Assembly (NCBI RefSeq): GCF_900454025.1
Contig: NZ_UGQM01000001.1
Span: 5,766,001 to 5,830,000 of the forward strand
Length of the DNA stretch: 64,000 bases
Reading direction: 5' to 3'
Origin: Mycolicibacterium gilvum
Lineage (GTDB): Bacteria; Actinomycetota; Actinomycetes; Mycobacteriales; Mycobacteriaceae
Shown: positions 1 through 64,000 of the stretch, in pieces
Position numbering within the stretch: position 1 is the first letter of the stretch
How the letters are laid out: each line of letters begins with the position of its first letter
Notes under the pieces: generated by a model
Databases searched by the model: none
Told to the model about the DNA's origin: nothing
Seen by the model: only the letters and a program-made list of their open reading frames with translations
Translations under genes and position numbers: made by a program

Positions 1-2515
1 TGCGGTGCCGCTCCTTGCGCCACCAGCCGTCGAAGTGCCGCGACGACACCACATCCGCCGGGATCCGCGCGTCGTAAAATGCGAAGATCTCGTCGTCGCC
101 GACGAGCAGGTCGCGCCGCCGCGCCCGGTCCTCCAGGCCGGCGAGTTCCTCGCGCAGCCTGGCGTTGTCGCGGAAGAAGTGGTGCTTGGTTCTCCAGTCG
201 CCCTCGACCAGGGCGTGCCGGATGAACAGGTCGCGCGACACCTCGGGGTCGACCTGTCCGTAGCCGATGCGGCGACGGGCCACCAGCGGCAGACCGTAGA
301 GGGTGACCCGCTCGTAGGCCATCACGGCGCCGCGCTCGGCATCCCAGTGCGGCTCACTGTAGGTGCGCTGCAACACATGCCCGGCGACCCGCTCCACGGT
401 GTCGGGTTCGATACGCGCGGCCGTCCTGCCGAACAGCCGACTGGTCTCGACGAGGTCGGCCACGACGACCCAGCGCGGCGGCCGCCGGGACAGCACAGAC
501 CCGGGGGCGAGCACGAACTTCGCGTTGCGGGCGCCGTCGTAGGCCCGGCCGTCGGTGTCGCGCATGCCGACATGGGACAGCAGTCCGGCGGTCAGCGCGG
601 CGTGCACCGACCGCGGGTCCGCCGGTTCGTCCTGCTCCCTGATCCCGAGATCGCGGCAGATGCTGCGCAGCTGACCGACCAGGTCCTGCCACTCGCGGAT
701 ACGCAGGTAGTGCAGGAACTCGTCGCGGCACATCCGGCGAAAGGAGCTGCCGGAGCGCTCTTTTCGCTGCTCGGTCAGGTACCACCAGAGGTTCAGGAAC
801 GAGGTGAAGTCGGAGTGCTCGTCGGCGAAGCGCGCATGCTTCTGCCGCGCGGCGTCCTCCCGGTCGGCGGGGCGCTCCCGCGGATCGGGGATCGACAGTG
901 CGGCGGCCAGCACGAGCATCTCGCGCACGCAGCCCTCGTGGTCCGCCTGCAGGATCATGCGACCCAGCCGGGGGTCCACCGGTATCTGCGCGAGCCGACG
1001 CCCGATGTCGGTGAGCTCGCCCTGACGATCGAACGCGCCGAGTTCCTGCAGCAGCGCCACCCCGTCGCGGATGCTTCGCGCGTCGGGCGGGTCGAGGAAG
1101 CCGAAGGCCTCGATGTCGCCGAACCCGAGCGCGGCCATCTGCAGGATCACCGCGGCGAGGTTGGTGCGCAGGATCTCCGGATCGGTGTAGCGGGGCCGGG
1201 ATTCGAAGTCCTGTTCGGAGTACAGCCGGATGCACACGCCGGGGGCGGTACGTCCGGACCGGCCCGCCCGCTGGGCCGCCGAGGCCTGCGAGATCGGTTC
1301 GATCGGCAGCCGCTGCACCTTGGTTCTGCGGCTGTACCGGGAGATGCGGGCGGTGCCGGGGTCGACGACGTACCGGATCCCCGGAACGGTCAGCGATGTC
1401 TCGGCGACGTTGGTGGCCAACACGATTCGCCGTGCCGCCCGGCTCGGCGAGAACACCTTCTGCTGCTCGGCCGTCGGCAGCCGCGCGTACAGCGGCAGCA
1501 CCTCGGTGTGGCCCGGGTCGGTCACCGCCCTCAACGCCTCTGCGGTGTCGCGGATCTCGCGCTCGCCGGACAGGAACACCAGCACATCGCCGCGCGGTTC
1601 GCTCTCCAGTTCGGCGACGGCGTCGATGATCGCCTCGGTCGGATCGCGCAGTTCGGTGCGCACGACCTCGTGGTCCGGGTCATCGGGATCGTCGTCGTCT
1701 GCGGCTGATACGGCGACTTCCAGTGGCCGGTACCGGATCTCGACGGGGTAGGTGCGTCCCGACACCTCCACGATCGGTGCTCCGGCGCCGGATCCATGTT
1801 CGCCTCCGGCGAAGAACCGCGCGAAGCGTTCCGGTTCGATGGTCGCCGAGGTGACGATGACCTTCAGGTCGGGCCGCCGCGGCAGCAGCCGGCGCAGGTA
1901 TCCGAGCAGGAAGTCGATGTTGAGGCTGCGTTCGTGCGCCTCGTCGATGATCAGCGTGTCGTAGCGCAGCAGCCGGCGGTCGCGCTGCACCTCGGCGAGC
2001 AGGATGCCGTCGGTCATCAACTTCACCAACGTGCGATCGCTCGCCTGGTCGGTGAAGCGCACGGTGTAGCCGACCGCCTCCCCCAGCGGGGTGCCCAGTT
2101 CTTCGGCGATGCGCGTCGCGACGGTGCGGGCCGCTAGCCGCCGCGGCTGGGTGTGGCCGATCGTGCCGCGGATCCCCCTGCCCATCTCGAGGCAGATCTT
2201 GGGCAGCTGGGTGGTCTTACCCGATCCGGTCTCCCCGGCCACGATGACGACCTGGTTGGCGGCGATCGCCGCCGCGATGTCGTCGCGGCGCTCCGAGACG
2301 GGAAGATCCGGATAGGTGATCTCGGGGACGGCGGCCAGCCGGGTGGCGACCAGCGCCTCGGCCGCGGTGAACCGTTCGGCGAGACGGGCGAGCGCCGCGG
2401 GGTCCGGCGTGCGCAGTTGCCGCAGCCGGCGGCCCAGCCTGGCGGCATCGCTGATCGTCAGTCCGTCGAGACGCGCGCGCAGGACGCGCACATCGGTACT
2501 GGACTGTTCAGGCAC
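1..2515 (-). CDS. hrpA: ATP-dependent RNA helicase HrpA (3' end beyond window)
   Basis: DEAH-box helicase of the HrpA type, which unwinds RNA with ATP. Reading from the GTG at 2515 the protein begins MPEQSSTDVR and shows Walker A GETGSGKTT, the DEAH box in IIDEAHERSLN, motif III TSATI and motif VI QRAGRSGR, followed by the HA2/OB-type region. The frame is still open at base 1, so only about 838 N-terminal residues are present; HrpA proteins are usually about 1,300 aa. It is the last visible gene of a minus-strand run downstream of the MTHFR and a small membrane protein (24 bp gap). Domain order and motifs make the family call very firm. The RNA substrate cannot be read from sequence. Confidence 0.95.
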   Translation of the reverse strand, partial: MPEQSSTDVRVLRARLDGLTISDAARLGRRLRQLRTPDPAALARLAERFTAAEALVATRLAAVPEITYPDLPVSERRDDIAAAIAANQVVIVAGETGSGKTTQLPKICLEMGRGIRGTIGHTQPRRLAARTVATRIAEELGTPLGEAVGYTVRFTDQASDRTLVKLMTDGILLAEVQRDRRLLRYDTLIIDEAHERSLNIDFLLGYLRRLLPRRPDLKVIVTSATIEPERFARFFAGGEHGSGAGAPIVEVSGRTYPVEIRYRPLEVAVSAADDDDPDDPDHEVVRTELRDPTEAIIDAVAELESEPRGDVLVFLSGEREIRDTAEALRAVTDPGHTEVLPLYARLPTAEQQKVFSPSRAARRIVLATNVAETSLTVPGIRYVVDPGTARISRYSRRTKVQRLPIEPISQASAAQRAGRSGRTAPGVCIRLYSEQDFESRPRYTDPEILRTNLAAVILQMAALGFGDIEAFGFLDPPDARSIRDGVALLQELGAFDRQGELTDIGRRLAQIPVDPRLGRMILQADHEGCVREMLVLAAALSIPDPRERPADREDAARQKHARFADEHSDFTSFLNLWWYLTEQRKERSGSSFRRMCRDEFLHYLRIREWQDLVGQLRSICRDLGIREQDEPADPRSVHAALTAGLLSHVGMRDTDGRAYDGARNAKFVLAPGSVLSRRPPRWVVVADLVETSRLFGRTAARIEPDTVERVAGHVLQRTYSEPHWDAERGAVMAYERVTLYGLPLVARRRIGYGQVDPEVSRDLFIRHALVEGDWRTKHHFFRDNARLREELAGLEDRARRRDLLVGDDEIFAFYDARIPADVVSSRHFDGWWRKERHR

Positions 2516-2539
2516 TGGGCCACGATAGGCGGGACGCCG

Positions 2540-2881
2540 TCATCGCGGCGCGCGGGTTCGGACGTACAGCACCGCCGCCGCGAACACGATCTCGGTGGCT
2601 GCGACCGCGGTGGCCAGCTGCATCGCCACGGCCATGTCCGTCGCCGCGGCGGTACCCGCATCGCCGTGCCGGTGGCCCGTCGCCGGCAGGTGAACGGCGA
2701 TCATCGCGATGTTCATCACCGCGACCAGCAGCCAGCTGCGGATCGAGTCGAACCGCCACAGTTCGTAGGCGCAGTACAGGCAGACGGCGGCCATCACTGC
2801 CGTCAGGACCGTCGGTGACGACGCGTGCAGGACCGCCGAACTCACTGCCAGCGCCGCCCCGGCGCCGCGGACGAGGGCCAT
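2540..2881 (-). CDS. Small multi-pass membrane protein, unknown function
   Basis: 113 aa from an ATG, with about four hydrophobic segments (roughly residues 5-25, 28-42, 52-66 and 87-108) and a His/Gly/Asp-containing loop near residues 68-80 (ATGHRHGDAG). No catalytic motif is recognisable. It lies 18 bp downstream of the MTHFR stop and 24 bp before hrpA on the same strand, so it is probably co-transcribed with both. I do not recognise the family. The His-rich loop could bind metal, but that is only a guess. Confidence 0.7.
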   Translation of the reverse strand: MALVRGAGAALAVSSAVLHASSPTVLTAVMAAVCLYCAYELWRFDSIRSWLLVAVMNIAMIAVHLPATGHRHGDAGTAAATDMAVAMQLATAVAATEIVFAAAVLYVRTRAPR

Positions 2882-2899
2882 GCATCAGTAAACCGCAGA

Positions 2900-3793
2900 T
2901 CAGGGCTTGTCGGGCGCCCAGTAGGCCAGCATCTCGGCCAGGGTCTCGAACGCGGCGGTGTTGACGCCGTAGGTGGCTTCGAAGTGCACGCTCAGCGGGA
3001 AGCCCAGATCGGCGACACCGTCGATGACCCGCTTGTACAGATCGACCATCATCTGACGGCGGGGGGCGGGCTCGGTGTCGGCCAGTCGGCGGACGAACTC
3101 CTGCTCCCGCGCGACGGCCTCGTTGCCCGGATCCTGGATGAGCCAGTTGATCAGGCCGACCCGGCTCTCCACCTTCGGCACGAAGCCGAAGGACAGCAGG
3201 ATCTCGGGCCGGTGGTCGGTCTTGTCGGCGAACTCGGTGAGCATGCCGACGATCGCGTCGGAGTACAGCAGCTGAGTCATGCCGTAGGTGGCGCCGCGGT
3301 CGCACTTGAAGTTGAAGCGGCCGTGTTCGCCCTCGCGGGTGGGGATCAGGATGACGCCGCGGTTCTCGACGACGCCGTCGAAGATCGACAGCGCGTCGGT
3401 CGGGGCGACGCCGGTGCCTTCGCCGTCGTTGAGGGTGCGCGGGACGCCGACGAACGCGATGCCCTCGAAACCGCTGTCGCCGAGCAGGGCGAGCCGCCCA
3501 CGCAGGGTCTCCTCGTCCATGAACGCGGTGACCTGCGTACACAGCCCTTTGACGTCGGGCAACTCGGGCTTGATCATCGACCAGAAGTCCAGGACGTCGA
3601 GCTTGGGCTTCATCTCGATCGGACGGTCACCGTCCTCCTCGATCATCCCCGGGATCATCACGTGGCGGATCCGCCCGGCCAGCCCGGCCTCGGCAGAACA
3701 GCGCAGCACCTTCTCGGCGTCCTCGAGGGCCTGCTCGCGGCCGCGCTCCACATTCGGCGGCACGAGTTCCAACGCGATGGTGTTCAGGCTCAC
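2900..3793 (-). CDS. Flavin-independent-type methylenetetrahydrofolate reductase (mycobacterial MTHFR)
   Basis: Resembles the non-canonical mycobacterial MTHFR family (Rv2172c type), described in M. smegmatis as monomeric, NADH-oxidising and lacking flavin. These enzymes reduce 5,10-methylene-THF to 5-methyl-THF for methionine synthesis. Conserved stretches include NTIALELVPPN at the N-terminus, HVMIPGMI, GIAFVGVPRT, FNFKCDRGATYGMTQ, LLSFGFVPKVESR and HFEATYG. I chose the GTG at 3793 (297 aa): it has a GGAG Shine-Dalgarno 7 nt upstream and gives the family's usual N-terminus. A longer reading from 3859 adds 22 non-conserved residues. First gene of the run leading to hrpA. Family is firm; the absence of FAD is inferred from family membership. 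Confidence 0.88.
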   Translation of the reverse strand: MSLNTIALELVPPNVERGREQALEDAEKVLRCSAEAGLAGRIRHVMIPGMIEEDGDRPIEMKPKLDVLDFWSMIKPELPDVKGLCTQVTAFMDEETLRGRLALLGDSGFEGIAFVGVPRTLNDGEGTGVAPTDALSIFDGVVENRGVILIPTREGEHGRFNFKCDRGATYGMTQLLYSDAIVGMLTEFADKTDHRPEILLSFGFVPKVESRVGLINWLIQDPGNEAVAREQEFVRRLADTEPAPRRQMMVDLYKRVIDGVADLGFPLSVHFEATYGVNTAAFETLAEMLAYWAPDKP

Positions 3794-3820
3794 AGCGGCA
3801 CTCCACATCTGGACGACGAC

Positions 3821-3860
3821 TTTTCCCCCGGACGACCTGCAGACGGGAAAAATCACCATA
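3821..3860 (-). promoter_or_regulatory. Promoter -10 and leader hairpin of the MTHFR gene
   Basis: On the minus strand a TATGGT -10 box (3860-3855) lies about 60 nt before the GTG. The intervening leader contains a TTTTTCCC arm (3852-3845) that pairs with GGGGAAAA (3828-3821) across about 16 nt. The hairpin is seen directly; a regulatory role is inference. It does not match any riboswitch class I can recognise. Confidence 0.4.
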
Positions 3861-3893
3861 CCTGGGGCGCCGCGGCACGCCTGAGTGAGCTTT

Positions 3894-3912
3894 CATGGGG
3901 TAGATCCCCATG
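3894..3912. repeat. Inverted repeat overlapping the lipoprotein start codon
   Basis: CATGGGG-TAGAT-CCCCATG is a perfect 7-bp inverted repeat with a 5-nt loop, and its last three bases are the first candidate ATG (3910) of the lipoprotein gene. It could be a protein operator or an RNA hairpin hiding that start. A second in-frame ATG at 3919 lies outside it. Confidence 0.4.
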
Positions 3913-5091
3913 ACTCCTATGACTACTTCCACTCGCAGACTCGCCGCCCTGCTGACCATGATCGTCGTCCTGCTCGCCGCCTGCACCGGCGTCGAGCCCA
4001 CGACCGGCTCGACGACCGGTGCGTCGGGGAGTTCGTCGGCGACCACGACGACGTCCCGCTCCCCCTTCGAGCCGACCACCACCCCGACTCCTCCCGACAC
4101 CTCGATCCCGCTGCTGGCCTACCGCGCGGCCGACGAGATCGGTCTGGTCGAGGGCACCACCGTCGTCGCGTCGGTGAAGGGGTCCTTCGATCCGTCCAAC
4201 GACCTGATCACCACCGAGGACGACAGGTTCGTGTTCGCCCGCACGTCCGACGGCCTGCTCGCGACGCTGGAGGTCGCCACCGGCAAAGGTGACACACGTG
4301 AGGTGCCGGTCGGGCCCAACGTGGGCACCGCGGGCGGTAGCGCGATCCTGTGGTGGGAACAGCCCAACCGGTTGATGCGTCTGGATCTCGCCGATTCAAC
4401 GTCTGCGCCCGAGCTGCAGCAGGTGGTGGACCTGCCGCCGGTCGCCGGTGTCCGTCCGGGCGACCCGCGTCTGCTGATCGCGCGCGGCGGCACCGCGGTG
4501 GTGGCGCGGACGGAGGCACCGCCGTCGCCGTTCGGTGGACCGGACACCCTCTACGCGATCCGGGGGCCCGGCGCCCCGGCGCCGCTGGGCCAGGTCGACG
4601 CAAACAGCCCGGTGTCGGTCGCGCGTCTGAGCCCCGACGGCGCCCGGCTGTCCTATGCGCTCTACCAGGCCACCGACAACGCCTGCGGGACGGCCGCGGT
4701 GGTCACCTCGGATGCCGACGGTGCCCAGGAGACGTTCGACGTCGCCGGACCGGACGCCGATGCAGGGTCACGGATCACCAAGCTGTGGTGGCCCGCGACG
4801 GGCGCGCCGAAGCTGAGCCTGACCACGTGGACGTGCGGCCGGCCGCAGACGTATCCGCCGGTGGTGTGGCAGGTGTCCGGGGACCAGATCGCACAGACGA
4901 ACCCGCCGACGTCGGCGCTGCAGACCGCCGAGGTGGCGCCGGGTCAGCGGGCGCTGATCCTGCCGAGCACCGCGGCGCCGGGTGAGCCCGCGGGTGCGCT
5001 GGTGGTCGAGGACAGCTCCCGGCGCATCTCGGTGAAGGGCTTGGAGCAAGGTGCTGTCGACGCCATCGCGGTGATCCCGCCGTCTCCGTAG
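3910..5091 (+). CDS. Lipoprotein with probable beta-propeller-like fold
   Basis: 393 aa with a typical lipoprotein signal: [17 protein letters not shown], lipobox LAAC with Cys25, then a low-complexity Thr/Ser/Pro linker (about residues 27-65) and a soluble domain. That domain has repeated [19 protein letters not shown] and LWW-type motifs resembling TolB/WD40-like propeller blades. It is predicted to be anchored to the outer face of the cytoplasmic membrane. Two ATGs are possible (3910 and 3919). The second gives MTTSTRRL and avoids the hairpin at 3894-3912. Divergent from the MTHFR and immediately upstream of selO. No specific function can be assigned. Confidence 0.8.
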
Positions 5092-5094
5092 TCT
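5089..5094 (+). promoter_or_regulatory. -10 box for a leaderless selO transcript
   Basis: TAGTCT (TANNNT), whose TAG is also the stop codon of the lipoprotein gene, sits 7 nt before the GTG of selO. That is the spacing expected for a transcript starting at or one base before the start codon. Confidence 0.45.
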
Positions 5095-5101
5095 GGGTGG
5101 A

Positions 5102-6559
5102 GTGAGTATTGCGCTGGGAAGCCGGTTCGCCGGGGAGCTTTCGGAGCTGACGGTTCCGTGGAAGGCCGAGGAGGCTCCGCAACCGCGGCTGCTGGTGCTC
5201 AACGAGCCGCTGGCGACCGAGCTCGGACTGGACCCGGACTGGTTGCGCGGGCCCGACGGTCTCGGTCTGTTGACGGGGACGCGGGTTCCGGCGGAGGCGT
5301 CGCCGGTGGCTCAGGCCTATGCCGGGCACCAGTTCGGCGGGTTCCAGCCCCGGCTCGGCGACGGCCGGGCGTTGCTTCTCGGTGAGATCGAGGGGCCGGA
5401 CGGACACCTGCACGATCTGCATCTGAAGGGCTCCGGACGGACGCCGTTCGCCCGGGGCGGCGACGGTCTCGCGGCTGTCGGACCGATGCTGCGCGAGTAC
5501 GTCATCAGTGAAGCGATGCATGCCCTGGGTATTCCGACCACCCGCGCGCTGGCGGTGGTGGCGACCGGGAAGACGGTGTACCGGGAGTCGCCGCTGCCCG
5601 GTGCGGTGCTGGCCCGCGTCGCGTCCAGCCACCTGCGCGTCGGGACGTTCCAGTTCGCACCGCTGCTGATGCGCGCGAGCGGGAACACCGATCTGCTGCG
5701 GAGGCTGGCCGACCACGCGATCGCGCGTCACCACCCGGCGGCCGCGGACGCCGAGCAGCCCTACCTGGCGTTGCTGGAGGCGGTCAGCGCGGCGCAGGCC
5801 CGACTGGTGGCGCAGTGGATGTCGGTGGGCTTCATCCACGGGGTGATGAACACCGACAACATGACGATCTCGGGCGAGACCATCGATTACGGGCCGTGCG
5901 CGTTCATGGAGGCGTTCGATCCCGCCACGGTGTTCAGCTCGATCGACAGCTGGGGGCGCTACGCGTACGGCAATCAACCGTCGATCGCGCTGTGGAATCT
6001 GGCGCGCTTCGCCGAGGCCCTGCTGCCGCTGCTGGCCGACGACGCCGAGGCGGGCATCGCGGTGGCCGAGGCGTCGCTCGGCGAATTCCAGGGTCTCTAC
6101 GAGGCGGCGTGGACCGACGCGATGGCCCGCAAGCTCGGTGTGGCCGGTGCGTCCGCGGACACCGTCGAGGCTCTGGTCGGGGATCTGCTGACGCAGTTGC
6201 AGCAGAGCGGGCTCGACTGGACGCTGTTCTTCCGGCGGCTGGCCGGGGCGGCGCGCGGGGACGCCGAGCCGGTGCGCGGCGAGTTCATCGACCTGGCGAC
6301 GTTCGACGGCTGGTTGCAGCGCTGGCGCGATCTGGGCCCGGACGCCGACGCGATGGACCGGGTCAATCCCGTCTACATCCCGCGCAACCATCTCGTGGAG
6401 GAAGCGCTGACCGCTGCCACCGGTGGCGACCTGGGTCCGGTGGAGAAGCTGCTCGACGCGATCCGGTCGCCGTTCGACGTGCGCGCCGGTCTGGACCGGT
6501 ACGCCGAACCGGGCCCACGGGAGTTCAGCGCCTCCTTCCAAACCTTCTGTGGAACATGA
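5102..6559 (+). CDS. selO: Protein adenylyltransferase SelO (YdiU/UPF0061 family)
   Basis: 485 aa pseudokinase-fold enzyme of the SelO family, which transfers AMP from ATP to Ser/Thr/Tyr of target proteins and is linked to redox stress. Visible hallmarks are [18 protein letters not shown] near the N-terminus, [35 protein letters not shown], and [27 protein letters not shown], which contains the catalytic and metal-binding Asn/Asp residues. The protein ends in CGT: a Cys at position 483 sits where eukaryotic SELENOO has selenocysteine and other bacterial forms keep Cys. GTG start at 5102. Length matches the bacterial family. Confidence 0.95.
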
Positions 6560-6569
6560 CCGCGACGAC

Positions 6570-6575
6570 TAGCGT
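6570..6575 (+). promoter_or_regulatory. -10 box for a leaderless WS/DGAT transcript
   Basis: TAGCGT followed by exactly 6 nt and the GTG at 6582. The spacing predicts transcription starting on the G of the start codon. No Shine-Dalgarno sequence precedes the gene. Confidence 0.5.
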
Positions 6576-6581
6576 GCAGCC

Positions 6582-8009
6582 GTGAGCGCCAACAGTGTCC
6601 GTCTCGGACTGCAAGACCTGATGTTCATCTATGGCGAGACATCGAGTTCGAAGATGCACGTCGGCGGGTTGCTGCCGTTCACTCCGCCGGCCGACGCCCC
6701 GCGCGACTACCTGCGGGGAATGATCGACGAGGCGCGTCGCCAGGAGGTCGTCGCGCCCTGGAACCGCAGGTTGGCGTATCCGCGTCTGCAGTTCAGCCCG
6801 TTGCACAGTTGGGTGACCGACGAGGACTTCGACTTCGACTACCACGTGCGTCGCTCCGCGCTCGCCAGCCCCGGTGACGAACGTGAGCTCGGCGTGCTGG
6901 TGTCCCGGTTGCACAGCAACCACCTCGATCTGACGCGGCCGCCGTGGGAACTGCACGTCATCGAGGGCCTCGAAGGCGGACGCTTCGCGTTGTACATGAA
7001 GATCCACCACGCACTGGTCGACGGTTACAGCGCGATGAGGATGCTCGGGCGCAGCCTGTCCACCGACCCGGCGTCGCGGGACACCCGGATGTTCTTCAAC
7101 GTGCCGTCGCCGACGCGCAGCCGACGCGACCCGGGGGCGGCGGAGTCGTCGAACCCGTTGACGGCGACGCTGCGGGCACTCGGCGGGGTGAGTTCGGCGG
7201 TGACGGGCGGGGTCAGCTCGGCGGTCGACCTCACGAATGCGTTGGTGAACACGCAGATCCGACGCGACGGGGAGAACGCCCACATCGCGGGGTCCGTGTC
7301 CGCGCCGCACAGCATCCTCAACGCGCGGATCAGTCGCAATCGGCGCTTCGCGACGCAGCAGTACGAGTTCGATCGCCTCAAGAAGCTCAGCTCGCAGCAC
7401 GGCGCGACGCTCAACGACGTGGCGCTCGCGATCATCGGTGGCGGATTGCGAAAGTTCCTGTCGGACTTCGACAAACTGCCCGACCGGTCGCTGATCGCGT
7501 TCCTGCCCGTCAATGTGCGTCCCAAAGGTGACGAGGGTGGCGGCAACGCGGTCGGTGCGATTCTGGCGCCGATGGGCACCGCCATCGAGGACCCCGTCGA
7601 GCGGCTCGACACGATCACCACGGCGACCCGCGCGGCGAAGGGACAACTGCAGTCGATGTCGCCCGCGGCGATCATCGCCTACAGCGCGGCATTGCTCGCC
7701 CCGGCCGGCAGCCAGATCGCCGGCGCCCTGACCGGTGTGCAGCCGCCGTGGCCGTACACGTTCAACCTGTGTGTGTCCAATGTTCCGGGGCCGCGGGAAC
7801 CCCTGTACTTCAACGGTTCCCGCCTCGAGGCCACCTACCCGGTGTCGATCCCGATCCACGGTATGGCGCTCAACATCACCCTGCAGAGCTACGCGGACAC
7901 CATGAACCTCGGGTTCGTCGGCTGCCGTGACCGCCTGCCGCATCTGCAGCGACTTGCGGTGTACACCGGCGATGCGCTCGCCGAACTCGAAGCCGCATCC
8001 CAGATCTGA
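6582..8009 (+). CDS. Wax ester synthase/diacylglycerol acyltransferase (WS/DGAT)
   Basis: 475 aa member of the WS/DGAT (Tgs-like) family, which esterifies acyl-CoA to diacylglycerol or fatty alcohols to make storage lipid. The catalytic HHxxxDG motif is HHALVDG at residues 142-148. Also seen are the N-terminal VGGLLPF region, PPWELHVIEGL, and the C-terminal NVPGPREPLYFNG motif typical of the family. No signal peptide; these enzymes usually associate with the membrane or lipid droplets. It follows selO on the same strand but has its own -10 box. Mycobacteria carry many paralogues, so the acceptor alcohol cannot be told. Confidence 0.93.
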   Translation: MSANSVRLGLQDLMFIYGETSSSKMHVGGLLPFTPPADAPRDYLRGMIDEARRQEVVAPWNRRLAYPRLQFSPLHSWVTDEDFDFDYHVRRSALASPGDERELGVLVSRLHSNHLDLTRPPWELHVIEGLEGGRFALYMKIHHALVDGYSAMRMLGRSLSTDPASRDTRMFFNVPSPTRSRRDPGAAESSNPLTATLRALGGVSSAVTGGVSSAVDLTNALVNTQIRRDGENAHIAGSVSAPHSILNARISRNRRFATQQYEFDRLKKLSSQHGATLNDVALAIIGGGLRKFLSDFDKLPDRSLIAFLPVNVRPKGDEGGGNAVGAILAPMGTAIEDPVERLDTITTATRAAKGQLQSMSPAAIIAYSAALLAPAGSQIAGALTGVQPPWPYTFNLCVSNVPGPREPLYFNGSRLEATYPVSIPIHGMALNITLQSYADTMNLGFVGCRDRLPHLQRLAVYTGDALAELEAASQI

Positions 8010-8012
8010 GGT

Positions 8013-9638
8013 TCAGAACGGTGGGGGTTCATCGGGATCGGCGCGATCCTGCGGTGGCGGATGCCAGTCGGGTGGTAGGGATTCGGGTTCGAACGGGTCG
8101 TTGACGAAGCGGCCGAACGGACTCCGGCTGGGCGCGTTGTGGGCGAACTCTCCTTTGAAGAGGAGATAGCGCCCCCGGAAACCATTGCGCCAGCGTCGGT
8201 TCCGGACCTCATCCCGGGCCTGTTGATTGCGGTACCTGTTGTATGTGCTCGCGTCGCGGTGGCGGTGCAGACGCTGCCGGGCAGCGGCGACCCGCCGCCG
8301 CTCGGCGCTGTTACGCGCGCGACCCAACCCGGGGAACAGTCCCACTCCCGCAGGGACGGTGCGGTATTCGTGCCCGGTCGGCGCCGTCCAGATGATGGTG
8401 CCGTCGACGAGCTGTTGATCACGCCAGCCGGTGTCGAACGTCTTGTGGCGGTGGTGTTCCCGGCAGTAGCAGGCCAGATTCCACGGCACCGTCCACCCCC
8501 CGGCGGCGGGATCCTCCTGGTCGAACGGGGTGGTGTGGTCGATGTCGCAGCGCGTCGCGGGGACGGTGCATCCGGGGAACCGGCACGTCAGATCGCGGGC
8601 ACGGACGAAGCGCGCCAGCGCATCCGACGGTCGGTAGGTCAGGGCCTGACGCTCTTCGAACCGGGGCGCCTCGACCAGCCGGCGGGTGGCGTCGCGGGCC
8701 AGCTCACGCACCAGCTCGGCGTCGATGACGCCATACCCCAGCAGATAGCCCGCAGCATTGCCGAGCCCGGTCACCGTCTCGGCCGAGGCGATCACGTTCA
8801 GCACCACCTGCCGGCCCATCGGCAGCGACTGCTGGGGCGGGGCCGCGGGAGTTGAAGCCACGGGAGATGAACCCACGGGAGTTGCAGCCACGGGAGTTGC
8901 AGCCACGGCGTCCGGGCAGTCGTTGCGGCCGCACATGCATCCGAACGGCTCTCCGAGAGTCAGTGCCTTGAACGCATCGGCGCGACGCTGGACGAGGCTT
9001 CGCGGATCGCAGGCACACACTTTCTTGGCGATCGCAGTCAGCCTGGTATCGAGCGCTGCCCCGTCCTCGGCCGACATGGTCCCGCGCACCACCGCCATAC
9101 CGTCCGCTCCGGCGGCCACCGACACCCGTCGCTGATCGTAGGCGCGGGTGCGGCGCTGCTTGACCGCGTCGGCGTCCACTTCCTTGACGAGGGCATCCAC
9201 CGCGTCACGAAGTTGCTTGCGGGAGAAACACGCCCACCCCCGCACGCGCTCGAGAAGCGCCGCTTCCAACTGCGCCATGACGTCCTCGTGCACCAGATCG
9301 GTGCGGTCGAGCACCATCGCCACGGTGTCGTAGTCGACCTCGCCCGCGGCCAACAGCGCCCCCAAACCGGGCAAGCGGGTGTGCAGCGCGTCGGCCTGAC
9401 GCACCAGCTCGCGCGCTTTCGGCGAGGGAAGTGCCAGCGCCGCCCCCACCTCGACCGCGGTGCGATCGAACGCCGTGATCACAGAGCGCACATGCAGTGC
9501 GGCGTCCAACTCCTCAGCCGTCCGTCGGTCCAGAAGTTCGGCGATTCCAGCCAGTGACGCGGCCATCGCCGCCGCGATCTGACGATACGAGCCCTGCACC
9601 CCCGACAGGACCCGCAAATCAGACCAACCTTCGAACAC
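8013..9638 (-). CDS. DUF222/HNH endonuclease-domain protein (13E12-repeat-like), SOS-controlled
   Basis: 541 aa with an N-terminal helical DUF222 region (about residues 20-310) and an HNH nuclease motif near residues 350-400: CRFPGCTVPATRCDIDHTTP, then NLACYCREHHRHKT, with paired Cys and His for zinc and catalysis. This is the large mycobacterial 13E12/REP-type family. A low-complexity linker of TPV-rich 5-residue repeats (around residues 245-265) separates the halves. The C-terminal 70 residues are Arg/Asn-rich. The start is GTG at 9638, which lies inside a perfect LexA box with a TAAGAT -10 box 7 nt before it. Nuclease activity is inferred from the motif, and the true substrate is unknown. 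Confidence 0.88.
   Translation of the reverse strand: MFEGWSDLRVLSGVQGSYRQIAAAMAASLAGIAELLDRRTAEELDAALHVRSVITAFDRTAVEVGAALALPSPKARELVRQADALHTRLPGLGALLAAGEVDYDTVAMVLDRTDLVHEDVMAQLEAALLERVRGWACFSRKQLRDAVDALVKEVDADAVKQRRTRAYDQRRVSVAAGADGMAVVRGTMSAEDGAALDTRLTAIAKKVCACDPRSLVQRRADAFKALTLGEPFGCMCGRNDCPDAVAATPVAATPVGSSPVASTPAAPPQQSLPMGRQVVLNVIASAETVTGLGNAAGYLLGYGVIDAELVRELARDATRRLVEAPRFEERQALTYRPSDALARFVRARDLTCRFPGCTVPATRCDIDHTTPFDQEDPAAGGWTVPWNLACYCREHHRHKTFDTGWRDQQLVDGTIIWTAPTGHEYRTVPAGVGLFPGLGRARNSAERRRVAAARQRLHRHRDASTYNRYRNQQARDEVRNRRWRNGFRGRYLLFKGEFAHNAPSRSPFGRFVNDPFEPESLPPDWHPPPQDRADPDEPPPF
8846..8905. repeat. 15-bp tandem repeat (4 units) in the HNH gene
   Basis: Four consecutive 15-bp units of the form CGGGAGTTGCAGCCA (units 3 and 4 identical, 1 and 2 with small changes). 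They are in frame and encode the (V/A)A(A/S)TP-type linker between DUF222 and HNH. Copy number could vary between strains without breaking the frame. Confidence 0.85.
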
Positions 9639-9651
9639 GTGTTCGATCTTA
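9631..9651 (-). promoter_or_regulatory. LexA SOS box over the -10 and start codon of the HNH gene
   Basis: 9631-9646 reads TCGAACACGTGTTCGA, a perfect palindrome and an exact match to the mycobacterial SOS box TCGAAC-N4-GTTCGA. On the minus strand a TAAGAT -10 box (9651-9646) overlaps its edge by one base, and the GTG start codon (9638-9636) lies within it. LexA bound here would cover -10, transcription start and start codon together. Box match is certain; binding is inferred. Confidence 0.9.
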
Positions 9652-9704
9652 CATCACCCTGGTGACACTTCACAGCACCATTTCCGCTTCTGACGTCGGG
9701 GAAC

Positions 9705-9710
9705 TACGGT
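9705..9710 (+). promoter_or_regulatory. -10 box for the leaderless aminotransferase transcript
   Basis: TACGGT followed by 6 nt and the GTG at 9717, with no Shine-Dalgarno sequence. It lies back to back with the SOS promoter of the HNH gene; the two start codons are about 80 bp apart. Confidence 0.5.
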
Positions 9711-9716
9711 TTAAGC

Positions 9717-11108
9717 GTGTTGAACGAAACGCTTGACGACCTGCTCCCCAACGGCCTCACGGTCGAGGCCGCCCGTGCGGAAGCCGCGCGCACCTACGAA
9801 CTCGACCGCGCCCACGTCTTTCACTCGTGGTCCGCCCAGGCCGAGATCTCTCCGATGACGATCACCGCGTCGCAGGGTTGCCATGTCTGGGACGGCGACG
9901 GCAACAAGCTGCTCGATTTCTCCTCGATGTTGGTCAACACCAACATCGGGCACCAGCACCCCAAAGTGATCGCCGCGATCGCCGAACAGGCCGCCAAGCT
10001 CTGCACGGTCGCCCCGCAGTACGCCAACGACGCCCGATCCGAGGCGGCGCGGCTCATCGCCGAGCGCACGCCCGGCGAACTGAACAGGATCTTCTTCACC
10101 AACGCCGGCGCCGATGCCGTCGAGCACGCGGTCCGCATGGCGCGGCTGCACACCGGTCGCTACAAGGTGCTGGCCCGCTACCGCTCGTACCACGGCGGCA
10201 CCGAGACGGCCATCAACCTCACCGGCGACCCCCGTCGCTGGCCCAACGACCACGGCAACGCCGGCGTCGTGCACTTCTTCGGGCCGTTCCTGTACCGGTC
10301 CCAGTTCCACGCCACCACCGAGGCCGAGGAATCCGAGCGCGCGCTCAGGCACCTGCACGACACCATCCGGATGGAGGGTCCGAACACCATCGCGGCCATC
10401 ATCCTCGAGTCGATCCCCGGCACCGCGGGCATCATGGTGCCCCCGCCCGGCTACATCGCCGGCGTGCGGGAGATCTGCGACGAGTACGGCATCGTGTTCA
10501 TCGCCGACGAGGTGATGGCCGGTTTCGGGCGCAGCGGAAAGTGGTTCTCCATCAACCACTTCGACGTCGTCCCCGATCTGCTCACCTTCGCCAAGGGTGT
10601 CAACTCCGGCTACGTGCCCCTCGGCGGCGTCGCGATCAACCCGGCGATCAGCGAGACCTTCGCCCACCGGGCATACCCCGGCGGTCTCACCTACTCGGGT
10701 CATCCCCTGGCCACCGCCGCCGCGGTCGCGACGATCAACGCGATGGCCGACGAAGGGATCGTCGAGAACGCCGCGACGATCGGCGCCGAGGTGATCGGAC
10801 CCGGGCTCACGGAGATCGCCGCCAAGCACCGCAGTGTCGGCGAGGTCCGCGGTGCCGGGGTGTTCTGGGCCGTCGAGCTCGTCGCCGACCAGGCGACGCG
10901 TGAGCCGTTGGCGCCGTACGGAAGTTCCAGTGCGGCAATGAATTCAGTGATCGCCGAGTGCAAGAAGCTCGGCCTTCTGCCATTCGCGAACTACAACCGC
11001 ATCCACGTCGTACCGCCCTGCACCATCACCGCCGACCTGGCCCGTGAGGGACTCGCGATCCTGGACCGCGCGCTGGACGTCGCCGATGCGGCGGTCGCCG
11101 GAAGCTAG
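9717..11108 (+). CDS. Class III PLP-dependent aminotransferase
   Basis: 463 aa aminotransferase of the class III (omega-amino acid/taurine:pyruvate-like) group. Features in order: the N-terminal HVFHSWSAQ region, GCHVWDGDGNKLLDF, the PLP-phosphate-binding FFTNAGADAVEHAVRMAR, YHGGTETAINLTGD, the cofactor-ring Asp in FIADEVMAGFGRSG, and the Schiff-base lysine in LTFAKGVNSGYVPLGG. Length fits the family. Start GTG 9717, codons GTG-TTG-AAC. Its stop overlaps the stop of the convergent membrane-protein gene (TAG at 11106-11108 against CTA at 11105-11107). The amino donor cannot be assigned from sequence. Confidence 0.9.
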   Translation: MLNETLDDLLPNGLTVEAARAEAARTYELDRAHVFHSWSAQAEISPMTITASQGCHVWDGDGNKLLDFSSMLVNTNIGHQHPKVIAAIAEQAAKLCTVAPQYANDARSEAARLIAERTPGELNRIFFTNAGADAVEHAVRMARLHTGRYKVLARYRSYHGGTETAINLTGDPRRWPNDHGNAGVVHFFGPFLYRSQFHATTEAEESERALRHLHDTIRMEGPNTIAAIILESIPGTAGIMVPPPGYIAGVREICDEYGIVFIADEVMAGFGRSGKWFSINHFDVVPDLLTFAKGVNSGYVPLGGVAINPAISETFAHRAYPGGLTYSGHPLATAAAVATINAMADEGIVENAATIGAEVIGPGLTEIAAKHRSVGEVRGAGVFWAVELVADQATREPLAPYGSSSAAMNSVIAECKKLGLLPFANYNRIHVVPPCTITADLAREGLAILDRALDVADAAVAGS

Positions 11109-11737
11109 GTGAGTTCGCCGCTGATACCGCGTTCGAGCGCGGCGCGGGCGCGCGCGGGCAGCACGATCAGCCCGTCGAGTTCGCGTCGCGCGACCCGGTA
11201 GGCGCCGGCCCGCTCCTGCCGGGTCGCCGACGCGTCCGCCGCGACGCGCAGTAGTCGCTGAGCCCGGTCGATCCGGCCCTGCTCGTCGACGGAGAAGCCG
11301 TCGCGCCGACGACGCATCGCCTCGGCCTCCGCGATGTCGAACGACGTGGTGTACTCCTGCACCGCCTCCACGTAGTCACGCGTGGCCTCGCGGTCGTCGA
11401 CGAGGTCGGCGGCGCGGGCGGGGCGCAGTAGGTCTGCCCGTAGTTTCGCCCGGTGGAAGCGCTGGGTGAGCGGTTCCCGCATGTCCGTCACCATCGGATG
11501 GTCCAGCAGCGTGGCCGCGTCGAGTTCGTAGTCCAGCCAGCGGGTGTCGGTGCGATCGTGTTCGTCGACGGCCCTGTCCAGGATGCGCTGCGCGGCGCCG
11601 CGGGCCTCCCCGGACGCGCCGCCTCGGGTCGAGGTGATCGCACGCACTGTCGCATAGCCCACACCGATCAGCGGCAGCAGGATGAGCAACAGTTCGGCAA
11701 GGCGTATGACCAGACCCACACGGCCAGAGTGCCTCAC
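11105..11737 (-). CDS. Single-pass membrane protein with helical cytoplasmic domain
   Basis: 210 aa with one N-terminal transmembrane helix (about residues 8-30, LVIRLAELLLILLPLIGVGY) and a long, charged, alpha-helical soluble part rich in Arg, Asp and Ala. Tracts such as EAEAMRRRRDGFSVDEQGRIDRAQ suggest coiled-coil packing. GTG start at 11737; a GTG at 11719 is also possible. Convergent with the aminotransferase, touching stop to stop. I do not recognise a domain. Helix content and single anchor would suit an envelope scaffolding role, but that is inference. Confidence 0.75.
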   Translation of the reverse strand: MRHSGRVGLVIRLAELLLILLPLIGVGYATVRAITSTRGGASGEARGAAQRILDRAVDEHDRTDTRWLDYELDAATLLDHPMVTDMREPLTQRFHRAKLRADLLRPARAADLVDDREATRDYVEAVQEYTTSFDIAEAEAMRRRRDGFSVDEQGRIDRAQRLLRVAADASATRQERAGAYRVARRELDGLIVLPARARAALERGISGELT

Positions 11738-11802
11738 CCGCGATTGAGAAAACCATCTAACTGAGTGGTTTCAACTTCGCGCAGCCCGGCAACTTCTCTG
11801 TC

Positions 11803-12231
11803 ATGCGATACAAGACATCTGTTCTCGGAACCTTCGGACCAATGCTCTTTGCGGGCGCCGCGGCGACTGCCATCGCAACTGCGCCCCTGACCTTCGCGCA
11901 GCCGGCCCCTCCGCCGTGCTTCAACGCGGACGGCACGCCGTGCACGGCCCTCGGCACCGCCGGCCCGGGTGGAGCCGCGGGCGCGATTCCCGGTGGCCCG
12001 GCCGGTGAGGCCGGACCCGGCGGCGCATCCGGCGCCATCCCCGGTGGCCCGGCCGGTGAGGCCGGACCCGGCGGCGCATCCGGCGCAATCCCCGGTGGTC
12101 CCGCCGGTGAAGCCGGACCCGGCGGCGTCAGCGGCAGCACCAATCCCGGCGGCGTGAGCGGTGCGGCCGGTCCCGACGGCGTCTCGGGCTGTATCCCGAA
12201 CGTCGGCTGCGCCACCATCCCGGTCGGCTGA
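11803..12231 (+). CDS. Secreted Gly/Pro-rich collagen-like repeat protein
   Basis: 142 aa. A Sec signal peptide (about residues 1-32, cleavage after TFA) is followed by a short PAPPPC head with two Cys (CFNADGTPC). Three tandem 17-residue repeats GAIPGGPAGEAGPGGAS then fill residues 60-110. A Gly-rich tail ends with a second Cys pair (GCIPNVGC). The G-x-y rhythm with abundant Pro resembles bacterial collagen-like segments. The two Cys pairs could form disulphide staples at either end. Likely exported to the cell surface; no enzyme motif. A strong palindromic terminator lies 33 bp after the stop. Confidence 0.8.
   Translation: MRYKTSVLGTFGPMLFAGAAATAIATAPLTFAQPAPPPCFNADGTPCTALGTAGPGGAAGAIPGGPAGEAGPGGASGAIPGGPAGEAGPGGASGAIPGGPAGEAGPGGVSGSTNPGGVSGAAGPDGVSGCIPNVGCATIPVG
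11980..12132 (+). repeat. 51-bp tandem repeats (3 units) encoding the collagen-like segment
   Basis: Units at 11980-12030, 12031-12081 and 12082-12132. The first two are almost identical, the third carries several silent changes and ends in GTCAGC instead of GCATCC. The period is a multiple of three, so gain or loss of units keeps the frame. Confidence 0.9.
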
Positions 12232-12263
12232 CCCGAAACTCCCCCTTACACCGACGACCCGAG

Positions 12264-12289
12264 AGGCCGGACCCACGTGGGTCCGGCCT
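12264..12289. terminator. Bidirectional intrinsic terminator between convergent genes
   Basis: A perfect 26-bp palindrome with half AGGCCGGACCCAC, flanked by a short T run on the plus side (CCTTTCGG). It lies between the collagen-like gene (+) and the GGDEF gene (-), so it can serve both. Confidence 0.8.
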
Positions 12290-12315
12290 TTCGGCGTATC
12301 TGCTCGACGGTGGGG

Positions 12316-13971
12316 CTACCGGGTTCCGCTGACCCGCGATACGCAGTAGTTCGCGAGAACCCTTACCAGAGGGGCGATCTCGATGAGATCCCGGTGCCCG
12401 TCGCGGGAGAAGAACTCCAACAGGTACGACGTACTGCCCGCCGGAACGCCCACCCCGAGGACGGCACGGTACCCGAGCTGCGCGACCAGCGCCTTCTCGG
12501 CCGGGTCCGAATTCTCCAGGTCGACCGCCGCTACGAACGCCGTCCCGTCGCTGACCGCGCGGGCAGAGGCCGGATAATCCGCGAGTGCGTACGACGAGGG
12601 CCCGAGATCGGTCAGCACGGACAGTCCTGAATCCTCGTGCAGCACACTGTCCACGCTGCGTAACGACCGCAACGAGTGGCGGTCCTCCCCGCATTCGGAG
12701 AGCGCCCAGGCCGCGGTGCCCAGAACCTGTTGAACCTGCACCGCAAGAACTTCCAGCGCGCCGACCGTCGTCAGGTCGGGCTGCTCGTCGAGGATCGTGA
12801 CCAGGTCGCCGACGAGCTCGGTCACCCCTGCTGTCCGCTTGACGTCCCGGGCGCGGCGGTCGAGCCCGCTGTGTACCACCGGCGTGGACATCCCGGTGCT
12901 GAACCGGGCCGGACCCTGCCTCTTGGCCTCCAACAGCGCGGCATCCGCGGCGGCCAGCAGGTCACTGCCACTGCGGACCTGCGGTCCCGCCGCGGCCGCG
13001 CCCCACGACAGGGTCACGTCGAGATCCGTTGCGCTGCGCAACGCCTTGGTCGCATCCAACGCGAAAATCTGCGCGGCCACCAACGTCGCATCCGGAAGCA
13101 GCACACAGAACTCGTCGCCGCCCAGCCGGCCCGCGAAGGCGCCGTCGATCGTCTCGGTCAGCCGCTTCAGTTCCGTCGCGACCACCCGCAGCAGATCATC
13201 TCCGGCGGGATGCCCGTTACGGTCGTTGATCCGTTTGAAGTCGTCCAGGTCGCACATCAGCACGACCGGATATGTGGTGTCCCAGTCGATCTCGGCGAGA
13301 CGCTGATCGATGGCGCGTCTGTTGGCGATGCCGGTGAGGGGATCCTCGAACGCGAATCGCCATACGGTGCTCAACAATTCGGACCGTCCGATCGCCAAGG
13401 CGGTCTGCGCGGCGATGGCCTGCAGCAGCAGGATGTCGCCGTCGTCGAACCGACGGCCGTCGACGCCGGTCACCCACAGCGTTCCCCACATCGACCCGCC
13501 GACCATCACCGGAGCGGCGACCTCGCTCTCCTTGCCCAGCGACGTCAGCACCTCGCGGGACTCCACGGGACAGCCCGGATCGTCGAGGGAGTTCGCATAC
13601 GCGATGCCCTTCGCCAGAAGGGTGTGAATCGTGGAGTCCGGCGCGACGGGATAGAGGTCGTTCTGCGGCCAGCGCTGTTCTTGGGGGGCCAGTCTGCCCG
13701 CGTTGTGCAGAATCCGCAGGGCGCTGAGTTCGGGCTCCAACCGGCAGATCGACACCGTCGCGGCTCGAAGCGCGACCCTGGCCTGGTCGGCGATGACCTC
13801 CAGCACCTCGTCGAAATACTGCGCCCGCAACACGGCATCCGAGATGTGCAGCAGCGCCCGCAATACGGGAAGTTCAGCACCGGTGTAGCGATCCGCGCCA
13901 ACACCGTCTTCCGTCGGACCCAACACCACCCCTGCACCCACCCTCGACGCGCCGGCGAGAAGGCGGCGCAA
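12316..13971 (-). CDS. GAF-GGDEF-GAF protein, probable diguanylate cyclase
   Basis: 551 aa. An N-terminal GAF domain (about residues 35-200) is followed by a GGDEF domain (about 205-370) with an intact active-site loop RLGGDEFCVLLP and the upstream DPLTGIANRRAIDQRL and DLDDFKRINDRNGHPAGDDLL motifs. A second GAF-like domain occupies the C-terminus (about 385-545). The product would be c-di-GMP from two GTP. The RxxD inhibitory site expected just upstream of GGDEF is missing (IDGA at that position), so product feedback at this site is unlikely. Predicted cytoplasmic. Annotated start is TTG 13971, 6 nt after a TAGCAT box; in-frame GTGs near 13940 are alternatives. Confidence 0.88.
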   Translation of the reverse strand: MRRLLAGASRVGAGVVLGPTEDGVGADRYTGAELPVLRALLHISDAVLRAQYFDEVLEVIADQARVALRAATVSICRLEPELSALRILHNAGRLAPQEQRWPQNDLYPVAPDSTIHTLLAKGIAYANSLDDPGCPVESREVLTSLGKESEVAAPVMVGGSMWGTLWVTGVDGRRFDDGDILLLQAIAAQTALAIGRSELLSTVWRFAFEDPLTGIANRRAIDQRLAEIDWDTTYPVVLMCDLDDFKRINDRNGHPAGDDLLRVVATELKRLTETIDGAFAGRLGGDEFCVLLPDATLVAAQIFALDATKALRSATDLDVTLSWGAAAAGPQVRSGSDLLAAADAALLEAKRQGPARFSTGMSTPVVHSGLDRRARDVKRTAGVTELVGDLVTILDEQPDLTTVGALEVLAVQVQQVLGTAAWALSECGEDRHSLRSLRSVDSVLHEDSGLSVLTDLGPSSYALADYPASARAVSDGTAFVAAVDLENSDPAEKALVAQLGYRAVLGVGVPAGSTSYLLEFFSRDGHRDLIEIAPLVRVLANYCVSRVSGTR

Positions 13972-14047
13972 TCGGTCATGCTACCGATCCACCGCCCCGA
14001 TGGGTCCAGACCTGCAGATCGATTCCGGCGGGGTAGCCTCCCCTGCT

Positions 14048-15064
14048 GTGCAGCCGATACCCGTCATCGCCCTGACCGGCTATCTCGGGGCGGGCAAGAC
14101 GACTCTCCTCAACCACGTCCTGCGCAGTCCCGATGCCCGGATTGGTGTCGTCATCAACGACTTTGGCGAACTCAACGTCGACGCGGGCCTGGTGACCGGG
14201 CAGGTCGACGAGCCCGCATCGATCGCCGGGGGATGCATCTGCTGCCTTCCCGACGAAGGCGGATTGGACGTCGCCCTCGAGCGTCTGGCCGACCCGAAAC
14301 TGCGCCTCGACGCGATCATCGTCGAGGCGAGTGGGCTGGCCGATCCGGTCGCGGTGTCCCGGATCATCAGGTTCAGCGGCGTCGACGGTATCCGGCCCGG
14401 CGGGGTGGTGGATGTCCTCGACGCCGCCACCCACTTCGACACGATCGACCGCGACGACGCTCCGCCGGCCCGCTACGGCGCCGCCACCCTGGTGGTCGTC
14501 AACAAACTCGACCGGGTACCGGCCGCGGAGCGTGCCGCGACGATGGAGCGCTTCGAGAGCCGGATCCGCCCGGTGAACCCGCACGCCTACGTCGTCGGTG
14601 TCACCGCGGGACGGATCGACCCGACACTGCTGTACGACATCGCCGCCGCGACGCCCGAGAGCGGCCAGTTGTCGTTCCGCGAGTTGCTGGTCGACACCGG
14701 CGCACACGATCACGACCACACCCATGCCGACTCGGTGACCGTCGTCTCCGACGGATGCGTCGACCCGGACGCGGTCATCGACCTACTCGAGGAGCCGCCC
14801 GCCGGCGTCTACCGGATGAAGGGCACGATCGCTGTGCGCTACCGCGCGAGCACCCGCCGGTACACGGTCAACGTGGTCGGGCCGTCGGTGCACATCGCCG
14901 TCGCGCCCGCGCAGGCCCAATCCAACAGTCTGGTCGCGATCGGTATGGGCCTCGACACCGCCCAGGTGCGCGACCGGATGCGCTCCGCACTCACGTCGGT
15001 CTCGGGTCCCGCAGCGCCACAAGGCATCCGGCGTCTCCAACGCTATCGCCGGCTGAGTATCTGA
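14048..15064 (+). CDS. CobW/P47K-family (G3E) GTPase, probable metal chaperone
   Basis: About 338 aa from the GTG at 14048. The P-loop is TGYLGAGKTTLLNH, followed by VVINDFGELN, the metal-binding CxCC motif in GGCICC, and the G3E-type switch EASGLADP. NKLD is the guanine-specificity motif. A His-rich linker (HDHDHTHAD) precedes the C-terminal CobW domain with YRMKGTI. The family inserts Zn or Co into client proteins using GTP. The GTG at 14048 puts the start 9 residues before the P-loop. The ATG at 14000 would add 16 unconserved residues. A TAGCCT box lies 8 nt before the GTG. The client metal is unknown. Confidence 0.88.
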   Translation: MQPIPVIALTGYLGAGKTTLLNHVLRSPDARIGVVINDFGELNVDAGLVTGQVDEPASIAGGCICCLPDEGGLDVALERLADPKLRLDAIIVEASGLADPVAVSRIIRFSGVDGIRPGGVVDVLDAATHFDTIDRDDAPPARYGAATLVVVNKLDRVPAAERAATMERFESRIRPVNPHAYVVGVTAGRIDPTLLYDIAAATPESGQLSFRELLVDTGAHDHDHTHADSVTVVSDGCVDPDAVIDLLEEPPAGVYRMKGTIAVRYRASTRRYTVNVVGPSVHIAVAPAQAQSNSLVAIGMGLDTAQVRDRMRSALTSVSGPAAPQGIRRLQRYRRLSI

Positions 15065-15065
15065 A

Positions 15066-15617
15066 TTAGCCCATACCGTCGAGGATCGACAGCATCTGCG
15101 ACGTCGTGGCCCAGTTGCGGATGGTCATCAGCCGGTACTCGGGCTTGCCGACGATCCGGTTCATCATGCTCCTGGTCCGCTCGGCGCTCACACGGGTGAA
15201 GTAGACCACCCCCGGGCCGGGCCAGACCTCGTCGACGCCGTCGCGCACCTGGATCACCTCCAGTGCCCGATCGGCGGTCAGCGGCTCCTTCAGGAAGACC
15301 ACATCGCGGTGGTGGTCCACGGTGCGGGCGACGAAGTCGGCGGGCGCCTCCTCGACGATGGCGCGCATCTCCGCATGGGAGCGCACCACCACGACCGGCG
15401 GACTCTGCAGCCTGTCGGCCAACAGCGTCTCGATGTCGGACTCCAGCGACGCCCGACGCCGGCCGGACTCGAAAGCGACGTTGCCGGACTGGATGTAGGT
15501 GCTGACACCGCCGAAGCCCGCCTCCGAGAACGCCGCGCGCAGGTCGGCCATCGTGATCTTGTTCCGGCCTCCGACGTTGATGCCCCGGAGCAGTGCCGCA
15601 TACCGCGTCGACCCCAT
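15066..15617 (-). CDS. DUF1697 family protein
   Basis: 183 aa with the family's N-terminal signature YAALLRGINVGGRNKI followed by MADLRAAF, GNVAFES, and the C-terminal RTRSMMNRIVGKPEYRLMTIRNW segment. DUF1697 proteins are small cytoplasmic proteins of unknown biochemical role. ATG at 15617. On the minus strand a TAGCGT box lies 8 nt upstream, so the 5' leader is at most a few nucleotides. Its stop is 1 bp from the convergent CobW gene, and it is divergent from the DUF2237 gene. Confidence 0.88.
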   Translation of the reverse strand: MGSTRYAALLRGINVGGRNKITMADLRAAFSEAGFGGVSTYIQSGNVAFESGRRRASLESDIETLLADRLQSPPVVVVRSHAEMRAIVEEAPADFVARTVDHHRDVVFLKEPLTADRALEVIQVRDGVDEVWPGPGVVYFTRVSAERTRSMMNRIVGKPEYRLMTIRNWATTSQMLSILDGMG

Positions 15618-15656
15618 GATCGGCGACGCTACCCGCCACTGGGCGATACTGGTCCG

Positions 15657-16043
15657 ATGGCGGAGCGAAACGTTCTCGGCGGGCCGTTGGACCCTTGCGG
15701 CACCGAACCTTTGACCGGGTTCTACCGGGACGGCTGTTGCAGCACCGGCGACGAGGACCGCGGCCGTCACACGATCTGCGGTGTGGTGACCGCGGATTTC
15801 CTCGCCCATCAGCGGTCGATCGGCAACGACCTGTCGACACCGATGCCGGCCTACCGGTTCCCCGGCCTCGTCCCCGGGGACCGGTGGTGCGTGACAGCGC
15901 TCAATTGGCTTCGCGCACATGAGGACGGGCATGCCTGCCCGGTCGTGCTGGCCTCGACCCACGAGCGCACCCTGGACTCGGTGCCATTGGAGGTGCTGCG
16001 GCGCTACGCCGTCGATGTCCCCGACGACCTCGCCGATCTCTAG
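15657..16043 (+). CDS. DUF2237 family protein
   Basis: 128 aa starting MAERNVLGGPLDPCG. The family signature is plain: TGFYRDGCCSTGDEDRGRH, CGVVTADFLAHQRSIGNDL, PGDRWCVTALNW and the closing VLASTHERTLDSVPLEVLRRYAVD. DUF2237 proteins are small cytoplasmic proteins conserved across bacteria, with invariant Cys residues that may bind a ligand or metal; no function is established. The ATG at 15657 is the only start giving the conserved N-terminus. Confidence 0.9.
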   Translation: MAERNVLGGPLDPCGTEPLTGFYRDGCCSTGDEDRGRHTICGVVTADFLAHQRSIGNDLSTPMPAYRFPGLVPGDRWCVTALNWLRAHEDGHACPVVLASTHERTLDSVPLEVLRRYAVDVPDDLADL

Positions 16044-16063
16044 ACGTCTGCGCCTCACGACTT

Positions 16064-16069
16064 TACGAT
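16064..16069 (+). promoter_or_regulatory. -10 box for the DUF4333 lipoprotein
   Basis: TACGAT, 7 nt before the ATG at 16077. This argues for the ATG rather than the TTG at 16071 as the real start, and for a leaderless transcript. Confidence 0.45.
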
Positions 16070-16076
16070 CTTGATC

Positions 16077-16586
16077 ATGGTCAAGACCCTGGCGGTGTCC
16101 TGCGGCGCGGCTCTGGCACTGAGCGCGTGCTCGTTCTCGATCGGGGGTCTCGACTACGACAAACTCGAAAGCGGGATCACCGAACAGCTCAACAACTCGT
16201 ACTCGTCGCTCGGACTGTCGGTCTCCAGCGTGGAGTGCCCCGAGACATCACCCGGCCCGAAGAAGGGCGAGAGCCTGGAGTGCTCGGCACAGGTGGGCGG
16301 GCAGACGGTGCGTGTCGACGCGACGGTCACCGACGACGACTACAACGTCAACTTCAAGACCATCGACACGCTCTACGATCTCCCGACCGTCGCCGACACC
16401 CTGACCGAGAGCGTGTCCGAACAGGTCGGATTCGATGTCACCGTGGACTGCGGATCGGGCCTCAAGGCGGTCGAGGTCGGCACGACGTTCGACTGCACCG
16501 CTGCCGACCCGCAGGGCGAGGAACGCACCGTGCAGGTGACGGCCGCACCGGTCGGTGAGGACGACAGCTGGGAGCTGCTCGGTTAG
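16077..16586 (+). CDS. DUF4333-type lipoprotein (two tandem domains)
   Basis: About 169 aa. Lipoprotein signal MVKTLAVSCGAALALSAC with lipobox LSAC; the lipidated Cys is about residue 18. Two related DUF4333-like units follow: one around DYDKLESGITEQLNN to FKTI, and one around VADTLTESVSEQVGF to the end. Each has a Cys pair (ECPETSPGPKKGESLEC and DCGSGLKAVEVGTTFDC) that probably forms a disulphide. This is a common mycobacterial surface protein family without a known function. Start chosen from the -10 spacing. Confidence 0.85.
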   Translation: MVKTLAVSCGAALALSACSFSIGGLDYDKLESGITEQLNNSYSSLGLSVSSVECPETSPGPKKGESLECSAQVGGQTVRVDATVTDDDYNVNFKTIDTLYDLPTVADTLTESVSEQVGFDVTVDCGSGLKAVEVGTTFDCTAADPQGEERTVQVTAAPVGEDDSWELLG

Positions 16587-16589
16587 CGT
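16584..16589 (+). promoter_or_regulatory. -10 box for the leaderless MOSC gene
   Basis: TAGCGT, whose TAG is the stop codon of the upstream lipoprotein, followed by 6 nt and the ATG at 16596. The arrangement repeats that of selO. Confidence 0.5.
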
Positions 16590-16595
16590 CCCCGT

Positions 16596-17255
16596 ATGGC
16601 TTCGGTGTTGACGGTGAACGTGGCGGCGGTTCCGATCGACCTCGGCAGGCGCCGCTCGGGGATCGACAAACGCCCCAGCGCCGAGCCGGTCGCCGTGCGT
16701 TCCCCCGGTCCGCGGAAGGGCGGGCTGGGCAGCGGCATCGCCGGCGATTCGGTCTGCGACAGCAAGTACCACGGCGGTGACGACCAGGCGGTCTACGCCT
16801 ATGCGCGTGAGGACCTGGACCGCTGGGAGGGCCGGCTCGACCGTGAGCTCACCAACGGCTCGTTCGGCGAGAACCTGACCACCACCGGCGTGGACGTCAC
16901 CGGTCTGCTGATCGGGGAGCGGTGGGCGGTCGGCCAGGACGGTCTCCTGCTGGAGGTCACCAGCCCCCGCACCCCGTGCCAGACGTTCGTGAAATGGCTT
17001 GGCGTCCCCGGCCTGATCAAGACGTTCACCGCCGCCGGGGAGCCCGGCGCCTACTTCCGGGTGATCGAACCGGGCACGGTGCGCGCCGACGACCGCATCG
17101 AGGTGGTGTCGCGACCCGACCACGCGGTGAGCATCGGCATGGTGTTCCGCGCGCTGATGGGCGAAACCGAGCTGCTGCGCGAGATCGCCGTCGCCGACGC
17201 ACTGCCGGACAAGATCAGGAAGAAGATCGCCAAGCGCGGTTTTGGGGGCGGGTGA
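16596..17255 (+). CDS. MOSC domain protein (YiiM-like)
   Basis: 219 aa MOSC protein. Family motifs include DSVCDSKYHGGDDQAVYAY, DRELTNGSFGENLTTTGVD, IGERWAVG and SPRTPCQTF, in which the conserved Cys binds molybdenum cofactor in this superfamily. The C-terminal region (about 175-215) is the helical tail seen in YiiM-type proteins. YiiM relatives reduce N-hydroxylated bases such as 6-hydroxylaminopurine with a Moco electron chain. Whether this one does so is inference from family. Cytoplasmic. Confidence 0.9.
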   Translation: MASVLTVNVAAVPIDLGRRRSGIDKRPSAEPVAVRSPGPRKGGLGSGIAGDSVCDSKYHGGDDQAVYAYAREDLDRWEGRLDRELTNGSFGENLTTTGVDVTGLLIGERWAVGQDGLLLEVTSPRTPCQTFVKWLGVPGLIKTFTAAGEPGAYFRVIEPGTVRADDRIEVVSRPDHAVSIGMVFRALMGETELLREIAVADALPDKIRKKIAKRGFGGG

Positions 17256-17337
17256 AGACGGGAACGCTTTCGGGACGCGTGAACAGAGTTGTCCGCGTTT
17301 CCCGCCCTGACACCCACTCCCAGGAGTTCTCCCTGTC

Positions 17338-18540
17338 ATGGACGACACCCTCGAACTTGCCTCCGCCACGCACGTCGCCAGTGCCGCAGCGTGGATCGCC
17401 GGCGCCGGCGCCGTCGCCATCGCCTACGCCGTCGGCCTGGCCATCTCGTGGCTCCTGCAGCGGTTGGGCCGGCGCAGCACGCTGCTGCACCACGCCGCGG
17501 AGCTGACCCGCATGCCGCTGCGCGCCACGCTGGTGGTGATCGCCGCGTCTGCCGCGGTGCGCCGCACCGTCGACGCGGACACCGGTTGGCGGGGCTTCGT
17601 CGACCACCTGCTGGTCATCACGCTGATCGCCACCATCACCTGGACGATCGCGAGCCTGGTGCGCGTTGCCGAACGCCAGGCCATCTCCCGCTTCGCCGGC
17701 GGCGACGAGGGTCTGACCGACGCCGACCGGCACCGGCGCAAGATCAAGACGCAGGTGCTCACCCTGAGGCGGATCGCGGTGGCCATCATCGTGATGCTCG
17801 GTGCCGCGGCCGCGTTGATGACGTTCCCGGCGTTCAGCGACATCGGCAAGACGGTGTTCGCGTCTGCGGGCGTGTTGACCGTCGTGGCCGGCCTCGCCGC
17901 CCAGACGTCGCTCGGATCGGTGTTCGCCGGCATCCAGATCGCGTTCTCCGATGCGATCCGCGTCGGGGACGTCGTGGTACTCGAAGAGGAGTGGGGCCGG
18001 ATCGAGGAGATCACCCTGACCTATGTGGTCGTACACCTGTGGGACGAGCGTCGCCTGGTCCTGCCGTGCACGTACTTCACCAGCACCCCGTTCCAGAATT
18101 GGACGCGCAACGCGACCGAACTGCTGGGCACCGCGGAGCTCGACGTCGACTTCACCGTGCCGTTCGACCAGATGCGGGCGGAGCTGGATCGCCTGCTGCG
18201 CGCGAATCCGTTGTGGGACGGACGCGTCGGCGTCCTGCAGGTGACCGACGCGGTGGAGGGCCGGGTCCGGGTGCGCATGCTGGTCAGTGCCTCCAACGCG
18301 GGCCAGTTGTTCGATCTGCGCTGCGATGTTCGCGAAGGGATGGTCGCGTGGTTGCAGCGCACCAATCCCGGGGCGATGCCCCGTACACGGATCGAGCATC
18401 GGACCGACGCCGACACAGCGCGCGGCGATGCCGCCGTGCCGGTGCCCGGACGTTCTCAGGCGGACTCCGGTCTGTTCAGTGGCAGCATCGCCGCCGATCG
18501 CCGCAATCGTGATCTGACCTGGGCACATGACGCCCGCTGA
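17338..18540 (+). CDS. MscS-type mechanosensitive ion channel
   Basis: 400 aa with about four N-terminal membrane helices (residues 18-40, 58-78, 90-110, 140-165). The pore-lining helix and beta domain follow: VFASAGVLTVVAGLAAQTSLGSVFAGIQIAFSDAIRVGDVVVL is the typical TM3 plus MscS beta entry. The cytoplasmic vestibule runs to about residue 350, ending in a polar tail. It would gate on membrane tension to release osmolytes. Shine-Dalgarno AGGAG about 10 nt before ATG 17338. The 3' end overlaps the phosphotransferase gene by 14 bp. Confidence 0.92.
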   Translation: MDDTLELASATHVASAAAWIAGAGAVAIAYAVGLAISWLLQRLGRRSTLLHHAAELTRMPLRATLVVIAASAAVRRTVDADTGWRGFVDHLLVITLIATITWTIASLVRVAERQAISRFAGGDEGLTDADRHRRKIKTQVLTLRRIAVAIIVMLGAAAALMTFPAFSDIGKTVFASAGVLTVVAGLAAQTSLGSVFAGIQIAFSDAIRVGDVVVLEEEWGRIEEITLTYVVVHLWDERRLVLPCTYFTSTPFQNWTRNATELLGTAELDVDFTVPFDQMRAELDRLLRANPLWDGRVGVLQVTDAVEGRVRVRMLVSASNAGQLFDLRCDVREGMVAWLQRTNPGAMPRTRIEHRTDADTARGDAAVPVPGRSQADSGLFSGSIAADRRNRDLTWAHDAR

Positions 18541-19483
18541 AGTCGGCGAGCGCACCCGCCGCGCGACCGGGGCCGCCGTCGACGCCGCCCGTGAGCTGGG
18601 GCTCGACGTCGAGCACCCCGTCGTTCTGCACGATGTCTTCTCCGTCGTCGTGCACCTGGCGCCGCACCCGGTGGTGGCGCGGATCCCGGTGGTCCTGACC
18701 GCCGCCGCGGACCCCGCCGGCCAGACCGCACGCCGGCAGCGCGAACTCGACGTCGCGGCGTGGCTGCACGCCCAAGGGGTGCCGGTGGTCCCGCCGTCCG
18801 CGCTTGTGCCGCGGTCTCCGATCCACCGCGACGGGTTCGTGATGACGTTCTGGGAACTGGCCGACCTGGCTGCCGACCACGAGCCCTACCGCGGGGTCGC
18901 GCTGAGGCACTCCGCGCAGCTGCACGCCGCCCTGGCGCGCTACCCGAGGGAACTACCGTTCCTCGCGCCGTTCAACGACGGTCTGCCGGCCATGATCGCC
19001 GAGTTGCACACGGTGGACCTGCTGACGGCCGACGACGTGGACCGGGCGCGAGTGGAGTTCGACAGCCTGCGGGCGATTCTCGCCGACCAGAAAGCCTTTC
19101 AGGCGGCCTTCCCCGGCGTCACGGTGCAACCGATCCAGGGAGATGCGCCGTCGCACAACGTGATCCGGACGACATCCGGGATCGTGTTCTCCGATTTCGA
19201 GGACATCTGTCGCGGCCCGGTGGAATGGGATCTGGCGATGCTGGGCGCAGCGGCGGTGGCCGAATACGACGCCGCGGCACGCGATCTGGGTATCCGCACC
19301 GTCGACCCGGAGGTATTGAGGGTGATGGAGTACGCGCGCCGCCTGCAGTTCATCGGCTGTACGACGCTCGTCTCACAATTGCGGCTGCTGGCCGACGGCC
19401 TGGGTCAGGCGCTCAGTGAGTGGAGGTCCACACCGGTGTTCGGGCCCGGTCAGGTCGGCAGGTCTCAGGTCGGCAGGTCGTAG
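18527..19483 (+). CDS. Aminoglycoside phosphotransferase (APH)-fold kinase
   Basis: 318 aa kinase-like fold. The catalytic loop is IQGDAPSHNVI (Asp base, Asn metal ligand) and the metal-binding Asp is in FSDFEDICRGPVEWDLA. The N-lobe (about 1-110) has a short, weak nucleotide-binding region. Such proteins phosphorylate small hydroxylated molecules; antibiotic resistance is not implied. The start overlaps the MscS gene by 14 bp, suggesting co-translation. The C-terminus ends GQVGRSQVGRS, from a duplicated 14-bp DNA stretch (CAGGTCGGCAGGTC) that also overlaps the convergent gene by 19 bp. Confidence 0.85.
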   Translation: MTPAEVGERTRRATGAAVDAARELGLDVEHPVVLHDVFSVVVHLAPHPVVARIPVVLTAAADPAGQTARRQRELDVAAWLHAQGVPVVPPSALVPRSPIHRDGFVMTFWELADLAADHEPYRGVALRHSAQLHAALARYPRELPFLAPFNDGLPAMIAELHTVDLLTADDVDRARVEFDSLRAILADQKAFQAAFPGVTVQPIQGDAPSHNVIRTTSGIVFSDFEDICRGPVEWDLAMLGAAAVAEYDAAARDLGIRTVDPEVLRVMEYARRLQFIGCTTLVSQLRLLADGLGQALSEWRSTPVFGPGQVGRSQVGRS

Positions 19484-19899
19484 TCCATCGGGGGCCCGTC
19501 CGGGCCGATCGACGCCGTGTCGGCGATGGCCGTGGCCACCGGGACGCCGTTCTGCACGATCCCGACGACGACGACGGTGCCGTTCGCCACCGACTGCCCG
19601 ATGCGGGTGGTGTCCGGGGTGATCCGGAAGGTGGTGGACTCGCCCTGTGCGTTGACCGTCGTGAGCGAATGGGGTGAGGTCGCGGTGACCTGACCGACAC
19701 GCTCGAAGTGCTGCGGTGCGGTGCCCGCCGCCGCGGGGGTGACCAGGTGGGTCGCGGGCGCGGTCGAGATCTGCGCGGTGGGTTGCGGCGGTACCGGCTC
19801 GGCGATCTGCAGGGTCACGAACCAGCCGGCGGCCCCGGCGGCACCCATGGTCAGGGTGGTGCCGAGAAGTTGCCGTGCGGTGGCGCGGATCGAAGTCAT
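19465..19899 (-). CDS. Secreted or membrane-anchored small protein, unknown
   Basis: 144 aa. An N-terminal hydrophobic segment (about residues 11-32, LLGTTLTMGAAGAAGWFVTLQIA) is followed by a Pro/Thr/Ala-rich stretch and a compact beta-rich domain (about 65-135: FERVGQVTATSPHSLTTVN, then ITPDTTRIGQ and GTVVVVGIVQNGVPVATAI). That domain resembles the small OB/DUF5666-like folds of secreted mycobacterial proteins, but I cannot be sure. Strong Shine-Dalgarno AGGAGG upstream of ATG 19899. It is convergent with the phosphotransferase gene and overlaps it by 19 bp. Confidence 0.75.
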   Translation of the reverse strand: MTSIRATARQLLGTTLTMGAAGAAGWFVTLQIAEPVPPQPTAQISTAPATHLVTPAAAGTAPQHFERVGQVTATSPHSLTTVNAQGESTTFRITPDTTRIGQSVANGTVVVVGIVQNGVPVATAIADTASIGPDGPPMDYDLPT

Positions 19900-19938
19900 G
19901 ATGACCTCCTGGCTACCCCCGCGACCGCGCGGGGAAAC

Positions 19939-20655
19939 TCAGCGCCAGGCGAACACCGGTTGCTCGAGTTCGTTTACCGGATCGTCGCGCCCCTCCAGAC
20001 ACAGCCACCGCAGCTGCAACAGCACCGCGCCGGTTGGGGCGTGGATCAGGTCATTGCCGAGCGGGACCTGCACCACGGGCCGCGGGCTCTCCGGGATCGT
20101 GATGAAGCGTGGCGAGTCCTCGCGCAGCAATTGGTGTAGCCCCACCCGGTACACAGCTACCACCTCGTCCGGTGCGGGCCGGGGATCCAGCCGGCCGCCG
20201 CCCCAGAGCACCACCGGAGTGATCACATAGCCAGAACGCGTCGAATAATCGTCGAGGAGCCCGAGGAGGGCGCTCTCCGGGAGCCTGACACCGACCTCTT
20301 CGTCCAGTTCCCGCAGAGCGGCCTCCACGACCGTCTCGCCCGGATCGAGCCGTCCCCCCGGGAGCGCCCACTGCGCCGAGTGCGAGCTCAGCCGCGAGGC
20401 CCGGCGGCACAACAGGAACGCCGCCCCGCCCGACACATCGACCATCCGGCCGTCGAGGTCGTCGGGCATCGGGCGGCCCGCGATCCAGTCATCCACCGGC
20501 GCCGGATCCACCCGGTCCTCGCCCACCACCGAGTCGACGAGAACGACCGCGACGGCGGCGTGGCGCTTCGACGGGTCGGTCACCGTCCTGCGGGTGTGCT
20601 GACCGAGCCGCTGTGCGATCCGGTCGCGGAGGACGTCGTCGTAGCCGAGTGTCAC
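19939..20655 (-). CDS. Nudix hydrolase, CoA-pyrophosphatase-like
   Basis: 238 aa with a textbook Nudix box at residues 101-123: GRLDPGETVVEAALRELDEE followed by VGV, fitting GX5EX7REUXEEXGU. Preceding residues HSAQWALPGG and the insertion DVSGGAAFLLCRRA fit the CoA/NDP-X pyrophosphatase branch. Mg-dependent cleavage of a nucleoside diphosphate derivative is expected; the substrate is not resolved. GTG start at 20655 with a TAATCT box 6 nt upstream, so it is probably leaderless. The upstream minus-strand gene ends in its own terminator. Confidence 0.88.
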   Translation of the reverse strand: MTLGYDDVLRDRIAQRLGQHTRRTVTDPSKRHAAVAVVLVDSVVGEDRVDPAPVDDWIAGRPMPDDLDGRMVDVSGGAAFLLCRRASRLSSHSAQWALPGGRLDPGETVVEAALRELDEEVGVRLPESALLGLLDDYSTRSGYVITPVVLWGGGRLDPRPAPDEVVAVYRVGLHQLLREDSPRFITIPESPRPVVQVPLGNDLIHAPTGAVLLQLRWLCLEGRDDPVNELEQPVFAWR

Positions 20656-20661
20656 CCACCG

Positions 20662-20667
20662 AGATTA
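20662..20667 (-). promoter_or_regulatory. -10 box for the leaderless Nudix gene
   Basis: TAATCT on the minus strand (20667-20662), separated by 6 nt from the GTG at 20655; no Shine-Dalgarno sequence. Confidence 0.5.
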
Positions 20668-20677
20668 GAACGCAACA

Positions 20678-20705
20678 AGGCCGGCACGGTCACCCGTGCC
20701 GGCCT
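20678..20705 (-). terminator. Intrinsic terminator of the ferritin-like gene
   Basis: A 12-bp perfect stem (AGGCCGGCACGG with CCGTGCCGGCCT) around a 4-nt loop. On the minus strand it is followed by TGTTGCG, a short T-containing tail. It lies 17 bp past the stop of the gene ending at 20723. Confidence 0.75.
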
Positions 20706-20722
20706 CGCTGGTGTCGCGCTGT

Positions 20723-21709
20723 CTAGTTGTTGATCCCGACGACTTCCTGCGCGATGGCAGCGACGCGCGCCTGCGCGGCCGAGACGACGCGCTGACGGTT
20801 CTTGTGCGCCTCCTCGTAGGCGATGATCACGCGGATGTCGGACGGCTCGGTGAGCTCCTTGACCGCGTTCGCCGCATCGGTGACGGTCAGCTCGTCATAG
20901 CCGGTGATCGGCAGCTCGTCGGCGTCGAGCGTGCCTGACGCACCGCGGGCGGCATGGATCGCGTCGGCGGCGTCCTCGGCACCCTGCTCACGGGTGACAC
21001 GCTCGGCGGACTCCAGGGCCCCGTCCCGCGCGCCCGAGAGGGCCTTGCCGGCGATCTCGCCGGTGCGTGCGCCGCGCTCGACCAGTCCGGAGACGGCCGG
21101 CCGCACGGACCGCACGGCCTCGGCGATGCGCTCGGCGCCGCGGGTCGACCAGGTGAACGGCATGTTCGCGAGCTTGACGGCCAGACCCGCCGCAGCCTGC
21201 ACCGGAGTGCGGCGCAACGCGGCCGGACCGCCGAGGGCGTCCTCGGCCAGCACGGTGGTCAGCCACTCGACCGTCGCGGTGTGCGCGGTGATAAGCCGGG
21301 TGGCCAGGTCGGCGACGTCCTGGTGCTTGGCCGCGACGGCCAGCGCCTTCACGTAGCGCGACCGGTCCAGCAGCTGGCCTTCCAGCGCCAGATCGCCGAG
21401 CAGGGCCTCGTCGAACGGCTCGGCCTGCTCGGTGAGGGCCTTGACGGCGGCCGCTGCACGTCCCAGGAACGGGCCGATGACGTCCGGGAAGCCACCCAGG
21501 TCGCGGATGGCCTTCTCGATGGCCTCGGCGCGGATACGGGCGTTCTCGGCGTTCTGCGTGAGCTCGCGACGGACCGCATCGGTGCGGGCCTGTGCGACAC
21601 GGGTTTCGGCGACCTGGATCTCGGTATGGGTCAGGTCCAGCACGGTCCGCAGCTGAGCGATCAGCGTGGCGGTGGTCGATTCGATCGAGATAGCCGTTGT
21701 GGTGGCCAT
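20723..21709 (-). CDS. Ferritin-like/helical-bundle protein with lipid-droplet-type C-terminal domain
   Basis: 328 aa. The N-terminal half (about 1-165) is a long helical bundle with repeated acidic and His positions (HTEIQVAETRVAQARTDAV, DDALLG-like segments, LITAHTATVEWLTTVLAED) resembling ferritin-like four-helix proteins. A Gly/Ala-rich hinge (about 165-260) follows. The C-terminal domain has LPITGYDELTVTDAANAVKE and YEEAHKNRQRVVSAA, a pattern I know from mycobacterial lipid-droplet-associated proteins. The canonical diiron EXXH motifs are not clear, so iron binding is uncertain. AAGGGG lies upstream of ATG 21709. Confidence 0.7.
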   Translation of the reverse strand: MATTTAISIESTTATLIAQLRTVLDLTHTEIQVAETRVAQARTDAVRRELTQNAENARIRAEAIEKAIRDLGGFPDVIGPFLGRAAAAVKALTEQAEPFDEALLGDLALEGQLLDRSRYVKALAVAAKHQDVADLATRLITAHTATVEWLTTVLAEDALGGPAALRRTPVQAAAGLAVKLANMPFTWSTRGAERIAEAVRSVRPAVSGLVERGARTGEIAGKALSGARDGALESAERVTREQGAEDAADAIHAARGASGTLDADELPITGYDELTVTDAANAVKELTEPSDIRVIIAYEEAHKNRQRVVSAAQARVAAIAQEVVGINN

Positions 21710-21898
21710 AAGTCTTGTTCACCCCTTGATTGGTTGACTTCGTTGTTCAAGGCGCTCAGTTGCGCTTGAGAGTCGGTTACCCGATGCACCCCCGACCCAT
21801 GGGCACATGACCGAAGTTGTGAGAATCCCTGCATCGAGGTGTAGGTACCAGGGTCTGAGGGGTACCCGGGCCTGCCGCGGCGGGAGATCGCGGACACG

Positions 21899-21923
21899 GT
21901 TTGGTCCGGGTACAGCCGGGTAC
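21899..21923 (+). promoter_or_regulatory. SigF-type promoter of the iron-containing redox enzyme
   Basis: GTTT (21899-21902), a 15-nt spacer, then GGGTAC (21918-21923), matching the mycobacterial SigF consensus GTTT-N15-17-GGGTA. It ends 13 nt before the ATG at 21937. The region just upstream (21841-21928) also holds several GGTACC-centred repeats, including GTAGGTACC and its inverse GGTACCTAC. Confidence 0.6.
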
Positions 21924-21936
21924 CTACCGCCTCGTG

Positions 21937-22950
21937 ATGCCCACGCTGGTTCAACCACCTACTCTGCCCGAACCCCGCGGTCCGATCTCGATGTCGGTGA
22001 TCGACCTGCTCGCCGAACGGGCGCCGCTGCGCTACCTGGCCAAGGTCGAGACCTCCCTTGCCGACGCCGATCCGGCCGGCATCGATCTGCAGCTCGCGCT
22101 CTACACCTGCTACGAGTTGCACTACCGCGGTTTCGACAAGGTGGACTCCGGGTGGGAGTGGAACGCCGGCCTGCTGTATCTGCGCGGGCATCTCGAAGAC
22201 CTGTTCCTGGCCGATGTGCGCAAGCAGGTCGGCGAGATCGAACCGGACGCGACCGCACTCGACGAGCTCGACGCGCTGTGTGTCGAGCCGGTGAACGGCG
22301 ACGGTCCGTCGTACTACCTGCGTGACGAGGGCACCTGGGACCAGATGCGCGAGTACTTCGCGCACAGGTCGCTCTACCACCTCAAAGAGGGAGATCCGCA
22401 CGCGTGGGCGATCCCACGTCTGACCGGGCAGGCGAAGGCCTCGTTCGTGGCGGTGGAGTTCGACGAGTTCGGTGCCGGCAAGGGCGCCCGGCTGCACCAG
22501 CAGCTGTTCGCCGACCTGATGGCCGCCGCGGATCTGGACACCACGTATCTCGGCTACCTCGACCATGTGCCCGCCGAGGCGCTGGCCGTGGTGAACCTGA
22601 TGTCGATGTTCGGCCTTCACCGACGCCTGCGGGGTTGTGCGGTCGGACATTTCGCGGCCACCGAGGTGACCTCGCCTCCGGGGTCACGCCGCATGGTCCA
22701 GGCGCTCGAACGGATGGGGGCACCGACTGAATGCCGCGCGTTCTACGAGGAGCACGTGGAGGCGGACGCGGTCCACGAACAGGTGGTGCGCACCGATGTG
22801 GTGGGCGACCTGGTCCGGCGCGAACCCGATCTCGATCAGGATGTCGTGTTCGGGATCAGGGCATTCGACGCGGTCGAGAACCGACTCGCCGAGCACCTCA
22901 TGAGGAGCTGGCGCGACGGCCGCTCATCCCTGCGCAGAGCTCTCGACTGA
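21937..22950 (+). CDS. Iron-containing redox enzyme family protein (haem-oxygenase-like diiron fold)
   Basis: About 337 aa from ATG 21937 (MPTLVQPPTL). The helical core has the family's metal-ligand signature around YTCYELHYRGF and WEWNAGLLYLRGHLED, then KASFVAVEFDEFGAGKGARLHQQLFADLM, a stretch of Glu/Asp/His spaced like haem-oxygenase-like diiron oxidases (PF14518). Further His residues lie in GHFAATEVTSP and VEADAVHEQV. The reaction is unknown; relatives are oxidases or oxygenases. It has its own SigF-type promoter and so probably belongs to the general stress response. Convergent with the CDGSH gene, overlapping it by 27 bp. Confidence 0.8.
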   Translation: MPTLVQPPTLPEPRGPISMSVIDLLAERAPLRYLAKVETSLADADPAGIDLQLALYTCYELHYRGFDKVDSGWEWNAGLLYLRGHLEDLFLADVRKQVGEIEPDATALDELDALCVEPVNGDGPSYYLRDEGTWDQMREYFAHRSLYHLKEGDPHAWAIPRLTGQAKASFVAVEFDEFGAGKGARLHQQLFADLMAAADLDTTYLGYLDHVPAEALAVVNLMSMFGLHRRLRGCAVGHFAATEVTSPPGSRRMVQALERMGAPTECRAFYEEHVEADAVHEQVVRTDVVGDLVRREPDLDQDVVFGIRAFDAVENRLAEHLMRSWRDGRSSLRRALD

Positions 22951-23169
22951 TCCCTGTTCGGACTGCGCACCGCCGCCGGCTCGCTGCCGGCGGCGGTGAC
23001 TGGTGTCGCAGAGCGGGTAGGTCTTGGACTTCCGGCAGGCGCAGATCGCGACCATGAACCGGTCTGATTCGACGGTGCTGCCATCGGGAAGCTCAACGCA
23101 CACTGGCCCTTCCACCATCACCGGGCCACCCGGGACGACGCGGACCAGACGGGGCGGGAGATCGCTCAC
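22924..23169 (-). CDS. CDGSH-type iron-sulphur protein
   Basis: 81 aa. One CDGSH finger: C43-A-C45-R-K-S48-K-T-Y-P52-L-C54-D-T-S-H58, which fits C-X-C-X2-(S/T)-X3-P-X-C-D-G-(S/A/T)-H except that Gly is replaced by Thr (CDTSH). Three Cys and one His would hold a labile 2Fe-2S cluster. The N-terminus (GGPVMVEGPVCVELPDGS) matches the family's beta cap. Start GTG 23169 overlaps the stop of the methyltransferase gene (GTGA), so the two are translationally coupled. The C-terminal 24 residues are low complexity. Confidence 0.85.
   Translation of the reverse strand: MSDLPPRLVRVVPGGPVMVEGPVCVELPDGSTVESDRFMVAICACRKSKTYPLCDTSHRRRQRAGGGAQSEQGSVESSAQG
22968..22998. terminator. Strong GC hairpin inside the 3' end of the CDGSH gene
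   Basis: CACCGCCGCCGGC, loop TCGCT, and the exact complement: a 13-bp perfect stem. It is 17 bp past the plus-strand stop at 22950 and could end that transcript, though no U tract follows. On the other strand it encodes the Arg/Gly-rich tail of the CDGSH protein. Confidence 0.5.
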
Positions 23170-23858
23170 GGCGCGTCTGCGCGCACGACGACGATGCGTT
23201 CCTGGGTGCTGTTCGGTCCCAGCAGACCAGCCCGCCTGAGCCACGGGGCGCGGGCCGTCATCACCGGTCCGAACGGGATCAACTGCTGGGCAACGACTTC
23301 GGCCTTCATCCCCTGTGCGCGGAACGCGCGCAGCGTGCGGGTGACGCTCGAGCACTCCGAGTGCACGACGAGCATCGTGCCGCCTTCGGCGAGCAGAAGC
23401 GGCGCCGCCGCGCACATCGGATCCAGAACGACCCGCCCGTCGGGGCCGGCATCCCAGGCCCGCGACGGTCCCGCGGTGGCGGAGATCAGCCCGGAGTCGT
23501 CCATCGGCGCCTCGGGAACGTAGGGCGGATTGGCCAGCACCACGTCGAACGGCCGGAATTCGACTGCGCGGGCCCAGGACCCGCGGTGGACGTCGACCTC
23601 GACGCCGGCCGCCAGTGCCTCCTCGCGGGTGCGCTGCACCGCTTTGGGACAGATGTCGAAGGCGGTCACCGACGCTGCACCGGCGGCCGCGGCGGCGATG
23701 GCGATAACCCCACTGCCGGTGCACAAATCGGCGACCCGTGCGCCGGGCACGACGCCCGCCTCGATCATGGCGTCGATGAGAAGGTGTGAATCCTCTTGCG
23801 GGGGATAGACGTCGACGGCCAGGTCGCGGGCGTCGAAATCGGTGTATGCGCTCGTCAC
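23166..23858 (-). CDS. HemK/PrmC-like N-methyltransferase
   Basis: About 230 aa from GTG 23858. SAM-binding motif I is ADLCTGSGVIAIAAA, motif II FDICPK, and the catalytic NPPYVPEAP is the hallmark of HemK2-type glutamine, adenine or lysine N-methyltransferases. A longer frame to 23945 exists but would run into the divergent gene at 23929, so the GTG at 23858 (MTSAYTDFDARDLAVDVYPP) is preferred. The product precedes and overlaps the CDGSH gene by 4 bp. The substrate is not known; relatives modify release factors or histone-like proteins. Confidence 0.85.
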   Translation of the reverse strand: MTSAYTDFDARDLAVDVYPPQEDSHLLIDAMIEAGVVPGARVADLCTGSGVIAIAAAAAGAASVTAFDICPKAVQRTREEALAAGVEVDVHRGSWARAVEFRPFDVVLANPPYVPEAPMDDSGLISATAGPSRAWDAGPDGRVVLDPMCAAAPLLLAEGGTMLVVHSECSSVTRTLRAFRAQGMKAEVVAQQLIPFGPVMTARAPWLRRAGLLGPNSTQERIVVVRADAP

Positions 23859-23928
23859 GGATCTTTGATGCCCACTTCGATCCCGCCCAAACGCGTTTGT
23901 CGGGTCAAGGCCTGGGAATCCGGGCGGC

Positions 23929-24183
23929 ATGACCCTTTGCGACACCTGCGGAAACCACTATGACAAGGCCTTCACGGTCACGTTCCACGACGGCCGCACA
24001 GCCACCTTCGACAGCGTCGAGTGCGCCGCGGCCCAGTTGGCGCCCGAGTGCGGACACTGCGGCTGCCGCATTCTCGGGCACGGCATCGAGACCGACGAGG
24101 GCATCTTCTGCTGCGCGCACTGCGCACGCAAAGACACCAACGCCGATGTCAATGACCGCTACCCGGTGCCCTCCGGCGCCTAG
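23929..24183 (+). CDS. Small Cys-rich protein, metallothionein-like
   Basis: 84 aa with Cys pairs in CDTCGNHYDKAF, FDSVECAAAQLAP, ECGHCGCRILGHG and FCCAHCAR. In all there are 10 Cys plus several His, an arrangement shared with actinobacterial prokaryotic-metallothionein-like and zinc-ribbon proteins. Likely binds Zn or another soft metal in the cytoplasm. Divergent from the methyltransferase-CDGSH pair. Its stop overlaps the stop of the cutinase gene by 4 bp. The exact metal and role are unknown. Confidence 0.78.
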   Translation: MTLCDTCGNHYDKAFTVTFHDGRTATFDSVECAAAQLAPECGHCGCRILGHGIETDEGIFCCAHCARKDTNADVNDRYPVPSGA

Positions 24184-24890
24184 AGTCGCCCGACCGCGTA
24201 CGTCGCGCCCTCGTTGATCATCCCGTTGACGGGATAGAACGCGTGCGCGACGTTCGGCCCTGCGTCGGGTGCCCCGTCGCAGATCGTGTCACCCTGAGCA
24301 CACAGCTTCAGGGTCTTGTCCGCGTACAGCGGGCCGATCGTGATCTCGGGAGCCCCGAACCTCCGCATGAACGCTTCCGACGGCGTGCCGAAGAGCACGA
24401 CGGCGGCCACGTGGTCGGCCACCTCGGGCGGCAGCGGGGTCGGCGCCGCGGCAGCGGGCACCGAACTCGGGACGGTGTCGGAGGTCGTGAAGCCGGAGAC
24501 GACCGCACCCTGCGAGAAGCCGCCGAGTACGATGCGGGTGTCGGGACACTCCTCGGAGACCGCGAGCACCCGGTTGCCGGCATCGCGGACACCGTCGATC
24601 ACGGTGCCGGCGAACAGTTCACGATCGCCGAAGTTGCTGCCCGCCGGGTAGTTCACCGCGTACACCCCCACGGTCCGCGGTGCCGCCTGCGCGCGGACGG
24701 CATCGACGAATGCCTGACCGACACCGCCGACCCCCGGGGCTTCCGACGTGCCACGGGCGAACACGACCTCGACATCCGGGCAGGGCTGCTGCGCGGACGC
24801 GGCCGGCGTGACGCCGACTCCGACGACCGCCGAGACGGCGCCCAACACCGTGGCGCCGGCGATTCCGGCGATTCGATTGACCATTTCCAT
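24180..24890 (-). CDS. Secreted cutinase-family serine esterase
   Basis: 236 aa. Sec signal peptide (about 1-33, cleavage near ASA-QQ) then the cutinase fold: CPDVEVVFARGTSEAPGVGGVG with Cys37, the nucleophile elbow GGFSQGAV (Ser126), Cys/Asp in CAQGDTICDG and the catalytic His in NVAHAFYPVNGM. The Ser-Asp-His triad and disulphide Cys are all present. Mycobacterial paralogues hydrolyse lipids rather than plant cutin. ATG at 24890 (MEMVNR) with a second ATG 6 bp on. Exported enzyme; the lipid substrate is unknown. Confidence 0.93.
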   Translation of the reverse strand: MEMVNRIAGIAGATVLGAVSAVVGVGVTPAASAQQPCPDVEVVFARGTSEAPGVGGVGQAFVDAVRAQAAPRTVGVYAVNYPAGSNFGDRELFAGTVIDGVRDAGNRVLAVSEECPDTRIVLGGFSQGAVVSGFTTSDTVPSSVPAAAAPTPLPPEVADHVAAVVLFGTPSEAFMRRFGAPEITIGPLYADKTLKLCAQGDTICDGAPDAGPNVAHAFYPVNGMINEGATYAVGRL

Positions 24891-24919
24891 GGGTCGTCAG
24901 TACCACCGGTACCTGCAGG

Positions 24920-25180
24920 TCAAACAGAACCGTCGCTGGGGGTGGGACTCTGGGGCGATTCCCACTTCGACTCGAGGGTGCGCACCACGACGGTGTCGGC
25001 CGGCAGTTCGACGTCGCGGGTCTCGCCGTGGTCGCCCTCCAGCGTCATGATGACCGTCTCTCCCGACGACTCCTTGTGCACGACCTTAAATTGGCGAACA
25101 GCGGAGCCGGGGAGGGTCAACTCGATGAGGTCGCCGGGCGCGACATTGCCGAGGCGGTCGTTGTCGGACTGAGCAGTCAT
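24920..25180 (-). CDS. Small conserved hypothetical protein
   Basis: 86 aa starting MTAQSDNDRLG, a compact beta-rich protein (GDLIELTLPGSAVRQFKVVHKE, VIMTLEGDHGETRDVELPADTVVV) with no membrane segment or catalytic motif that I can identify. The ATG at 25180 has TACGGT 7 nt upstream (leaderless). A longer frame to 25291 would add Arg/Ser-rich shadow residues. Divergent from the DJ-1-like gene. Function unknown. Confidence 0.75.
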   Translation of the reverse strand: MTAQSDNDRLGNVAPGDLIELTLPGSAVRQFKVVHKESSGETVIMTLEGDHGETRDVELPADTVVVRTLESKWESPQSPTPSDGSV

Positions 25181-25182
25181 GG

Positions 25183-25208
25183 GTTCGACCGTAGAGGACA
25201 GCGGGTAA
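25183..25208 (+). promoter_or_regulatory. Divergent promoters: SigF-like (+) and leaderless -10 (-)
   Basis: Plus strand: GTTC (25183-25186), 16-nt spacer, GGGTAA (25203-25208), one base off the SigF consensus and 27 nt before the DJ-1-like ATG. Minus strand: TACGGT (25193-25188), 7 nt before the ATG at 25180. The two signals interleave. Confidence 0.45.
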
Positions 25209-25235
25209 CCGCGCTCCGACGGAAAGGACACCCAC

Positions 25236-25784
25236 ATGCCGAACGAAACCGACGACCGGCTCGTTGGCCGGCGCATCGCCTTCCTGGCCACCGACGGGGT
25301 CGAGAGGGTCGAGCTTGAGCAGCCGCGCGCGGCGATCCTCGACGCCGGCGGTCAGGTCGACCTGCTGTCGGTCGACGACGGGGAGATCGCCGCCCGCGAC
25401 CACGACCTGGAGCCCGCGGGCACCTTCGCCGTCGACCGCGTCGTCGGCGACGCGACGATCGACGAGTACGACGGGCTGGTGCTGCCCGGTGGCACCGTCA
25501 ACGCCGACAAGCTGCGCCTCGACGAGGCCGCGGTGGCGTTCGTCGGTGAGTTCGTCCGGTCCGGGAAGCCGGTCGCGGCGATCTGCCACGGACCGTGGGC
25601 GCTGGTGGAGGCCGAGGTCGCCTCGGGCCGCACGCTGACGTCGTATCCGAGCCTGCGCACCGATCTGCGCAACGCCGGGGCCACCTATGTCGACCAGGAG
25701 CTCTGCATCGACGGCAAACTGATCACCAGCCGGTCCCCGAGGGATCTGGACGCGTTCTGCCAGGCGATCACCGACCGCTTCTGA
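25236..25784 (+). CDS. DJ-1/PfpI-family protein (general stress protein 18-like)
   Basis: 182 aa class I glutamine-amidotransferase-like fold. The nucleophile elbow is AAICHGPWAL with Cys near residue 114, next to HGP. Further conserved are FLATDGVERVELEQPR, VLPGGTVNADKLR (with the Glu/Asp that tunes the Cys) and LTSYPSLRTDLRNAGATYVD. The family includes proteases and deglycases that act on damaged proteins under stress. Strong Shine-Dalgarno GGAAAGG upstream of ATG. The SigF-like promoter upstream fits a stress role; the biochemical activity is inference. Confidence 0.9.
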   Translation: MPNETDDRLVGRRIAFLATDGVERVELEQPRAAILDAGGQVDLLSVDDGEIAARDHDLEPAGTFAVDRVVGDATIDEYDGLVLPGGTVNADKLRLDEAAVAFVGEFVRSGKPVAAICHGPWALVEAEVASGRTLTSYPSLRTDLRNAGATYVDQELCIDGKLITSRSPRDLDAFCQAITDRF

Positions 25785-25805
25785 GCCGCCCGGGCGACCG
25801 CGAAT

Positions 25806-25830
25806 AAATATGTATGTGCTATGCATATTT
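25806..25830. promoter_or_regulatory. Palindromic operator upstream of the MarR gene
   Basis: AAATATGTAT-gtgct-ATGCATATTT: 10-bp arms with one mismatch and a 5-nt spacer, in an AT-rich island of an otherwise GC-rich region. It ends one base before the GTG at 25832. Likely autoregulatory binding site for the MarR protein encoded next to it. Confidence 0.65.
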
Positions 25831-25831
25831 A

Positions 25832-26290
25832 GTGCCGCGTTCCCGCTACGACCAACTCGACGACCTGCTGACGCGTCTGCACGTCGCCCGGCAGCGCCCC
25901 CAGTGGCGGCGCCGTGTGCTGGGCCCCGACAGTCCCGTCGCGGGCGTCTCCACGATCCGCGTGCTGCGGGCCGTGGAGCAGTTCGAGGAGGCCGGCGGAG
26001 CATCGGTCCGCGACGTCGCCGATTTCCTGGCCGTCGAGCACTCGACGGCCAGTCGGCTGATCGCACCGGTGGTCGCCGCGGGTCTGCTGACGAAGTCGTC
26101 GGCCGCCGAGGACCAGCGTCGGCGCACCCTGGTACTCACCGAGGTGGGGCGTAAGGAACTCGCCGAGATCGCCGAGCGCCGACGCGAACTCGTCGCCGAG
26201 ACCGTCGCCGACCTGCCGGACTCCGACGTCGACACGCTGGTCGCCCTGCTGGGACGCATCACCGAACGCTTCGAACGCGCCGCCCGATGA
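25832..26290 (+). CDS. MarR-family transcriptional regulator
   Basis: About 152 aa winged-helix regulator: GVSTIRVLRAVEQFEEAGGASVRDVADFLAVEHSTASRLI is the helix-turn-helix, and KSSAAEDQRRRTLVLTEVG the wing. Start GTG 25832 (MPRSRYDQLDD); an in-frame ATG at 25814 would lie within the operator palindrome. Its stop and the MFS gene's start overlap by 4 bp (ATGA), so it controls or is co-expressed with an efflux-type transporter. The inducer is unknown; MarR proteins commonly sense small aromatic compounds. Confidence 0.88.
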   Translation: MPRSRYDQLDDLLTRLHVARQRPQWRRRVLGPDSPVAGVSTIRVLRAVEQFEEAGGASVRDVADFLAVEHSTASRLIAPVVAAGLLTKSSAAEDQRRRTLVLTEVGRKELAEIAERRRELVAETVADLPDSDVDTLVALLGRITERFERAAR

Positions 26291-27540
26291 CCCAGACACC
26301 AAGCCGACCTGCCCCCGTCACGCCGCTGCCCTCGCGCGGCGCGTTCGGGCTGATGTTCGACCGCGTCTTCGGGGCGCTGTTCTGGGGCAAGATGTTCGCC
26401 GTCGTCGCGGTGTGGACGCACGGCCTCGTCGCGGCGATCGTGATGTACGAGGCGACGCGTTCGGCGCTGATGGTCGGACTGGTCGGTGTGGCGCAGTTCT
26501 TCCCGCAGCTGATCCTTGCGCCCACCAGCGGCAAATGGGCCGACACCGGCAACCCGGCGCGCCAGATCCTGCTCGGCAGAGTGTTCTGCGTGATCGGCTC
26601 CGGATCGATCGCGGTGTGGATGTTCGCCGAGCCAGGACTGCAGGGCGTCGCGGTCGCGATCCCGATCCTGATCGGGACCACGCTGGTCGGCATCGGGTTC
26701 GTCGTGGGCGGGCCCGCCATGCAGTCGATCGTCCCGACGCTGATCCGCAACGGCGAACTGCCGACGGCGATGGCGCTCAACAGCCTGCCGATGACGGTGG
26801 GCCGTGTCATCGGCCCCGCAGCGGGCGCCTACCTGGCCGCGCACGTCGGACCGGCGACCGCGTTCACCGTCAGCGCGGTGCTGCACCTCGTGTTCGCGAT
26901 GTTCCTGCTGGCTGTGCGCTTCCCGGCACCGCCGCAACGCAGGCCCGGCGCCGACTACCGGGTTCGCGCAGCGGTCAGGTACGTCCTGGCCGACCGGCCG
27001 CTCCTGCTGGCGTTGCTCGCGGTCACGACGGTCGGCATCGTGTCCGATCCGTCCATCACGCTGGCCCCGTCGATGGCCGACGAGCTCGGCGGCGGCGCCG
27101 CCATGGTCGGCACGCTGTCGGCGGTGTTCGGCGTCGGCGCCGCGCTGGGCATGGGGTCGCTGGCGGTGCTGCGGGGCCGGATCGCGTCGGCGTACGTGTC
27201 GTCGATCGGCATGGTCGCCCTCACGCTGGGCAGCGCCGTGCTCGCCGTCGGCATGCAGTCGTGGATCGCCTACACCGGCTTCGCACTCGCCGGTTTCGGT
27301 TTCGGGTGCGCGATGACCGGCCTGTCCACCGTGGTGCAGGAGCGCGCCCCGGAGGAGTTGCGCGGCCGGATCATGGCGCTGTGGCTCGTCGGGTTCCTCG
27401 GATCCCGACCCATCGCCGCCGCGGTGCTCGGCGGCACCGCCGACCTGACCAACGTGTTCGTCGCGTTCGCGGTCGCCTCGGGCCTCGCACTCGTCGTGAC
27501 AGTGCTCTGCCGGCCGTCGAAGCTCGTCGACCTGCGCTGA
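26287..27540 (+). CDS. MFS transporter (efflux-type)
   Basis: 417 aa with about 12 hydrophobic helices and a MFS-like signature GKWADTGNPARQILLGRVF after TM2. The second half repeats the fold after a cytoplasmic loop (PAPPQRRPGADYRVRAAVR) near residue 220. Resembles the enterobactin exporter (EntS-like) and DHA-type drug efflux branches. Translationally coupled to the MarR gene by an ATGA overlap. The natural substrate cannot be deduced. Confidence 0.9.
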   Translation: MTQTPSRPAPVTPLPSRGAFGLMFDRVFGALFWGKMFAVVAVWTHGLVAAIVMYEATRSALMVGLVGVAQFFPQLILAPTSGKWADTGNPARQILLGRVFCVIGSGSIAVWMFAEPGLQGVAVAIPILIGTTLVGIGFVVGGPAMQSIVPTLIRNGELPTAMALNSLPMTVGRVIGPAAGAYLAAHVGPATAFTVSAVLHLVFAMFLLAVRFPAPPQRRPGADYRVRAAVRYVLADRPLLLALLAVTTVGIVSDPSITLAPSMADELGGGAAMVGTLSAVFGVGAALGMGSLAVLRGRIASAYVSSIGMVALTLGSAVLAVGMQSWIAYTGFALAGFGFGCAMTGLSTVVQERAPEELRGRIMALWLVGFLGSRPIAAAVLGGTADLTNVFVAFAVASGLALVVTVLCRPSKLVDLR

Positions 27541-27544
27541 GTTC

Positions 27545-28696
27545 CTAGCTCGGGCGGTTGCGGCCCGTCAGCTCCCGGATCGTGTTGACCTCGCCGGCGC
27601 GGTACGGGGTTCCGTCACCGTGCAGCAGGTCGTGGAACCACAGCGGCGGTTCGATCACCGGGCGCTCCCAGGAATCCCACGGCAGGAACGTCTGCGTCTT
27701 GCCGGCGACGAAGCCCCACGTGTAGGCGCCGATGTTGCGTCGCTTCATGATCGGCAGGATCGACTCGACGGTGCTGTCGAGGGTGCGCGCCATGTACTCG
27801 GTGCACAGCATCGGCCGGCCCAGCGGAGTCAGCTCGGCGAGCCGGTCCTCGAAACCCCTCGGATCGGCATAGCTGTGGAACGAGATGACGTCGGAGAGAT
27901 CCAGCTGGGCTCTGACCACCGGGGTGCGCCGCGCCGGATCGCCCCACACGCCGTCCCACACTCCGCTGGTCAGCGGCTGCACCGGATCGACGGACCGCGC
28001 CCAGCCGAACACCTGGGGAAGCAGCTCGGCGACCCTGTCCACCTTGTCTCGGCGCTCGACCTCCCTGTAGACGTCGGCGGGATTGTCGGGCTCGTTCCAG
28101 AGATCCCATCCCAGGACGCGCTTGTCGTGGCGGAACTGGCTGATCACCCCGATGACGTAGTCACGCAGGACGCGCCGGTACGCCGGATCGCCGAGGTGCT
28201 CGGCGCCCGGACTCTGCACCCAGCCCGAGTTGTGCACACCCGGCACCGGGCCACGCTGCGTGCCCAGCCGCGGATGCGGATCCCAGCACGAGTCGAACAG
28301 CACGAACAACGGTTTGATCCGGTGGTGCGCGGCGATGTCGACGAACCGCGCGAGCCGGCGCTGGAATCCGGCCCGGTCCTGGACCCAGAGCAGATCGTGC
28401 AGGAACACGCGAACGGTGTTGAGCCCGAGGTGTTTTGCCATTCTCAGCTCGGTGTCGATGCGTCGCGGGTCGAAGGTACCCGGCTGGAACATCTCGAGCT
28501 GGTTGATCGCGTTGGCCGGGATGAAGTTGGCCCCGACCAGCCAGCCCTGTGCGCGATGCCAGCGATGGGCACGCTCAGGCGACCAGCGGGCCGTCTCGGC
28601 CGAGGCGCGCGGCGTCCGGCTGATCGCGAGGCCGGCACCCACCACCACCGGCACTTTGAGCACGGCGCGGCGACCGACCTCTGCATTGGGTGACAA
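27545..28696 (-). CDS. Secreted GH5-type beta-glycanase (Tat-like signal)
   Basis: 383 aa. N-terminus MSPNAEVGRRAVLKVPVVVGAGLA has a twin-Arg motif RRAVLK and cleavage at RASA-ET. The TIM barrel of a glycoside hydrolase family 5-like enzyme follows: NTVRVFLHDLLW, the acid/base Glu in GWDLWNEPDNP, HSYADPRG and the nucleophile Glu in LCTEYMARTL. Substrate is likely a beta-1,4-linked polysaccharide (mannan, glucan or xylan), not resolved. TTG start at 28696 with AAGGA 7 nt upstream. The region 28697-28952 between this and the divergent phosphatase gene holds no gene. Confidence 0.85.
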   Translation of the reverse strand: MSPNAEVGRRAVLKVPVVVGAGLAISRTPRASAETARWSPERAHRWHRAQGWLVGANFIPANAINQLEMFQPGTFDPRRIDTELRMAKHLGLNTVRVFLHDLLWVQDRAGFQRRLARFVDIAAHHRIKPLFVLFDSCWDPHPRLGTQRGPVPGVHNSGWVQSPGAEHLGDPAYRRVLRDYVIGVISQFRHDKRVLGWDLWNEPDNPADVYREVERRDKVDRVAELLPQVFGWARSVDPVQPLTSGVWDGVWGDPARRTPVVRAQLDLSDVISFHSYADPRGFEDRLAELTPLGRPMLCTEYMARTLDSTVESILPIMKRRNIGAYTWGFVAGKTQTFLPWDSWERPVIEPPLWFHDLLHGDGTPYRAGEVNTIRELTGRNRPS

Positions 28697-28876
28697 AGTG
28701 CATTCCTTCGATCGTCAAGATCGGCCCCCCGAAAGAACCTGTACGCGTCGCGCCGTCACTCTATCGGCGTCGCGCGATCACCCGTTACACCACCATTGCC
28801 CAACGCGCAGAAACGATTTCGTTATCTGGACAGTGCGCGCTGACGTGCGCGTTGACGTTTCCGTAAGACTGCTCGG

Positions 28877-28905
28877 TCGACATCGGGCGCCCACCTGCCT
28901 AGAGT
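28877..28905 (+). promoter_or_regulatory. SigA-like promoter of the PP2C-B12-STAS operon
   Basis: TCGACA (28877-28882), a 17-nt spacer and TAGAGT (28900-28905): good -35 and -10 spacing about 48 nt before the ATG at 28953. The leader also contains a GGGCCG/CGGCCC stem (about 28914-28937) and an AGGAGG Shine-Dalgarno. Confidence 0.6.
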
Positions 28906-28952
28906 CGACAGACGGGCCGGACCACGTTCGGCCCCTTTGAGGAGGCAACTGA

Positions 28953-30530
28953 ATGGGCGAGATTACTCCCCTCGACGTGGTCTCCGGGATTGACAGTGTG
29001 TGGGACTCGGTTCCCCACCCGGTGCTGGTGGTCGATCGCGGCGGAATGGTCCGCACGCTGAGCGCCTCCGCCCGGTCGGTGCTGCCGGACATCGGTCCCG
29101 GTAGCGCCGTCGAAGACTTCGTACCGTCCTGGCTGTCCGGAGACGACGACCGCGAGGCGCGCACCACCGAACTGCCCGACGGTGAGATGGCGTGGTGGCT
29201 GCTGGAGGATTCGGCGCGGTCGACCCGCCTGGCGTTGACGCTCGAACGCGAACGTTCCGAGTTCCTCGACGAGGCGTCGGCGGTGCTGATGGCGTCGTTG
29301 AACATCGACCGCTGCATGGAAGCCACGGTGCAGATGGCCGCGCGGCATCTCGCGGACGCCGCCGTGCTGGTCGCACCTGCTTCCGGCGGTGTCGTCCCGC
29401 TCGTCTTCGGCCTGCCCGACGGCACGACAGAGCACCGCAGGATCGATGCCGACCCGGCCGAGGTGGCAGGTCTCAGCGAGGCCCTACGCGGCTTCCCGCC
29501 GGTCCCGTCACGCTGGATAGACCCCGGATCACTGCCCGAATGGCTTGTCCCCCCTGGGTTTTCGGACGGAACCGGTGGCGTGGTGATCACTCCGCTGCCC
29601 GGTCACGGTGTCCCGGCCGGAGCGCTGGTGCTGTTGCGCCGGTCGTCGGAGAGCACGTTCAGCGACGGTGAAGAGGTGTTCGCCCGGCTGTTCGCCGCAC
29701 GGGCCGGCGCGGCGCTGTCCGCGGCCCGGCTGTACGCCGAGCAGTCCACCATCACCCGCACCCTGATGCGCGAGCTGCTGCCACCCCAGCTGCAGCGTCT
29801 CGACGGCATCGAACTCGCGGGCGGTTACCGGGCCTCGGCGGACCACGAGACCATCGGCGGTGACTTCTACGACGTGCACCCTGCGGCCGGGCCCGACGAC
29901 GAGACGCTGGTGATCCTCGGCGACGTGTGCGGCAAGGGGCTCGACGCCGCGGTGCTGACCGGCAAGATCCGTAACACGTTGCAGGCGCTGGCCCCGCTGG
30001 CCGCCGACCACACCGGGGTGCTCAAACTGCTCAACAGCGCTCTGCTGTCGATCGACGACACCCGGTTCGCGACCCTGGTGCTCGCGTCGGTGGTCCGCCG
30101 CGACGGATTCGTGCGGTTGCGACTGACCAGTGCCGGACATCTCGCACCGCTGATCGTCCGCAACGACGGCAGCGTGGAGGAGGCCGACACCGGGGGCACG
30201 CTGGTCGGTGTCATGCCGACGATCCGGGCCCGCACCGTCGACGCGGCGCTGGCGCCGGGCGAGACCTGCCTGTTGTTCACCGACGGCGTCACCGAGGCCC
30301 GCGGCGGCCCGCTGGGCGCCGACATGTTCGGCGAGGCCCGTCTCAGCGCAGCGTTGTCGCAGTGCGCGGGCCTGCCGGCCGAGGCCGTCGTCGAACGCAT
30401 CATGATGTTGACCTCAGAGTGGGTACACAACCGTGCACATGACGACATCGCCGTCGTCGCGATCACGGCCCCGCGGCGCACACACCTGAGCGCCGTCGAC
30501 GGCCACACCGCCGGGAGGTTCACCGCTTGA
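28953..30530 (+). CDS. PAS-GAF-PP2C (SpoIIE/RsbU-type) serine phosphatase
   Basis: 525 aa. A PAS-like domain (about residues 10-95: DSVPHPVLVVDRGGMV) and a GAF domain (about 105-265) precede a PP2C-SpoIIE phosphatase domain (about 285-505). Metal-binding Asp residues are in GGDFYDV, ILGDVCGKGLDAA, LLFTDGVTEAR and AHDDIAVVAI. Such enzymes dephosphorylate STAS-type antagonists in partner-switching control of sigma factors. AGGAGG is perfectly placed before ATG 28953. The stop overlaps the next start (TTGA), so the B12 protein and STAS protein downstream are almost certainly its partners. Confidence 0.92.
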   Translation: MGEITPLDVVSGIDSVWDSVPHPVLVVDRGGMVRTLSASARSVLPDIGPGSAVEDFVPSWLSGDDDREARTTELPDGEMAWWLLEDSARSTRLALTLERERSEFLDEASAVLMASLNIDRCMEATVQMAARHLADAAVLVAPASGGVVPLVFGLPDGTTEHRRIDADPAEVAGLSEALRGFPPVPSRWIDPGSLPEWLVPPGFSDGTGGVVITPLPGHGVPAGALVLLRRSSESTFSDGEEVFARLFAARAGAALSAARLYAEQSTITRTLMRELLPPQLQRLDGIELAGGYRASADHETIGGDFYDVHPAAGPDDETLVILGDVCGKGLDAAVLTGKIRNTLQALAPLAADHTGVLKLLNSALLSIDDTRFATLVLASVVRRDGFVRLRLTSAGHLAPLIVRNDGSVEEADTGGTLVGVMPTIRARTVDAALAPGETCLLFTDGVTEARGGPLGADMFGEARLSAALSQCAGLPAEAVVERIMMLTSEWVHNRAHDDIAVVAITAPRRTHLSAVDGHTAGRFTA

Positions 30531-31603
30531 GCGCCTCTGATCTCGACTGCCTGGCGCCGCAGGAGCGGCTCTGGGCTGCGGTCATGGACGGCGACGAGTA
30601 CGCCGCGTCGACCGTGGTGTTCGAGGCGCTCGACGCCGGCATCGCCCCCGAGGACGTGCTGCTCGACGTCATCGCGGTCGTGCAGCGTCGCGTCGGCACG
30701 GAATGGGCCGCCAACCGGATCACCGTGGCGCAGGAGCACGCCGCGACCGCGATCAACGACCGCGTGATCGCGGCGCTGGCACATCATCCGAAGGCGCGTC
30801 GCCGACCGGATGCCGGCCGCGTGACCGTCGCCTGCGTCGACGGTGAGTGGCATGCGCTACCCGCGCGGCTGCTCGCCGAGGTGCTGCGCCTGCGCGGCTG
30901 GCAGGTCGACTTCCTCGGCGCTCAGGTCCCCACGCCGCATCTGATCGCCCACGTCCACCAGCACGGCCCGGTAGCGGTCGCGCTGTCGTGCTCGATTCCG
31001 ACCCGGCTGCCCACCGCGCACGCCGCGATCACCGCGTGCCAGGCTGCGGGCGTACCGGTGCTCGCCGGTGGCGCGGCGTTCGGGTTCGACGGCCGGTTCG
31101 CCCGGTTGCTCGGCGCCGACGCATGGGCGTCGGACGCCCGGACCGCGGCCGACCTGCTGCGCGGCGGCGTGCGGCCTGCGCAGTCGACCGCAACCCACCA
31201 GCCCATCGACGATCTGCCGCACCTGGCCGATCAGGAGTACACGATGGTGCGCAGTACTGCGACGACACTGGTCCAGACCACCGTCGAGGAACTCGAGGAC
31301 CGCTACCCCGCGATGCGCGACTACAACCCGGCGCAGCGCGAACGCACCGCCGAGGACATCGCGCACATCGTGGCATTCCTCTCCACCGCGCTCTACACCG
31401 ACGACGACGATCTGTTCACGGAGTTCGTCTGCTGGACCGCCGAGATCCTCGTCGCCCGGGCAGTGCCCGCCGAGTCGCTGTATCCGGCCCTGGACTCGCT
31501 GTCCGGTCAGCTGCGCGAATTCCCGCGCGCCCAACGCCTTCTCACCGCAGCCCACGCTGCATTGCACCAATCCACTACAACCAACCCCCCACTATTCGCA
31601 TGA
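30527..31603 (+). CDS. CarH-like cobalamin-binding sensor protein
   Basis: 358 aa. The four-helix B12-capping domain (about 1-95) carries the CarH-type signature W-x9-EH as W60...E70-H71 (WAANRITVAQEH). The Rossmann-like B12-binding domain (about 96-225) has E107-W-H109, with His109 placed as the lower axial cobalt ligand, followed by FLGAQVPTPHL. There is no MerR-type DNA-binding domain. Instead a roughly 120-residue all-helical C-terminal domain follows (about 235-355, YPAMRDYNPAQRERTAEDIAH). TTG start with GGAGG 9 nt upstream; the TTG overlaps the phosphatase stop. It likely reports adenosylcobalamin state, or light, to the phosphatase/STAS pair. Confidence 0.85.
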   Translation: MSASDLDCLAPQERLWAAVMDGDEYAASTVVFEALDAGIAPEDVLLDVIAVVQRRVGTEWAANRITVAQEHAATAINDRVIAALAHHPKARRRPDAGRVTVACVDGEWHALPARLLAEVLRLRGWQVDFLGAQVPTPHLIAHVHQHGPVAVALSCSIPTRLPTAHAAITACQAAGVPVLAGGAAFGFDGRFARLLGADAWASDARTAADLLRGGVRPAQSTATHQPIDDLPHLADQEYTMVRSTATTLVQTTVEELEDRYPAMRDYNPAQRERTAEDIAHIVAFLSTALYTDDDDLFTEFVCWTAEILVARAVPAESLYPALDSLSGQLREFPRAQRLLTAAHAALHQSTTTNPPLFA

Positions 31604-31947
31604 AACTCACACTCGCGCTGCACACCACCGGCCGGTCGACCTCCGTCCGGGTCGCCGGAGACCTCGATTACGGGACGACCCGACTGCTGGTCGACACCGT
31701 GTCGGACCTGTTGACCGGCGGCAAGGTTCCCGAAGAACTGCACCTCGACTTCTCCGACCTGGCGTTCTGCGACTCCGCCGGACTGTCCGGGCTCGTCATG
31801 ATCCACCGCCGCACGAGTGCCGCGGGCGTGCGCCTCCATCTCGACGACCGGCCCGCCCAACTGGAGCGGATCCTGACCATCACCGGTCTGCTGGACTTCC
31901 TCACCGCGACACCCGCCGAGGCATCGGACGAGTCGGTCATCGGCTGA
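31600..31947 (+). CDS. STAS-domain anti-anti-sigma factor
   Basis: 115 aa single STAS domain. The phosphorylatable Ser is Ser59 in FCDSAGLSGLVMIHRR, the classical anti-anti-sigma motif. Length and fold match RsbV/SpoIIAA. Dephosphorylated by the PP2C phosphatase encoded two genes upstream, it would bind an anti-sigma kinase and release a sigma factor (SigF-like systems in mycobacteria). ATG overlaps the previous stop (ATGA). No RsbW-type kinase is encoded in this window. Confidence 0.92.
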   Translation: MKLTLALHTTGRSTSVRVAGDLDYGTTRLLVDTVSDLLTGGKVPEELHLDFSDLAFCDSAGLSGLVMIHRRTSAAGVRLHLDDRPAQLERILTITGLLDFLTATPAEASDESVIG

Positions 31948-31950
31948 CCC

Positions 31951-32946
31951 ATGTCGTTGCGCGTCGCGGTCACCGGCCCCACGGGTGAGATCGGAATCTC
32001 CACGATCTCGGCGCTCGAGGCGCTGCCCGAAGTCACCGAGATCGTCGGTATGGCGCGGCGACCGTTCGACCCTGCCGCGCAGGGCTGGACCAAGACGCTC
32101 TACCGACAGGGCGACATCCTCGACCGCGACGCCGTCGAACGGCTCGTCGAGGACGCCGACGTGGTCGTCCATCTCGCGTTCATCATCATGGGTTCGCGGG
32201 AGGAGAGCGCCCGCGTCAACCTCGCCGGGACCCGCAACGTCTTCGAGGCCGTCGTCGCGGCCGCCCGCCCCCGGCGGCTCGTCTACACCTCGTCGGTGGC
32301 CGCCTACGGCTATCACGCCGACAACCCGGTGCCGATCACCGAGGACGTACCGGTCCGGGGCTCGGCCGAGCATTACTACTCCGAACAGAAGGCCGCCTGC
32401 GAGGCCGCACTGCGGGAGGTGACCGCGGGATCCGACCTCGAGGTGTACGTACTGCGCCCGTGCATCGTCGCCGGCCCCAAGGCCACCGCCCTGGCCGACG
32501 CCATGCCCTGGAATCAGCTCCCGATGCCGGTGCAGCGAGTCGCCCAGGCCCTGCCGCTGCTCAAGCCGCCGTTCCCCGATCCGGGTACGCCGCTTCAGCT
32601 CGTCCACCACGACGATGTCGCGGCGGCGATCGCGCTGGCGGTGACCACCACCACCGCGCCGCCGGGGGCCTACAACATCGCCGGTGACGGCGTGTTGTCG
32701 ATGTCTGCACTCGGCGAGGCCCTCGGTGCCCGGCCGGTCCCCGTGCCCCGCGCGGCGGCGGTGGCGGCATCGGAGGTGATCGCCCGGTTGCCGTTCGTGC
32801 CGTCCAGTCTCGAGTGGCTGCACGCGGGACGCACGTCGGTGGTGATGGACACCGGCAAGGCCAGGGATCAGCTCGGATGGAGACCGAAATACAGTGCGGC
32901 CGAGACACTCTCGGCGCTGGCCGCGGCCCGGGGGCACGGCGGATGA
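31951..32946 (+). CDS. NAD-dependent epimerase/dehydratase (extended SDR)
   Basis: 331 aa. N-terminal nucleotide-binding motif VTGPTGEIG, catalytic Ser/Tyr/Lys in LVYTSSVAAYGYH and YYSEQKAACE, then LRPCIVAGPKATA and HHDDVAAAIALAV typical of extended SDRs. It resembles NAD(P)-dependent sugar-nucleotide or hydroxy-lipid processing enzymes; the substrate is unknown. It begins 3 bp after the STAS stop and ends in a 4-bp ATGA overlap with the hydrolase gene, so it belongs to the same transcription unit, although a link to signalling is not obvious. Confidence 0.88.
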   Translation: MSLRVAVTGPTGEIGISTISALEALPEVTEIVGMARRPFDPAAQGWTKTLYRQGDILDRDAVERLVEDADVVVHLAFIIMGSREESARVNLAGTRNVFEAVVAAARPRRLVYTSSVAAYGYHADNPVPITEDVPVRGSAEHYYSEQKAACEAALREVTAGSDLEVYVLRPCIVAGPKATALADAMPWNQLPMPVQRVAQALPLLKPPFPDPGTPLQLVHHDDVAAAIALAVTTTTAPPGAYNIAGDGVLSMSALGEALGARPVPVPRAAAVAASEVIARLPFVPSSLEWLHAGRTSVVMDTGKARDQLGWRPKYSAAETLSALAAARGHGG

Positions 32947-33608
32947 CGGCCGTCCAGTACGCACCGGGACGATCCGCCGACCTGTACGGCGACCCCGCGG
33001 ACCAGACTGTGCTGCTGTGGCACGGCACGCAGACCGACGCGCGGCACACCGTGGGCACGCTCGCCGGACTACTGGTCGAGCGCGGCTTCAGTGTGGTTGT
33101 GCCGGACTGGGATTCACACAGCTCCGACGGTGGACGCTCGGACCTGCTGGCCTCCGCGGACTTCGCGCGGGACTGGACACGCAACCCGGACGGGCTCATC
33201 GTCGTCGGCTGGTCACTCGGCGCAGCCGCGGCCGCGGGACTCACCGCCGACGCAGGCCGGTATGGCCTCACCCTGGCGCACACGGTCTGTCTCGCAGGCG
33301 CGTTCATGGCCCACGATCCGATCTCGGGCGCCGACCTCACCGAGCTGACCGCCGGTGCGCAGGTACGTACCCCGTTCCTCCTGCTGCACGGAACCAGCGA
33401 CGACGTCGTCGGACCCGAGGCTAGCCGCGACTTCGCCGCCCACCTCGAAGCGACGGGGTGGCCCGTCTCGCTCACCGAGCTGGACGCCGATCACGGCGAC
33501 ATCGCCGGCGCCCGCTACGACGCGCGAGCCGACCGGTACGAACCCGCCGACGACCCGGCCACCCGGCGGGTCGCGGGCGAGGTGGCCGACCTCATCGCGT
33601 CGGTGACG

Positions 33609-33623
<15 letters not shown>
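32943..33623 (+). CDS. Alpha/beta hydrolase (dienelactone-hydrolase-like)
   Basis: 226 aa. Nucleophile elbow [13 protein letters not shown] (Ser), acid in [13 protein letters not shown] and His in DADHGDIAG give a complete catalytic triad. The oxyanion region is [12 protein letters not shown]. Short lid; no signal peptide, so cytoplasmic. Start ATG 32943 overlaps the SDR stop (ATGA). The 3' end overlaps the convergent thioesterase gene by 15 bp. Substrate unknown. Confidence 0.87.
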
Positions 33624-34018
<395 letters not shown>

Positions 34019-34022
<4 letters not shown>

Positions 34023-35326
34023 CAGCATCGCATCGATTGCTCGAAGGCGTTGGCCAGCAACGGTTTGTCGACGTCGATGGGGGCGTTGGCGAGCAGGCGC
34101 TGTTGCGGCCAGGCCCCGTCGGCGAGCGCGGCGGCGTCGGCGTCGGTGTATCCGACGCCGGCCAGCCCGTTGGGCATCCCGACCTGTCGCATGATCGTCA
34201 TCAGGTGTTCGGCCAGTACCGTGCCGGCGTCCTCGGGCGCCGCGTCCGCGGTGTCGGCACCCAGCCGGGCGGCAGCGAACAGATGCCGGGCGGGATCGGT
34301 GTGAGCCGTGAGCCGGAATGCCGCAGGAGCATTCAGGATCACCGACATACCATGCGGCACAAGGGGTTCGGAGTCCGGATAGCCGACCGGCCGGAAGTCG
34401 CGCACCTGTCCGGCCACCGCGTAGGCCATCGCGTGCGGAAGGTGCACGCCGGCGTTGCCGAACGCGATGCCGGCCAGCGTCGCCGCCCACATGACCTGCT
34501 CGCGGGCCTCCGAATCCGACGCGTCGGCGACGGCGCGCGCCAGATACGTGCCGAGCAGACGCAGCGCCTCGCCACAGCCCAGATCGCTCCACGGGTTCGC
34601 GCCCTGACTCATCGGGCGCTGGGTCGGCCGGGCCGGTGCCGCGCGGTGCGTGTACGGCCGCGCGGTGTAGGACTCCAGCGCGTGCGACAGCACGTCGAGT
34701 CCACTGCACGCCACCACGGTGGCCGGCAGGGTGCCTGTGCAGTCGGGGTCGACGAGTGCTTCGGTCGGGCGCAGTGCCGGTGACGCGATGCCCGTCTTCG
34801 CCGCCATCGACAACAGATCGAAGATCGCGATGCCGGTCACCTCACTGCCGGTGCCCGAGGTCGTCGGACAGGCGATGTGCGGCGCCAGCGGTCCCGGGAC
34901 CGGGGCGCCCGCGCCGACCGGGGCGTTGACGTACTCGAGGAAGTCGGCGGGATGGGTGGCGTACAGATTGGCCGCCTTGGCGGTGTCGATCACCGATCCG
35001 CCACCGACCGAGATGTACCCGTCGGGCGATGCCTCCGTGGCGAAAGCGGCTGCACTCCGGAAGGATTCGTCGGTCGGTTCGACGCGGACGTCGATGTAGT
35101 CCACCACGTCGATGCCGGCGGCGCGCAGCGACCGCTGCGCGGCGTCGAAGACCTCCAGCTGTGCGACGGCGGAATCGGAGAACAGCGCGGCCCGAGTGAT
35201 ACCCAGCGCGCGGGCGCGGTCGCCGACCTCGGCGATACAGCCCCGCCCGAACGTGACGCGGGATGCGTCGACGGTGAACGCGCCGTCCCCGTCACCGGTA
35301 TGGCAGCAACTCATCACCGACGCCAT
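34019..35326 (-). CDS. Hydroxyacid-oxoacid transhydrogenase (ADHFE1-like)
   Basis: 435 aa iron-type (group III) alcohol dehydrogenase. It follows mammalian ADHFE1/HOT closely: [34 protein letters not shown] [66 protein letters not shown] and [20 protein letters not shown] with metal-binding His residues. HOT couples oxidation of 4-hydroxybutyrate to reduction of 2-oxoglutarate. Mid-operon between an SDR and a thioesterase. The HOT assignment is strong on motif order; the physiological substrate is inferred. Confidence 0.9.
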
Positions 35327-35347
35327 GCTATCGGCTCGGGCCGCGTC

Positions 35348-36181
35348 TCACTGCGAAGCGAGTCGGGTCCGTTCGGTCATCGACGCGATCACGCCACCGT
35401 CGTTGAGGATGTCGGTGCCCGTCAGGTATCCGGCCTTCCGGGACGCGCAGAACGCCAGCAGATCGGCCATCTCCTCGGCGGTGCCCCAGCGCGGCACGGC
35501 CGCGTCGGCGACCATCGCGCCCGCACCCGCCTGCTCCTCGAGCCTGCCCATCTCGGTGTCGATCGAGCCGGGCGATACCGACAGGATCCGCAGCCCCTTG
35601 CCGTTGAACCGTTCCGCCTGCGCGACGCTGTACCACCGGACGAAGCTCTTGCTCAACGCGTACGCGATACCGGAGCGCGCCTCCTCGGGTGCGATCTCGC
35701 ACGCTGTGAGCATCTCGGCCATGAACGTGTCGGGATCCTGCAGCGCAGCGGGAAAGACCGCGGTCGGGATCAGCTCGGCGGGCAGTATGTGAGCCGCCAT
35801 CGACGCGACGTTGACGAGCGCGGCCCCCTCACCGGCGCGCGCGAAGAACTGTTCGCCGACGTTGACGGTGCCGAGAGCGTTAGTGCGCATGACGTATTCG
35901 GCGTCACCCATGCTCGGGCTCACCCCCGCGGTGTGGATCACCGACGCCAGGGTTCCCGCCACCGCCGCGCCGTCGAACAACCGGCCGACCGCGTCGCGGT
36001 CGGCGACGTCGCAGTGGACCGTCGTCGCGGAGATCCCGAGGCCGGCGAGCTCTGCCGCCGCCGCGTCGAGTCGCTCCTGCCGGACGTCACACAGCACGAC
36101 GGAGTGGTCACGTCCGACCACCTTGGCCGTCGCCAGACCCATGCCGCCGGCACCGCCGGTGATTAACGAAACTGCGCTCAT
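35348..36181 (-). CDS. Short-chain dehydrogenase/reductase
   Basis: 277 aa classical SDR. Cofactor-binding ITGGAGGMGLATA, DVRQ for cofactor choice (Asp favours NAD), IHTAGVSPS, and catalytic Ser/Tyr/Lys in NVASMAA and YALSKSFVRWYS, then SVSPGSIDTEMG. Good Shine-Dalgarno GGGAGG before ATG 36181. First gene of the minus-strand operon with HOT (21 bp on) and thioesterase. A role in 4-hydroxyacid or steroid-type ring oxidation would suit the neighbours, but is unproven. Confidence 0.9.
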   Translation of the reverse strand: MSAVSLITGGAGGMGLATAKVVGRDHSVVLCDVRQERLDAAAAELAGLGISATTVHCDVADRDAVGRLFDGAAVAGTLASVIHTAGVSPSMGDAEYVMRTNALGTVNVGEQFFARAGEGAALVNVASMAAHILPAELIPTAVFPAALQDPDTFMAEMLTACEIAPEEARSGIAYALSKSFVRWYSVAQAERFNGKGLRILSVSPGSIDTEMGRLEEQAGAGAMVADAAVPRWGTAEEMADLLAFCASRKAGYLTGTDILNDGGVIASMTERTRLASQ

Positions 36182-36253
36182 CTGTAAACCTCCCGGGGTT
36201 ATTCAACACTGCGCGCCGACCGTGGCGGAATCCCCCGCCGGTAGTTTCGAAAG

Positions 36254-37459
36254 ATGACTGACAAACCGGTGGAGGTCACTGCCGAGCGCTCGCGCGAGGA
36301 GCGACGGCGTCGGTCACCCCGGCGGCGGCGCTGGGTGCGCACGCTGATCGTGCTGACGATCATGCTGCTGCTGTTCGGGGTTCCGTGGTGGACGCTGGTG
36401 ATGTCGGGCAACGCGTGGCCGGTGCCTGTCCTCGTCGCCGGCACCGTGGTGTTCGCGGCGGCGTTCGTGGCGTTGCCGACGACGATGCTGCTCGGTCACG
36501 GCCGGCGCAGCGACCCAGCCTCGGTCGCCGGGGACGTGCTGCTCGGCGTCGGCTGGGTGCTGTTCGTCTGGTCGGTGCTGGGTCAGCTGTTCGGGCTCGT
36601 ACTGCTCGTGGGCGGCGTCGAGGACCCCGCGCGCTCCCGGATCGTCACCACCGCGGTGCTCGTCGTGTCCGTCGGACTGCTCGGGTGGGGGCATTTCGAG
36701 GCCATGCGGGTGCCGCAGATCAGGCGCCTCGACGTCACGCTGGCGCGGCTCGGCCCAGCCCTCGACGGGCTGCGCGTCGCCGTCATCACCGACACGCACT
36801 ACGGCCCCATCAACCGTGCCCGATGGTCGGCGGCCGTGGTCGATCGCGTCAACGAGCTCGACGCCGACGTGGTGTGCCACGTCGGCGACATCGCCGACGG
36901 GACGACCGACATCCGGGACGCTCAGGCCGCCCCGCTCGCCATGGTGCGGGCGAAAGCCGCCCGCGTCTACGTCACCGGCAATCACGAGTACTTCAGCGAG
37001 GCGCAGGGCTGGCTGGACTACATGGAACGCATCGGGTGGGACGCGCTGCACAACCGGCACATCGTGGTCGAGCGCGGTGGCGACCGGCTCGTCGTCGCGG
37101 GCGTCGACGATGCCACCGCCGCCGGTTCCGGAGTCCGGGGGCACGGCGCGGACCTGACCGCCGCGCTCGACGGGGCCGATCCGTCGTCGCCGGTGCTGTT
37201 GCTCGCGCATCAACCCAAGCAGGTCGTCCGCGCGGCCGCCGCGGGTGTCGACCTGCAACTGTCGGGACACACGCACGGTGGGCAGATGTGGCCGTTCAAT
37301 TTCCTGGTCCGTCTGGAGCAGCCGGTCGTGCAGGGACTGAGCCGGCACGGCGAACGGACCCAGCTCTACACCAGCCGCGGGACCGGTTTCTGGGGCCCGC
37401 CGTTCCGGGTGTTCGCGCCGAGCGAGATCACCCTGCTGACGCTGCGCAGAGCCCGGTAG
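36254..37459 (+). CDS. Membrane metallophosphoesterase (YkuE-like)
   Basis: 401 aa. Basic N-terminus ([13 protein letters not shown]) and about four TM helices (28-50, 55-78, 92-118, 128-148), followed by a calcineurin-like metallophosphoesterase domain: ITDTHYGPIN, CHVGDIADG, VTGNHEYFSE, LLAHQPKQVV and LQLSGHTHGGQMWPF, which together give the dinuclear metal site. The catalytic domain appears cytoplasmic or at the membrane face. Substrate could be a phospholipid head group or cyclic nucleotide. Divergent from the SDR gene. Confidence 0.9.
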   Translation: MTDKPVEVTAERSREERRRRSPRRRRWVRTLIVLTIMLLLFGVPWWTLVMSGNAWPVPVLVAGTVVFAAAFVALPTTMLLGHGRRSDPASVAGDVLLGVGWVLFVWSVLGQLFGLVLLVGGVEDPARSRIVTTAVLVVSVGLLGWGHFEAMRVPQIRRLDVTLARLGPALDGLRVAVITDTHYGPINRARWSAAVVDRVNELDADVVCHVGDIADGTTDIRDAQAAPLAMVRAKAARVYVTGNHEYFSEAQGWLDYMERIGWDALHNRHIVVERGGDRLVVAGVDDATAAGSGVRGHGADLTAALDGADPSSPVLLLAHQPKQVVRAAAAGVDLQLSGHTHGGQMWPFNFLVRLEQPVVQGLSRHGERTQLYTSRGTGFWGPPFRVFAPSEITLLTLRRAR

Positions 37460-37480
37460 CAGCTCAGGCAAGATACCTGC

Positions 37481-38305
37481 GTGTCCTCCTCGCTCGGCGA
37501 CGTGCTCGCCTCCATGCAACTGCGGTCTGTCGGCGACGGCCTGTTCGCCGGCGCGCAGCTGCCCGCGCCGGCCAACCACATCCTCGGCGGTCACATCTCC
37601 GCGCAGGCCCTGCTGGCCGCCAGCCTGACCGCCCCGGGCCGCGCCCCCCACAGCGTGCACACCTACTTCCTGCGTCCGGGCGACTCCCGGCACGCGGTGA
37701 CGTTCGAGGTGGTGAAACTCCAAGAGGGACGGACGTTCTCGGCGCGTCGAGTCACCGCGCGCCAGGGCGACGAGATCCTGCTGGAGGCCCTGTCGTCGTT
37801 CAAACTGCCCACCGAGGCCCCGGGTGGGGTCACGTATCAGCCGCCGTGTCCCGACGTCCCCGCGCCGGAGTCGCTGCCGGTGGTGGCGCCGCATTCCGCG
37901 GAATCCCACTCGGCGGAGGGGACGTGGGCGAGCCTGCGCTGGTTCGAACGGCGCGTCGTCGACGCCGCGACCGGCCCGCCGGCCCCGGCCCGGATCTGGC
38001 TGCGACCCGACGGCGAGGTGCCCGACGATCCGGTGCTGACCGCGTCGTTGGTGGCGTACCTGTCGGCGGTGACCCTGACCGAACCCGCTTACGCCGCCCG
38101 CAGCGGGCTGGTGATGGCGGCCCAGCGCGACCACTCGGTGTGGTTCCACGCCGCGGCCGATCTGTCCGACTGGATGCTCTACGACATGGCGTCGCCGAGC
38201 AGCGCCGACACGCTCGCGCTCGCCCGCGGCACGCTGTTCAACCGCAGCGGCGAACTCGTATGCACGGTGCGTCAGGAGATGTACTTCCCGCCGCCTCGCG
38301 GCTGA
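37481..38305 (+). CDS. tesB: Acyl-CoA thioesterase II (TesB)
   Basis: 274 aa double-hotdog thioesterase: HILGGHISAQALLAASLTAP, SVHTYFLRPGD, FSARRVTARQ and the C-terminal hotdog with RDHSVWFH, DTLALARGTLFNRSGELVCTVRQE (the Asp/Thr/Gln site). Broad-specificity acyl-CoA hydrolysis is expected. GTG start at 37481, 21 bp after the metallophosphoesterase stop, so the two may be co-transcribed. Convergent with the SRPBCC gene (9 bp gap). Confidence 0.93.
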   Translation: MSSSLGDVLASMQLRSVGDGLFAGAQLPAPANHILGGHISAQALLAASLTAPGRAPHSVHTYFLRPGDSRHAVTFEVVKLQEGRTFSARRVTARQGDEILLEALSSFKLPTEAPGGVTYQPPCPDVPAPESLPVVAPHSAESHSAEGTWASLRWFERRVVDAATGPPAPARIWLRPDGEVPDDPVLTASLVAYLSAVTLTEPAYAARSGLVMAAQRDHSVWFHAAADLSDWMLYDMASPSSADTLALARGTLFNRSGELVCTVRQEMYFPPPRG

Positions 38306-38314
38306 GGCTGCAGA

Positions 38315-38749
38315 TCAACTCTCGACGAGGACCTTCAGCCGTTTGACGGTCTCGTTCATGATGCTCCCGACCTGGCGGGCGGCGACCCGGTCGGCGATCA
38401 GCCCGAGCAGTCCGCCGGGTGCTTCGTAGGCCAGGCGGAAGGTGACCTTGGTCCGTCCGTCTCCGGCGTCGCGCATCCGGAAGCGGCCGCGCAGCGTCAC
38501 GCCGGTGATGCCGATCCACGCCAGGTCACGCGGCTCGTCGAACTCGACGACCTCGATGACGCCGCCGATCGGGACCGACCCCACCTTCCAGTGCACGGTG
38601 TAGCGGGAGCCGACGCCGACCGGTCCCTCGGTCACCGTCTCCCACCGCTCCAGGTGGGCCATGAACTCGGGATAGCAGCCGGGGTCGCTGATGTGCTTCC
38701 ACACCAGATGCGGTTCGACGTCGACGATCACACTGCGCGAAAGCCTCAT
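38315..38749 (-). CDS. SRPBCC/polyketide-cyclase-like lipid-binding protein
   Basis: 144 aa START/Bet v1-type helix-grip protein: SRSVIVDVEPHLVWKHISDPGCYPEF, VGSRYTVHWKVGS, DLAWIGITGVTLRGRF and the C-terminal amphipathic helix (LLGLIADRVAARQVGSIMNETVKRL is the long closing helix). Binds hydrophobic ligands in a cavity; many mycobacterial members are of unknown role. The ATG lies 9 bp after the acyltransferase stop with GAGGGGAG as ribosome binding site, so the pair is an operon. Confidence 0.85.
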   Translation of the reverse strand: MRLSRSVIVDVEPHLVWKHISDPGCYPEFMAHLERWETVTEGPVGVGSRYTVHWKVGSVPIGGVIEVVEFDEPRDLAWIGITGVTLRGRFRMRDAGDGRTKVTFRLAYEAPGGLLGLIADRVAARQVGSIMNETVKRLKVLVES

Positions 38750-38758
38750 GCTCCCCTC

Positions 38759-39604
38759 CTACCCGAGTACCGGGAATCGCCGCTGCGCCGCCAGCCGGTC
38801 CACCCCGGACTGCAGGCTCGCCAGCACCCGGTCATTGACCGCGTCGTCATCGTCTGCCGCGATGTCATCGGCGGAGATCGGCTCCTGCACCTCGATCGCG
38901 ATCTTCGTCGGCAGCGGCAGGCGCGGGATCATGTCGCTGACGGCCAGTCCCCACGGCGGAGCCAGCAGGATCGGGACGCTCTTGAGCCGGGCGATACGGT
39001 CCACGCCGAGCAGACTGGCCAGCCACTGCCCGCGGTCGAGGAACAGCGCCGCCTCCTGACCACCGACGCTAGCCACCGGGACGATCGGCACGCCTGCTTC
39101 GCGGGCGAGCTTCACATAGCCCTTGCGGCCACCGAAGTCGACCTCGTGGCGTTTCCACGACGGCCGGAACACCTCGTAGTCGCCGCCCGGGTACACCAGC
39201 AGCGCGGCGCCGGACTTCAGTGCCAGCGTCGCGTTGTCGTGGTTGGCCGCGACCGTGCCGAACTTGCGCAGCGAGCCCAAGCCCGGCATGGACACGACCA
39301 GGTTGTGGGCAAGTTGGTAGAAAGGCCGCTCGACGCCGAAGTACGAGCAGAAGGCCAGCGTGAACACGAACGTGTCGGGTGGCAGGTTCCCACCGCTGTG
39401 GTTCCCGACGAGCAACACCGGCCCGTCGGCGGGAATGCGGTCGAGGCCGCGCACGTCGGCGCGGAAGTACAGCGACGCGAGCAGCCACAGCCCCGGCAGC
39501 TGTTCCCGGATGTAGTCGGCGTCGCGCTGATCGAGGTCGGCCTTGGGCACACGCGAGGACACCTCGTGCTTGACCCATCCGAGGACATCGCCCAACCCTG
39601 CCAT
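38759..39604 (-). CDS. PlsC/DGAT2-like acyltransferase
   Basis: 281 aa lysophospholipid acyltransferase superfamily member. The catalytic motif is VLLVGNHSGGNLPPDTF, an HX4D-type block with a longer insertion before Asp. Also seen are LVYPGGDYEVFRPSWKRHEV, GGRKGYVKLAREAGVPIVPV and PPWGLAV. These are common in mycobacterial diacylglycerol or phospholipid acyltransferases. No clear TM helix, so probably peripheral membrane. Followed by an SRPBCC gene that may carry its lipid. ATG 39604, divergent from the helicase. Confidence 0.88.
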   Translation of the reverse strand: MAGLGDVLGWVKHEVSSRVPKADLDQRDADYIREQLPGLWLLASLYFRADVRGLDRIPADGPVLLVGNHSGGNLPPDTFVFTLAFCSYFGVERPFYQLAHNLVVSMPGLGSLRKFGTVAANHDNATLALKSGAALLVYPGGDYEVFRPSWKRHEVDFGGRKGYVKLAREAGVPIVPVASVGGQEAALFLDRGQWLASLLGVDRIARLKSVPILLAPPWGLAVSDMIPRLPLPTKIAIEVQEPISADDIAADDDDAVNDRVLASLQSGVDRLAAQRRFPVLG

Positions 39605-39657
39605 GGATACCGATATTGACTGCGGCAGCGATCGGCAAACCTGGCAGGCTGTTGCCG

Positions 39658-42177
39658 ATGTCCGCTCCCCTGATCGCCGACCCCGGCGACGACCCTGACG
39701 ACGTGTTCGCCGCCTTCGGGGCGTGGGCGCAGGAGAACGGCACCACGCTGTACCCGGCCCAGGAGGAGGCGCTGATCGAGCTGGTCAGCGGCTCCAACGT
39801 CATCCTCGCCACCCCGACCGGCTCCGGTAAGTCGCTGGTCGCCACCGGTGCGATCTACGCCCAGCTCGCCGCCGGGGGCGTGAGTTTCTACACCGCGCCG
39901 ATCAAGGCGCTGGTCAGCGAGAAGTTCTTCGCGCTGTGCGAGGTGTTCGGTGCGGTCAACGTCGGAATGCTCACCGGCGACGCGTCGGTCAACGCGGATG
40001 CGCCGATCATCGCGTGCACCGCGGAGATCCTGGCCAACGTCGCGCTGCGGGAGGGCGGCCCAACCAGCACCGAGGCAGACATCGGATTGTGCGTGATGGA
40101 CGAGTTCCACTTCTACGGCGACCCCGACCGCGGCTGGGCGTGGCAGGTGCCGCTGCTGGAACTGCCGCAGGCCCAGTTCCTGTTGATGTCGGCCACGCTC
40201 GGAGACGTCACCTTCCTGCGCGAGGACCTGACCCGGCGCACCGGCCGCCCGACGGCGCTGGTGGCCAACGCCGAGCGGCCGGTGCCGCTGTACTTCTCCT
40301 ACGCGACGACGCCGATGCACGAGACCATCCAGGAGCTGATCGACACCCGACAGTCGCCGGTCTACGTCGTGCACTTCACCCAGGCCTCGGCGCTGGAGCG
40401 GGCGCAGGCGCTGATGAGCGTCAACGTCAGCAGCAAGGCGGAGAAGGCGGCGATCGCCGAGCACATCGGCGCGTTCCGTTTCTCGTCGGCGTTCGGGTCG
40501 ACGCTGTCGCGTCTGGTCCGGCACGGCATCGGGGTGCACCACGCCGGGATGCTGCCCAAGTACCGCAGGCTGGTCGAACAGCTGGCCCAGGCCGGCCTGC
40601 TCAAGGTCATCTGCGGCACCGACACGTTGGGCGTCGGTATCAACGTGCCGATCCGCACCGTGGTGTTCTCGGCGCTGTCGAAGTACGACGGCACCCGCAC
40701 CCGGCTGCTCAACGCCCGTGAGTTCCACCAGATCGCGGGACGGGCCGGCCGCGCCGGATACGACACCGCCGGCACCGTCGTCGTGCAGGCGCCCGACCAC
40801 GAGGTGGAGAATCTCAAGCAATTCGCCAAAGTCGCCGACGATCCGAAGAAGCGACGGAAACTGGTGCGCCGCAAGGTCCCCGAGGGCATGGTCCCGTGGA
40901 GCGAGGCCACGTTGAGCAAGCTGGTCGACGCGACCCCGGAGCCGTTGACGAGCAACATGAAGGTGTCGACGGCGATGATCCTCGATGTCGTCGACCGTCC
41001 CGGGGATCCGTTCGCGGCGATGCGGCGGCTGCTGACCGACAACCACGAGCCGCGCAAGAGGCAGCTGCGGTTGATCCGCGAGGCGGTCGGTATCGCGCGG
41101 TCGCTGCTGCAGGCCGGGGTCGTCCAGAGGTTGGCCGAACCCGAAGCCGACGGCAGGCGCTACCGGCTCACCGTCGACCTGCCGCGCGACTTCGCGCTGA
41201 ACCAGCCGCTGTCGACGTTCGCGCTGGCCGCCATCGGCCTGCTCGACGCGGAGTCGGATCAGTATGCGCTCGACATCGTCTCGGTCATCGAGGCGACGCT
41301 GGAGGACCCCCGCCAGATCCTGGCCGCGCAGCTGAACCGGGCCAGGGGCGAGGCCGTCGCGCAGATGAAGGCCGACGGCATCGAGTACGACGAACGCATC
41401 GAGTTGCTCGACGAGGTGACCTATCCCAAGCCGCTGGCCGAACTGCTCGGTCACGCGTATGAGGTGTATCTGCAGAGCAATCCGTGGGCGGCCGACGGAA
41501 AGCTGTCACCGAAGTCCGTGGTGCGCGAGATGTGGGAGCGCGGCATGACGTTCCGGGAGTACGTCAGCGAGTACGGGCTGACCCGTGCCGAGGGCGCCGT
41601 GCTGCGGTACCTGTCGGATGCATTCAAGGCGCTGCGCTCCGGGGTGCCCGCCGCCGCGCGCACCGAGGAGCTCACCGACATCGTGGAGTGGCTCGGCGAG
41701 CTTGTGCGGCAGGTGGATTCGAGCCTGCTCGACGAGTGGGAGCAGCTCACCAGCCCTGATCAACCGCACGACCAACCGGTCACGGTGCCCGCGAAGCCCC
41801 GCCCGCTGACCGGCAACGAGCGCGCGTTCACCGCGATGGTGCGCAACGCGCTGTTCCGGCGGGTCGAATTGTTCGCCCGCGAACGCTGGGACGAACTCGC
41901 GGCGCTCGACGGTCGCGGCGGACTGTCCGCCCAGCGGTGGCGCGAGATCGGCGACGACTATTTCGACGAGCACGACGACGTGGGGACCGGCGCCGACGCC
42001 CGCGGTCCGGCGCTGCTGATCATCGACCGGCAGCGCGACGTGTGGCGGGTGCGCCAGATCCTCGACGATCCCGCCGGCGACCACGACTGGGGATTCGAGG
42101 TCGAGGTCGACCTTGCGGCCTCCGACGAGGAGGGCGCGCCGGTGCTGCGCCTCACCGACGCGGGTCGCTTGGACTGA
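39658..42177 (+). CDS. Ski2-like DEAD/DEAH helicase with DUF3516 C-terminus
   Basis: About 839 aa from ATG 39658. Walker A ILATPTGSGKS, Walker B variant VMDEFHFYGD (DEFH), SAT as LLMSATLGD and motif VI QIAGRAGRAGYD define an SF2 Ski2-type RNA helicase (about residues 30-400). The rest (about 420-839, SNMKVSTAMILDVVDRPGDPF...) is the DUF3516 accessory region. Probably an RNA-unwinding or RNA-decay factor in the cytoplasm. A frame back to 39616 exists but would overlap the acyltransferase promoter. MSAPLIAD is the conserved-looking start. Confidence 0.9.
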   Translation: MSAPLIADPGDDPDDVFAAFGAWAQENGTTLYPAQEEALIELVSGSNVILATPTGSGKSLVATGAIYAQLAAGGVSFYTAPIKALVSEKFFALCEVFGAVNVGMLTGDASVNADAPIIACTAEILANVALREGGPTSTEADIGLCVMDEFHFYGDPDRGWAWQVPLLELPQAQFLLMSATLGDVTFLREDLTRRTGRPTALVANAERPVPLYFSYATTPMHETIQELIDTRQSPVYVVHFTQASALERAQALMSVNVSSKAEKAAIAEHIGAFRFSSAFGSTLSRLVRHGIGVHHAGMLPKYRRLVEQLAQAGLLKVICGTDTLGVGINVPIRTVVFSALSKYDGTRTRLLNAREFHQIAGRAGRAGYDTAGTVVVQAPDHEVENLKQFAKVADDPKKRRKLVRRKVPEGMVPWSEATLSKLVDATPEPLTSNMKVSTAMILDVVDRPGDPFAAMRRLLTDNHEPRKRQLRLIREAVGIARSLLQAGVVQRLAEPEADGRRYRLTVDLPRDFALNQPLSTFALAAIGLLDAESDQYALDIVSVIEATLEDPRQILAAQLNRARGEAVAQMKADGIEYDERIELLDEVTYPKPLAELLGHAYEVYLQSNPWAADGKLSPKSVVREMWERGMTFREYVSEYGLTRAEGAVLRYLSDAFKALRSGVPAAARTEELTDIVEWLGELVRQVDSSLLDEWEQLTSPDQPHDQPVTVPAKPRPLTGNERAFTAMVRNALFRRVELFARERWDELAALDGRGGLSAQRWREIGDDYFDEHDDVGTGADARGPALLIIDRQRDVWRVRQILDDPAGDHDWGFEVEVDLAASDEEGAPVLRLTDAGRLD

Positions 42178-42202
42178 AACGGCACGGGGTACAACGACAG
42201 GC

Positions 42203-42883
42203 ATGACTGCGGCGCTGAACCCTGAAGCTGAGCACGCGATCGCCGATATCGCACGGCGGCATGGACTTTCCCGGGACTCGGTGCTGGCCATGGCGGCGGC
42301 GCTGCGCAACGGCGGCGGCACGATGGCGCAGTTCTCGATCCCGGAGCTCGGGGGGTCCGGACAGTGGATGCGCGGCGGCATGACGATGGTCGGCGACATG
42401 TTCGACCATTCGCTCAAGGCCCGGGTCGACGCGCTGTGCATCGAGCTGGCTCAGTTGCTGTCCAGCACGCAGGTCTTCCCGGAGCAGACGAACTGGTGGC
42501 CGGCCGACCTGGGTGTGCCGAGTTCGACCGGGGGCCAGAACGACACCCGCTACGCCGTCTTCCCCGCGGCACGCCGGCTGGCGGTCCAGATGCGCGGCGT
42601 CACCCGGGTGTTCGACACCGCCGAGCATCGGATCGGCGGTGTCCAGCAGCAGCAGGGTGGCCCATCCGGCACGGTGCACTTCACCAGCCAGCTCGGGACC
42701 TTCGACATCTCGAGCCTGCGGGAGGTGGGCGGCGCCGCTCCCCCGACACCCGCCGCGCCGGTAGGGGATGACCCCGCGACGATCATCGCCGCGATCGAGT
42801 CGCTGGCCGGTCTGCACGCGCGCGGCATCCTGTCCGACGACGAGTTCGCGACGAAGAAGGCCGAGCTCCTGGCGCGGCTCTGA
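42203..42883 (+). CDS. SHOCT-domain protein
   Basis: 226 aa. C-terminal SHOCT motif IESLAGLHARGILSDDEFATKKAELLARL (about 194-226) mediates oligomerisation in many bacterial proteins. The N-terminal half (HAIADIARRHGLSRDSVLAMAAALR) is helical and is followed by a stretch rich in Gly, Gln and Trp (WWPADLGVPSSTGGQND) and a beta-rich segment. No catalytic or membrane signature. Start ATG 42203, 25 bp after the helicase stop, so possibly co-transcribed. Role unknown. Confidence 0.8.
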   Translation: MTAALNPEAEHAIADIARRHGLSRDSVLAMAAALRNGGGTMAQFSIPELGGSGQWMRGGMTMVGDMFDHSLKARVDALCIELAQLLSSTQVFPEQTNWWPADLGVPSSTGGQNDTRYAVFPAARRLAVQMRGVTRVFDTAEHRIGGVQQQQGGPSGTVHFTSQLGTFDISSLREVGGAAPPTPAAPVGDDPATIIAAIESLAGLHARGILSDDEFATKKAELLARL

Positions 42884-42951
42884 CAGGGATGTGACCGCGC
42901 TCTCTGTCCGCAAAGTCACACGTCAGCGGTTTGATTTACCTGCACGTAACA

Positions 42952-42971
42952 CGGACCATGGGAAGGGTCCG
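42952..42971. repeat. Small inverted repeat between the SHOCT gene and a micro-gene
   Basis: CGGACC and GGTCCG around an 8-nt loop. The region 42884-43030 otherwise has no gene. Could be a weak terminator or leader hairpin of the 46-aa gene at 43031. Confidence 0.35.
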
Positions 42972-43030
42972 GCCGATGGGCGATCCCCGATTCGCGCCGG
43001 ACCCCAAACCCAGAAACAGGAGTCGTGAAA

Positions 43031-43171
43031 ATGTTCGCGCAGTACCGTGCCGCCCGTCAGATCTCTCGTGATCGGCGACGCCTCTACGCACGGATTGCCA
43101 CGCTGCCGCACTCCACCATCCGCGAAGAGCTCGTCGCCGTGGCCCAGCGCTACGAGCGCAACGACCGCTGA
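43031..43171 (+). CDS. Small basic protein (46 aa), unknown
   Basis: A short ORF starting ATG at 43031, with a GGAG Shine-Dalgarno 8 nt upstream (CAGGAGTCGTGAAA). It encodes a 46-residue Arg-rich amphipathic helix: MFAQYRAARQISRDRRR, then LYARIATLPHSTIREEL and ends QRYERNDR. A GTG at 43025 is an alternative start. Strong coding signs are the good ribosome site, codon third-position bias and a sensible length. Resembles small mycobacterial DNA- or ribosome-associated peptides only in charge. Confidence 0.6.
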   Translation: MFAQYRAARQISRDRRRLYARIATLPHSTIREELVAVAQRYERNDR

Positions 43172-43187
43172 CCCTCATCGCTGGTCC

Positions 43188-44018
43188 TCACCCGATGTAT
43201 CGCGCGACCTGCTCGGCGTAGTCATCGAGCAGTCGCAGCGATACGTCGCGTGACTTGGTGGGCAGCAACAGGTTCAGCTGGCCGAACCCGAGTTCCTCTG
43301 CGGCCTGCCAGTATTCGGGCTTGACGGGTGTGCCGAACTGGCACAGCGGGACGTCGCCGCCCGCACCCTCGCGGATCTGCCCGATACGTCGTGAAAGATG
43401 GTCGATGGGAAGCGGATTGGCGATCCATCCCGCGCCGTGGCGGATGATCCGCCGGACGGTGGCATCCGAGTCACCCCCGATGAGAATCGGCGGATGGGGC
43501 TTGCGCACCGGCTTGGGCCGCTGGTACGACGCATCGAAATCCACGAACCTGCCGTGATACTCGGCGGGTTCCTGGGTCCAGAGCACCTTGATGGCCTCGA
43601 TGCGCTCGTCGAGCAGCGCGCCCCGGGTCTTCGGGTCGGTGCCGTGATGGCGCAACTCCTCGATGTTCCAGCCCGCGCCGACGCCGAACACGAAACGTCC
43701 GCCCGAGATCACATCGATGCTCGCCGCCTCCTTGGCGGTGATGATCGGGTCACGCTGGATCAGCAGCGCGATACCCGTGATCAGCTCGATCTCGGACGTG
43801 ACCGCCGCGGCCGCTGCCAGGGTCACGAACGGGTCGAGGGTGCGGTAGTAGATCTTCGGCAGCTCACCGCCGAGCGGATACGCCGATTCCCGGCTGGCCG
43901 GGATGTGCGTGTGCTCGGCGACCGCCAGCGCAGCGAAACCGCGCTCCTCGACCGCGCGCGCCAGTGACACCGGGTCGATGGTGTCCTCGTTGGGAAACGT
44001 CGAGATGCCGAACTTCAT
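43188..44018 (-). CDS. LLM-class F420-dependent oxidoreductase
   Basis: 276 aa luciferase-like TIM barrel: LAVAEHTHIPASRES, the F420 or flavin contacts in LAAAAAVTSEIELITGIALL, and ASIDVISGGRFVFGVGAGWN, the family's signature. HPPILIGGDSDATVRRI follows. Mycobacteria use this fold chiefly with coenzyme F420. Shine-Dalgarno GGAG upstream of ATG 44018. It lies 25 bp downstream of the amidase gene on the same strand. The substrate is unknown; the amidase neighbour may supply it. Confidence 0.9.
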   Translation of the reverse strand: MKFGISTFPNEDTIDPVSLARAVEERGFAALAVAEHTHIPASRESAYPLGGELPKIYYRTLDPFVTLAAAAAVTSEIELITGIALLIQRDPIITAKEAASIDVISGGRFVFGVGAGWNIEELRHHGTDPKTRGALLDERIEAIKVLWTQEPAEYHGRFVDFDASYQRPKPVRKPHPPILIGGDSDATVRRIIRHGAGWIANPLPIDHLSRRIGQIREGAGGDVPLCQFGTPVKPEYWQAAEELGFGQLNLLLPTKSRDVSLRLLDDYAEQVARYIG

Positions 44019-44043
44019 GTCGTCTGCTCCTCTATCGGACCGG

Positions 44044-45513
44044 TCAGAGCGCGGCGGTGCGGTGCGCCCACGGCGCAGCCTGCTCCAGTTGGCCCGCCAA
44101 CCGCAACAACAGCGCCTCCCCGGCCAGCGGGGCGACGAACTGCACGCCCAGCGGCAGACCGTCGGCCGTCCAGTGCAGCGGCAGCGAGATGGCCGGGCGG
44201 CCGGTGATGTTCGCGAGCTGCGTGTAGGGCACCCAGCCGAGATTCTGGTCCACCATGTCGTCGACGATGCCGGTGTGGCGCAGCAGTCGCGCGGTGCGGG
44301 TCTTGAGCAGCACGTCGGCGGCGCGCTGCATCACCGCCGGCATGTCGAACTCGCCGATGCGCGGGGGCGGCGTCGCCAGGGTCGGGGTCAGCAGCAGGTC
44401 GTAGGACTCGAAGAACCTCGTCAGCCGGCGGGTGTGCTCATGGCGCCGCTGCACCGCGTCGACGTAGTCCACGCTGCTGGTCGCTCGCCCCAGTGCGGCC
44501 ATCACCAGGGTGTCCGTCTCGAACTGGTCGTCCCCGGCGCCGGTGAGCCGTTTGGCCTCGGCGACCTCCCAGGCCAGGGTCACGAACCAGGTGAGCAGGA
44601 AATCCCGGGCCAGCACGGCGTCGTCGTACGGCGCCTCCGCCAGCTCGGTGACCTCGTGCCCGAGGTCGGTCAGCAGACGGGTGGTCGCCTCCACCGCGGC
44701 GAACGCCTCCCGATGCGGTTGCGGCGTGATCGCCGACGGCACGCGCACGCCGATGCGGAGCGTGCCCGGATCTGTTCCGACACACGACGCGAACGACGCC
44801 TCCGGCAGCGCGGGGACGAAGGGTCCGTACGGCTCGCCGCCGCTGATCACGTCGAGCATCGCGGCGGAGTCGCGCACCGTCCGCGTCACGACACCCTGAA
44901 CGGCAGCGCCGTGCATCGCCTCACCGCTCGCCGGGCCCGACGGCGTGAGGCCACGACCGGGTTTGAGGCCCACCAGACCGCAGCACGCCGCCGGGATCCT
45001 GATGGATCCGCCTCCGTCACTGGCACCCGCGCACGGGGTGATGCCGGCGGCGACCGCGGCGGCCGATCCCCCCGAGGAGCCGCCCGGGCTCCGCGTCAGG
45101 TCCCACGGATTGCGGGCCGGCCCGTAGGCCTGCGGCTCGGTGATGCCCTTGGCGCCGAACTCCGGAGTGTTCGTCTTGCCGAAGATCACCAGGCCCGCGT
45201 CGAGCCAGCGCTGCACCACCGTGGCGTGTTCACCGGCCGGTCGCGACATCAGCGACCGCGAGCCGGACGCCGTCGGCAGCCCGGCATAGTCCTGCGCCAG
45301 GTCCTTGATCAGGAACGGCACCCCGGCGAACGGGCCTCCGCGGTTCCCGCCGACGGGGGCCGGCACGTCGCGCACGATCGCGTTGATCTTCGGATTGACC
45401 GCCGCCGCCCGCTCCCGGGCCAACGTCAGCAGTTCGTCGGCGGTGACGTCACCGTCGGCGACCAGCTTCGCCAGCCCCGTCGCATCGTGGGACCGGTACT
45501 CCAGGAAATCCAT
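44044..45513 (-). CDS. Amidase (amidase-signature family)
   Basis: 489 aa. Amidase signature with the Ser-cisSer-Lys triad: Lys in [12 protein letters not shown], the [14 protein letters not shown] loop with the nucleophile Ser, and [22 protein letters not shown]. The family hydrolyses amides, including aryl acylamides and nitrile-derived amides. ATG at 45513 with a TACGGT -10 box 6 nt upstream (leaderless). Upstream of the LLM gene in the same orientation. The nitrile hydratase operon lies about 1.4 kb away on the same strand, separated by other genes, so a functional link to its amide product is possible but not demonstrated. Confidence 0.92.
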
Positions 45514-45519
45514 GAGCCG

Positions 45520-45525
45520 ACCGTA
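45520..45525 (-). promoter_or_regulatory. -10 box for the leaderless amidase gene
   Basis: TACGGT on the minus strand (45525-45520), 6 nt before the ATG at 45513, in a 44-bp divergent gap. On the other strand GGGTAT (45542-45547) lies 10 nt before the FNT ATG, a weak SigF-like or leaderless signal. Confidence 0.5.
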
Positions 45526-45557
45526 TCGTCCGGCCGTCCCGGGGTATCCGCGCTGCC

Positions 45558-46385
45558 ATGAGTCAGACCAGCCAGCGCGAGCTCGGCGACACCGACAGCC
45601 CGATCGAGGACGCGTTGGAGAACGCGTTCAACCGCATGCTCGACGAGGGCACCCAACGACTGCACCGCAGCTGGCACGAGGTGCTGGTGACAGGGTTCTT
45701 CGGCGGAACCGAGGTCGCGATGGGGGTTCTGGCCTACCTGTCGGTGCTGCAGGCCACCGGCAATCAGCTGCTCGCCGGCATCGCGTTCTCGATCGGGTTC
45801 CTGGCGCTGCTGCTCGGCCGCAGCGAGCTGTTCACCGAGGGCTTCCTGATCCCCGTCACCACCGTGGCCGCCAAGCGGGCGGGCATCGGCCAGCTGGCGA
45901 AGCTGTGGGGCGGCACGCTGATCGCCAACCTCGCCGGCGGCTGGCTGATCATGTGGCTCGTCATGACGGCCTATCCGAAGTTGCACGAGAAGACGACGAC
46001 GTCGGCCGAACACTTCGTCAATGCGCCGTTCAACGCCGAGACTGTGGCGCTGGCGCTGCTGGGCGGAATGGTGATCACGTTGATGACCCGCATGCAGCAC
46101 GGGACGGACTCGGTGCCGGGCAAGATCGCCGCAGCCGTCGCGGGAGCCTTTCTGCTGGCGGGTCTGCAGATGTTCCACTCGATCCTGGACTCGCTGCTGA
46201 TCTTCGGCGCGCTCACCGCGGGTGACGCCCCGTTCGGATACCTCGACTGGCTGTCCTGGTTCGGCTACACCCTTGTGCTCAACGTCGTGGGCGGCCTGGC
46301 GCTGGTGACGTTGCTGCGGCTGATCCGCAGCAAGGACCGGTTGAAAGAGGAGCGCCGGGACGCCGAATCACCGACCGCGGAGTAA
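45558..46385 (+). CDS. Formate/nitrite transporter (FNT) family channel
   Basis: 275 aa with about six TM helices and FNT-type motifs: VLVTGFFGGTEVAMGV, LLLGRSELFTEGFLIPVT, GTLIANLAGGWL and a hydrophilic C-terminal tail (KDRLKEERRDAE). FNT proteins are pentameric channels for formate, nitrite or related anions; the YfdC-like branch has an extended N-terminus as here (about residues 1-40). ATG 45558. Which anion is carried is unknown. Confidence 0.88.
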   Translation: MSQTSQRELGDTDSPIEDALENAFNRMLDEGTQRLHRSWHEVLVTGFFGGTEVAMGVLAYLSVLQATGNQLLAGIAFSIGFLALLLGRSELFTEGFLIPVTTVAAKRAGIGQLAKLWGGTLIANLAGGWLIMWLVMTAYPKLHEKTTTSAEHFVNAPFNAETVALALLGGMVITLMTRMQHGTDSVPGKIAAAVAGAFLLAGLQMFHSILDSLLIFGALTAGDAPFGYLDWLSWFGYTLVLNVVGGLALVTLLRLIRSKDRLKEERRDAESPTAE

Positions 46386-46412
46386 ACCCGTCGTTTCCAG
46401 ATCGATACCCAG

Positions 46413-46438
46413 GTTTGTCTCTTTTGCCACACGGGTAA
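46413..46438 (+). promoter_or_regulatory. SigF-type promoter of the gene at 46507
   Basis: GTTT (46413-46416), 16-nt spacer, GGGTAA (46433-46438): a clean match to the mycobacterial SigF consensus. It leaves a leader of about 60 nt before the ATG at 46507. Confidence 0.6.
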
Positions 46439-46506
46439 CTCTTGTCACAGCGCTGGGACGCCGGCGCCGCCCGAATCCCCGAGAAAGAGTCGAATGGACC
46501 AGACGA

Positions 46507-47013
46507 ATGAACACAATTCTGTACTTCAGCGCCAGCGGCGCCGTTTATGAGACCCGCGCCTATACCGAAGCCGATATCAACACCCTGATCCAGGACCAGG
46601 GTCTGTACTGCCTGACCAGCGCGGACCGCCAGTTCGACTTCTGGTTCAGCCCCGCGACCCAGGGCTGCCAGCGTCAGGTGAACCGCGCCGCGACCGAAGT
46701 ACTCCTGGCCACCACGGACTTCACCGCCAAGTCGGTCCCGCTCCTGCGTGGGTGCGTGGTGGTGGCGACCCACGATTCCGACGGTGACCTCGACGGCCTG
46801 AGCTGGCAGCAGCTCGATGAGCTCTCCGCCAAGGCCGCCACGCTGTCCCGGCGCGACGACCGAGTCCTCGACCGCCGCATCGCCGGTGACGAGCGCCGGC
46901 GCGCCCGCGAGATCGCTCCCGCAGCACCCGCGCCGGCGGCCGTCAGCTGTGCCCGCCCTCAGGCGGGTGCGAAAAGACGTGGCTCCAGCCACGCACCGTC
47001 CTTGAACCGCTGA
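46507..47013 (+). CDS. Conserved actinobacterial hypothetical protein
   Basis: 168 aa. N-terminal part (MNTILYFSASGAVYETRAYT, ADINTLIQDQGLYCLTSADR, QFDFWFSPATQ) looks like a folded domain; the C-terminal 60 residues are Arg/Ala/Pro-rich and probably unstructured. No membrane or catalytic motif that I can recognise. It carries a SigF-type promoter, so a stress role is likely. The 3' 55 bp overlap the convergent CbiM gene. Not a known family to me. Confidence 0.7.
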   Translation: MNTILYFSASGAVYETRAYTEADINTLIQDQGLYCLTSADRQFDFWFSPATQGCQRQVNRAATEVLLATTDFTAKSVPLLRGCVVVATHDSDGDLDGLSWQQLDELSAKAATLSRRDDRVLDRRIAGDERRRAREIAPAAPAPAAVSCARPQAGAKRRGSSHAPSLNR

Positions 47014-47636
47014 GCGTTCTTCGCCGCGGCCAGGACGGCCAGGTCGGCCAATGGCTCGAGGACGATCACCAGTAGGTACGCGGCGCCGAACGTCGCAACG
47101 CTGGTGAGTGTCTCGACGCTGACGCCCTGTCCGTAGAGCGCCCAGAACGTCACCCAGGACACGATGCCGGCCTGGTAGGTCGCCGAGAGTGTCAGAGCCT
47201 GGCGGTATTTCAGGTCGACGTAACGCGTGTGCGGCGCGATGGTCCGCTTCGCGACGTACTGCAACGCCAGCAGCGGAGCCACGAGCGTGGTGACGTTCAT
47301 CCCGTACTGCGGTAGGTCGAACGGAGCGACCAGCAACCCCTGGATCAACAGTCCGGCGGCCAGCCCCGCGGCAGCGGGCGCTGCGCCGAAGAGCAGGAAC
47401 AGTGTCGATCCGAGGATCAGGTGCACCTCGGAGACCCCGACCGGGAAGTGCGGGAAGACCTCGAAGAAGAGGAGGGTCAGCGCCGTCGTGGCGGCGCTGC
47501 CGAGAATGAGCGACGCGCTTCCGCGTTCCCTGACGTGTCGCCACGCCGCGGTCAGCGCGTAGCCGCCCGCCCCGGCCGCACTGGCGTAGCTCAGTGCGAT
47601 CTTGGCGCCGTCGACGATCCCAGGCTCGATGTGCAT
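46959..47636 (-). CDS. cbiM: CbiM-type cobalt/nickel transport permease
   Basis: 225 aa, with about six TM helices. The N-terminus MHIEPGIVDGAKIALSYASA begins Met-His, the CbiM/NikM metal-binding signature in which the N-terminal amine and His2 bind Co or Ni. SEVHLILGSTLFLLFGAAPAA is also typical of the S-component. It sits 34 bp downstream of the cobalt-type nitrile hydratase accessory gene, so it probably supplies its cobalt. The matching CbiQ/CbiO subunits are not in this window. Ends in a 55-bp convergent overlap. Confidence 0.85.
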   Translation of the reverse strand: MHIEPGIVDGAKIALSYASAAGAGGYALTAAWRHVRERGSASLILGSAATTALTLLFFEVFPHFPVGVSEVHLILGSTLFLLFGAAPAAAGLAAGLLIQGLLVAPFDLPQYGMNVTTLVAPLLALQYVAKRTIAPHTRYVDLKYRQALTLSATYQAGIVSWVTFWALYGQGVSVETLTSVATFGAAYLLVIVLEPLADLAVLAAAKNAQRFKDGAWLEPRLFAPA

Positions 47637-47670
47637 AGTCGATTCCGTTCTCTCGCTTGGTCAGTGGGGA

Positions 47671-47943
47671 TCAGTGGTGGTGGGGTGTGTCCAGAATCCG
47701 GCGGGCCTCGACGACGTTCTCGAGTGCGGCGACCCAGTGGTCGTAGTACTCCCAGTCGCCGCGCGCCTGCTCGGGGGCGGCCTCCCAGGCGCCGATGGTG
47801 TCGATGAGGTTCTGCTGAAACTCGCTCCAGGGGTAGTGGCCGAACTCCGAGAGGGCCAGCGCGAGACCGAATGCCCTGCGTTGCCACTCGTGGTCGAAAG
47901 ACGGAGCGGCCTGATCCGTGGTGCACGTGGTGTGAAGTTTCAC
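47671..47943 (-). CDS. Nitrile hydratase accessory protein
   Basis: 90 aa: HEWQRRAFGLALALSEFG, then HYPWSEFQQNLIDTIG and WEYYDHWVAALENVVEARRIL are the family core, related to the N-terminal part of the beta subunit. Such proteins (P14K/activator type) help insert Co into the alpha subunit. It ends in a His triplet (PHHH). GTG at 47943 overlaps the alpha stop (GTGA). Expression tied to the NHase operon. Confidence 0.87.
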   Translation of the reverse strand: MKLHTTCTTDQAAPSFDHEWQRRAFGLALALSEFGHYPWSEFQQNLIDTIGAWEAAPEQARGDWEYYDHWVAALENVVEARRILDTPHHH

Positions 47944-48560
47944 GACGTCCGTCCCGCCAGCGCGACACCCATCATCGATTCCGTCGTGACCAGGTCCATT
48001 AGTTGCTCGTCGGTGAATTCTTCTGTACCCGCGGGCCTTTCGGGGATCACGAACCATCGGGAGTGCCCACTGGAATCCCAGACCTTGATCTCGGTGTCGT
48101 CGGGCAGGTCGACCCCCACCTCGGCGAGCACCGTCCGGGGTTCCCGTGCCGCGCGCGCCCGGAACACCGGATCCTTGTACCAGTAGGGCGGCAGCCCCAG
48201 GACCGGCCACGGAAAGCACGAACAGAGCGTGCAGATCACCAGGTTGTGCACACCGGGCTCGTTGGCGACCGCCTGCAGGTGTTCGCCCTCGGCGCCGGCC
48301 ATACCCTCCGGGAGATCCAGTTCCGCGATGGCCGCCGGCGTGTCCACCACGACGCGCGCGGCGAAATCGGGGTCGGTCCAAGCCTTCACCACAATCTTCT
48401 TGCCGTTGAGCGGGGTCATCTCGGACTCGAAGTAGGACAGCACCTTGTCGACGGTCTGGCCGGTGATGACGCCCTTCTCGATGAGGAGCCGCTCGAGCGC
48501 GGCGACCCGGTCGGCACTGAGCTGCTCACGCTCGGACGGGTAGGCGAACTGGTCGGTCAC
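47940..48560 (-). CDS. nthA: Nitrile hydratase alpha subunit, cobalt type
   Basis: 206 aa. The metal-binding motif is ICTLCSCFPWP with C110-T-L-C113-S-C115; Thr in the second position marks the non-corrin Co type (Fe type has Ser). C113 and C115 would be post-translationally oxidised. PPYWYKDPVFRARAAREPR and the closing FVIPERPAGTEEFTDEQL are family-typical. Hydrates nitriles to amides with the beta subunit. GTG at 48560 overlaps the beta stop (GTGA). Cytoplasmic. Confidence 0.95.
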   Translation of the reverse strand: MTDQFAYPSEREQLSADRVAALERLLIEKGVITGQTVDKVLSYFESEMTPLNGKKIVVKAWTDPDFAARVVVDTPAAIAELDLPEGMAGAEGEHLQAVANEPGVHNLVICTLCSCFPWPVLGLPPYWYKDPVFRARAAREPRTVLAEVGVDLPDDTEIKVWDSSGHSRWFVIPERPAGTEEFTDEQLMDLVTTESMMGVALAGRTS

Positions 48561-49294
48561 TTGTCCTCCTCGATGGGTTCCAGATACGCCTCGAAAAGTT
48601 CGGCGTAGAGGGCATTGGCGCCGGGTTCCGCCCGGGGGCCCCACAGCTCCTCCGGGGTGAACTCGACGATGTAGATCGGCATCGGGTCGCCGATACCGTC
48701 CCCGGTGTGGACGAAGTATCCGTAGTCGCCCTCGAAGATGCGTTGCACCGTACCGGTTTTGGCGCGCAGGTAACCGGGCAGCCGGGTGTGCGCTCCGGCC
48801 GGGGCGTTGGTGATGAGCACCGTGTCGCCGACCTCGAACTTCGGGTGCGCCACATCCCGCCGCGGGCTGTCTCCGCGTCGCAGGTAGTCGATCACCTGCT
48901 CGTCGATCGCGGGGCTGCCGGGTCCGGCGACGGGAGGATCGGTCACGCCGAGCAGATCGGCGATCTCCTCTTCGGACACGTAGCCGTTGTCGACGAAGAA
49001 CTGGCTGATACCGCCGAGCCACTTCTCGTAGTAGCGGAACTTGAAGTAGTCGAACGGATTCATCCCCTCGGCGCCGGTGCGCAGGGAGGCCCAGGTCCAT
49101 TCGTCGCGGAACGTGGTCGGCACCTCGGCGATCGGATACCCGGGCAGGGCCGAGCCGAGGTGGTTACTCAGGCCCATCATCGCCACGTGGATGCCGAAGA
49201 TCCGCTTCTCCCAGTCTTCGACGAAGACCTTCTTCTCGAGGTTCAGCGGTTCGGGCAACCCTTCGAGCCCGCCGAGATAGTGCTGCAGTTTCAC
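48557..49294 (-). CDS. nthB: Nitrile hydratase beta subunit
   Basis: 245 aa. N-terminus MKLQHYLGGLEGLPEP, helical middle (FGIHVAMMGLSNHLGSALPGY, FDYFKFRYYEKWLGGI), and a C-terminal SH3-like barrel (PKFEVGDTVLITNAPAGAHT, GYLRAKTGTVQRI, DPMPIYIVEFTPEELWG) that packs on alpha. Full-length beta argues for nitrile hydratase rather than thiocyanate hydrolase, whose beta is split. GTG at 49294 overlaps the DUF1097 stop (GTGA). Order beta-alpha-accessory is common in Co-type operons. Confidence 0.93.
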   Translation of the reverse strand: MKLQHYLGGLEGLPEPLNLEKKVFVEDWEKRIFGIHVAMMGLSNHLGSALPGYPIAEVPTTFRDEWTWASLRTGAEGMNPFDYFKFRYYEKWLGGISQFFVDNGYVSEEEIADLLGVTDPPVAGPGSPAIDEQVIDYLRRGDSPRRDVAHPKFEVGDTVLITNAPAGAHTRLPGYLRAKTGTVQRIFEGDYGYFVHTGDGIGDPMPIYIVEFTPEELWGPRAEPGANALYAELFEAYLEPIEEDK

Positions 49295-49815
49295 GCCGTC
49301 ACACCTTCCGTGTCGGGGCGGTCGACCGGTGCCGACCGCGTCATCAGAGTGGCCAGGTATTCAGAGGCGATGCCGAAGGTCGCACCGAGCACGCAGGCGC
49401 ACGCCGCCACCAGCCCCGGATGCGAAATGCTTGTGGCGGTGACCAACTGCCCTGTCCCGGCGACCGTCGAGACCGTGGAGGCGAACCCGACGACGACCGC
49501 GGGCGTGGTGGACAGCAGCCCCACCCACGACGCCTGGACCATCACCGCGCTGCCGACGCCGACCGCGATCGCGGTGGCCGTCAGGCTTCCACCCAACAGG
49601 TGTGCCGCGTACAGGCTGGCACTGGCGATCGCGACGCCGACCAGGTTCGAGCACACCGAGCGCACCCAGCCGGCGGGCCCGCCGCCGACGAAGAAGAAGG
49701 ACGCCCATGCGAGGAACACCACCCAGATGGGGACGGTGACCAGTGTGGCGGTCAACGCCACGGCTATCCCGCCGAGCACACCTATGCTCAACGTCAACGC
49801 GGACCGCGAATCCAT
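49291..49815 (-). CDS. DUF1097-like membrane protein heading the NHase operon
   Basis: 174 aa with five or six hydrophobic helices (about 9-30, 32-52, 57-77, 80-105, 112-135, 138-160) and short loops; ends in a charged tail. Resembles the DUF1097 membrane family. GTGA overlap with nthB indicates coupled translation. A nitrile or amide permease role is plausible because the rest of the operon is an NHase, but the sequence alone does not show substrate. GGGTGAGG serves as ribosome site before ATG 49815. Confidence 0.72.
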   Translation of the reverse strand: MDSRSALTLSIGVLGGIAVALTATLVTVPIWVVFLAWASFFFVGGGPAGWVRSVCSNLVGVAIASASLYAAHLLGGSLTATAIAVGVGSAVMVQASWVGLLSTTPAVVVGFASTVSTVAGTGQLVTATSISHPGLVAACACVLGATFGIASEYLATLMTRSAPVDRPDTEGVTA

Positions 49816-49992
49816 ACTGCCTCACCCTCGTTCTCGTCGACGGCTACGGCCCGTGCTCCCGGGCCCGCCAACAACGTTGGGCTCGTGGTGTTTCCGGCGT
49901 GTAACCCCGGCCTTTCGACCGGCTTCCGGACCGGACAGGTTTGTGCGCAAACGAGACATCCCCGCGCCTCGGACCGACCGACACAGACAACT

Positions 49993-50006
49993 CGGATGCA
50001 TATCCG
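49993..50006. promoter_or_regulatory. Candidate operator between NHase operon and GlxA regulator
   Basis: CGGAT-GCAT-ATCCG, 5-bp arms, in the 235-bp divergent gap 49816-50050. The gap also holds CCAAC-AAC-GTTGG (about 49868-49880). Both could bind the adjacent GlxA-type regulator; neither match is long enough to be sure. Confidence 0.3.
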
Positions 50007-50050
50007 GACATCGGCGCACGCGCGAACAGCCCAGGGTTCACGCTGTGGCC

Positions 50051-51019
50051 ATGAGCCGGCGCGACCCCGCACACCAGCGTCACATCGCGGTGCTGGTGTA
50101 CGACGGTGTCCGCGCGCTGGACCTCGCCGGCCCGACGGAGGTCTTCGAGATCGCGCGCGAGATGGGCTGCGGGTACACGACCGGGCTCTACTCCACGGCG
50201 AACTCCCCCACGGTCCGCTGTGCGTCGGGTATGACGGTGCACGCGACTGCGGCCTCGGAGCTGACGAACGCCGATACCCTGCTCGTCCCGGGCGGCGACG
50301 ATCCGGCCCGGTCCGCAGCCCCGTGGCTGTCGAAAGTGCTACGCGCCCAACTGAATGACGTGCGGCGGATCGCGGCACTCGGCACGGGTTGCTTCGCTCT
50401 GGCCGCCGCCGGGATCCTCGACGGCCGGCGCACCACCACGCACTCGCGGCACCTGGACGCCTTCGCCGCGCGCCACCCCACCGCGGTCCTCGACCGTGAA
50501 TCGGCGTTCACCCGGGACGGTCCGGTGTGGACGTCGGCCGGCGCCTCCGCCGGTGTCGACCTCGCGTTGGCGCTCGTCGGCGAGGACCACGGCGCCGCGG
50601 TGGCCCAGGAGATCGCGAAGGAGTTGGTGTTGCCCGGCAGGAGGATGGAGGGTCATCCGCAGCTCTCGGTCGCCGCACGGACTCCGCGGCCCAAGCATCC
50701 CGAGATCGATCGGCTCCTCGTGACGATCTCGGTGGATCCGGCGGGTGATTACGAACTCGACTCCGTCGCAGCGCATCTCGGTATCAGCGCGCGCCATCTC
50801 GCGAGGCTGTTCAAGGCGCAGGTGGGCGTGACGCTGCGGCAGTACGTCCACGAGGTGCGGCTGGAGAACGCCGTCGGGCTGGTTCTGGCCGGCGAGTCGT
50901 TCCATGCCGCCGCCAGGCGCAGCGGACTGCACGGCGGCGCACGGGTCAGAGACCACCTGGCCGGTCGTCTACGCGTCGACGCCCGTGGTGCGGAAGCGGT
51001 TTCGGTACACGCCGGGTGA
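50051..51019 (+). CDS. GlxA-family transcriptional regulator (DJ-1/PfpI plus AraC)
   Basis: 322 aa. N-terminal DJ-1/PfpI-like sensor (about 10-180: IAVLVYDGVRALDLAGPTEVFE, LLVPGGDDPARSAAPW, AALGTGCFALAAAGILDG) and C-terminal AraC helix-turn-helix (about 235-320: DSVAAHLGISARHLARLFKAQ). The first HTH is normal; the second (AARRSGLHGGARVRDHLAGR) diverges from the usual SGFGS...LRRxF pattern. Divergent from the NHase operon and therefore a candidate regulator of it. Convergent with another GlxA gene, overlapping it by 51 bp. ATG 50051; a GTG 6 bp before is also possible. Confidence 0.85.
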   Translation: MSRRDPAHQRHIAVLVYDGVRALDLAGPTEVFEIAREMGCGYTTGLYSTANSPTVRCASGMTVHATAASELTNADTLLVPGGDDPARSAAPWLSKVLRAQLNDVRRIAALGTGCFALAAAGILDGRRTTTHSRHLDAFAARHPTAVLDRESAFTRDGPVWTSAGASAGVDLALALVGEDHGAAVAQEIAKELVLPGRRMEGHPQLSVAARTPRPKHPEIDRLLVTISVDPAGDYELDSVAAHLGISARHLARLFKAQVGVTLRQYVHEVRLENAVGLVLAGESFHAAARRSGLHGGARVRDHLAGRLRVDARGAEAVSVHAG

Positions 51020-52009
51020 AATCCCGAGATTGCGGCGGAATGTGCGCCGCATCGTGTCCGGCGTGCCGAACCCGCTGCGGCGTGCCACGGAGTCCTGGCT
51101 GTGGTCGCCGGTGGCCAACAGCACTTTCGCGGCCTCCAGACGGGCCTGCTCGACGAACCGGGCGGGCGTCATCCCCACCTGGTCGCGGAAGACACGGACG
51201 AGGTGGCGCTCACTGACCGCGGCGCGCGACGCCATCGCCGCGAGCGAATGGTCGCCGGCCGGATCGGCGATCACCGAATCCACGACCGCACGCAGGCCGC
51301 CGGTCACCGGGAGCGCGGATTCAGCCCACACGCTGAACTGCGCCTGGCCGCCGGGACGTTGCAGGAACACCACCATCCAGCGGGCGACCCGCCGCGCCAC
51401 CGCGGGTCCGAAGTCGCTTTCGACCATGGCGAGCGCCAGGTCGATCCCGGCGGTGATTCCGGCCCCCGTGATGAACGGCCCGTCCTGCACGAACAGGGAG
51501 TCCGGGTCGACCATCACCGCCGGGTACTGGCGGGCCAGGGTCTGGCAGTGTGCCCAGTGCGTGGTGGCCCGACGGCCGTCCAGCAGGCCCAGCGCGGCCA
51601 GCACGAACGACCCGGTGCACACCGAGGCGATCCTGCGGGCCCTCGGTGCGAGTCTGCGCACCATGTCGCACGCGTCGGCGACGGAATCGGGTGTCGGCTC
51701 CTCGGGGATGTCGTGCAGTCCCGGGGTGAACGAAAAGTCCGCCGGAACGCCGCCGGGTACCAACAGCGTGTCGAAGGCGTCGGGTGCGGCGTCGAGGGCC
51801 ACGTCGACGTTCAGTGTCGCGAAAGCCGTCGTCCCGACCGGCCTGCCTGAGGGTGAGACGGTCAGGACCCGGTAGGACGCGCCGAAGTCGTTGGCGCGGG
51901 CGAAGATCTCCATGGGCGCCGCGACATCCTGCAGCGTCACCTTGTCGTAGAGCGCGAACACGACGGTCTTGCCGCCGGGATCGGCGTTGTGTCTGAATTC
52001 GTCTGTCAC
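50969..52009 (-). CDS. GlxA-family transcriptional regulator (second paralogue)
   Basis: 346 aa with the same layout: DJ-1/PfpI sensor (KTVVFALYDKVTLQDVAAPMEIF, LLVPGGVPADFSF, SVCTGSFVLAALGLLDGRRATTHW) and AraC domain (SLAAMASRAAVSERHLVRVFRDQ, RRSGFGTPDTMRRTFRRN, ISPGVYRNRF). Both HTHs look intact here. The sensor Cys (VCTGSF) is present. No clear partner gene beyond its position tail-to-tail with the first GlxA gene. ATG 52009. Confidence 0.88.
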   Translation of the reverse strand: MTDEFRHNADPGGKTVVFALYDKVTLQDVAAPMEIFARANDFGASYRVLTVSPSGRPVGTTAFATLNVDVALDAAPDAFDTLLVPGGVPADFSFTPGLHDIPEEPTPDSVADACDMVRRLAPRARRIASVCTGSFVLAALGLLDGRRATTHWAHCQTLARQYPAVMVDPDSLFVQDGPFITGAGITAGIDLALAMVESDFGPAVARRVARWMVVFLQRPGGQAQFSVWAESALPVTGGLRAVVDSVIADPAGDHSLAAMASRAAVSERHLVRVFRDQVGMTPARFVEQARLEAAKVLLATGDHSQDSVARRSGFGTPDTMRRTFRRNLGISPGVYRNRFRTTGVDA

Positions 52010-52157
52010 GTGTCCTTTTCCGCCCGTCGAGGGCCTCTCCCCGGCAGGCCGATTGTGCCGGTCAATGTAACGCCGGTCTGTTACCGCCGCATTGCCTGGC
52101 GCGAACTGGTCGACGCAGTGCGTTTCGGTCGGGCCGGGACGGGGAAGAAGGCACAGG

Positions 52158-52191
52158 CACCGTTACACATCAGCGTTGTGATGTCACGGTG
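52158..52191. promoter_or_regulatory. Nested inverted repeat upstream of a micro-ORF
   Basis: CACCGT-tac-ACATCA-gcgttg-TGATGT-c-ACGGTG: an inner 6-bp and an outer 6-bp inverted pair. It lies 35 bp before the small ORF at 52227. Candidate operator or RNA hairpin; not a clear terminator. Confidence 0.45.
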
Positions 52192-52226
52192 CGTCCGACA
52201 CGGTCCACAAACGAAAGGCACAGGCG

Positions 52227-52328
52227 ATGACGACTCCGGAGCCCGCCGAAGAGAACGACGAGGTCTTGACCACCCCCGCCACTCCCGGCGCCGAAGCACT
52301 ACCCACGGAATCCGACGACGCGGAGTAG
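52227..52328 (+). CDS. Candidate acidic micro-protein (33 aa)
   Basis: ATG 52227 to TAG 52328, preceded by GAAAGG about 8 nt upstream. The 33 residues contain Glu/Asp, Pro, Thr and Ala but no Lys, Arg or aromatic residue (starts MTTPEPAEENDEVL and ends TESDDAE). The region 52010-52226 upstream holds only a nested palindrome. Composition is unusual and could be chance, but ribosome site, length and palindrome argue for a gene. No family known to me. Confidence 0.4.
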   Translation: MTTPEPAEENDEVLTTPATPGAEALPTESDDAE

Positions 52329-52358
52329 CCGCCGCGCGATGGGCCCGACTTACAGCGC

Positions 52359-53264
52359 CTACAGCGTGAAGAGTCGGACAGCGTTGTCACGCAGCACTTT
52401 CCGGCACCACTCGGGACCGAGTCCCAGACGGGTGATGGATTCGACGGCGTGCTGGTAGGAATACGGGATGTTGGGATAGTCGCTCCCGAACAGCACCTTG
52501 TCGCCGAGTGCCAGCAGATCGGCGCGGGCCGACTCCGGGAACGGGTGCGTCCGCTCGGAGAAATCGGTGAACGCCATCGTCGTGTCCAGGTGCACCCCGT
52601 CGAAGCGGTGGGCGAGATCGAGGAAGTCGCGGTACTCCGGCATTCCCATGTGCGCCACGATCAGCGGGAGATGGGGACGGCTGCGCAGGATCTCGGCGAC
52701 CGGGGCCGGACCCGTGAAACGCCCTGGTGCAGGACCCGATCCGGCATGGATCACCGTCGGCACCCGGTGGTGCTCCAGGATGTCCCACACCTCACCCAGC
52801 AGCGGGTCCGCCGGGGAGTAGTCGCCGACCTGGATGTGGGCCTTGAACACCCGGGCGCCGGCGTCGATCGCGCGCTGCACGTAGCCGGCTGCGCCGCGCT
52901 CGGGATAGAAGGTGGCGGTGTGCAGGCAGTCCGGTGTCGCCCGGGCGAACCCGGTGGCCCATTCGTTCAGCCACGCCGCCATGTCCGGTTTGTGCGGGTA
53001 CACCAACGAGGTGAACGCGCTGACCCCGAACTCCCGAAGGCCTTCGACCCGGGTCTGTTCGTCCTGCCGATAGCTGATCGGCCATGGACGGCCCGTCAGC
53101 GGCCCCGCCGAATCGAAATACGCCCACACCTTGTCCATCACCCGCTTGGGCATGAAATGCGTGTGCACGTCGACGATCGCGTCGAGCCCCAGGTCTTCCT
53201 GCAGCGATCGGATCCGCTCCGGCTCGTCGTGCGGCACCGCCGATGAACCGTGGTCGTCGCACAC
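52359..53264 (-). CDS. Amidohydrolase_2-family metal-dependent hydrolase
   Basis: 301 aa TIM-barrel: DVHTHFMPKRVMDKVW (metal-binding HxH), VFKAHIQVGDYS, VIHAGSGPAPGRFTG, LIVAHMGMPEY and VLFGSDYPNIPYSYQH with the catalytic Asp. Such enzymes decarboxylate or hydrolyse small aromatic or cyclic acids. GTG at 53264 with a TACATT -10 box 6 nt upstream, so leaderless. The box lies at the edge of a 17-bp tandem repeat. The exact substrate cannot be told. Confidence 0.88.
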   Translation of the reverse strand: MCDDHGSSAVPHDEPERIRSLQEDLGLDAIVDVHTHFMPKRVMDKVWAYFDSAGPLTGRPWPISYRQDEQTRVEGLREFGVSAFTSLVYPHKPDMAAWLNEWATGFARATPDCLHTATFYPERGAAGYVQRAIDAGARVFKAHIQVGDYSPADPLLGEVWDILEHHRVPTVIHAGSGPAPGRFTGPAPVAEILRSRPHLPLIVAHMGMPEYRDFLDLAHRFDGVHLDTTMAFTDFSERTHPFPESARADLLALGDKVLFGSDYPNIPYSYQHAVESITRLGLGPEWCRKVLRDNAVRLFTL

Positions 53265-53270
53265 GCCGTC

Positions 53271-53326
53271 AATGTACTAGGGAAGACAATGGACTAGGGA
53301 AGACGATGGACTAGGGAAGACGAAGC
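53271..53326 (-). repeat. 17-bp tandem repeats forming the amidohydrolase promoter
   Basis: Three units at 53276-53292, 53293-53309 and 53310-53326 (plus-strand form ACTAGGGAAGACGATGG with minor changes). On the minus strand each contains TAGTCCAT. The gene-proximal copy reads TAGTACATT, which creates the TACATT -10 box (53276-53271). Promoter and repeat are thus the same element. Confidence 0.8.
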
Positions 53327-53330
53327 GCGG

Positions 53331-53349
53331 GTCTGTCGTTGCGACAGAC
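53331..53349. promoter_or_regulatory. Perfect inverted repeat touching the FDOR start codon
   Basis: GTCTGTCG-TTG-CGACAGAC, an 8-bp stem with a 3-nt loop. Its last base is directly followed by the ATG at 53350. Either a repressor operator or an RNA hairpin controlling translation of the FDOR gene. Confidence 0.55.
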
Positions 53350-53778
53350 ATGAGCGTCGACCCGAGCCCCCTGACCGACGATGATCTCGAGCTGCTGCGC
53401 CGCCCGCTGTACGGGTTCTTCTCCGCGGCAGCGGCACCGTCACCGCCCCAGCCCCGCCCCGTCTGGTACGAGGTGACCCCTGCCGGTGAGATCCAGCTGT
53501 TCACCGGGCCGGACGCGGTGAAGGTACGCCGCCTCGCGCGGGACCCGCGGGCGTCGCTCGTCGTCGCCGCACCCGCCGGTGAGCGTGAGCGCTGGGTCTC
53601 GGTGACCGGCCGCACCACCGTGGCGGCCGACGGTGGTCCCGATCTGGTGACTCGTCTCGCGCGGCGGTACTGGAATCTCGACGATCCGGTGCGGGCCCGA
53701 GATCTGGAGGACCTGCTGGCCGAAAGCTGGGTGCGGATCGTCCTGCACCCCGACAGGGTCGCGCGTTACCGGATGTGA
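53350..53778 (+). CDS. FDOR/PNPOx-like split-barrel oxidoreductase
   Basis: 142 aa split beta-barrel: LRRPLYGFFSAAAAPSPPQPRPVWYEVT, VKVRRLARDPRASLVVAAP, and WVSVTGRTTV, the pattern of F420- or flavin-binding FDOR-B proteins in mycobacteria. Binds a deazaflavin or flavin at the dimer interface. Its 3' end overlaps the convergent cyclase gene by 13 bp. Role unknown; relatives reduce quinones and other electrophiles. Confidence 0.87.
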   Translation: MSVDPSPLTDDDLELLRRPLYGFFSAAAAPSPPQPRPVWYEVTPAGEIQLFTGPDAVKVRRLARDPRASLVVAAPAGERERWVSVTGRTTVAADGGPDLVTRLARRYWNLDDPVRARDLEDLLAESWVRIVLHPDRVARYRM

Positions 53779-54566
53779 GCGCCGTCGATGATCGCGACGG
53801 CTCTCGTCCACCCCGCGGAGGCCTCGTGGACCTTCACCGGAAAGCACGACACCTGGAATCCGGTCGCCGGTAGCTGTTCCAGGTTGTGCAGCTTCTCCAG
53901 GTGGCAGTACCCGATGTCGCGACCCGCGCGATGTCCTTCCCAGATCAGTGACGCGTCGTGGGTTTCGGCGTAGCGGCGCGCGGTGTAGGAGAACGGGGCA
54001 TCCCAGCTCCACGCGTCGGTGCCGGTCAACCGCACCCCCTGCTCGAGCATGTGCAGGGTGGCGTCCCGCCCGATTCCGCATCCGCGTTGCACGTAGTCGT
54101 CGTGGCCGTACCGGGTTCCGGCGCTGGTGTTGACGACGACGATTTCCAGCGGCGACAGCGTGTGCCCGATGCGGGACAACTCGGCGTCGATGTCGTCGGG
54201 GGTCACCACGTAACCGTCGTCGAGATGACGGAAATCGAGCTTCACCCCGGGCTGGAAGCACCACTCGAGCGGCACCTCGTCGATGGTGATGGCGCGCTCG
54301 CCGTTCTTCACCGAGGCCATGTTCATCGTCGACGCGAAGTGGTACGGCGCGTCGAGGTGTGTGCCGCAGTGGGTGGTCATGGAGACGCGTTCGATGGCCC
54401 AGCCCTCCCCGTCGGGGAGGTCGTCTTCGGTGGCTCCCGGGAAGAACGACAACACGTCGCCGACGGTGTCACGGTGGGTCAGGTACTCGATCTCGGGTCG
54501 CAGACCGGGTGGATCGGAGGCGATCCCGCCGCGCAGTGGTACCGAGATGTCGATCAGGGTCCGCAT
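53766..54566 (-). CDS. Cyclase-family metal hydrolase (kynurenine formamidase-like)
   Basis: 266 aa. The motif HCGTHLDAPYHF, with His and Asp metal ligands, defines the cyclase family (PF04199). LIDISVPLRGGIASDPPG begins the domain and DAWSWDAPFSYTARRYAE and WEGHRAGRDIGYCHLEKL close it. Members include arylformamidases and isatin hydrolases; substrate not resolved. ATG at 54566 is backed by GAGG 6 nt upstream; a longer frame adds a non-conserved stretch. Same strand and 7 bp downstream of the PLD-like gene. Confidence 0.87.
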   Translation of the reverse strand: MRTLIDISVPLRGGIASDPPGLRPEIEYLTHRDTVGDVLSFFPGATEDDLPDGEGWAIERVSMTTHCGTHLDAPYHFASTMNMASVKNGERAITIDEVPLEWCFQPGVKLDFRHLDDGYVVTPDDIDAELSRIGHTLSPLEIVVVNTSAGTRYGHDDYVQRGCGIGRDATLHMLEQGVRLTGTDAWSWDAPFSYTARRYAETHDASLIWEGHRAGRDIGYCHLEKLHNLEQLPATGFQVSCFPVKVHEASAGWTRAVAIIDGAHIR

Positions 54567-54573
54567 GGTCACC

Positions 54574-56088
54574 TCAACTCCGGGTCGCCGCGGCACGGAT
54601 GAGCGAGTAGAGGCCCGGCGCGGTCCGCATCAGGGGCCAGGTTATCGCCGTGGTCGCCACATTCCACGCGCTGCGCGTGATCGAGCGGGGTACGCGGTCG
54701 GGGTCCATCAGATCGTTCTCCGCGAACGGGCTCACATCCGCGGAGATCATGAACTCGGTGAACTTGCGCAGCGAGCGCCCGGTGCCCCGCAGCGCGTCGA
54801 CTGCGGCGACGAAGGAACCGAGACGCGCGAACTCCCGGGCGAAGGTCTCCGTCGGCACGCCGAGGTGTTCGGCGACCAGGTCGTCGCGGGTGTGCAGGAT
54901 CAGTCGGCGCACGTCCTCGCGGCCGCCCGGCGTCGATTCCAGCGCCAGGTCGCACTCGCTGTCGAAGCCCAGCGACCGGTTGTTCAAATTTGACGAGCCG
55001 ATGCGCAGCAGCCGGTCGTCGATGACCATCACCTTGGCGTGCACGTACACCGACTCGCCGCCCGCCACCGCGGGCCAGTAGACCCCGAGACGGTCGTGCT
55101 CGTCGGCCTCCCACAGCACCCGCAGCAGGCGTTCGCGTGCGCTGTCCATCGATTCCTGCTCGAGCCGACTCTCCGAACTGCGCGGCAGCACGATCACGAT
55201 CTCGGGACCGTCGGGCTCGCGCAGCCTCGCCGCGAGCGCCTCGACCAGACTGCGCGACGCGAGGTACTGGTTCTCCAGGTAGATGACGGAGCGGGCGGCG
55301 GCGATCGCCGCCAGGTTCAGCGCCTCCACCTCACGGACCTCCTCGCTGCCGGGCAGCGCCGGAAGCGTTCGCGCGACACCGATTTCGACGTCGCACAGCG
55401 CCGGTTGCAGCATGTGGGGCCATACGGACTCGCGGGCGGTCAGCCCGGGCAGCGCTTCGCCCGTCGCCGCCTGCCACCGGTTGCGGGCCTGCTCGGAGAG
55501 GACCCGCGCGGCGGCGCCGTCGACCGCGGCGGCGACCTCGTGGCGGGGACCGTAGGGCTGACCGGCGGTCTGTCTGCCCGGATCCTCCGGTTCGTGCGCC
55601 CGGGTGTCCCACCGGCCGATCGTGAGGTCGAGTCCACCGCAGAACGCCACCGCATCGTCGATCACCACGATCTTCTGGTGGTGTACCGCGCCGGCCGGGT
55701 GTGCGCCGTCGACGGCGAAATGCATCCGGCGGGAGGTGATCTGGTTCAGAAGCGCGACCGGTGTGACCCCGAACCAGAAGCCGTCGAGCGCGGGCAGCAG
55801 ACGCAGGTTGGACTTCAGCAGGTAGACCTTCAGGTCACGGTGCGCCCACAGCAGCCAGTGCAGGAACGGGCCGAGCTGGTTCGGACCCGACATCGTGGCC
55901 CCGGCGGGCTCGAACGTCGTGCGGTAGTCGAGGTCCCAGCCGATCAGCATGATCCGCCGTTGCGCCCGCAGCATCGCTGCCTTCACGTGGGTCAGATAAT
56001 CGGCGCCGTCGACAATGGGCGCGAACCGGTCGGCGGTCGCCACCTGCCAGCATGTCTGGCCGGGCACCAGAAGGCCTTCCACGGACAC
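54574..56088 (-). CDS. Phospholipase D-like protein (two HKD motifs)
   Basis: 504 aa. Two catalytic HxKxxxxD motifs: HHQKIVVIDDAVAFCGGLD (about residues 137-155) and HAKVMVIDDRLLRIGSSN (about 355-372) with downstream NNRSLGFDSE, forming one active site. N-terminal segment (GLLVPGQTCWQVATADRFAPIVDGADYL) fits the cardiolipin-synthase/PLD superfamily. No obvious signal peptide; a hydrophobic stretch near residue 470 may touch the membrane. Likely acts on phospholipids, either transphosphatidylation or hydrolysis. Confidence 0.9.
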   Translation of the reverse strand: MSVEGLLVPGQTCWQVATADRFAPIVDGADYLTHVKAAMLRAQRRIMLIGWDLDYRTTFEPAGATMSGPNQLGPFLHWLLWAHRDLKVYLLKSNLRLLPALDGFWFGVTPVALLNQITSRRMHFAVDGAHPAGAVHHQKIVVIDDAVAFCGGLDLTIGRWDTRAHEPEDPGRQTAGQPYGPRHEVAAAVDGAAARVLSEQARNRWQAATGEALPGLTARESVWPHMLQPALCDVEIGVARTLPALPGSEEVREVEALNLAAIAAARSVIYLENQYLASRSLVEALAARLREPDGPEIVIVLPRSSESRLEQESMDSARERLLRVLWEADEHDRLGVYWPAVAGGESVYVHAKVMVIDDRLLRIGSSNLNNRSLGFDSECDLALESTPGGREDVRRLILHTRDDLVAEHLGVPTETFAREFARLGSFVAAVDALRGTGRSLRKFTEFMISADVSPFAENDLMDPDRVPRSITRSAWNVATTAITWPLMRTAPGLYSLIRAAATRS

Positions 56089-56114
56089 TGCCCCTGGCTA
56101 CCCGAACGCCACGA

Positions 56115-57107
56115 TCACCAACCGGCGTTGCGGGCCAGGTCGATCGCGTACTGGGCGACGAAGGTGCCCGCACTGGGCGCACCACGGCACGCGCCGTCGG
56201 ATTCTCCGGGCCGCTTGACCCACAGGAACGCGTCGACCATCGGGTTGCCCGTGTCGGTGGTGGGTCGCACGCCGAGAGCGCGGCCGCTCGGATTGCACCA
56301 GTAGAGGTCGTCGCCCTCGACCGGTCCGGCGCCGTTGCGGGACGTGTCGATGACGAACGGCTTGCCGCCGGTCATCCCGGAGATCGCGCCGCCGTAGCCC
56401 ACCGACTCCTCGGTGGTGAAGAAGTTCGCGGTGTTGAGGCTGAAGCCGCGCGCCTTCGCAATCCCGACCTGGTTGAGCCGGCCCGCCATCACGTCGGCGG
56501 GCACCCAGCGCGAATGCCCGGCGTCGACGTACACCGCGGTCGCCGGGTTGCGGGTCAGCGTGTCGACCGCGTAGCCGATGAGCTCCAGGCGCTCCTGCTG
56601 CCGGCCAGGTGACAGGCAGTCGATCATCGCGAGCGCGTCCGGTTCGAGGATCACCGCGGCGGGCCCGCCGCCGATGGCGCCGGCGACTCCGTCGATCCAC
56701 GCCCGGTACGACCCGGCCGATCCGAACCCGCCCGCGGCGTAGCTGCCGCAGTCGCGGTTCGGGATCCCGTAGAGGGCCAGCACCGGGGTGGTGCCGGCGG
56801 CCTGAGCGGTCGCGATGTACTTCGCGTCGACCGCCGGGGTGGAGATGTGGTCCATCCAGTACGCGGTGGGCGTGTTGACCACTGCGGCCAGCAGCGGGTC
56901 CGGGTTGCTCTGCGCCGCGCGCGTGCCCTTGGAGTTCGGGTTGACGTAAAACGGGCGCCCGACCAGCGGGTTCGCGTCGCTGACCAGCCGGACCTCCGGT
57001 GCGGTGCCGCGAGGCGCGGGTTGCGCCGCGACCGCGAAACCGGCGACGGCGGCAACCGTCAGGAAGGGGGCGATCCATCGTGCGGCTGCGCGGGCAGCGG
57101 AGGACAT
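56115..57107 (-). CDS. Secreted GH6 endoglucanase (cellulase)
   Basis: 330 aa. Signal peptide (about residues 1-30, IAPFLTVAAVAGFAVAA) then a glycoside hydrolase family 6 barrel: GRPFYVNPNSKGTRAAQ, CGSYAAGGFGSAGSYRAWID, the catalytic acid in VILEPDALAMID, and VYVDAGHSRW; closing with FVIDTSRNGAG, WCNPSGRALG and DAFLWVKRPGESDG. Hydrolyses beta-1,4-glucan. It resembles CelA1 of M. tuberculosis. Start ATG 57107, 13 bp after CheB, and so likely co-expressed with a c-di-GMP/Che cluster: a plausible cellulose or biofilm link. Confidence 0.92.
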   Translation of the reverse strand: MSSAARAAARWIAPFLTVAAVAGFAVAAQPAPRGTAPEVRLVSDANPLVGRPFYVNPNSKGTRAAQSNPDPLLAAVVNTPTAYWMDHISTPAVDAKYIATAQAAGTTPVLALYGIPNRDCGSYAAGGFGSAGSYRAWIDGVAGAIGGGPAAVILEPDALAMIDCLSPGRQQERLELIGYAVDTLTRNPATAVYVDAGHSRWVPADVMAGRLNQVGIAKARGFSLNTANFFTTEESVGYGGAISGMTGGKPFVIDTSRNGAGPVEGDDLYWCNPSGRALGVRPTTDTGNPMVDAFLWVKRPGESDGACRGAPSAGTFVAQYAIDLARNAGW

Positions 57108-57120
57108 CACGTACCGGAAC

Positions 57121-57765
57121 TTAACCGGGCGCCGCACCGAGCGCCAATTTCAGCCACCGGCCGATACCCGCGGGGTCGGCGATGTGGTCGGGGGTGTGGT
57201 CGGGGGTGAGGCGACGCAAGGCCGCGTTGACCGCGACGGGCGCCTCGCAGGTCGTCGGATTCTGGAGTACCACCCGTCCGCCGGCCGCTTTCACCGCCGC
57301 GCATCCGGCGGCCCCGTCCTCGTTGGCACACGACAGCAGCACCGCGATCGCCGATCCGGCGAAATCCGCGGCACCGGCGAACGTGACGTCGATGGAGGGC
57401 CGGGAGTGCGCCACCGGCGGGTCCAGCGCGAGATGCGCCCGCACCCCGGGCACCGTCTCGTACGGGGCGATGGACGCGTGCGGTTCGGCCGAGAGCCGGC
57501 GGCCCCGGCCCACCAGCAGGTGGTAGCCCGCCGGAGCGACGGTCAGCGCGCCGGGTGGGCAGGGCCACGGACTGTCGGGCGGCTCGTGGACCGGGATCGC
57601 GGTGTAGGTCCGCAGCACCTCGATCAGCGGGGAAGGGTCGGGCGGGCGGTGCATGACGACACAGACCACGCAGTCGCCGATGTCGGTGAGTGAGGTGAGG
57701 ATCTCGCGCAGCGCCTTCATCCCGCCGGCGCTGCCTCCGATGACGACCAGCTCAGGGCCTGCCAT
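57121..57765 (-). CDS. cheB: CheB-type methylesterase without receiver domain
   Basis: 214 aa consisting only of the catalytic CheB domain: nucleophile Ser in VIGGSAGGMKALREIL, His in CVVMHRPPDPSPL, and Asp in LSCANEDGAAGCAAV. The N-terminal phospho-acceptor receiver found in chemotaxis CheB is absent, so control by phosphorylation must come from elsewhere. Its start overlaps cheR by 14 bp. Mycobacteria lack flagella, so this is a non-chemotactic signalling unit with CheR and the hybrid kinase. Confidence 0.9.
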   Translation of the reverse strand: MAGPELVVIGGSAGGMKALREILTSLTDIGDCVVCVVMHRPPDPSPLIEVLRTYTAIPVHEPPDSPWPCPPGALTVAPAGYHLLVGRGRRLSAEPHASIAPYETVPGVRAHLALDPPVAHSRPSIDVTFAGAADFAGSAIAVLLSCANEDGAAGCAAVKAAGGRVVLQNPTTCEAPVAVNAALRRLTPDHTPDHIADPAGIGRWLKLALGAAPG

Positions 57766-58579
57766 GGCGGCTCTTCACGAACAGTCCCAACCGCCGGTCC
57801 AGCGGATCGAAGAGCTTTCTGCCGCCTTCGGTCAGGCTCTCACGAGGCCCGATGGCGAGGTTGCCGAACGGGGCCAGGCTTTCGCTGAATATCCGCTCCA
57901 CCCGGTGCTGGAGCATGTCCTCGAAGTAGATGAAGACGTTGCGGCACAGGATCAGGTTGAACTCGCCGAAGGCGCTGTCGGTGGCGAGGTTGTGGGAGAA
58001 GAAGTCGATCCGCGACCGAAGCTCGGGGCTGAGGATGCACCGGTCGTACTTCGCGACGTACCAGTGCGAGAAGGGCCGTTCCCCGCCGCTGGCCTGATAG
58101 TTGCGGGTGGCCCGGACCATCGCGTCGGCCGGGTAGATCGCCGCCGTCGCGACCTTCAGCGACTCGGTGTCGATGTCGGTGGCGTAGATGCTCGCCCGTT
58201 CCAGCAGGCCGACCTCGTCCAGCAGGATCGCGATCGAGTACGCCTCCTCACCGGTCGCGCACCCGGCGATCCAGATCCGGATCCTCGGGTAGGTGGCCAG
58301 CCTGGGCAGGATCTCGGTGCGGATCTTGCTGAACACCAACGGATCCCGGAACATCTCGGTGACGTTGACGGTCATCGTGGCGAGCAGGTCCGCCAGCAGG
58401 GCCGGGTCCCGCAGAACCCTGCCCTGCGCCTCGGAGATACTGGCGAACCTGTGCCTGCCGACGAACGCGGCCAGCCGCCGATTGCGCGACGCGTCGCTGT
58501 AGTGGCGGAAGTCGTACCCGAGGTGTTCGAACACGGTGTAGAAGAACGCGTCGGCCTCGATGGCCTCCAGGCCCTTCAC
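57752..58579 (-). CDS. cheR: CheR-type SAM-dependent methyltransferase
   Basis: 275 aa. N-terminal helical CheR domain (about 1-75: YDFRHYSDASRNRRLAAFVGRH) and catalytic domain: VTEMFRDPLVF, the SAM-binding IWIAGCATGEEAYSIAILL, ATDIDTESLKVATAA and NLILCRNVFIYFED. It would methylate glutamates of a receptor-like partner. GTG at 58579 begins 1 nt after the stop of the hybrid kinase gene. No MCP receptor is encoded here, so the methylated partner is uncertain; the kinase's coiled-coil region is a candidate. Confidence 0.92.
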   Translation of the reverse strand: MKGLEAIEADAFFYTVFEHLGYDFRHYSDASRNRRLAAFVGRHRFASISEAQGRVLRDPALLADLLATMTVNVTEMFRDPLVFSKIRTEILPRLATYPRIRIWIAGCATGEEAYSIAILLDEVGLLERASIYATDIDTESLKVATAAIYPADAMVRATRNYQASGGERPFSHWYVAKYDRCILSPELRSRIDFFSHNLATDSAFGEFNLILCRNVFIYFEDMLQHRVERIFSESLAPFGNLAIGPRESLTEGGRKLFDPLDRRLGLFVKSRHGRP

Positions 58580-58580
58580 A

Positions 58581-61500
58581 TCAGGTCTCCGGGGGTTTGC
58601 GTTGCCCGCGCGGCGCTCCGGCCAGCCAGACCCGCAGCACCGAGGTCAGCTGATCCATGTCCACGGGTTTGGTGACGTAGTCCGACGCACCCGCCTCCAG
58701 GCATTTCTGGCGGTCGCCCTTCATCGCCTTCGCGGTGAGCGCGACGATCGGCAGATGGCGCCAGCGCGGTTCGGCCCGGATCCGGCGCATCGCCTCGTAG
58801 CCGTCCATCACCGGCATCATGATGTCCATCAGGACCAGCCCGACCTCGGGATGCTCGCCGAGAGCGTCCAGGCCGGCCTGTCCGTTGCGCGCCGGCAGCA
58901 CCGTGATGCCGTAGCGCTTGAGCGCACTTCCCAGAGAGAACACGTTGCGAACGTCGTCGTCGACGAGCAGCACCGTGTTGCCTTCCAGGGACTCGTCCAC
59001 CCGCCGGGGGTTGGCCAGGATCTCGCGTGCCGAGTTCGGCATGTCGTCGGCGACGCGGTGCAGAAACAGCGCGGTCTCGTCCAGCAACCGTTCCGGGGAC
59101 CGGGCGTTCTTCAGCACGATCGCGGCGGCCAGATTCTCCAGCCGTTCGGTCTCGACGGCGGTCAGCTCCCGGCCGGTGTGCACGATCACCGGCAGGCGCT
59201 TCTCCTTGAGCTGATCCTTGATCCGCTCGATCAGGTCGATGCCGTCGATGTCGGGCAGCCCGAGGTCGAGCACCAGGCAGTCGTAGGACGTGCCTCCCGA
59301 CAGTTCGTCGAGCACCTGGGCGCCGGTGCCGACGCAGGTGATCGCGATGTCGTCGCTCTCGATCATGTGCTTGACCACCTGACGCTGGTTGGCGTCGTCC
59401 TCGGCGACCAGCACATGGCGCGGACCCGGCTTCAGGAAGTCCGCGATGGAGCTGAACATCGACCGCAGATCGGAGATTTCGGCCGGCTTGTTCACGGTCC
59501 GGATCGCGCCCATGCGCATGCCCCGCCCGTCGTCCTCGGTTCCCGAAACGACGTTGACCGGGATGTGCCGGGTCGCGAGGTCGTGCTTGAGGACGTCGAG
59601 GACGACCCAGCCGGCCATGTCGGGCAGGCCGATGTCCAGCGTGATCGCCGCCGGCTGGTGTTGTTTGGCGAGCGCCAGTGCCATCCGGCCGCTGGCGGTG
59701 ATCACCGAGTCGAAACCGGCCTCGGCGGCGAGCCCGGAGAGCATCCGCGCGAAGGTCGGGTCGTCCTCGACGATCAGCAGGACCGGTTTGTCACCCTGCG
59801 GCCAGGCGACGTCCGAGGTGTCCACCGGGCCGAACCGGTCGGCCGTGTCCGTGTCCGTGTCGTCGGAGGGCGGGGCGACGGGCCGGGCGGGCGCGGGCCG
59901 CGGCGGGGCAGGGGCATCCGGCTCGGTAGGCGACTCGACGGGCAGGTAGCAGGTGAAGGTCGACCCCTCCCCCAACGCACTGCGCAGCGCGATGTCCCCG
60001 CCGAGGTGACGGGCCAGTTCACGGCTGATCGCCAGGCCCAACCCGGTGCCGCCGTACTGCTTGGCCGACCCGCGGCCGGCCTGCTGGAAGGACTCGAAGA
60101 TCAGGTGGTGGTCCTTCTCGTCGATGCCGATCCCGGTGTCCACGACGGCCATAGAAAGATAGCCGTCTCCCGGACTGCCGTCGGTGTCCACGCATCCAGA
60201 GAACTTCACCGACACCGATCCGGTGTCGGTGAACTTGATCGCGTTCGCGACGAGGTTCTTCGCGATCTGTTTGACCCGGGTGTAGTCGCTGGTGATCTGC
60301 CCGGGCGCAGAGTCGTCGACCGAGACCAGGAACTCGATGCCCTTGTCACCGGCGATCGGACGGAACGTCCGCTCCAGGAACGTGACGAGTTCGGCGATCG
60401 TGATCGGTTCGTTGTCGACGTAGAGCGATCCCGATTCGACCTTGGCCAGATCGAGCACCTCGTCGATCAGGTTGAGCAGATCCTTGCCCGACTGCTGGAT
60501 GGTTTCGGCGAACTCGTGCTGCTTGGCGTTGAGCGGCTCGTCGGATTCGGTCAACAGCCCGGCCAGGATCAGGATGCTGTTGAGGGGCGTGCGCAGCTCG
60601 TGCGACATGTTCGCGAGGAACTCCGACTTGTAGCGCGAGGACACCGCGAGCTCCTCGGCCTTGGCCTCCAGCGAGGCACTGAGATGCTGCAGCTCCTCGT
60701 TCTTCTCCTCCAGCGAATGAGCCTGTGCCTCAAGCCGTTCCGAGCTGGCGCGCAACTCCTCCTTCTGGGTGCGAAGTTCCTCGGTGGTCTCCTCCAGCTC
60801 CGCGTTCTGCGCCGACAGCATGTCCTCACGCTGGGTGAGCTGCTCGTTGGCGGCGCGCAGCTCCTCCTCCTGGGTTTGCAGCTCCTCGGTCTGGGCCTGC
60901 GAAACACGCAGCAGTTCACGGGTTTTCTGCGCGGACTCGATCGCACTGAGCGCGACGCCGGCCCCCAGCGCGATGCTGTCCAGCAGGTCGGTGTCCTCTT
61001 CGGAGAACAGCCGGAGGGCGGCGAGCTCGATGACGCCGACGACCTCGGACTCGAATTTGACGGGGACCAGCAGCAGCGACATCGGGCGGCTCTTGCCCAG
61101 CCCCGAGGTGATCTCGACGTAATCGTCTCCGACGTCGGTCACTTCGATGCGCACGCCCTCCAGCGCGCACTGGCCGACGAGCCCGTCGCCCAGCCCGTAC
61201 GAGTTCGGCAGGCCTTTACGCCGGTGGAAGGCGTAGGACGCGGTCAGCGCGTAGCGGCCCGGATCGTCGGGCTGCTGCAGGTACAGCGCCGCGTGCTTGG
61301 CGCCGACGGCTTTGGCACTTCCCGACAGGATGATCCCGCACGCGGCCGCGATGTCGTCGACGCTCTGCACGTCGGTCATCAGCTCGGCCTGGATCTCCTT
61401 GGCCCGGCGAGCCCGTTCGTTCTGCCGTGCCGACGAGGTCACGGTGCGGTGGATGTTACGGCTGGTGATGAACATCAGGGCGCCCAGCGCCACCACGATA

Positions 61501-62066
61501 AGGCTGGCGAACGTCCACAGGAACGCCCTGGACGTCCGGATCGAGTCACTCGCCGCCCGGTTGACCTCGTCGACCCTGCGCGAGGTCTCCTCGTCGATCT
61601 GGTTCAGCTGGTTCTCCAGCTGGGCGACATCACCGTCGACCTGCGACATGGCCGTCGCGGCGTCCTCGGCCGTCCGGACGTTCTGAACGTCGGAGCGGAA
61701 CGACCGCTGGAAGGACTCCCAGGAGGTCAGGGCCTGCTGATACTGGTTGCGGGTGTTGGCGTCGGCGGTGTCGCGGGCCGCGGACCGCAGATCCTCGTCG
61801 ATCATCCGGTCCCACTCGTCGAGTTCGCTTGACAGACTGGCACGCTCGGCCGGATCGGTCTGGAACAGCATCTGGCTGTAGGTCGCCAGCAGCGCCTGCA
61901 GATCCCTCCCGACATCGAGCGCGGTGATCTGCGCCTCGCGCGCCTGCTGGCGTTGCTCGTAGAGCGCCCCGACGCGGTTGGTCTGGATGGTGTACAGCGT
62001 GTTGGCGGTGACGATCGCCACCAACGCTGTTCCGCACAGAATCGCCAGCCGGGTCGCAAGCTTCAT
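58581..62066 (-). CDS. Hybrid histidine kinase with GAF, coiled coil and three receivers
   Basis: 1161 aa. TM1 (about 6-24) and TM2 (about 182-203) flank a helical extracellular sensor (25-180). Then come a GAF domain (about 235-380), a Glu/Gln/Leu-rich coiled coil (380-478), HisKA with His489 in [13 protein letters not shown], HATPase with [11 protein letters not shown] and VDTGIGID...[13 protein letters not shown], and a Pro-rich linker (about 720-760). Three receiver domains follow, with phospho-acceptor Asp in [18 protein letters not shown] and [12 protein letters not shown] multi-output phosphorelay hub at the membrane. ATG 62066, 6 bp after the GGDEF-EAL stop. Resembles sensors of Che-like, non-motility pathways. 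Confidence 0.92.
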
Positions 62067-62072
62067 GTCACC

Positions 62073-64000
62073 CTAATTCTCGTCGACGCTGCCCAGGAAG
62101 CCACCGAGGTCGGTCACCTCGAGGGGATGTGAGTACAGAAAGCCCTGTTGCAGAACGCATCCCGCGTCCCGCAGCCAATCCGCCTGCCGCTGGTTCTCGA
62201 CGCCCTCGGCGATCAGACCCACCTGCATACATTCGGCGACCGCGATCTGGCTGCGGACCAGCCGCTGCGTGCGCTCGTTGTCGAGGACGTCGGCGATGAA
62301 GGACCGGTCGATCTTCAGCCAGTCCACCGGTACGTGCACCAGGTTGATCAGGCTCGCGTACTCCACGCCGAAATCATCCATGGCCAAACTGAATCCGTGG
62401 TCACGTGCGTTGCGCAGCGCGACGTGGGCCGGTTTCGGATCGCGGTGGAACGCCCGCTCGGTGAGCTCCAGGCACACGTTGCCGGCGGGGACGGAGCTGT
62501 CCCGGGTCGTGCTGAACAGGTGCTCCAGGAAGGTGCAGTCGAGGACCTGTTCGGGAGACACGTTCACGTGAAGTTTCAGATCGTCGCGGCCGAGCGACGC
62601 GTAATCGGTCAGGCTCCGCGCCAGAACCCACCGGCCCAGCGGCGCGGCCTGCCCGGCGTCCTCGGCCAGCGCGATGATCTCGCTGGCCGGGACGTCGACG
62701 CCACCGACCCGCCAGCGCAGCAGCGCCTCCACCCCGAAGGTCGTGTTGGTCTCGCAGTTCACGATCGGCTGGTAGACCATCCGGAGATCCGAGCGGGCGA
62801 TGGCCTCGACCACCTCGGTGCGCAGGTTGACCTTCCCCTGCTGGCGGGAACCGATCGCGTCGGTGTAGAGCACACACACCTGTGACTGGCTCTTCTTCGC
62901 CTCGAACATCGCCATGTCGGCCTGGGTCAGCAACTCCTCCGGAGTGTGGGCCGTGGCGCCGAGGCAGGAGATGCCCATGCTGATGGAGGGTTGCAGAATC
63001 GCACTGCCGCAGTGCACGGGCTGCCCCTGCACGAGTTCGAGGATCCTGTCACCGGCGGCCACGGCCGCCGCGGACGAGAGCACGTCTTCGAGCACGATCA
63101 CGAACTCGTCGCCGCCGATCCGGCAGACCAGGGTGTCCTCGCTGACCGCGGACCGCAGCCGCGTCGCGACCGCGAGCAGCAGTTCGTCACCCGTGTCGTG
63201 ACCGTAGGTGTCGTTGACCGCCTTGAAGTGGTTCACGTCGACATAGACGAGCGCGACCAGCGTCGCCATGGACGTCCGGTTGCGAGCGAGGGCCGCGAGG
63301 CGGTCGGTGAGCTGGCGGCGGTTCGCCAGGTCGGTCAACGGGTCGTGGCTCGCGAGGTGCCGGATCTCGGTCTGCGCGTGCTTGATCTCGGTCAGATCGT
63401 GGACCACGACGGCGACCAGCAGGTCCACCGAATCGCCGATCGGCGACAACGTGATCATCACCTCGACGTGCCGGCCGTCGTGCGCGGCCAGCGTCATCTC
63501 CAGCGAGACCTCCTGACGTGTCGTCAGGGCGTCGTCGAGGTGTTCCTGCATGCGCCCGCGCTCCGCGTCGACGGCCAATTCGACGATGGACCTGCCGAGC
63601 AACGCGTCGGTGTCCTGGCCGGCGGTGAACAACGACGCCGCGGCCTTGTTGCAGCTTCGGATGACGCCCGAGACGTCGACGGCGAGGATCGCGTCGCCGG
63701 TGGCCTGCATGACGGCCGCGTACTCGGCCTGCACCCGGTACAGCGTCGCGTTGGAGATGGCCAGCGCCGCTGCCGCGGACGCCCCGCGGAACAACGCCGC
63801 CTCGGTCTCGGAGAACGGGGGCCCGTCCGCGCGGCCGATACAGACCACGCCGAAGCGCTGGCTCCTGGCCGTCAGCTCCTCGACCATCACCGCGTCGTAG
63901 TTCGCCGCCCGGGCGATCGCCTCGGCATCGGTGTCGGCCATCAACGCCTGCAACAGTTCGAGCGCGCCGCGAGATTCGGTGTGCGACAGCGATTCATGCC
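62073..64000 (-). CDS. GAF-PAS-GGDEF-EAL c-di-GMP protein (5' end beyond window)
   Basis: About 642 C-terminal residues are present; the N-terminus lies past base 64000. Order: end of a GAF domain, a PAS domain (about VQAEYAAVMQATGDAILAVD onwards), a GGDEF domain with intact RIGGDEFVIVLE and DHPLTDLANRRQL-like SHDPLTDLANRRQL, and an EAL domain with GVEALLRW, NVSPEQ, LELTERAF, MDDFGVEYASL, KIDRSFI, AEGVENQ and QGFLYSHP. Both domains have their catalytic residues, so it could make and degrade c-di-GMP. Upstream of the hybrid kinase, CheR and CheB in one strand, probably an operon. Confidence 0.9.
   Translation of the reverse strand, partial: HESLSHTESRGALELLQALMADTDAEAIARAANYDAVMVEELTARSQRFGVVCIGRADGPPFSETEAALFRGASAAAALAISNATLYRVQAEYAAVMQATGDAILAVDVSGVIRSCNKAAASLFTAGQDTDALLGRSIVELAVDAERGRMQEHLDDALTTRQEVSLEMTLAAHDGRHVEVMITLSPIGDSVDLLVAVVVHDLTEIKHAQTEIRHLASHDPLTDLANRRQLTDRLAALARNRTSMATLVALVYVDVNHFKAVNDTYGHDTGDELLLAVATRLRSAVSEDTLVCRIGGDEFVIVLEDVLSSAAAVAAGDRILELVQGQPVHCGSAILQPSISMGISCLGATAHTPEELLTQADMAMFEAKKSQSQVCVLYTDAIGSRQQGKVNLRTEVVEAIARSDLRMVYQPIVNCETNTTFGVEALLRWRVGGVDVPASEIIALAEDAGQAAPLGRWVLARSLTDYASLGRDDLKLHVNVSPEQVLDCTFLEHLFSTTRDSSVPAGNVCLELTERAFHRDPKPAHVALRNARDHGFSLAMDDFGVEYASLINLVHVPVDWLKIDRSFIADVLDNERTQRLVRSQIAVAECMQVGLIAEGVENQRQADWLRDAGCVLQQGFLYSHPLEVTDLGGFLGSVDEN

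Follow-up and report, generated by a model that had tools for sequence, protein, structure and literature searches.

A photocobilin gene between phosphatase and STAS genes in Mycolicibacterium gilvum: a probable light-gated partner switch

What does a B12-binding sensor detect, and what does it act upon, when its gene lies between those of a phosphatase and an anti-anti-sigma protein? The question is raised by three consecutive plus-strand genes in a 64,000-nucleotide stretch of the Mycolicibacterium gilvum genome (the window), encoding a PP2C phosphatase (28953..30530), a protein that we identify below as a photocobilin (30527..31603) and a STAS protein (31600..31947). The TGA at 30528-30530 that ends the PP2C gene overlaps the TTG start of the photocobilin gene at 30527, forming TTGA, and the photocobilin gene in turn ends with the TGA at 31601-31603, with the ATG of the STAS gene at 31600. 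A preliminary description of this DNA had reported the three genes with both stop/start overlaps, and the checked coordinates agree. It had also named a shared SigA-like promoter; this element (TCGACA-17-TAGAGT, plus strand, 28877..28905) is the sole sigma-70-like consensus match in 28697-28960, with a shuffle mean of 0.1, and its hexamers, 17 or 18 nt apart, can be recognised in all four of the upstream regions that were aligned. Pfam assigns SpoIIE, two B12 and STAS domains to the triad. Three nucleotides downstream of the STAS gene, an NAD-dependent epimerase-type gene on the plus strand (31951..32946; Pfam Epimerase, 2.9e-27) may be co-transcribed with the triad, but it is no conserved part of the module, a relative being found at 3 of 12 larger triad loci of the genus. 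A wider conserved neighbourhood was rejected on the same grounds, the genes next downstream of the triad recurring in only 3/12 larger loci. Elsewhere in the 6.43-Mb genome there are three further B12-binding genes; within flanks of about 1.5 kb, none of these loci yielded a triad-protein match at E 1e-2.

The middle protein, 358 residues from its TTG start, matches SasPcob of Saccharothrix syringae (8J2W/8J2X; Zhang et al. 2024, PMC10979010) over the full length of the fold, with 159 of 328 aligned residues identical. Pfam and structure comparison divide it into a four-helix AdoCbl cap carrying W60 and E70-H71 (30560..30778; B12-binding_2, aa 12-84), a Rossmann B12-binding domain with the lower axial ligand H109 (30815..31141; B12-binding, aa 97-205) and a bilin-binding globin (photoglobin) domain with D277 and W303 (31214..31582; aa 230-352), all on the plus strand. 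According to passages of PMC10979010, Trp61 and Glu71-His72 give the adenosyl pocket of SasPcob its shape, His108 serves as the lower ligand, and biliverdin is contacted by His137, Asp270 and Trp296. The window protein retains each of these seven functional residues, as W60, E70, H71, H109, H138, D277 and W303, and its AdoCbl motifs (W60, E70-H71 and E107-W108-H109) fit W-(x)-EH and E/DxH. We therefore regard the protein as a photocobilin about as confidently as sequence and fold allow, which is to say almost certainly, and we predict that it binds AdoCbl and biliverdin and undergoes green/red photoconversion. Like SasPcob it is a standalone protein, but its likely partners are encoded by overlapping genes. 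AbDPcob/AbPcob (8J2Y), by contrast, is fused to a diguanylate cyclase, has its bilin Asp replaced by His and falls outside the clade of SasPcob and the triad proteins.

The preliminary description had called the protein CarH-like, with an all-helical C-terminal domain and no DNA-binding output. Its AdoCbl residues were borne out, as was the absent output: Pfam finds just the two B12 domains, and the first long helices of the predicted model form the B12 cap, not a MerR-type DNA-binding domain. What it missed was the photocobilin identity, since the C-terminal domain is the bilin-binding globin of a described and crystallised family (PMC10979010). The window protein thus shares with CarH the AdoCbl-binding core fold and W-x9-EH, whereas the MerR DNA-binding domain and bis-His light state of CarH/LitR have no matching feature here, and the window protein has a globin in addition. 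A CarH-type transcription factor was rejected, since both the DNA-binding domain and the second His are lacking.

We followed these residues through two overlapping sets of relatives. Photocobilin matches at E <= 1e-20 occurred in 49 of 148 genomes of the genus sample, and 21 of 396 genomes of the phylum sample matched; the 36 orthologues comprise the 30 best genus matches, the window's own included, and six from the phylum sample at 49-65% identity. A further 80 named loci are the best 80 of at least 225 confirmed relatives and come from Mycobacterium/Mycolicibacterium, Nocardia, Amycolatopsis, Streptomyces, Actinoplanes, Actinomadura and others. Some genomes are common to both sets, so that their counts are not additive. 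W60, E70, H71 and H109 are invariant in 36/36 orthologues and in all of the best 80 loci, and so is the bilin Trp, W303; D277 is Asp in 35 orthologues, Glu in one, and Asp in all of the best 80 loci; H138 is His in 35/36 and 79/80, respectively. Position 107 shows one Asp substitution for Glu among the 36 and is otherwise unchanged. Beside the Trp, at what we take to be the position of CarH's second His, the orthologues carry 34 Ala, one Val and one Gln. The preliminary description had read Ala61 as a sign of differing photochemistry; it is more plausibly ordinary for a photocobilin, because SasPcob has Gln (Gln62) at this position and PMC10979010 describes the SasPcob light state as water/hydroxide-ligated and not bis-His. 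Directly before the bilin Trp lies Cys302 (about 31430-31432), which the window protein alone has among the 36, SasPcob having Thr; covalent bilin attachment through it was considered but not adopted. Split or stop-containing photocobilin genes were seen in the same-genus genomes G010, G068 and G141, and at locus L031 (G133).

The gene order is conserved as well. A comparison of the triad across relatives, proposed in the preliminary description, was run and found PP2C directly upstream and STAS directly downstream of the photocobilin gene in 36/36 orthologues; among the best 80 of at least 225 relatives, the corresponding counts are 80/80 and 68/80. These named loci lean towards triads because the scan patterns came from triad orthologues, and their layout was taken from domain coordinates, 71 of the 80 photocobilin positions being the common approximate 5001-6015 and nine standing as printed or nearly so. 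The closest named relative among the matches listed, in a scan that may omit the window's own genome, is from Mycolicibacterium parafortuitum, with a B12 protein 80% identical. Of the 12 loci lacking a downstream STAS gene, eight have an upstream STAS match, which is weak at L148 and L162, whereas the other four, L141, L152, L169 and L179, have none in the stretch searched around the locus; hence the photocobilin and PP2C may have other outputs as well. At five Nocardia loci within the same best 80 (L136, L144, L145, L156 and L171, two of the five from one species), STAS, an RsbW-type kinase, PP2C and photocobilin stand in one gene row, in keeping with the partner-switch setting that the preliminary description had assigned to the PP2C and STAS genes. 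The linkage may not extend to the whole family: across 16 lower-identity phylum loci (L041-L056) with flanks of at most about 1.5 kb, PP2C matches were found in three, all same-genus, 13 had none, and no locus matched the window STAS protein, which argues against a triad role for every photocobilin.

The upstream partner is a SpoIIE/RsbU-type PP2C phosphatase of 525 residues, in which a region that the model suggests to be PAS-like (14-85) is followed by a helix (87-114), a GAF domain (about 118-255), a linker helix (238-274) and the PP2C domain (286-505). Its catalytic Asps are kept in 36/36 orthologues; which of them bind metal we take from family knowledge. The protein ends in a tail of the type HLSAVDGHTxGR[YF]TA (aa 511-525; plus strand, 30483..30527), predicted to be disordered (pLDDT <50), whose coding sequence overlaps the probable ribosome-binding site of the downstream photocobilin gene. 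A regular expression recovers the tail in 33/36 orthologues (missing L033, L039 and L040) and in 56 of the best 80 loci. Its synonymous positions vary, and the Arg codon is AGG in 79/89, probably doubling as that ribosome-binding site; the peptide, conserved at the protein level, is a candidate docking peptide. Among the best 80 loci, the tail occurs in 55 of the 68 with a downstream STAS gene versus one of the 12 without (Fisher p 2.4e-6, relatedness ignored). On a quick tree of these loci, loss of the downstream STAS gene is inferred four times, and those lineages are without the tail except L151; in the lineage of L152, L169 and L179, however, STAS-keeping neighbours also lack it. In all, 13 STAS-keeping loci have no tail, and ten tail changes are inferred on the same tree.

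Downstream, the 115-aa STAS anti-anti-sigma protein (TIGR00377, 56.7 bits against a cut-off of 53.45) carries a Ser in D-S-A-G-L that is kept in 36/36 orthologues and is presumably the phosphorylatable one. We predict that a kinase phosphorylates this protein and that the PP2C phosphatase reverses the reaction. A kinase gene in the operon is customary for partner-switching modules but not essential. None of the 24 kinase-type matches (HATPase_c_2) of the genome lies in the window; the genome does have SigF with an RsbW-like gene, at G000:C1 about 1492633-1493151, and a STAS-linked RsbW-type gene at about 3281291-3281737. The locus differs in this respect from Rv1364c of M. tuberculosis (3ke6), which joins RsbU and RsbW domains in one chain, whereas the window has a separate photocobilin and no kinase gene.

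A second, more distant photocobilin class of the genus (33-39% identity; loci L069-L076, L094 and L095) shows a related arrangement. At its larger loci, PP2C lies upstream in 10/10, an adjacent divergent STAS gene in 6/10 and a kinase beside STAS in 3/10. Position 138 is Arg in all nine genomes read, and in these nine the bilin Asp is kept in two, is Thr or Ala in six and is gapped in one. The PP2C tail is absent from the 13 second-class PP2C rows, in which some genomes appear twice. Three genomes (G095, G042 and G004) carry both classes. Outside the window, the M. gilvum genome also encodes a bacteriophytochrome fused to a SpoIIE-type PP2C (G000:C1, about 1715606-1717903), preceded by a PP2C-HATPase protein; the pair spans about 1712588-1717903 (L084:3589-8904). 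As in the triad, a light-sensor family is joined to a SpoIIE-type phosphatase, the difference being that the phytochrome sits in one chain with it and the window sensor is a separate photocobilin. Light input to such a phosphatase thus exists in this organism.

How might the three proteins work together? Passages of the published work on SasPcob and AbDPcob report two-chromophore photochemistry, a light-driven change of state and an enzyme activated by light, in trans as well: illumination increases the kcat of AbDPcob more than 10-fold, and photocobilins can exert their effect in trans (PMC10979010). A linker mechanism is in print for RsbU. The best explanation of the locus, and one that we consider quite probable, is that the photocobilin gates a partner switch. 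In darkness it would hold AdoCbl, probably together with biliverdin bound by the globin domain, and form a head-to-tail dimer. Green light absorbed by the cobalamin, or red light acting via the bilin, would break the Co-C bond, and the resulting water-ligated light state would leave the dimer. Acting in trans on its GAF-PP2C neighbour, the photocobilin would then alter the linker-driven dimerisation of the phosphatase and hence its activity. The phosphatase would strip phosphate from the STAS Ser, and unphosphorylated STAS would capture an RsbW-type kinase encoded elsewhere, so that a sigma factor would be freed. We infer the contacts among the three triad proteins, the sign of the light effect and the sigma factor. 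Because the trans effect reversed its sign without biliverdin (PMC10979010), the sign of the effect on PP2C is not predictable, and we put the odds of light increasing phosphatase activity just above even. A further point against the scheme is that SasPcob did not dimerise without biliverdin, whereas 19 of the 36 triad genomes have no PF01126 heme oxygenase.

The preliminary description had arrived at a cobalamin- or light-gated partner switch for which it knew of no described system. Its AdoCbl residues, missing DNA-binding output and partner-switch setting held, and the overlooked globin and the reading of Ala61 did not. The claim of novelty stood in part. A STRING network in Saccharothrix, given in PMC10979010, already lists STAS, SpoIIE and PP2C-like proteins as potential interactors of SasPcob, and the passages of a second paper on SasPcob and AbDPcob (PMC11796333) mention neither STAS nor SpoIIE; in the open-access literature, no paper was found that tests an effect of light or B12 on the phosphatase or on STAS phosphorylation. 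The sensor family was thus already known and its output had been guessed from STRING, a guess that the gene linkage strengthens.

A photocobilin next to both PP2C and STAS could instead act on STAS or the kinase, in the manner of an RsbR-type scaffold. RsbR, too, contains a globin, a non-heme one, whose relationship to the photocobilin domain is reported in print, and STAS is adjacent in 68 of the best 80 of at least 225 loci. The linkage to PP2C is nevertheless stricter, at 80/80 of the same loci, and in the second class PP2C accompanies the photocobilin in 10/10 and STAS in 6/10, so that we hold a scaffold role to be possible but unlikely.

The photocobilin-gated switch would also need its chromophores, and here the bilin pocket poses a concrete question. 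The M. gilvum genome has a canonical heme oxygenase about 9.4 kb beyond the window (G000:C1:5839371-5839958), but PF01126 is found in only 17 of the 36 triad genomes, 11/30 within the genus and 6/6 outside it. In the genus sample, the idea that heme oxygenase marks genomes with the triad was rejected (11/30 triad versus 42/118 other genomes, Fisher p = 1; the 118 include G010, G068 and G141, whose near copies of the photocobilin are split). The bilin pocket persists in the 19 triad genomes that have no PF01126, with Asp in 18 and Glu in one, and Trp in 19/19. An MhuD-like match is present in 35/36 triad genomes, including 19/19 of those without PF01126, with a TAG inside the matches of G037 and G145; structure matches of the protein include Rv3592 (3hx9, 1.9e-56), and it exceeds no NCBIfam cut-off. 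MhuD is described as making mycobilins (PMC8801480). The 19 genomes might therefore draw biliverdin from another enzyme or an outside source, or use another bilin, or keep the residues for some other reason. A like puzzle of chromophore supply is presented by several genomes of the genus sample, G054, G055, G090 and G145 among them, which have a phytochrome PHY domain without PF01126 heme oxygenase.

With PF01126 lacking in 19/36 triad genomes, the bilin may be missing there, and light sensitivity might be incidental in a sensor of cobalamin or heme/bilin status in which occupancy by AdoCbl or bilin sets the phosphatase. AdoCbl binding alone indeed lowered the activity of AbDPcob relative to the apo protein (PMC10979010). 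Since nearly all orthologues retain the residues reported for light sensing (W, EH, the axial His and the Asp and Trp of the bilin pocket), and the genome has the phytochrome-PP2C fusion besides, we judge such a status sensor improbable. A further variant is that mycobacteria use another bilin, e.g., an MhuD-type mycobilin, as the antenna in place of biliverdin or alongside it, with the light state relayed to or through the PP2C tail. It is suggested by the persistence of the bilin Asp and Trp without PF01126 alongside MhuD-like matches in 19/19, by the missing association of heme oxygenase with the triad (11/30 versus 42/118), and by the tail, conserved at the protein level and absent in 11 of the 12 loci without downstream STAS among the best 80; we would put it forward as a long shot. 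Finally, a corrinoid enzyme partner such as a methyltransferase corrinoid protein, fortuitously beside regulatory genes, was rejected as scarcely credible on fold and gene context, even though MtgC and other corrinoid proteins appear among the NCBIfam matches, at scores far short of their cut-offs.

Crystal structures of standalone photocobilins exist, and for SasPcob the sole pointer to a natural partner in the passages of PMC10979010 is the STRING network. The linkage described here, with PP2C at every orthologous locus examined, STAS at most and a kinase at some, names the partners and makes the output testable. If the photocobilin-gated switch holds, B12-based light sensing in Mycobacterium, Nocardia, Streptomyces and their relatives would feed into a stress-type sigma switch, and optogenetics would gain a natural phosphatase-based switch driven by green, and perhaps red, light.
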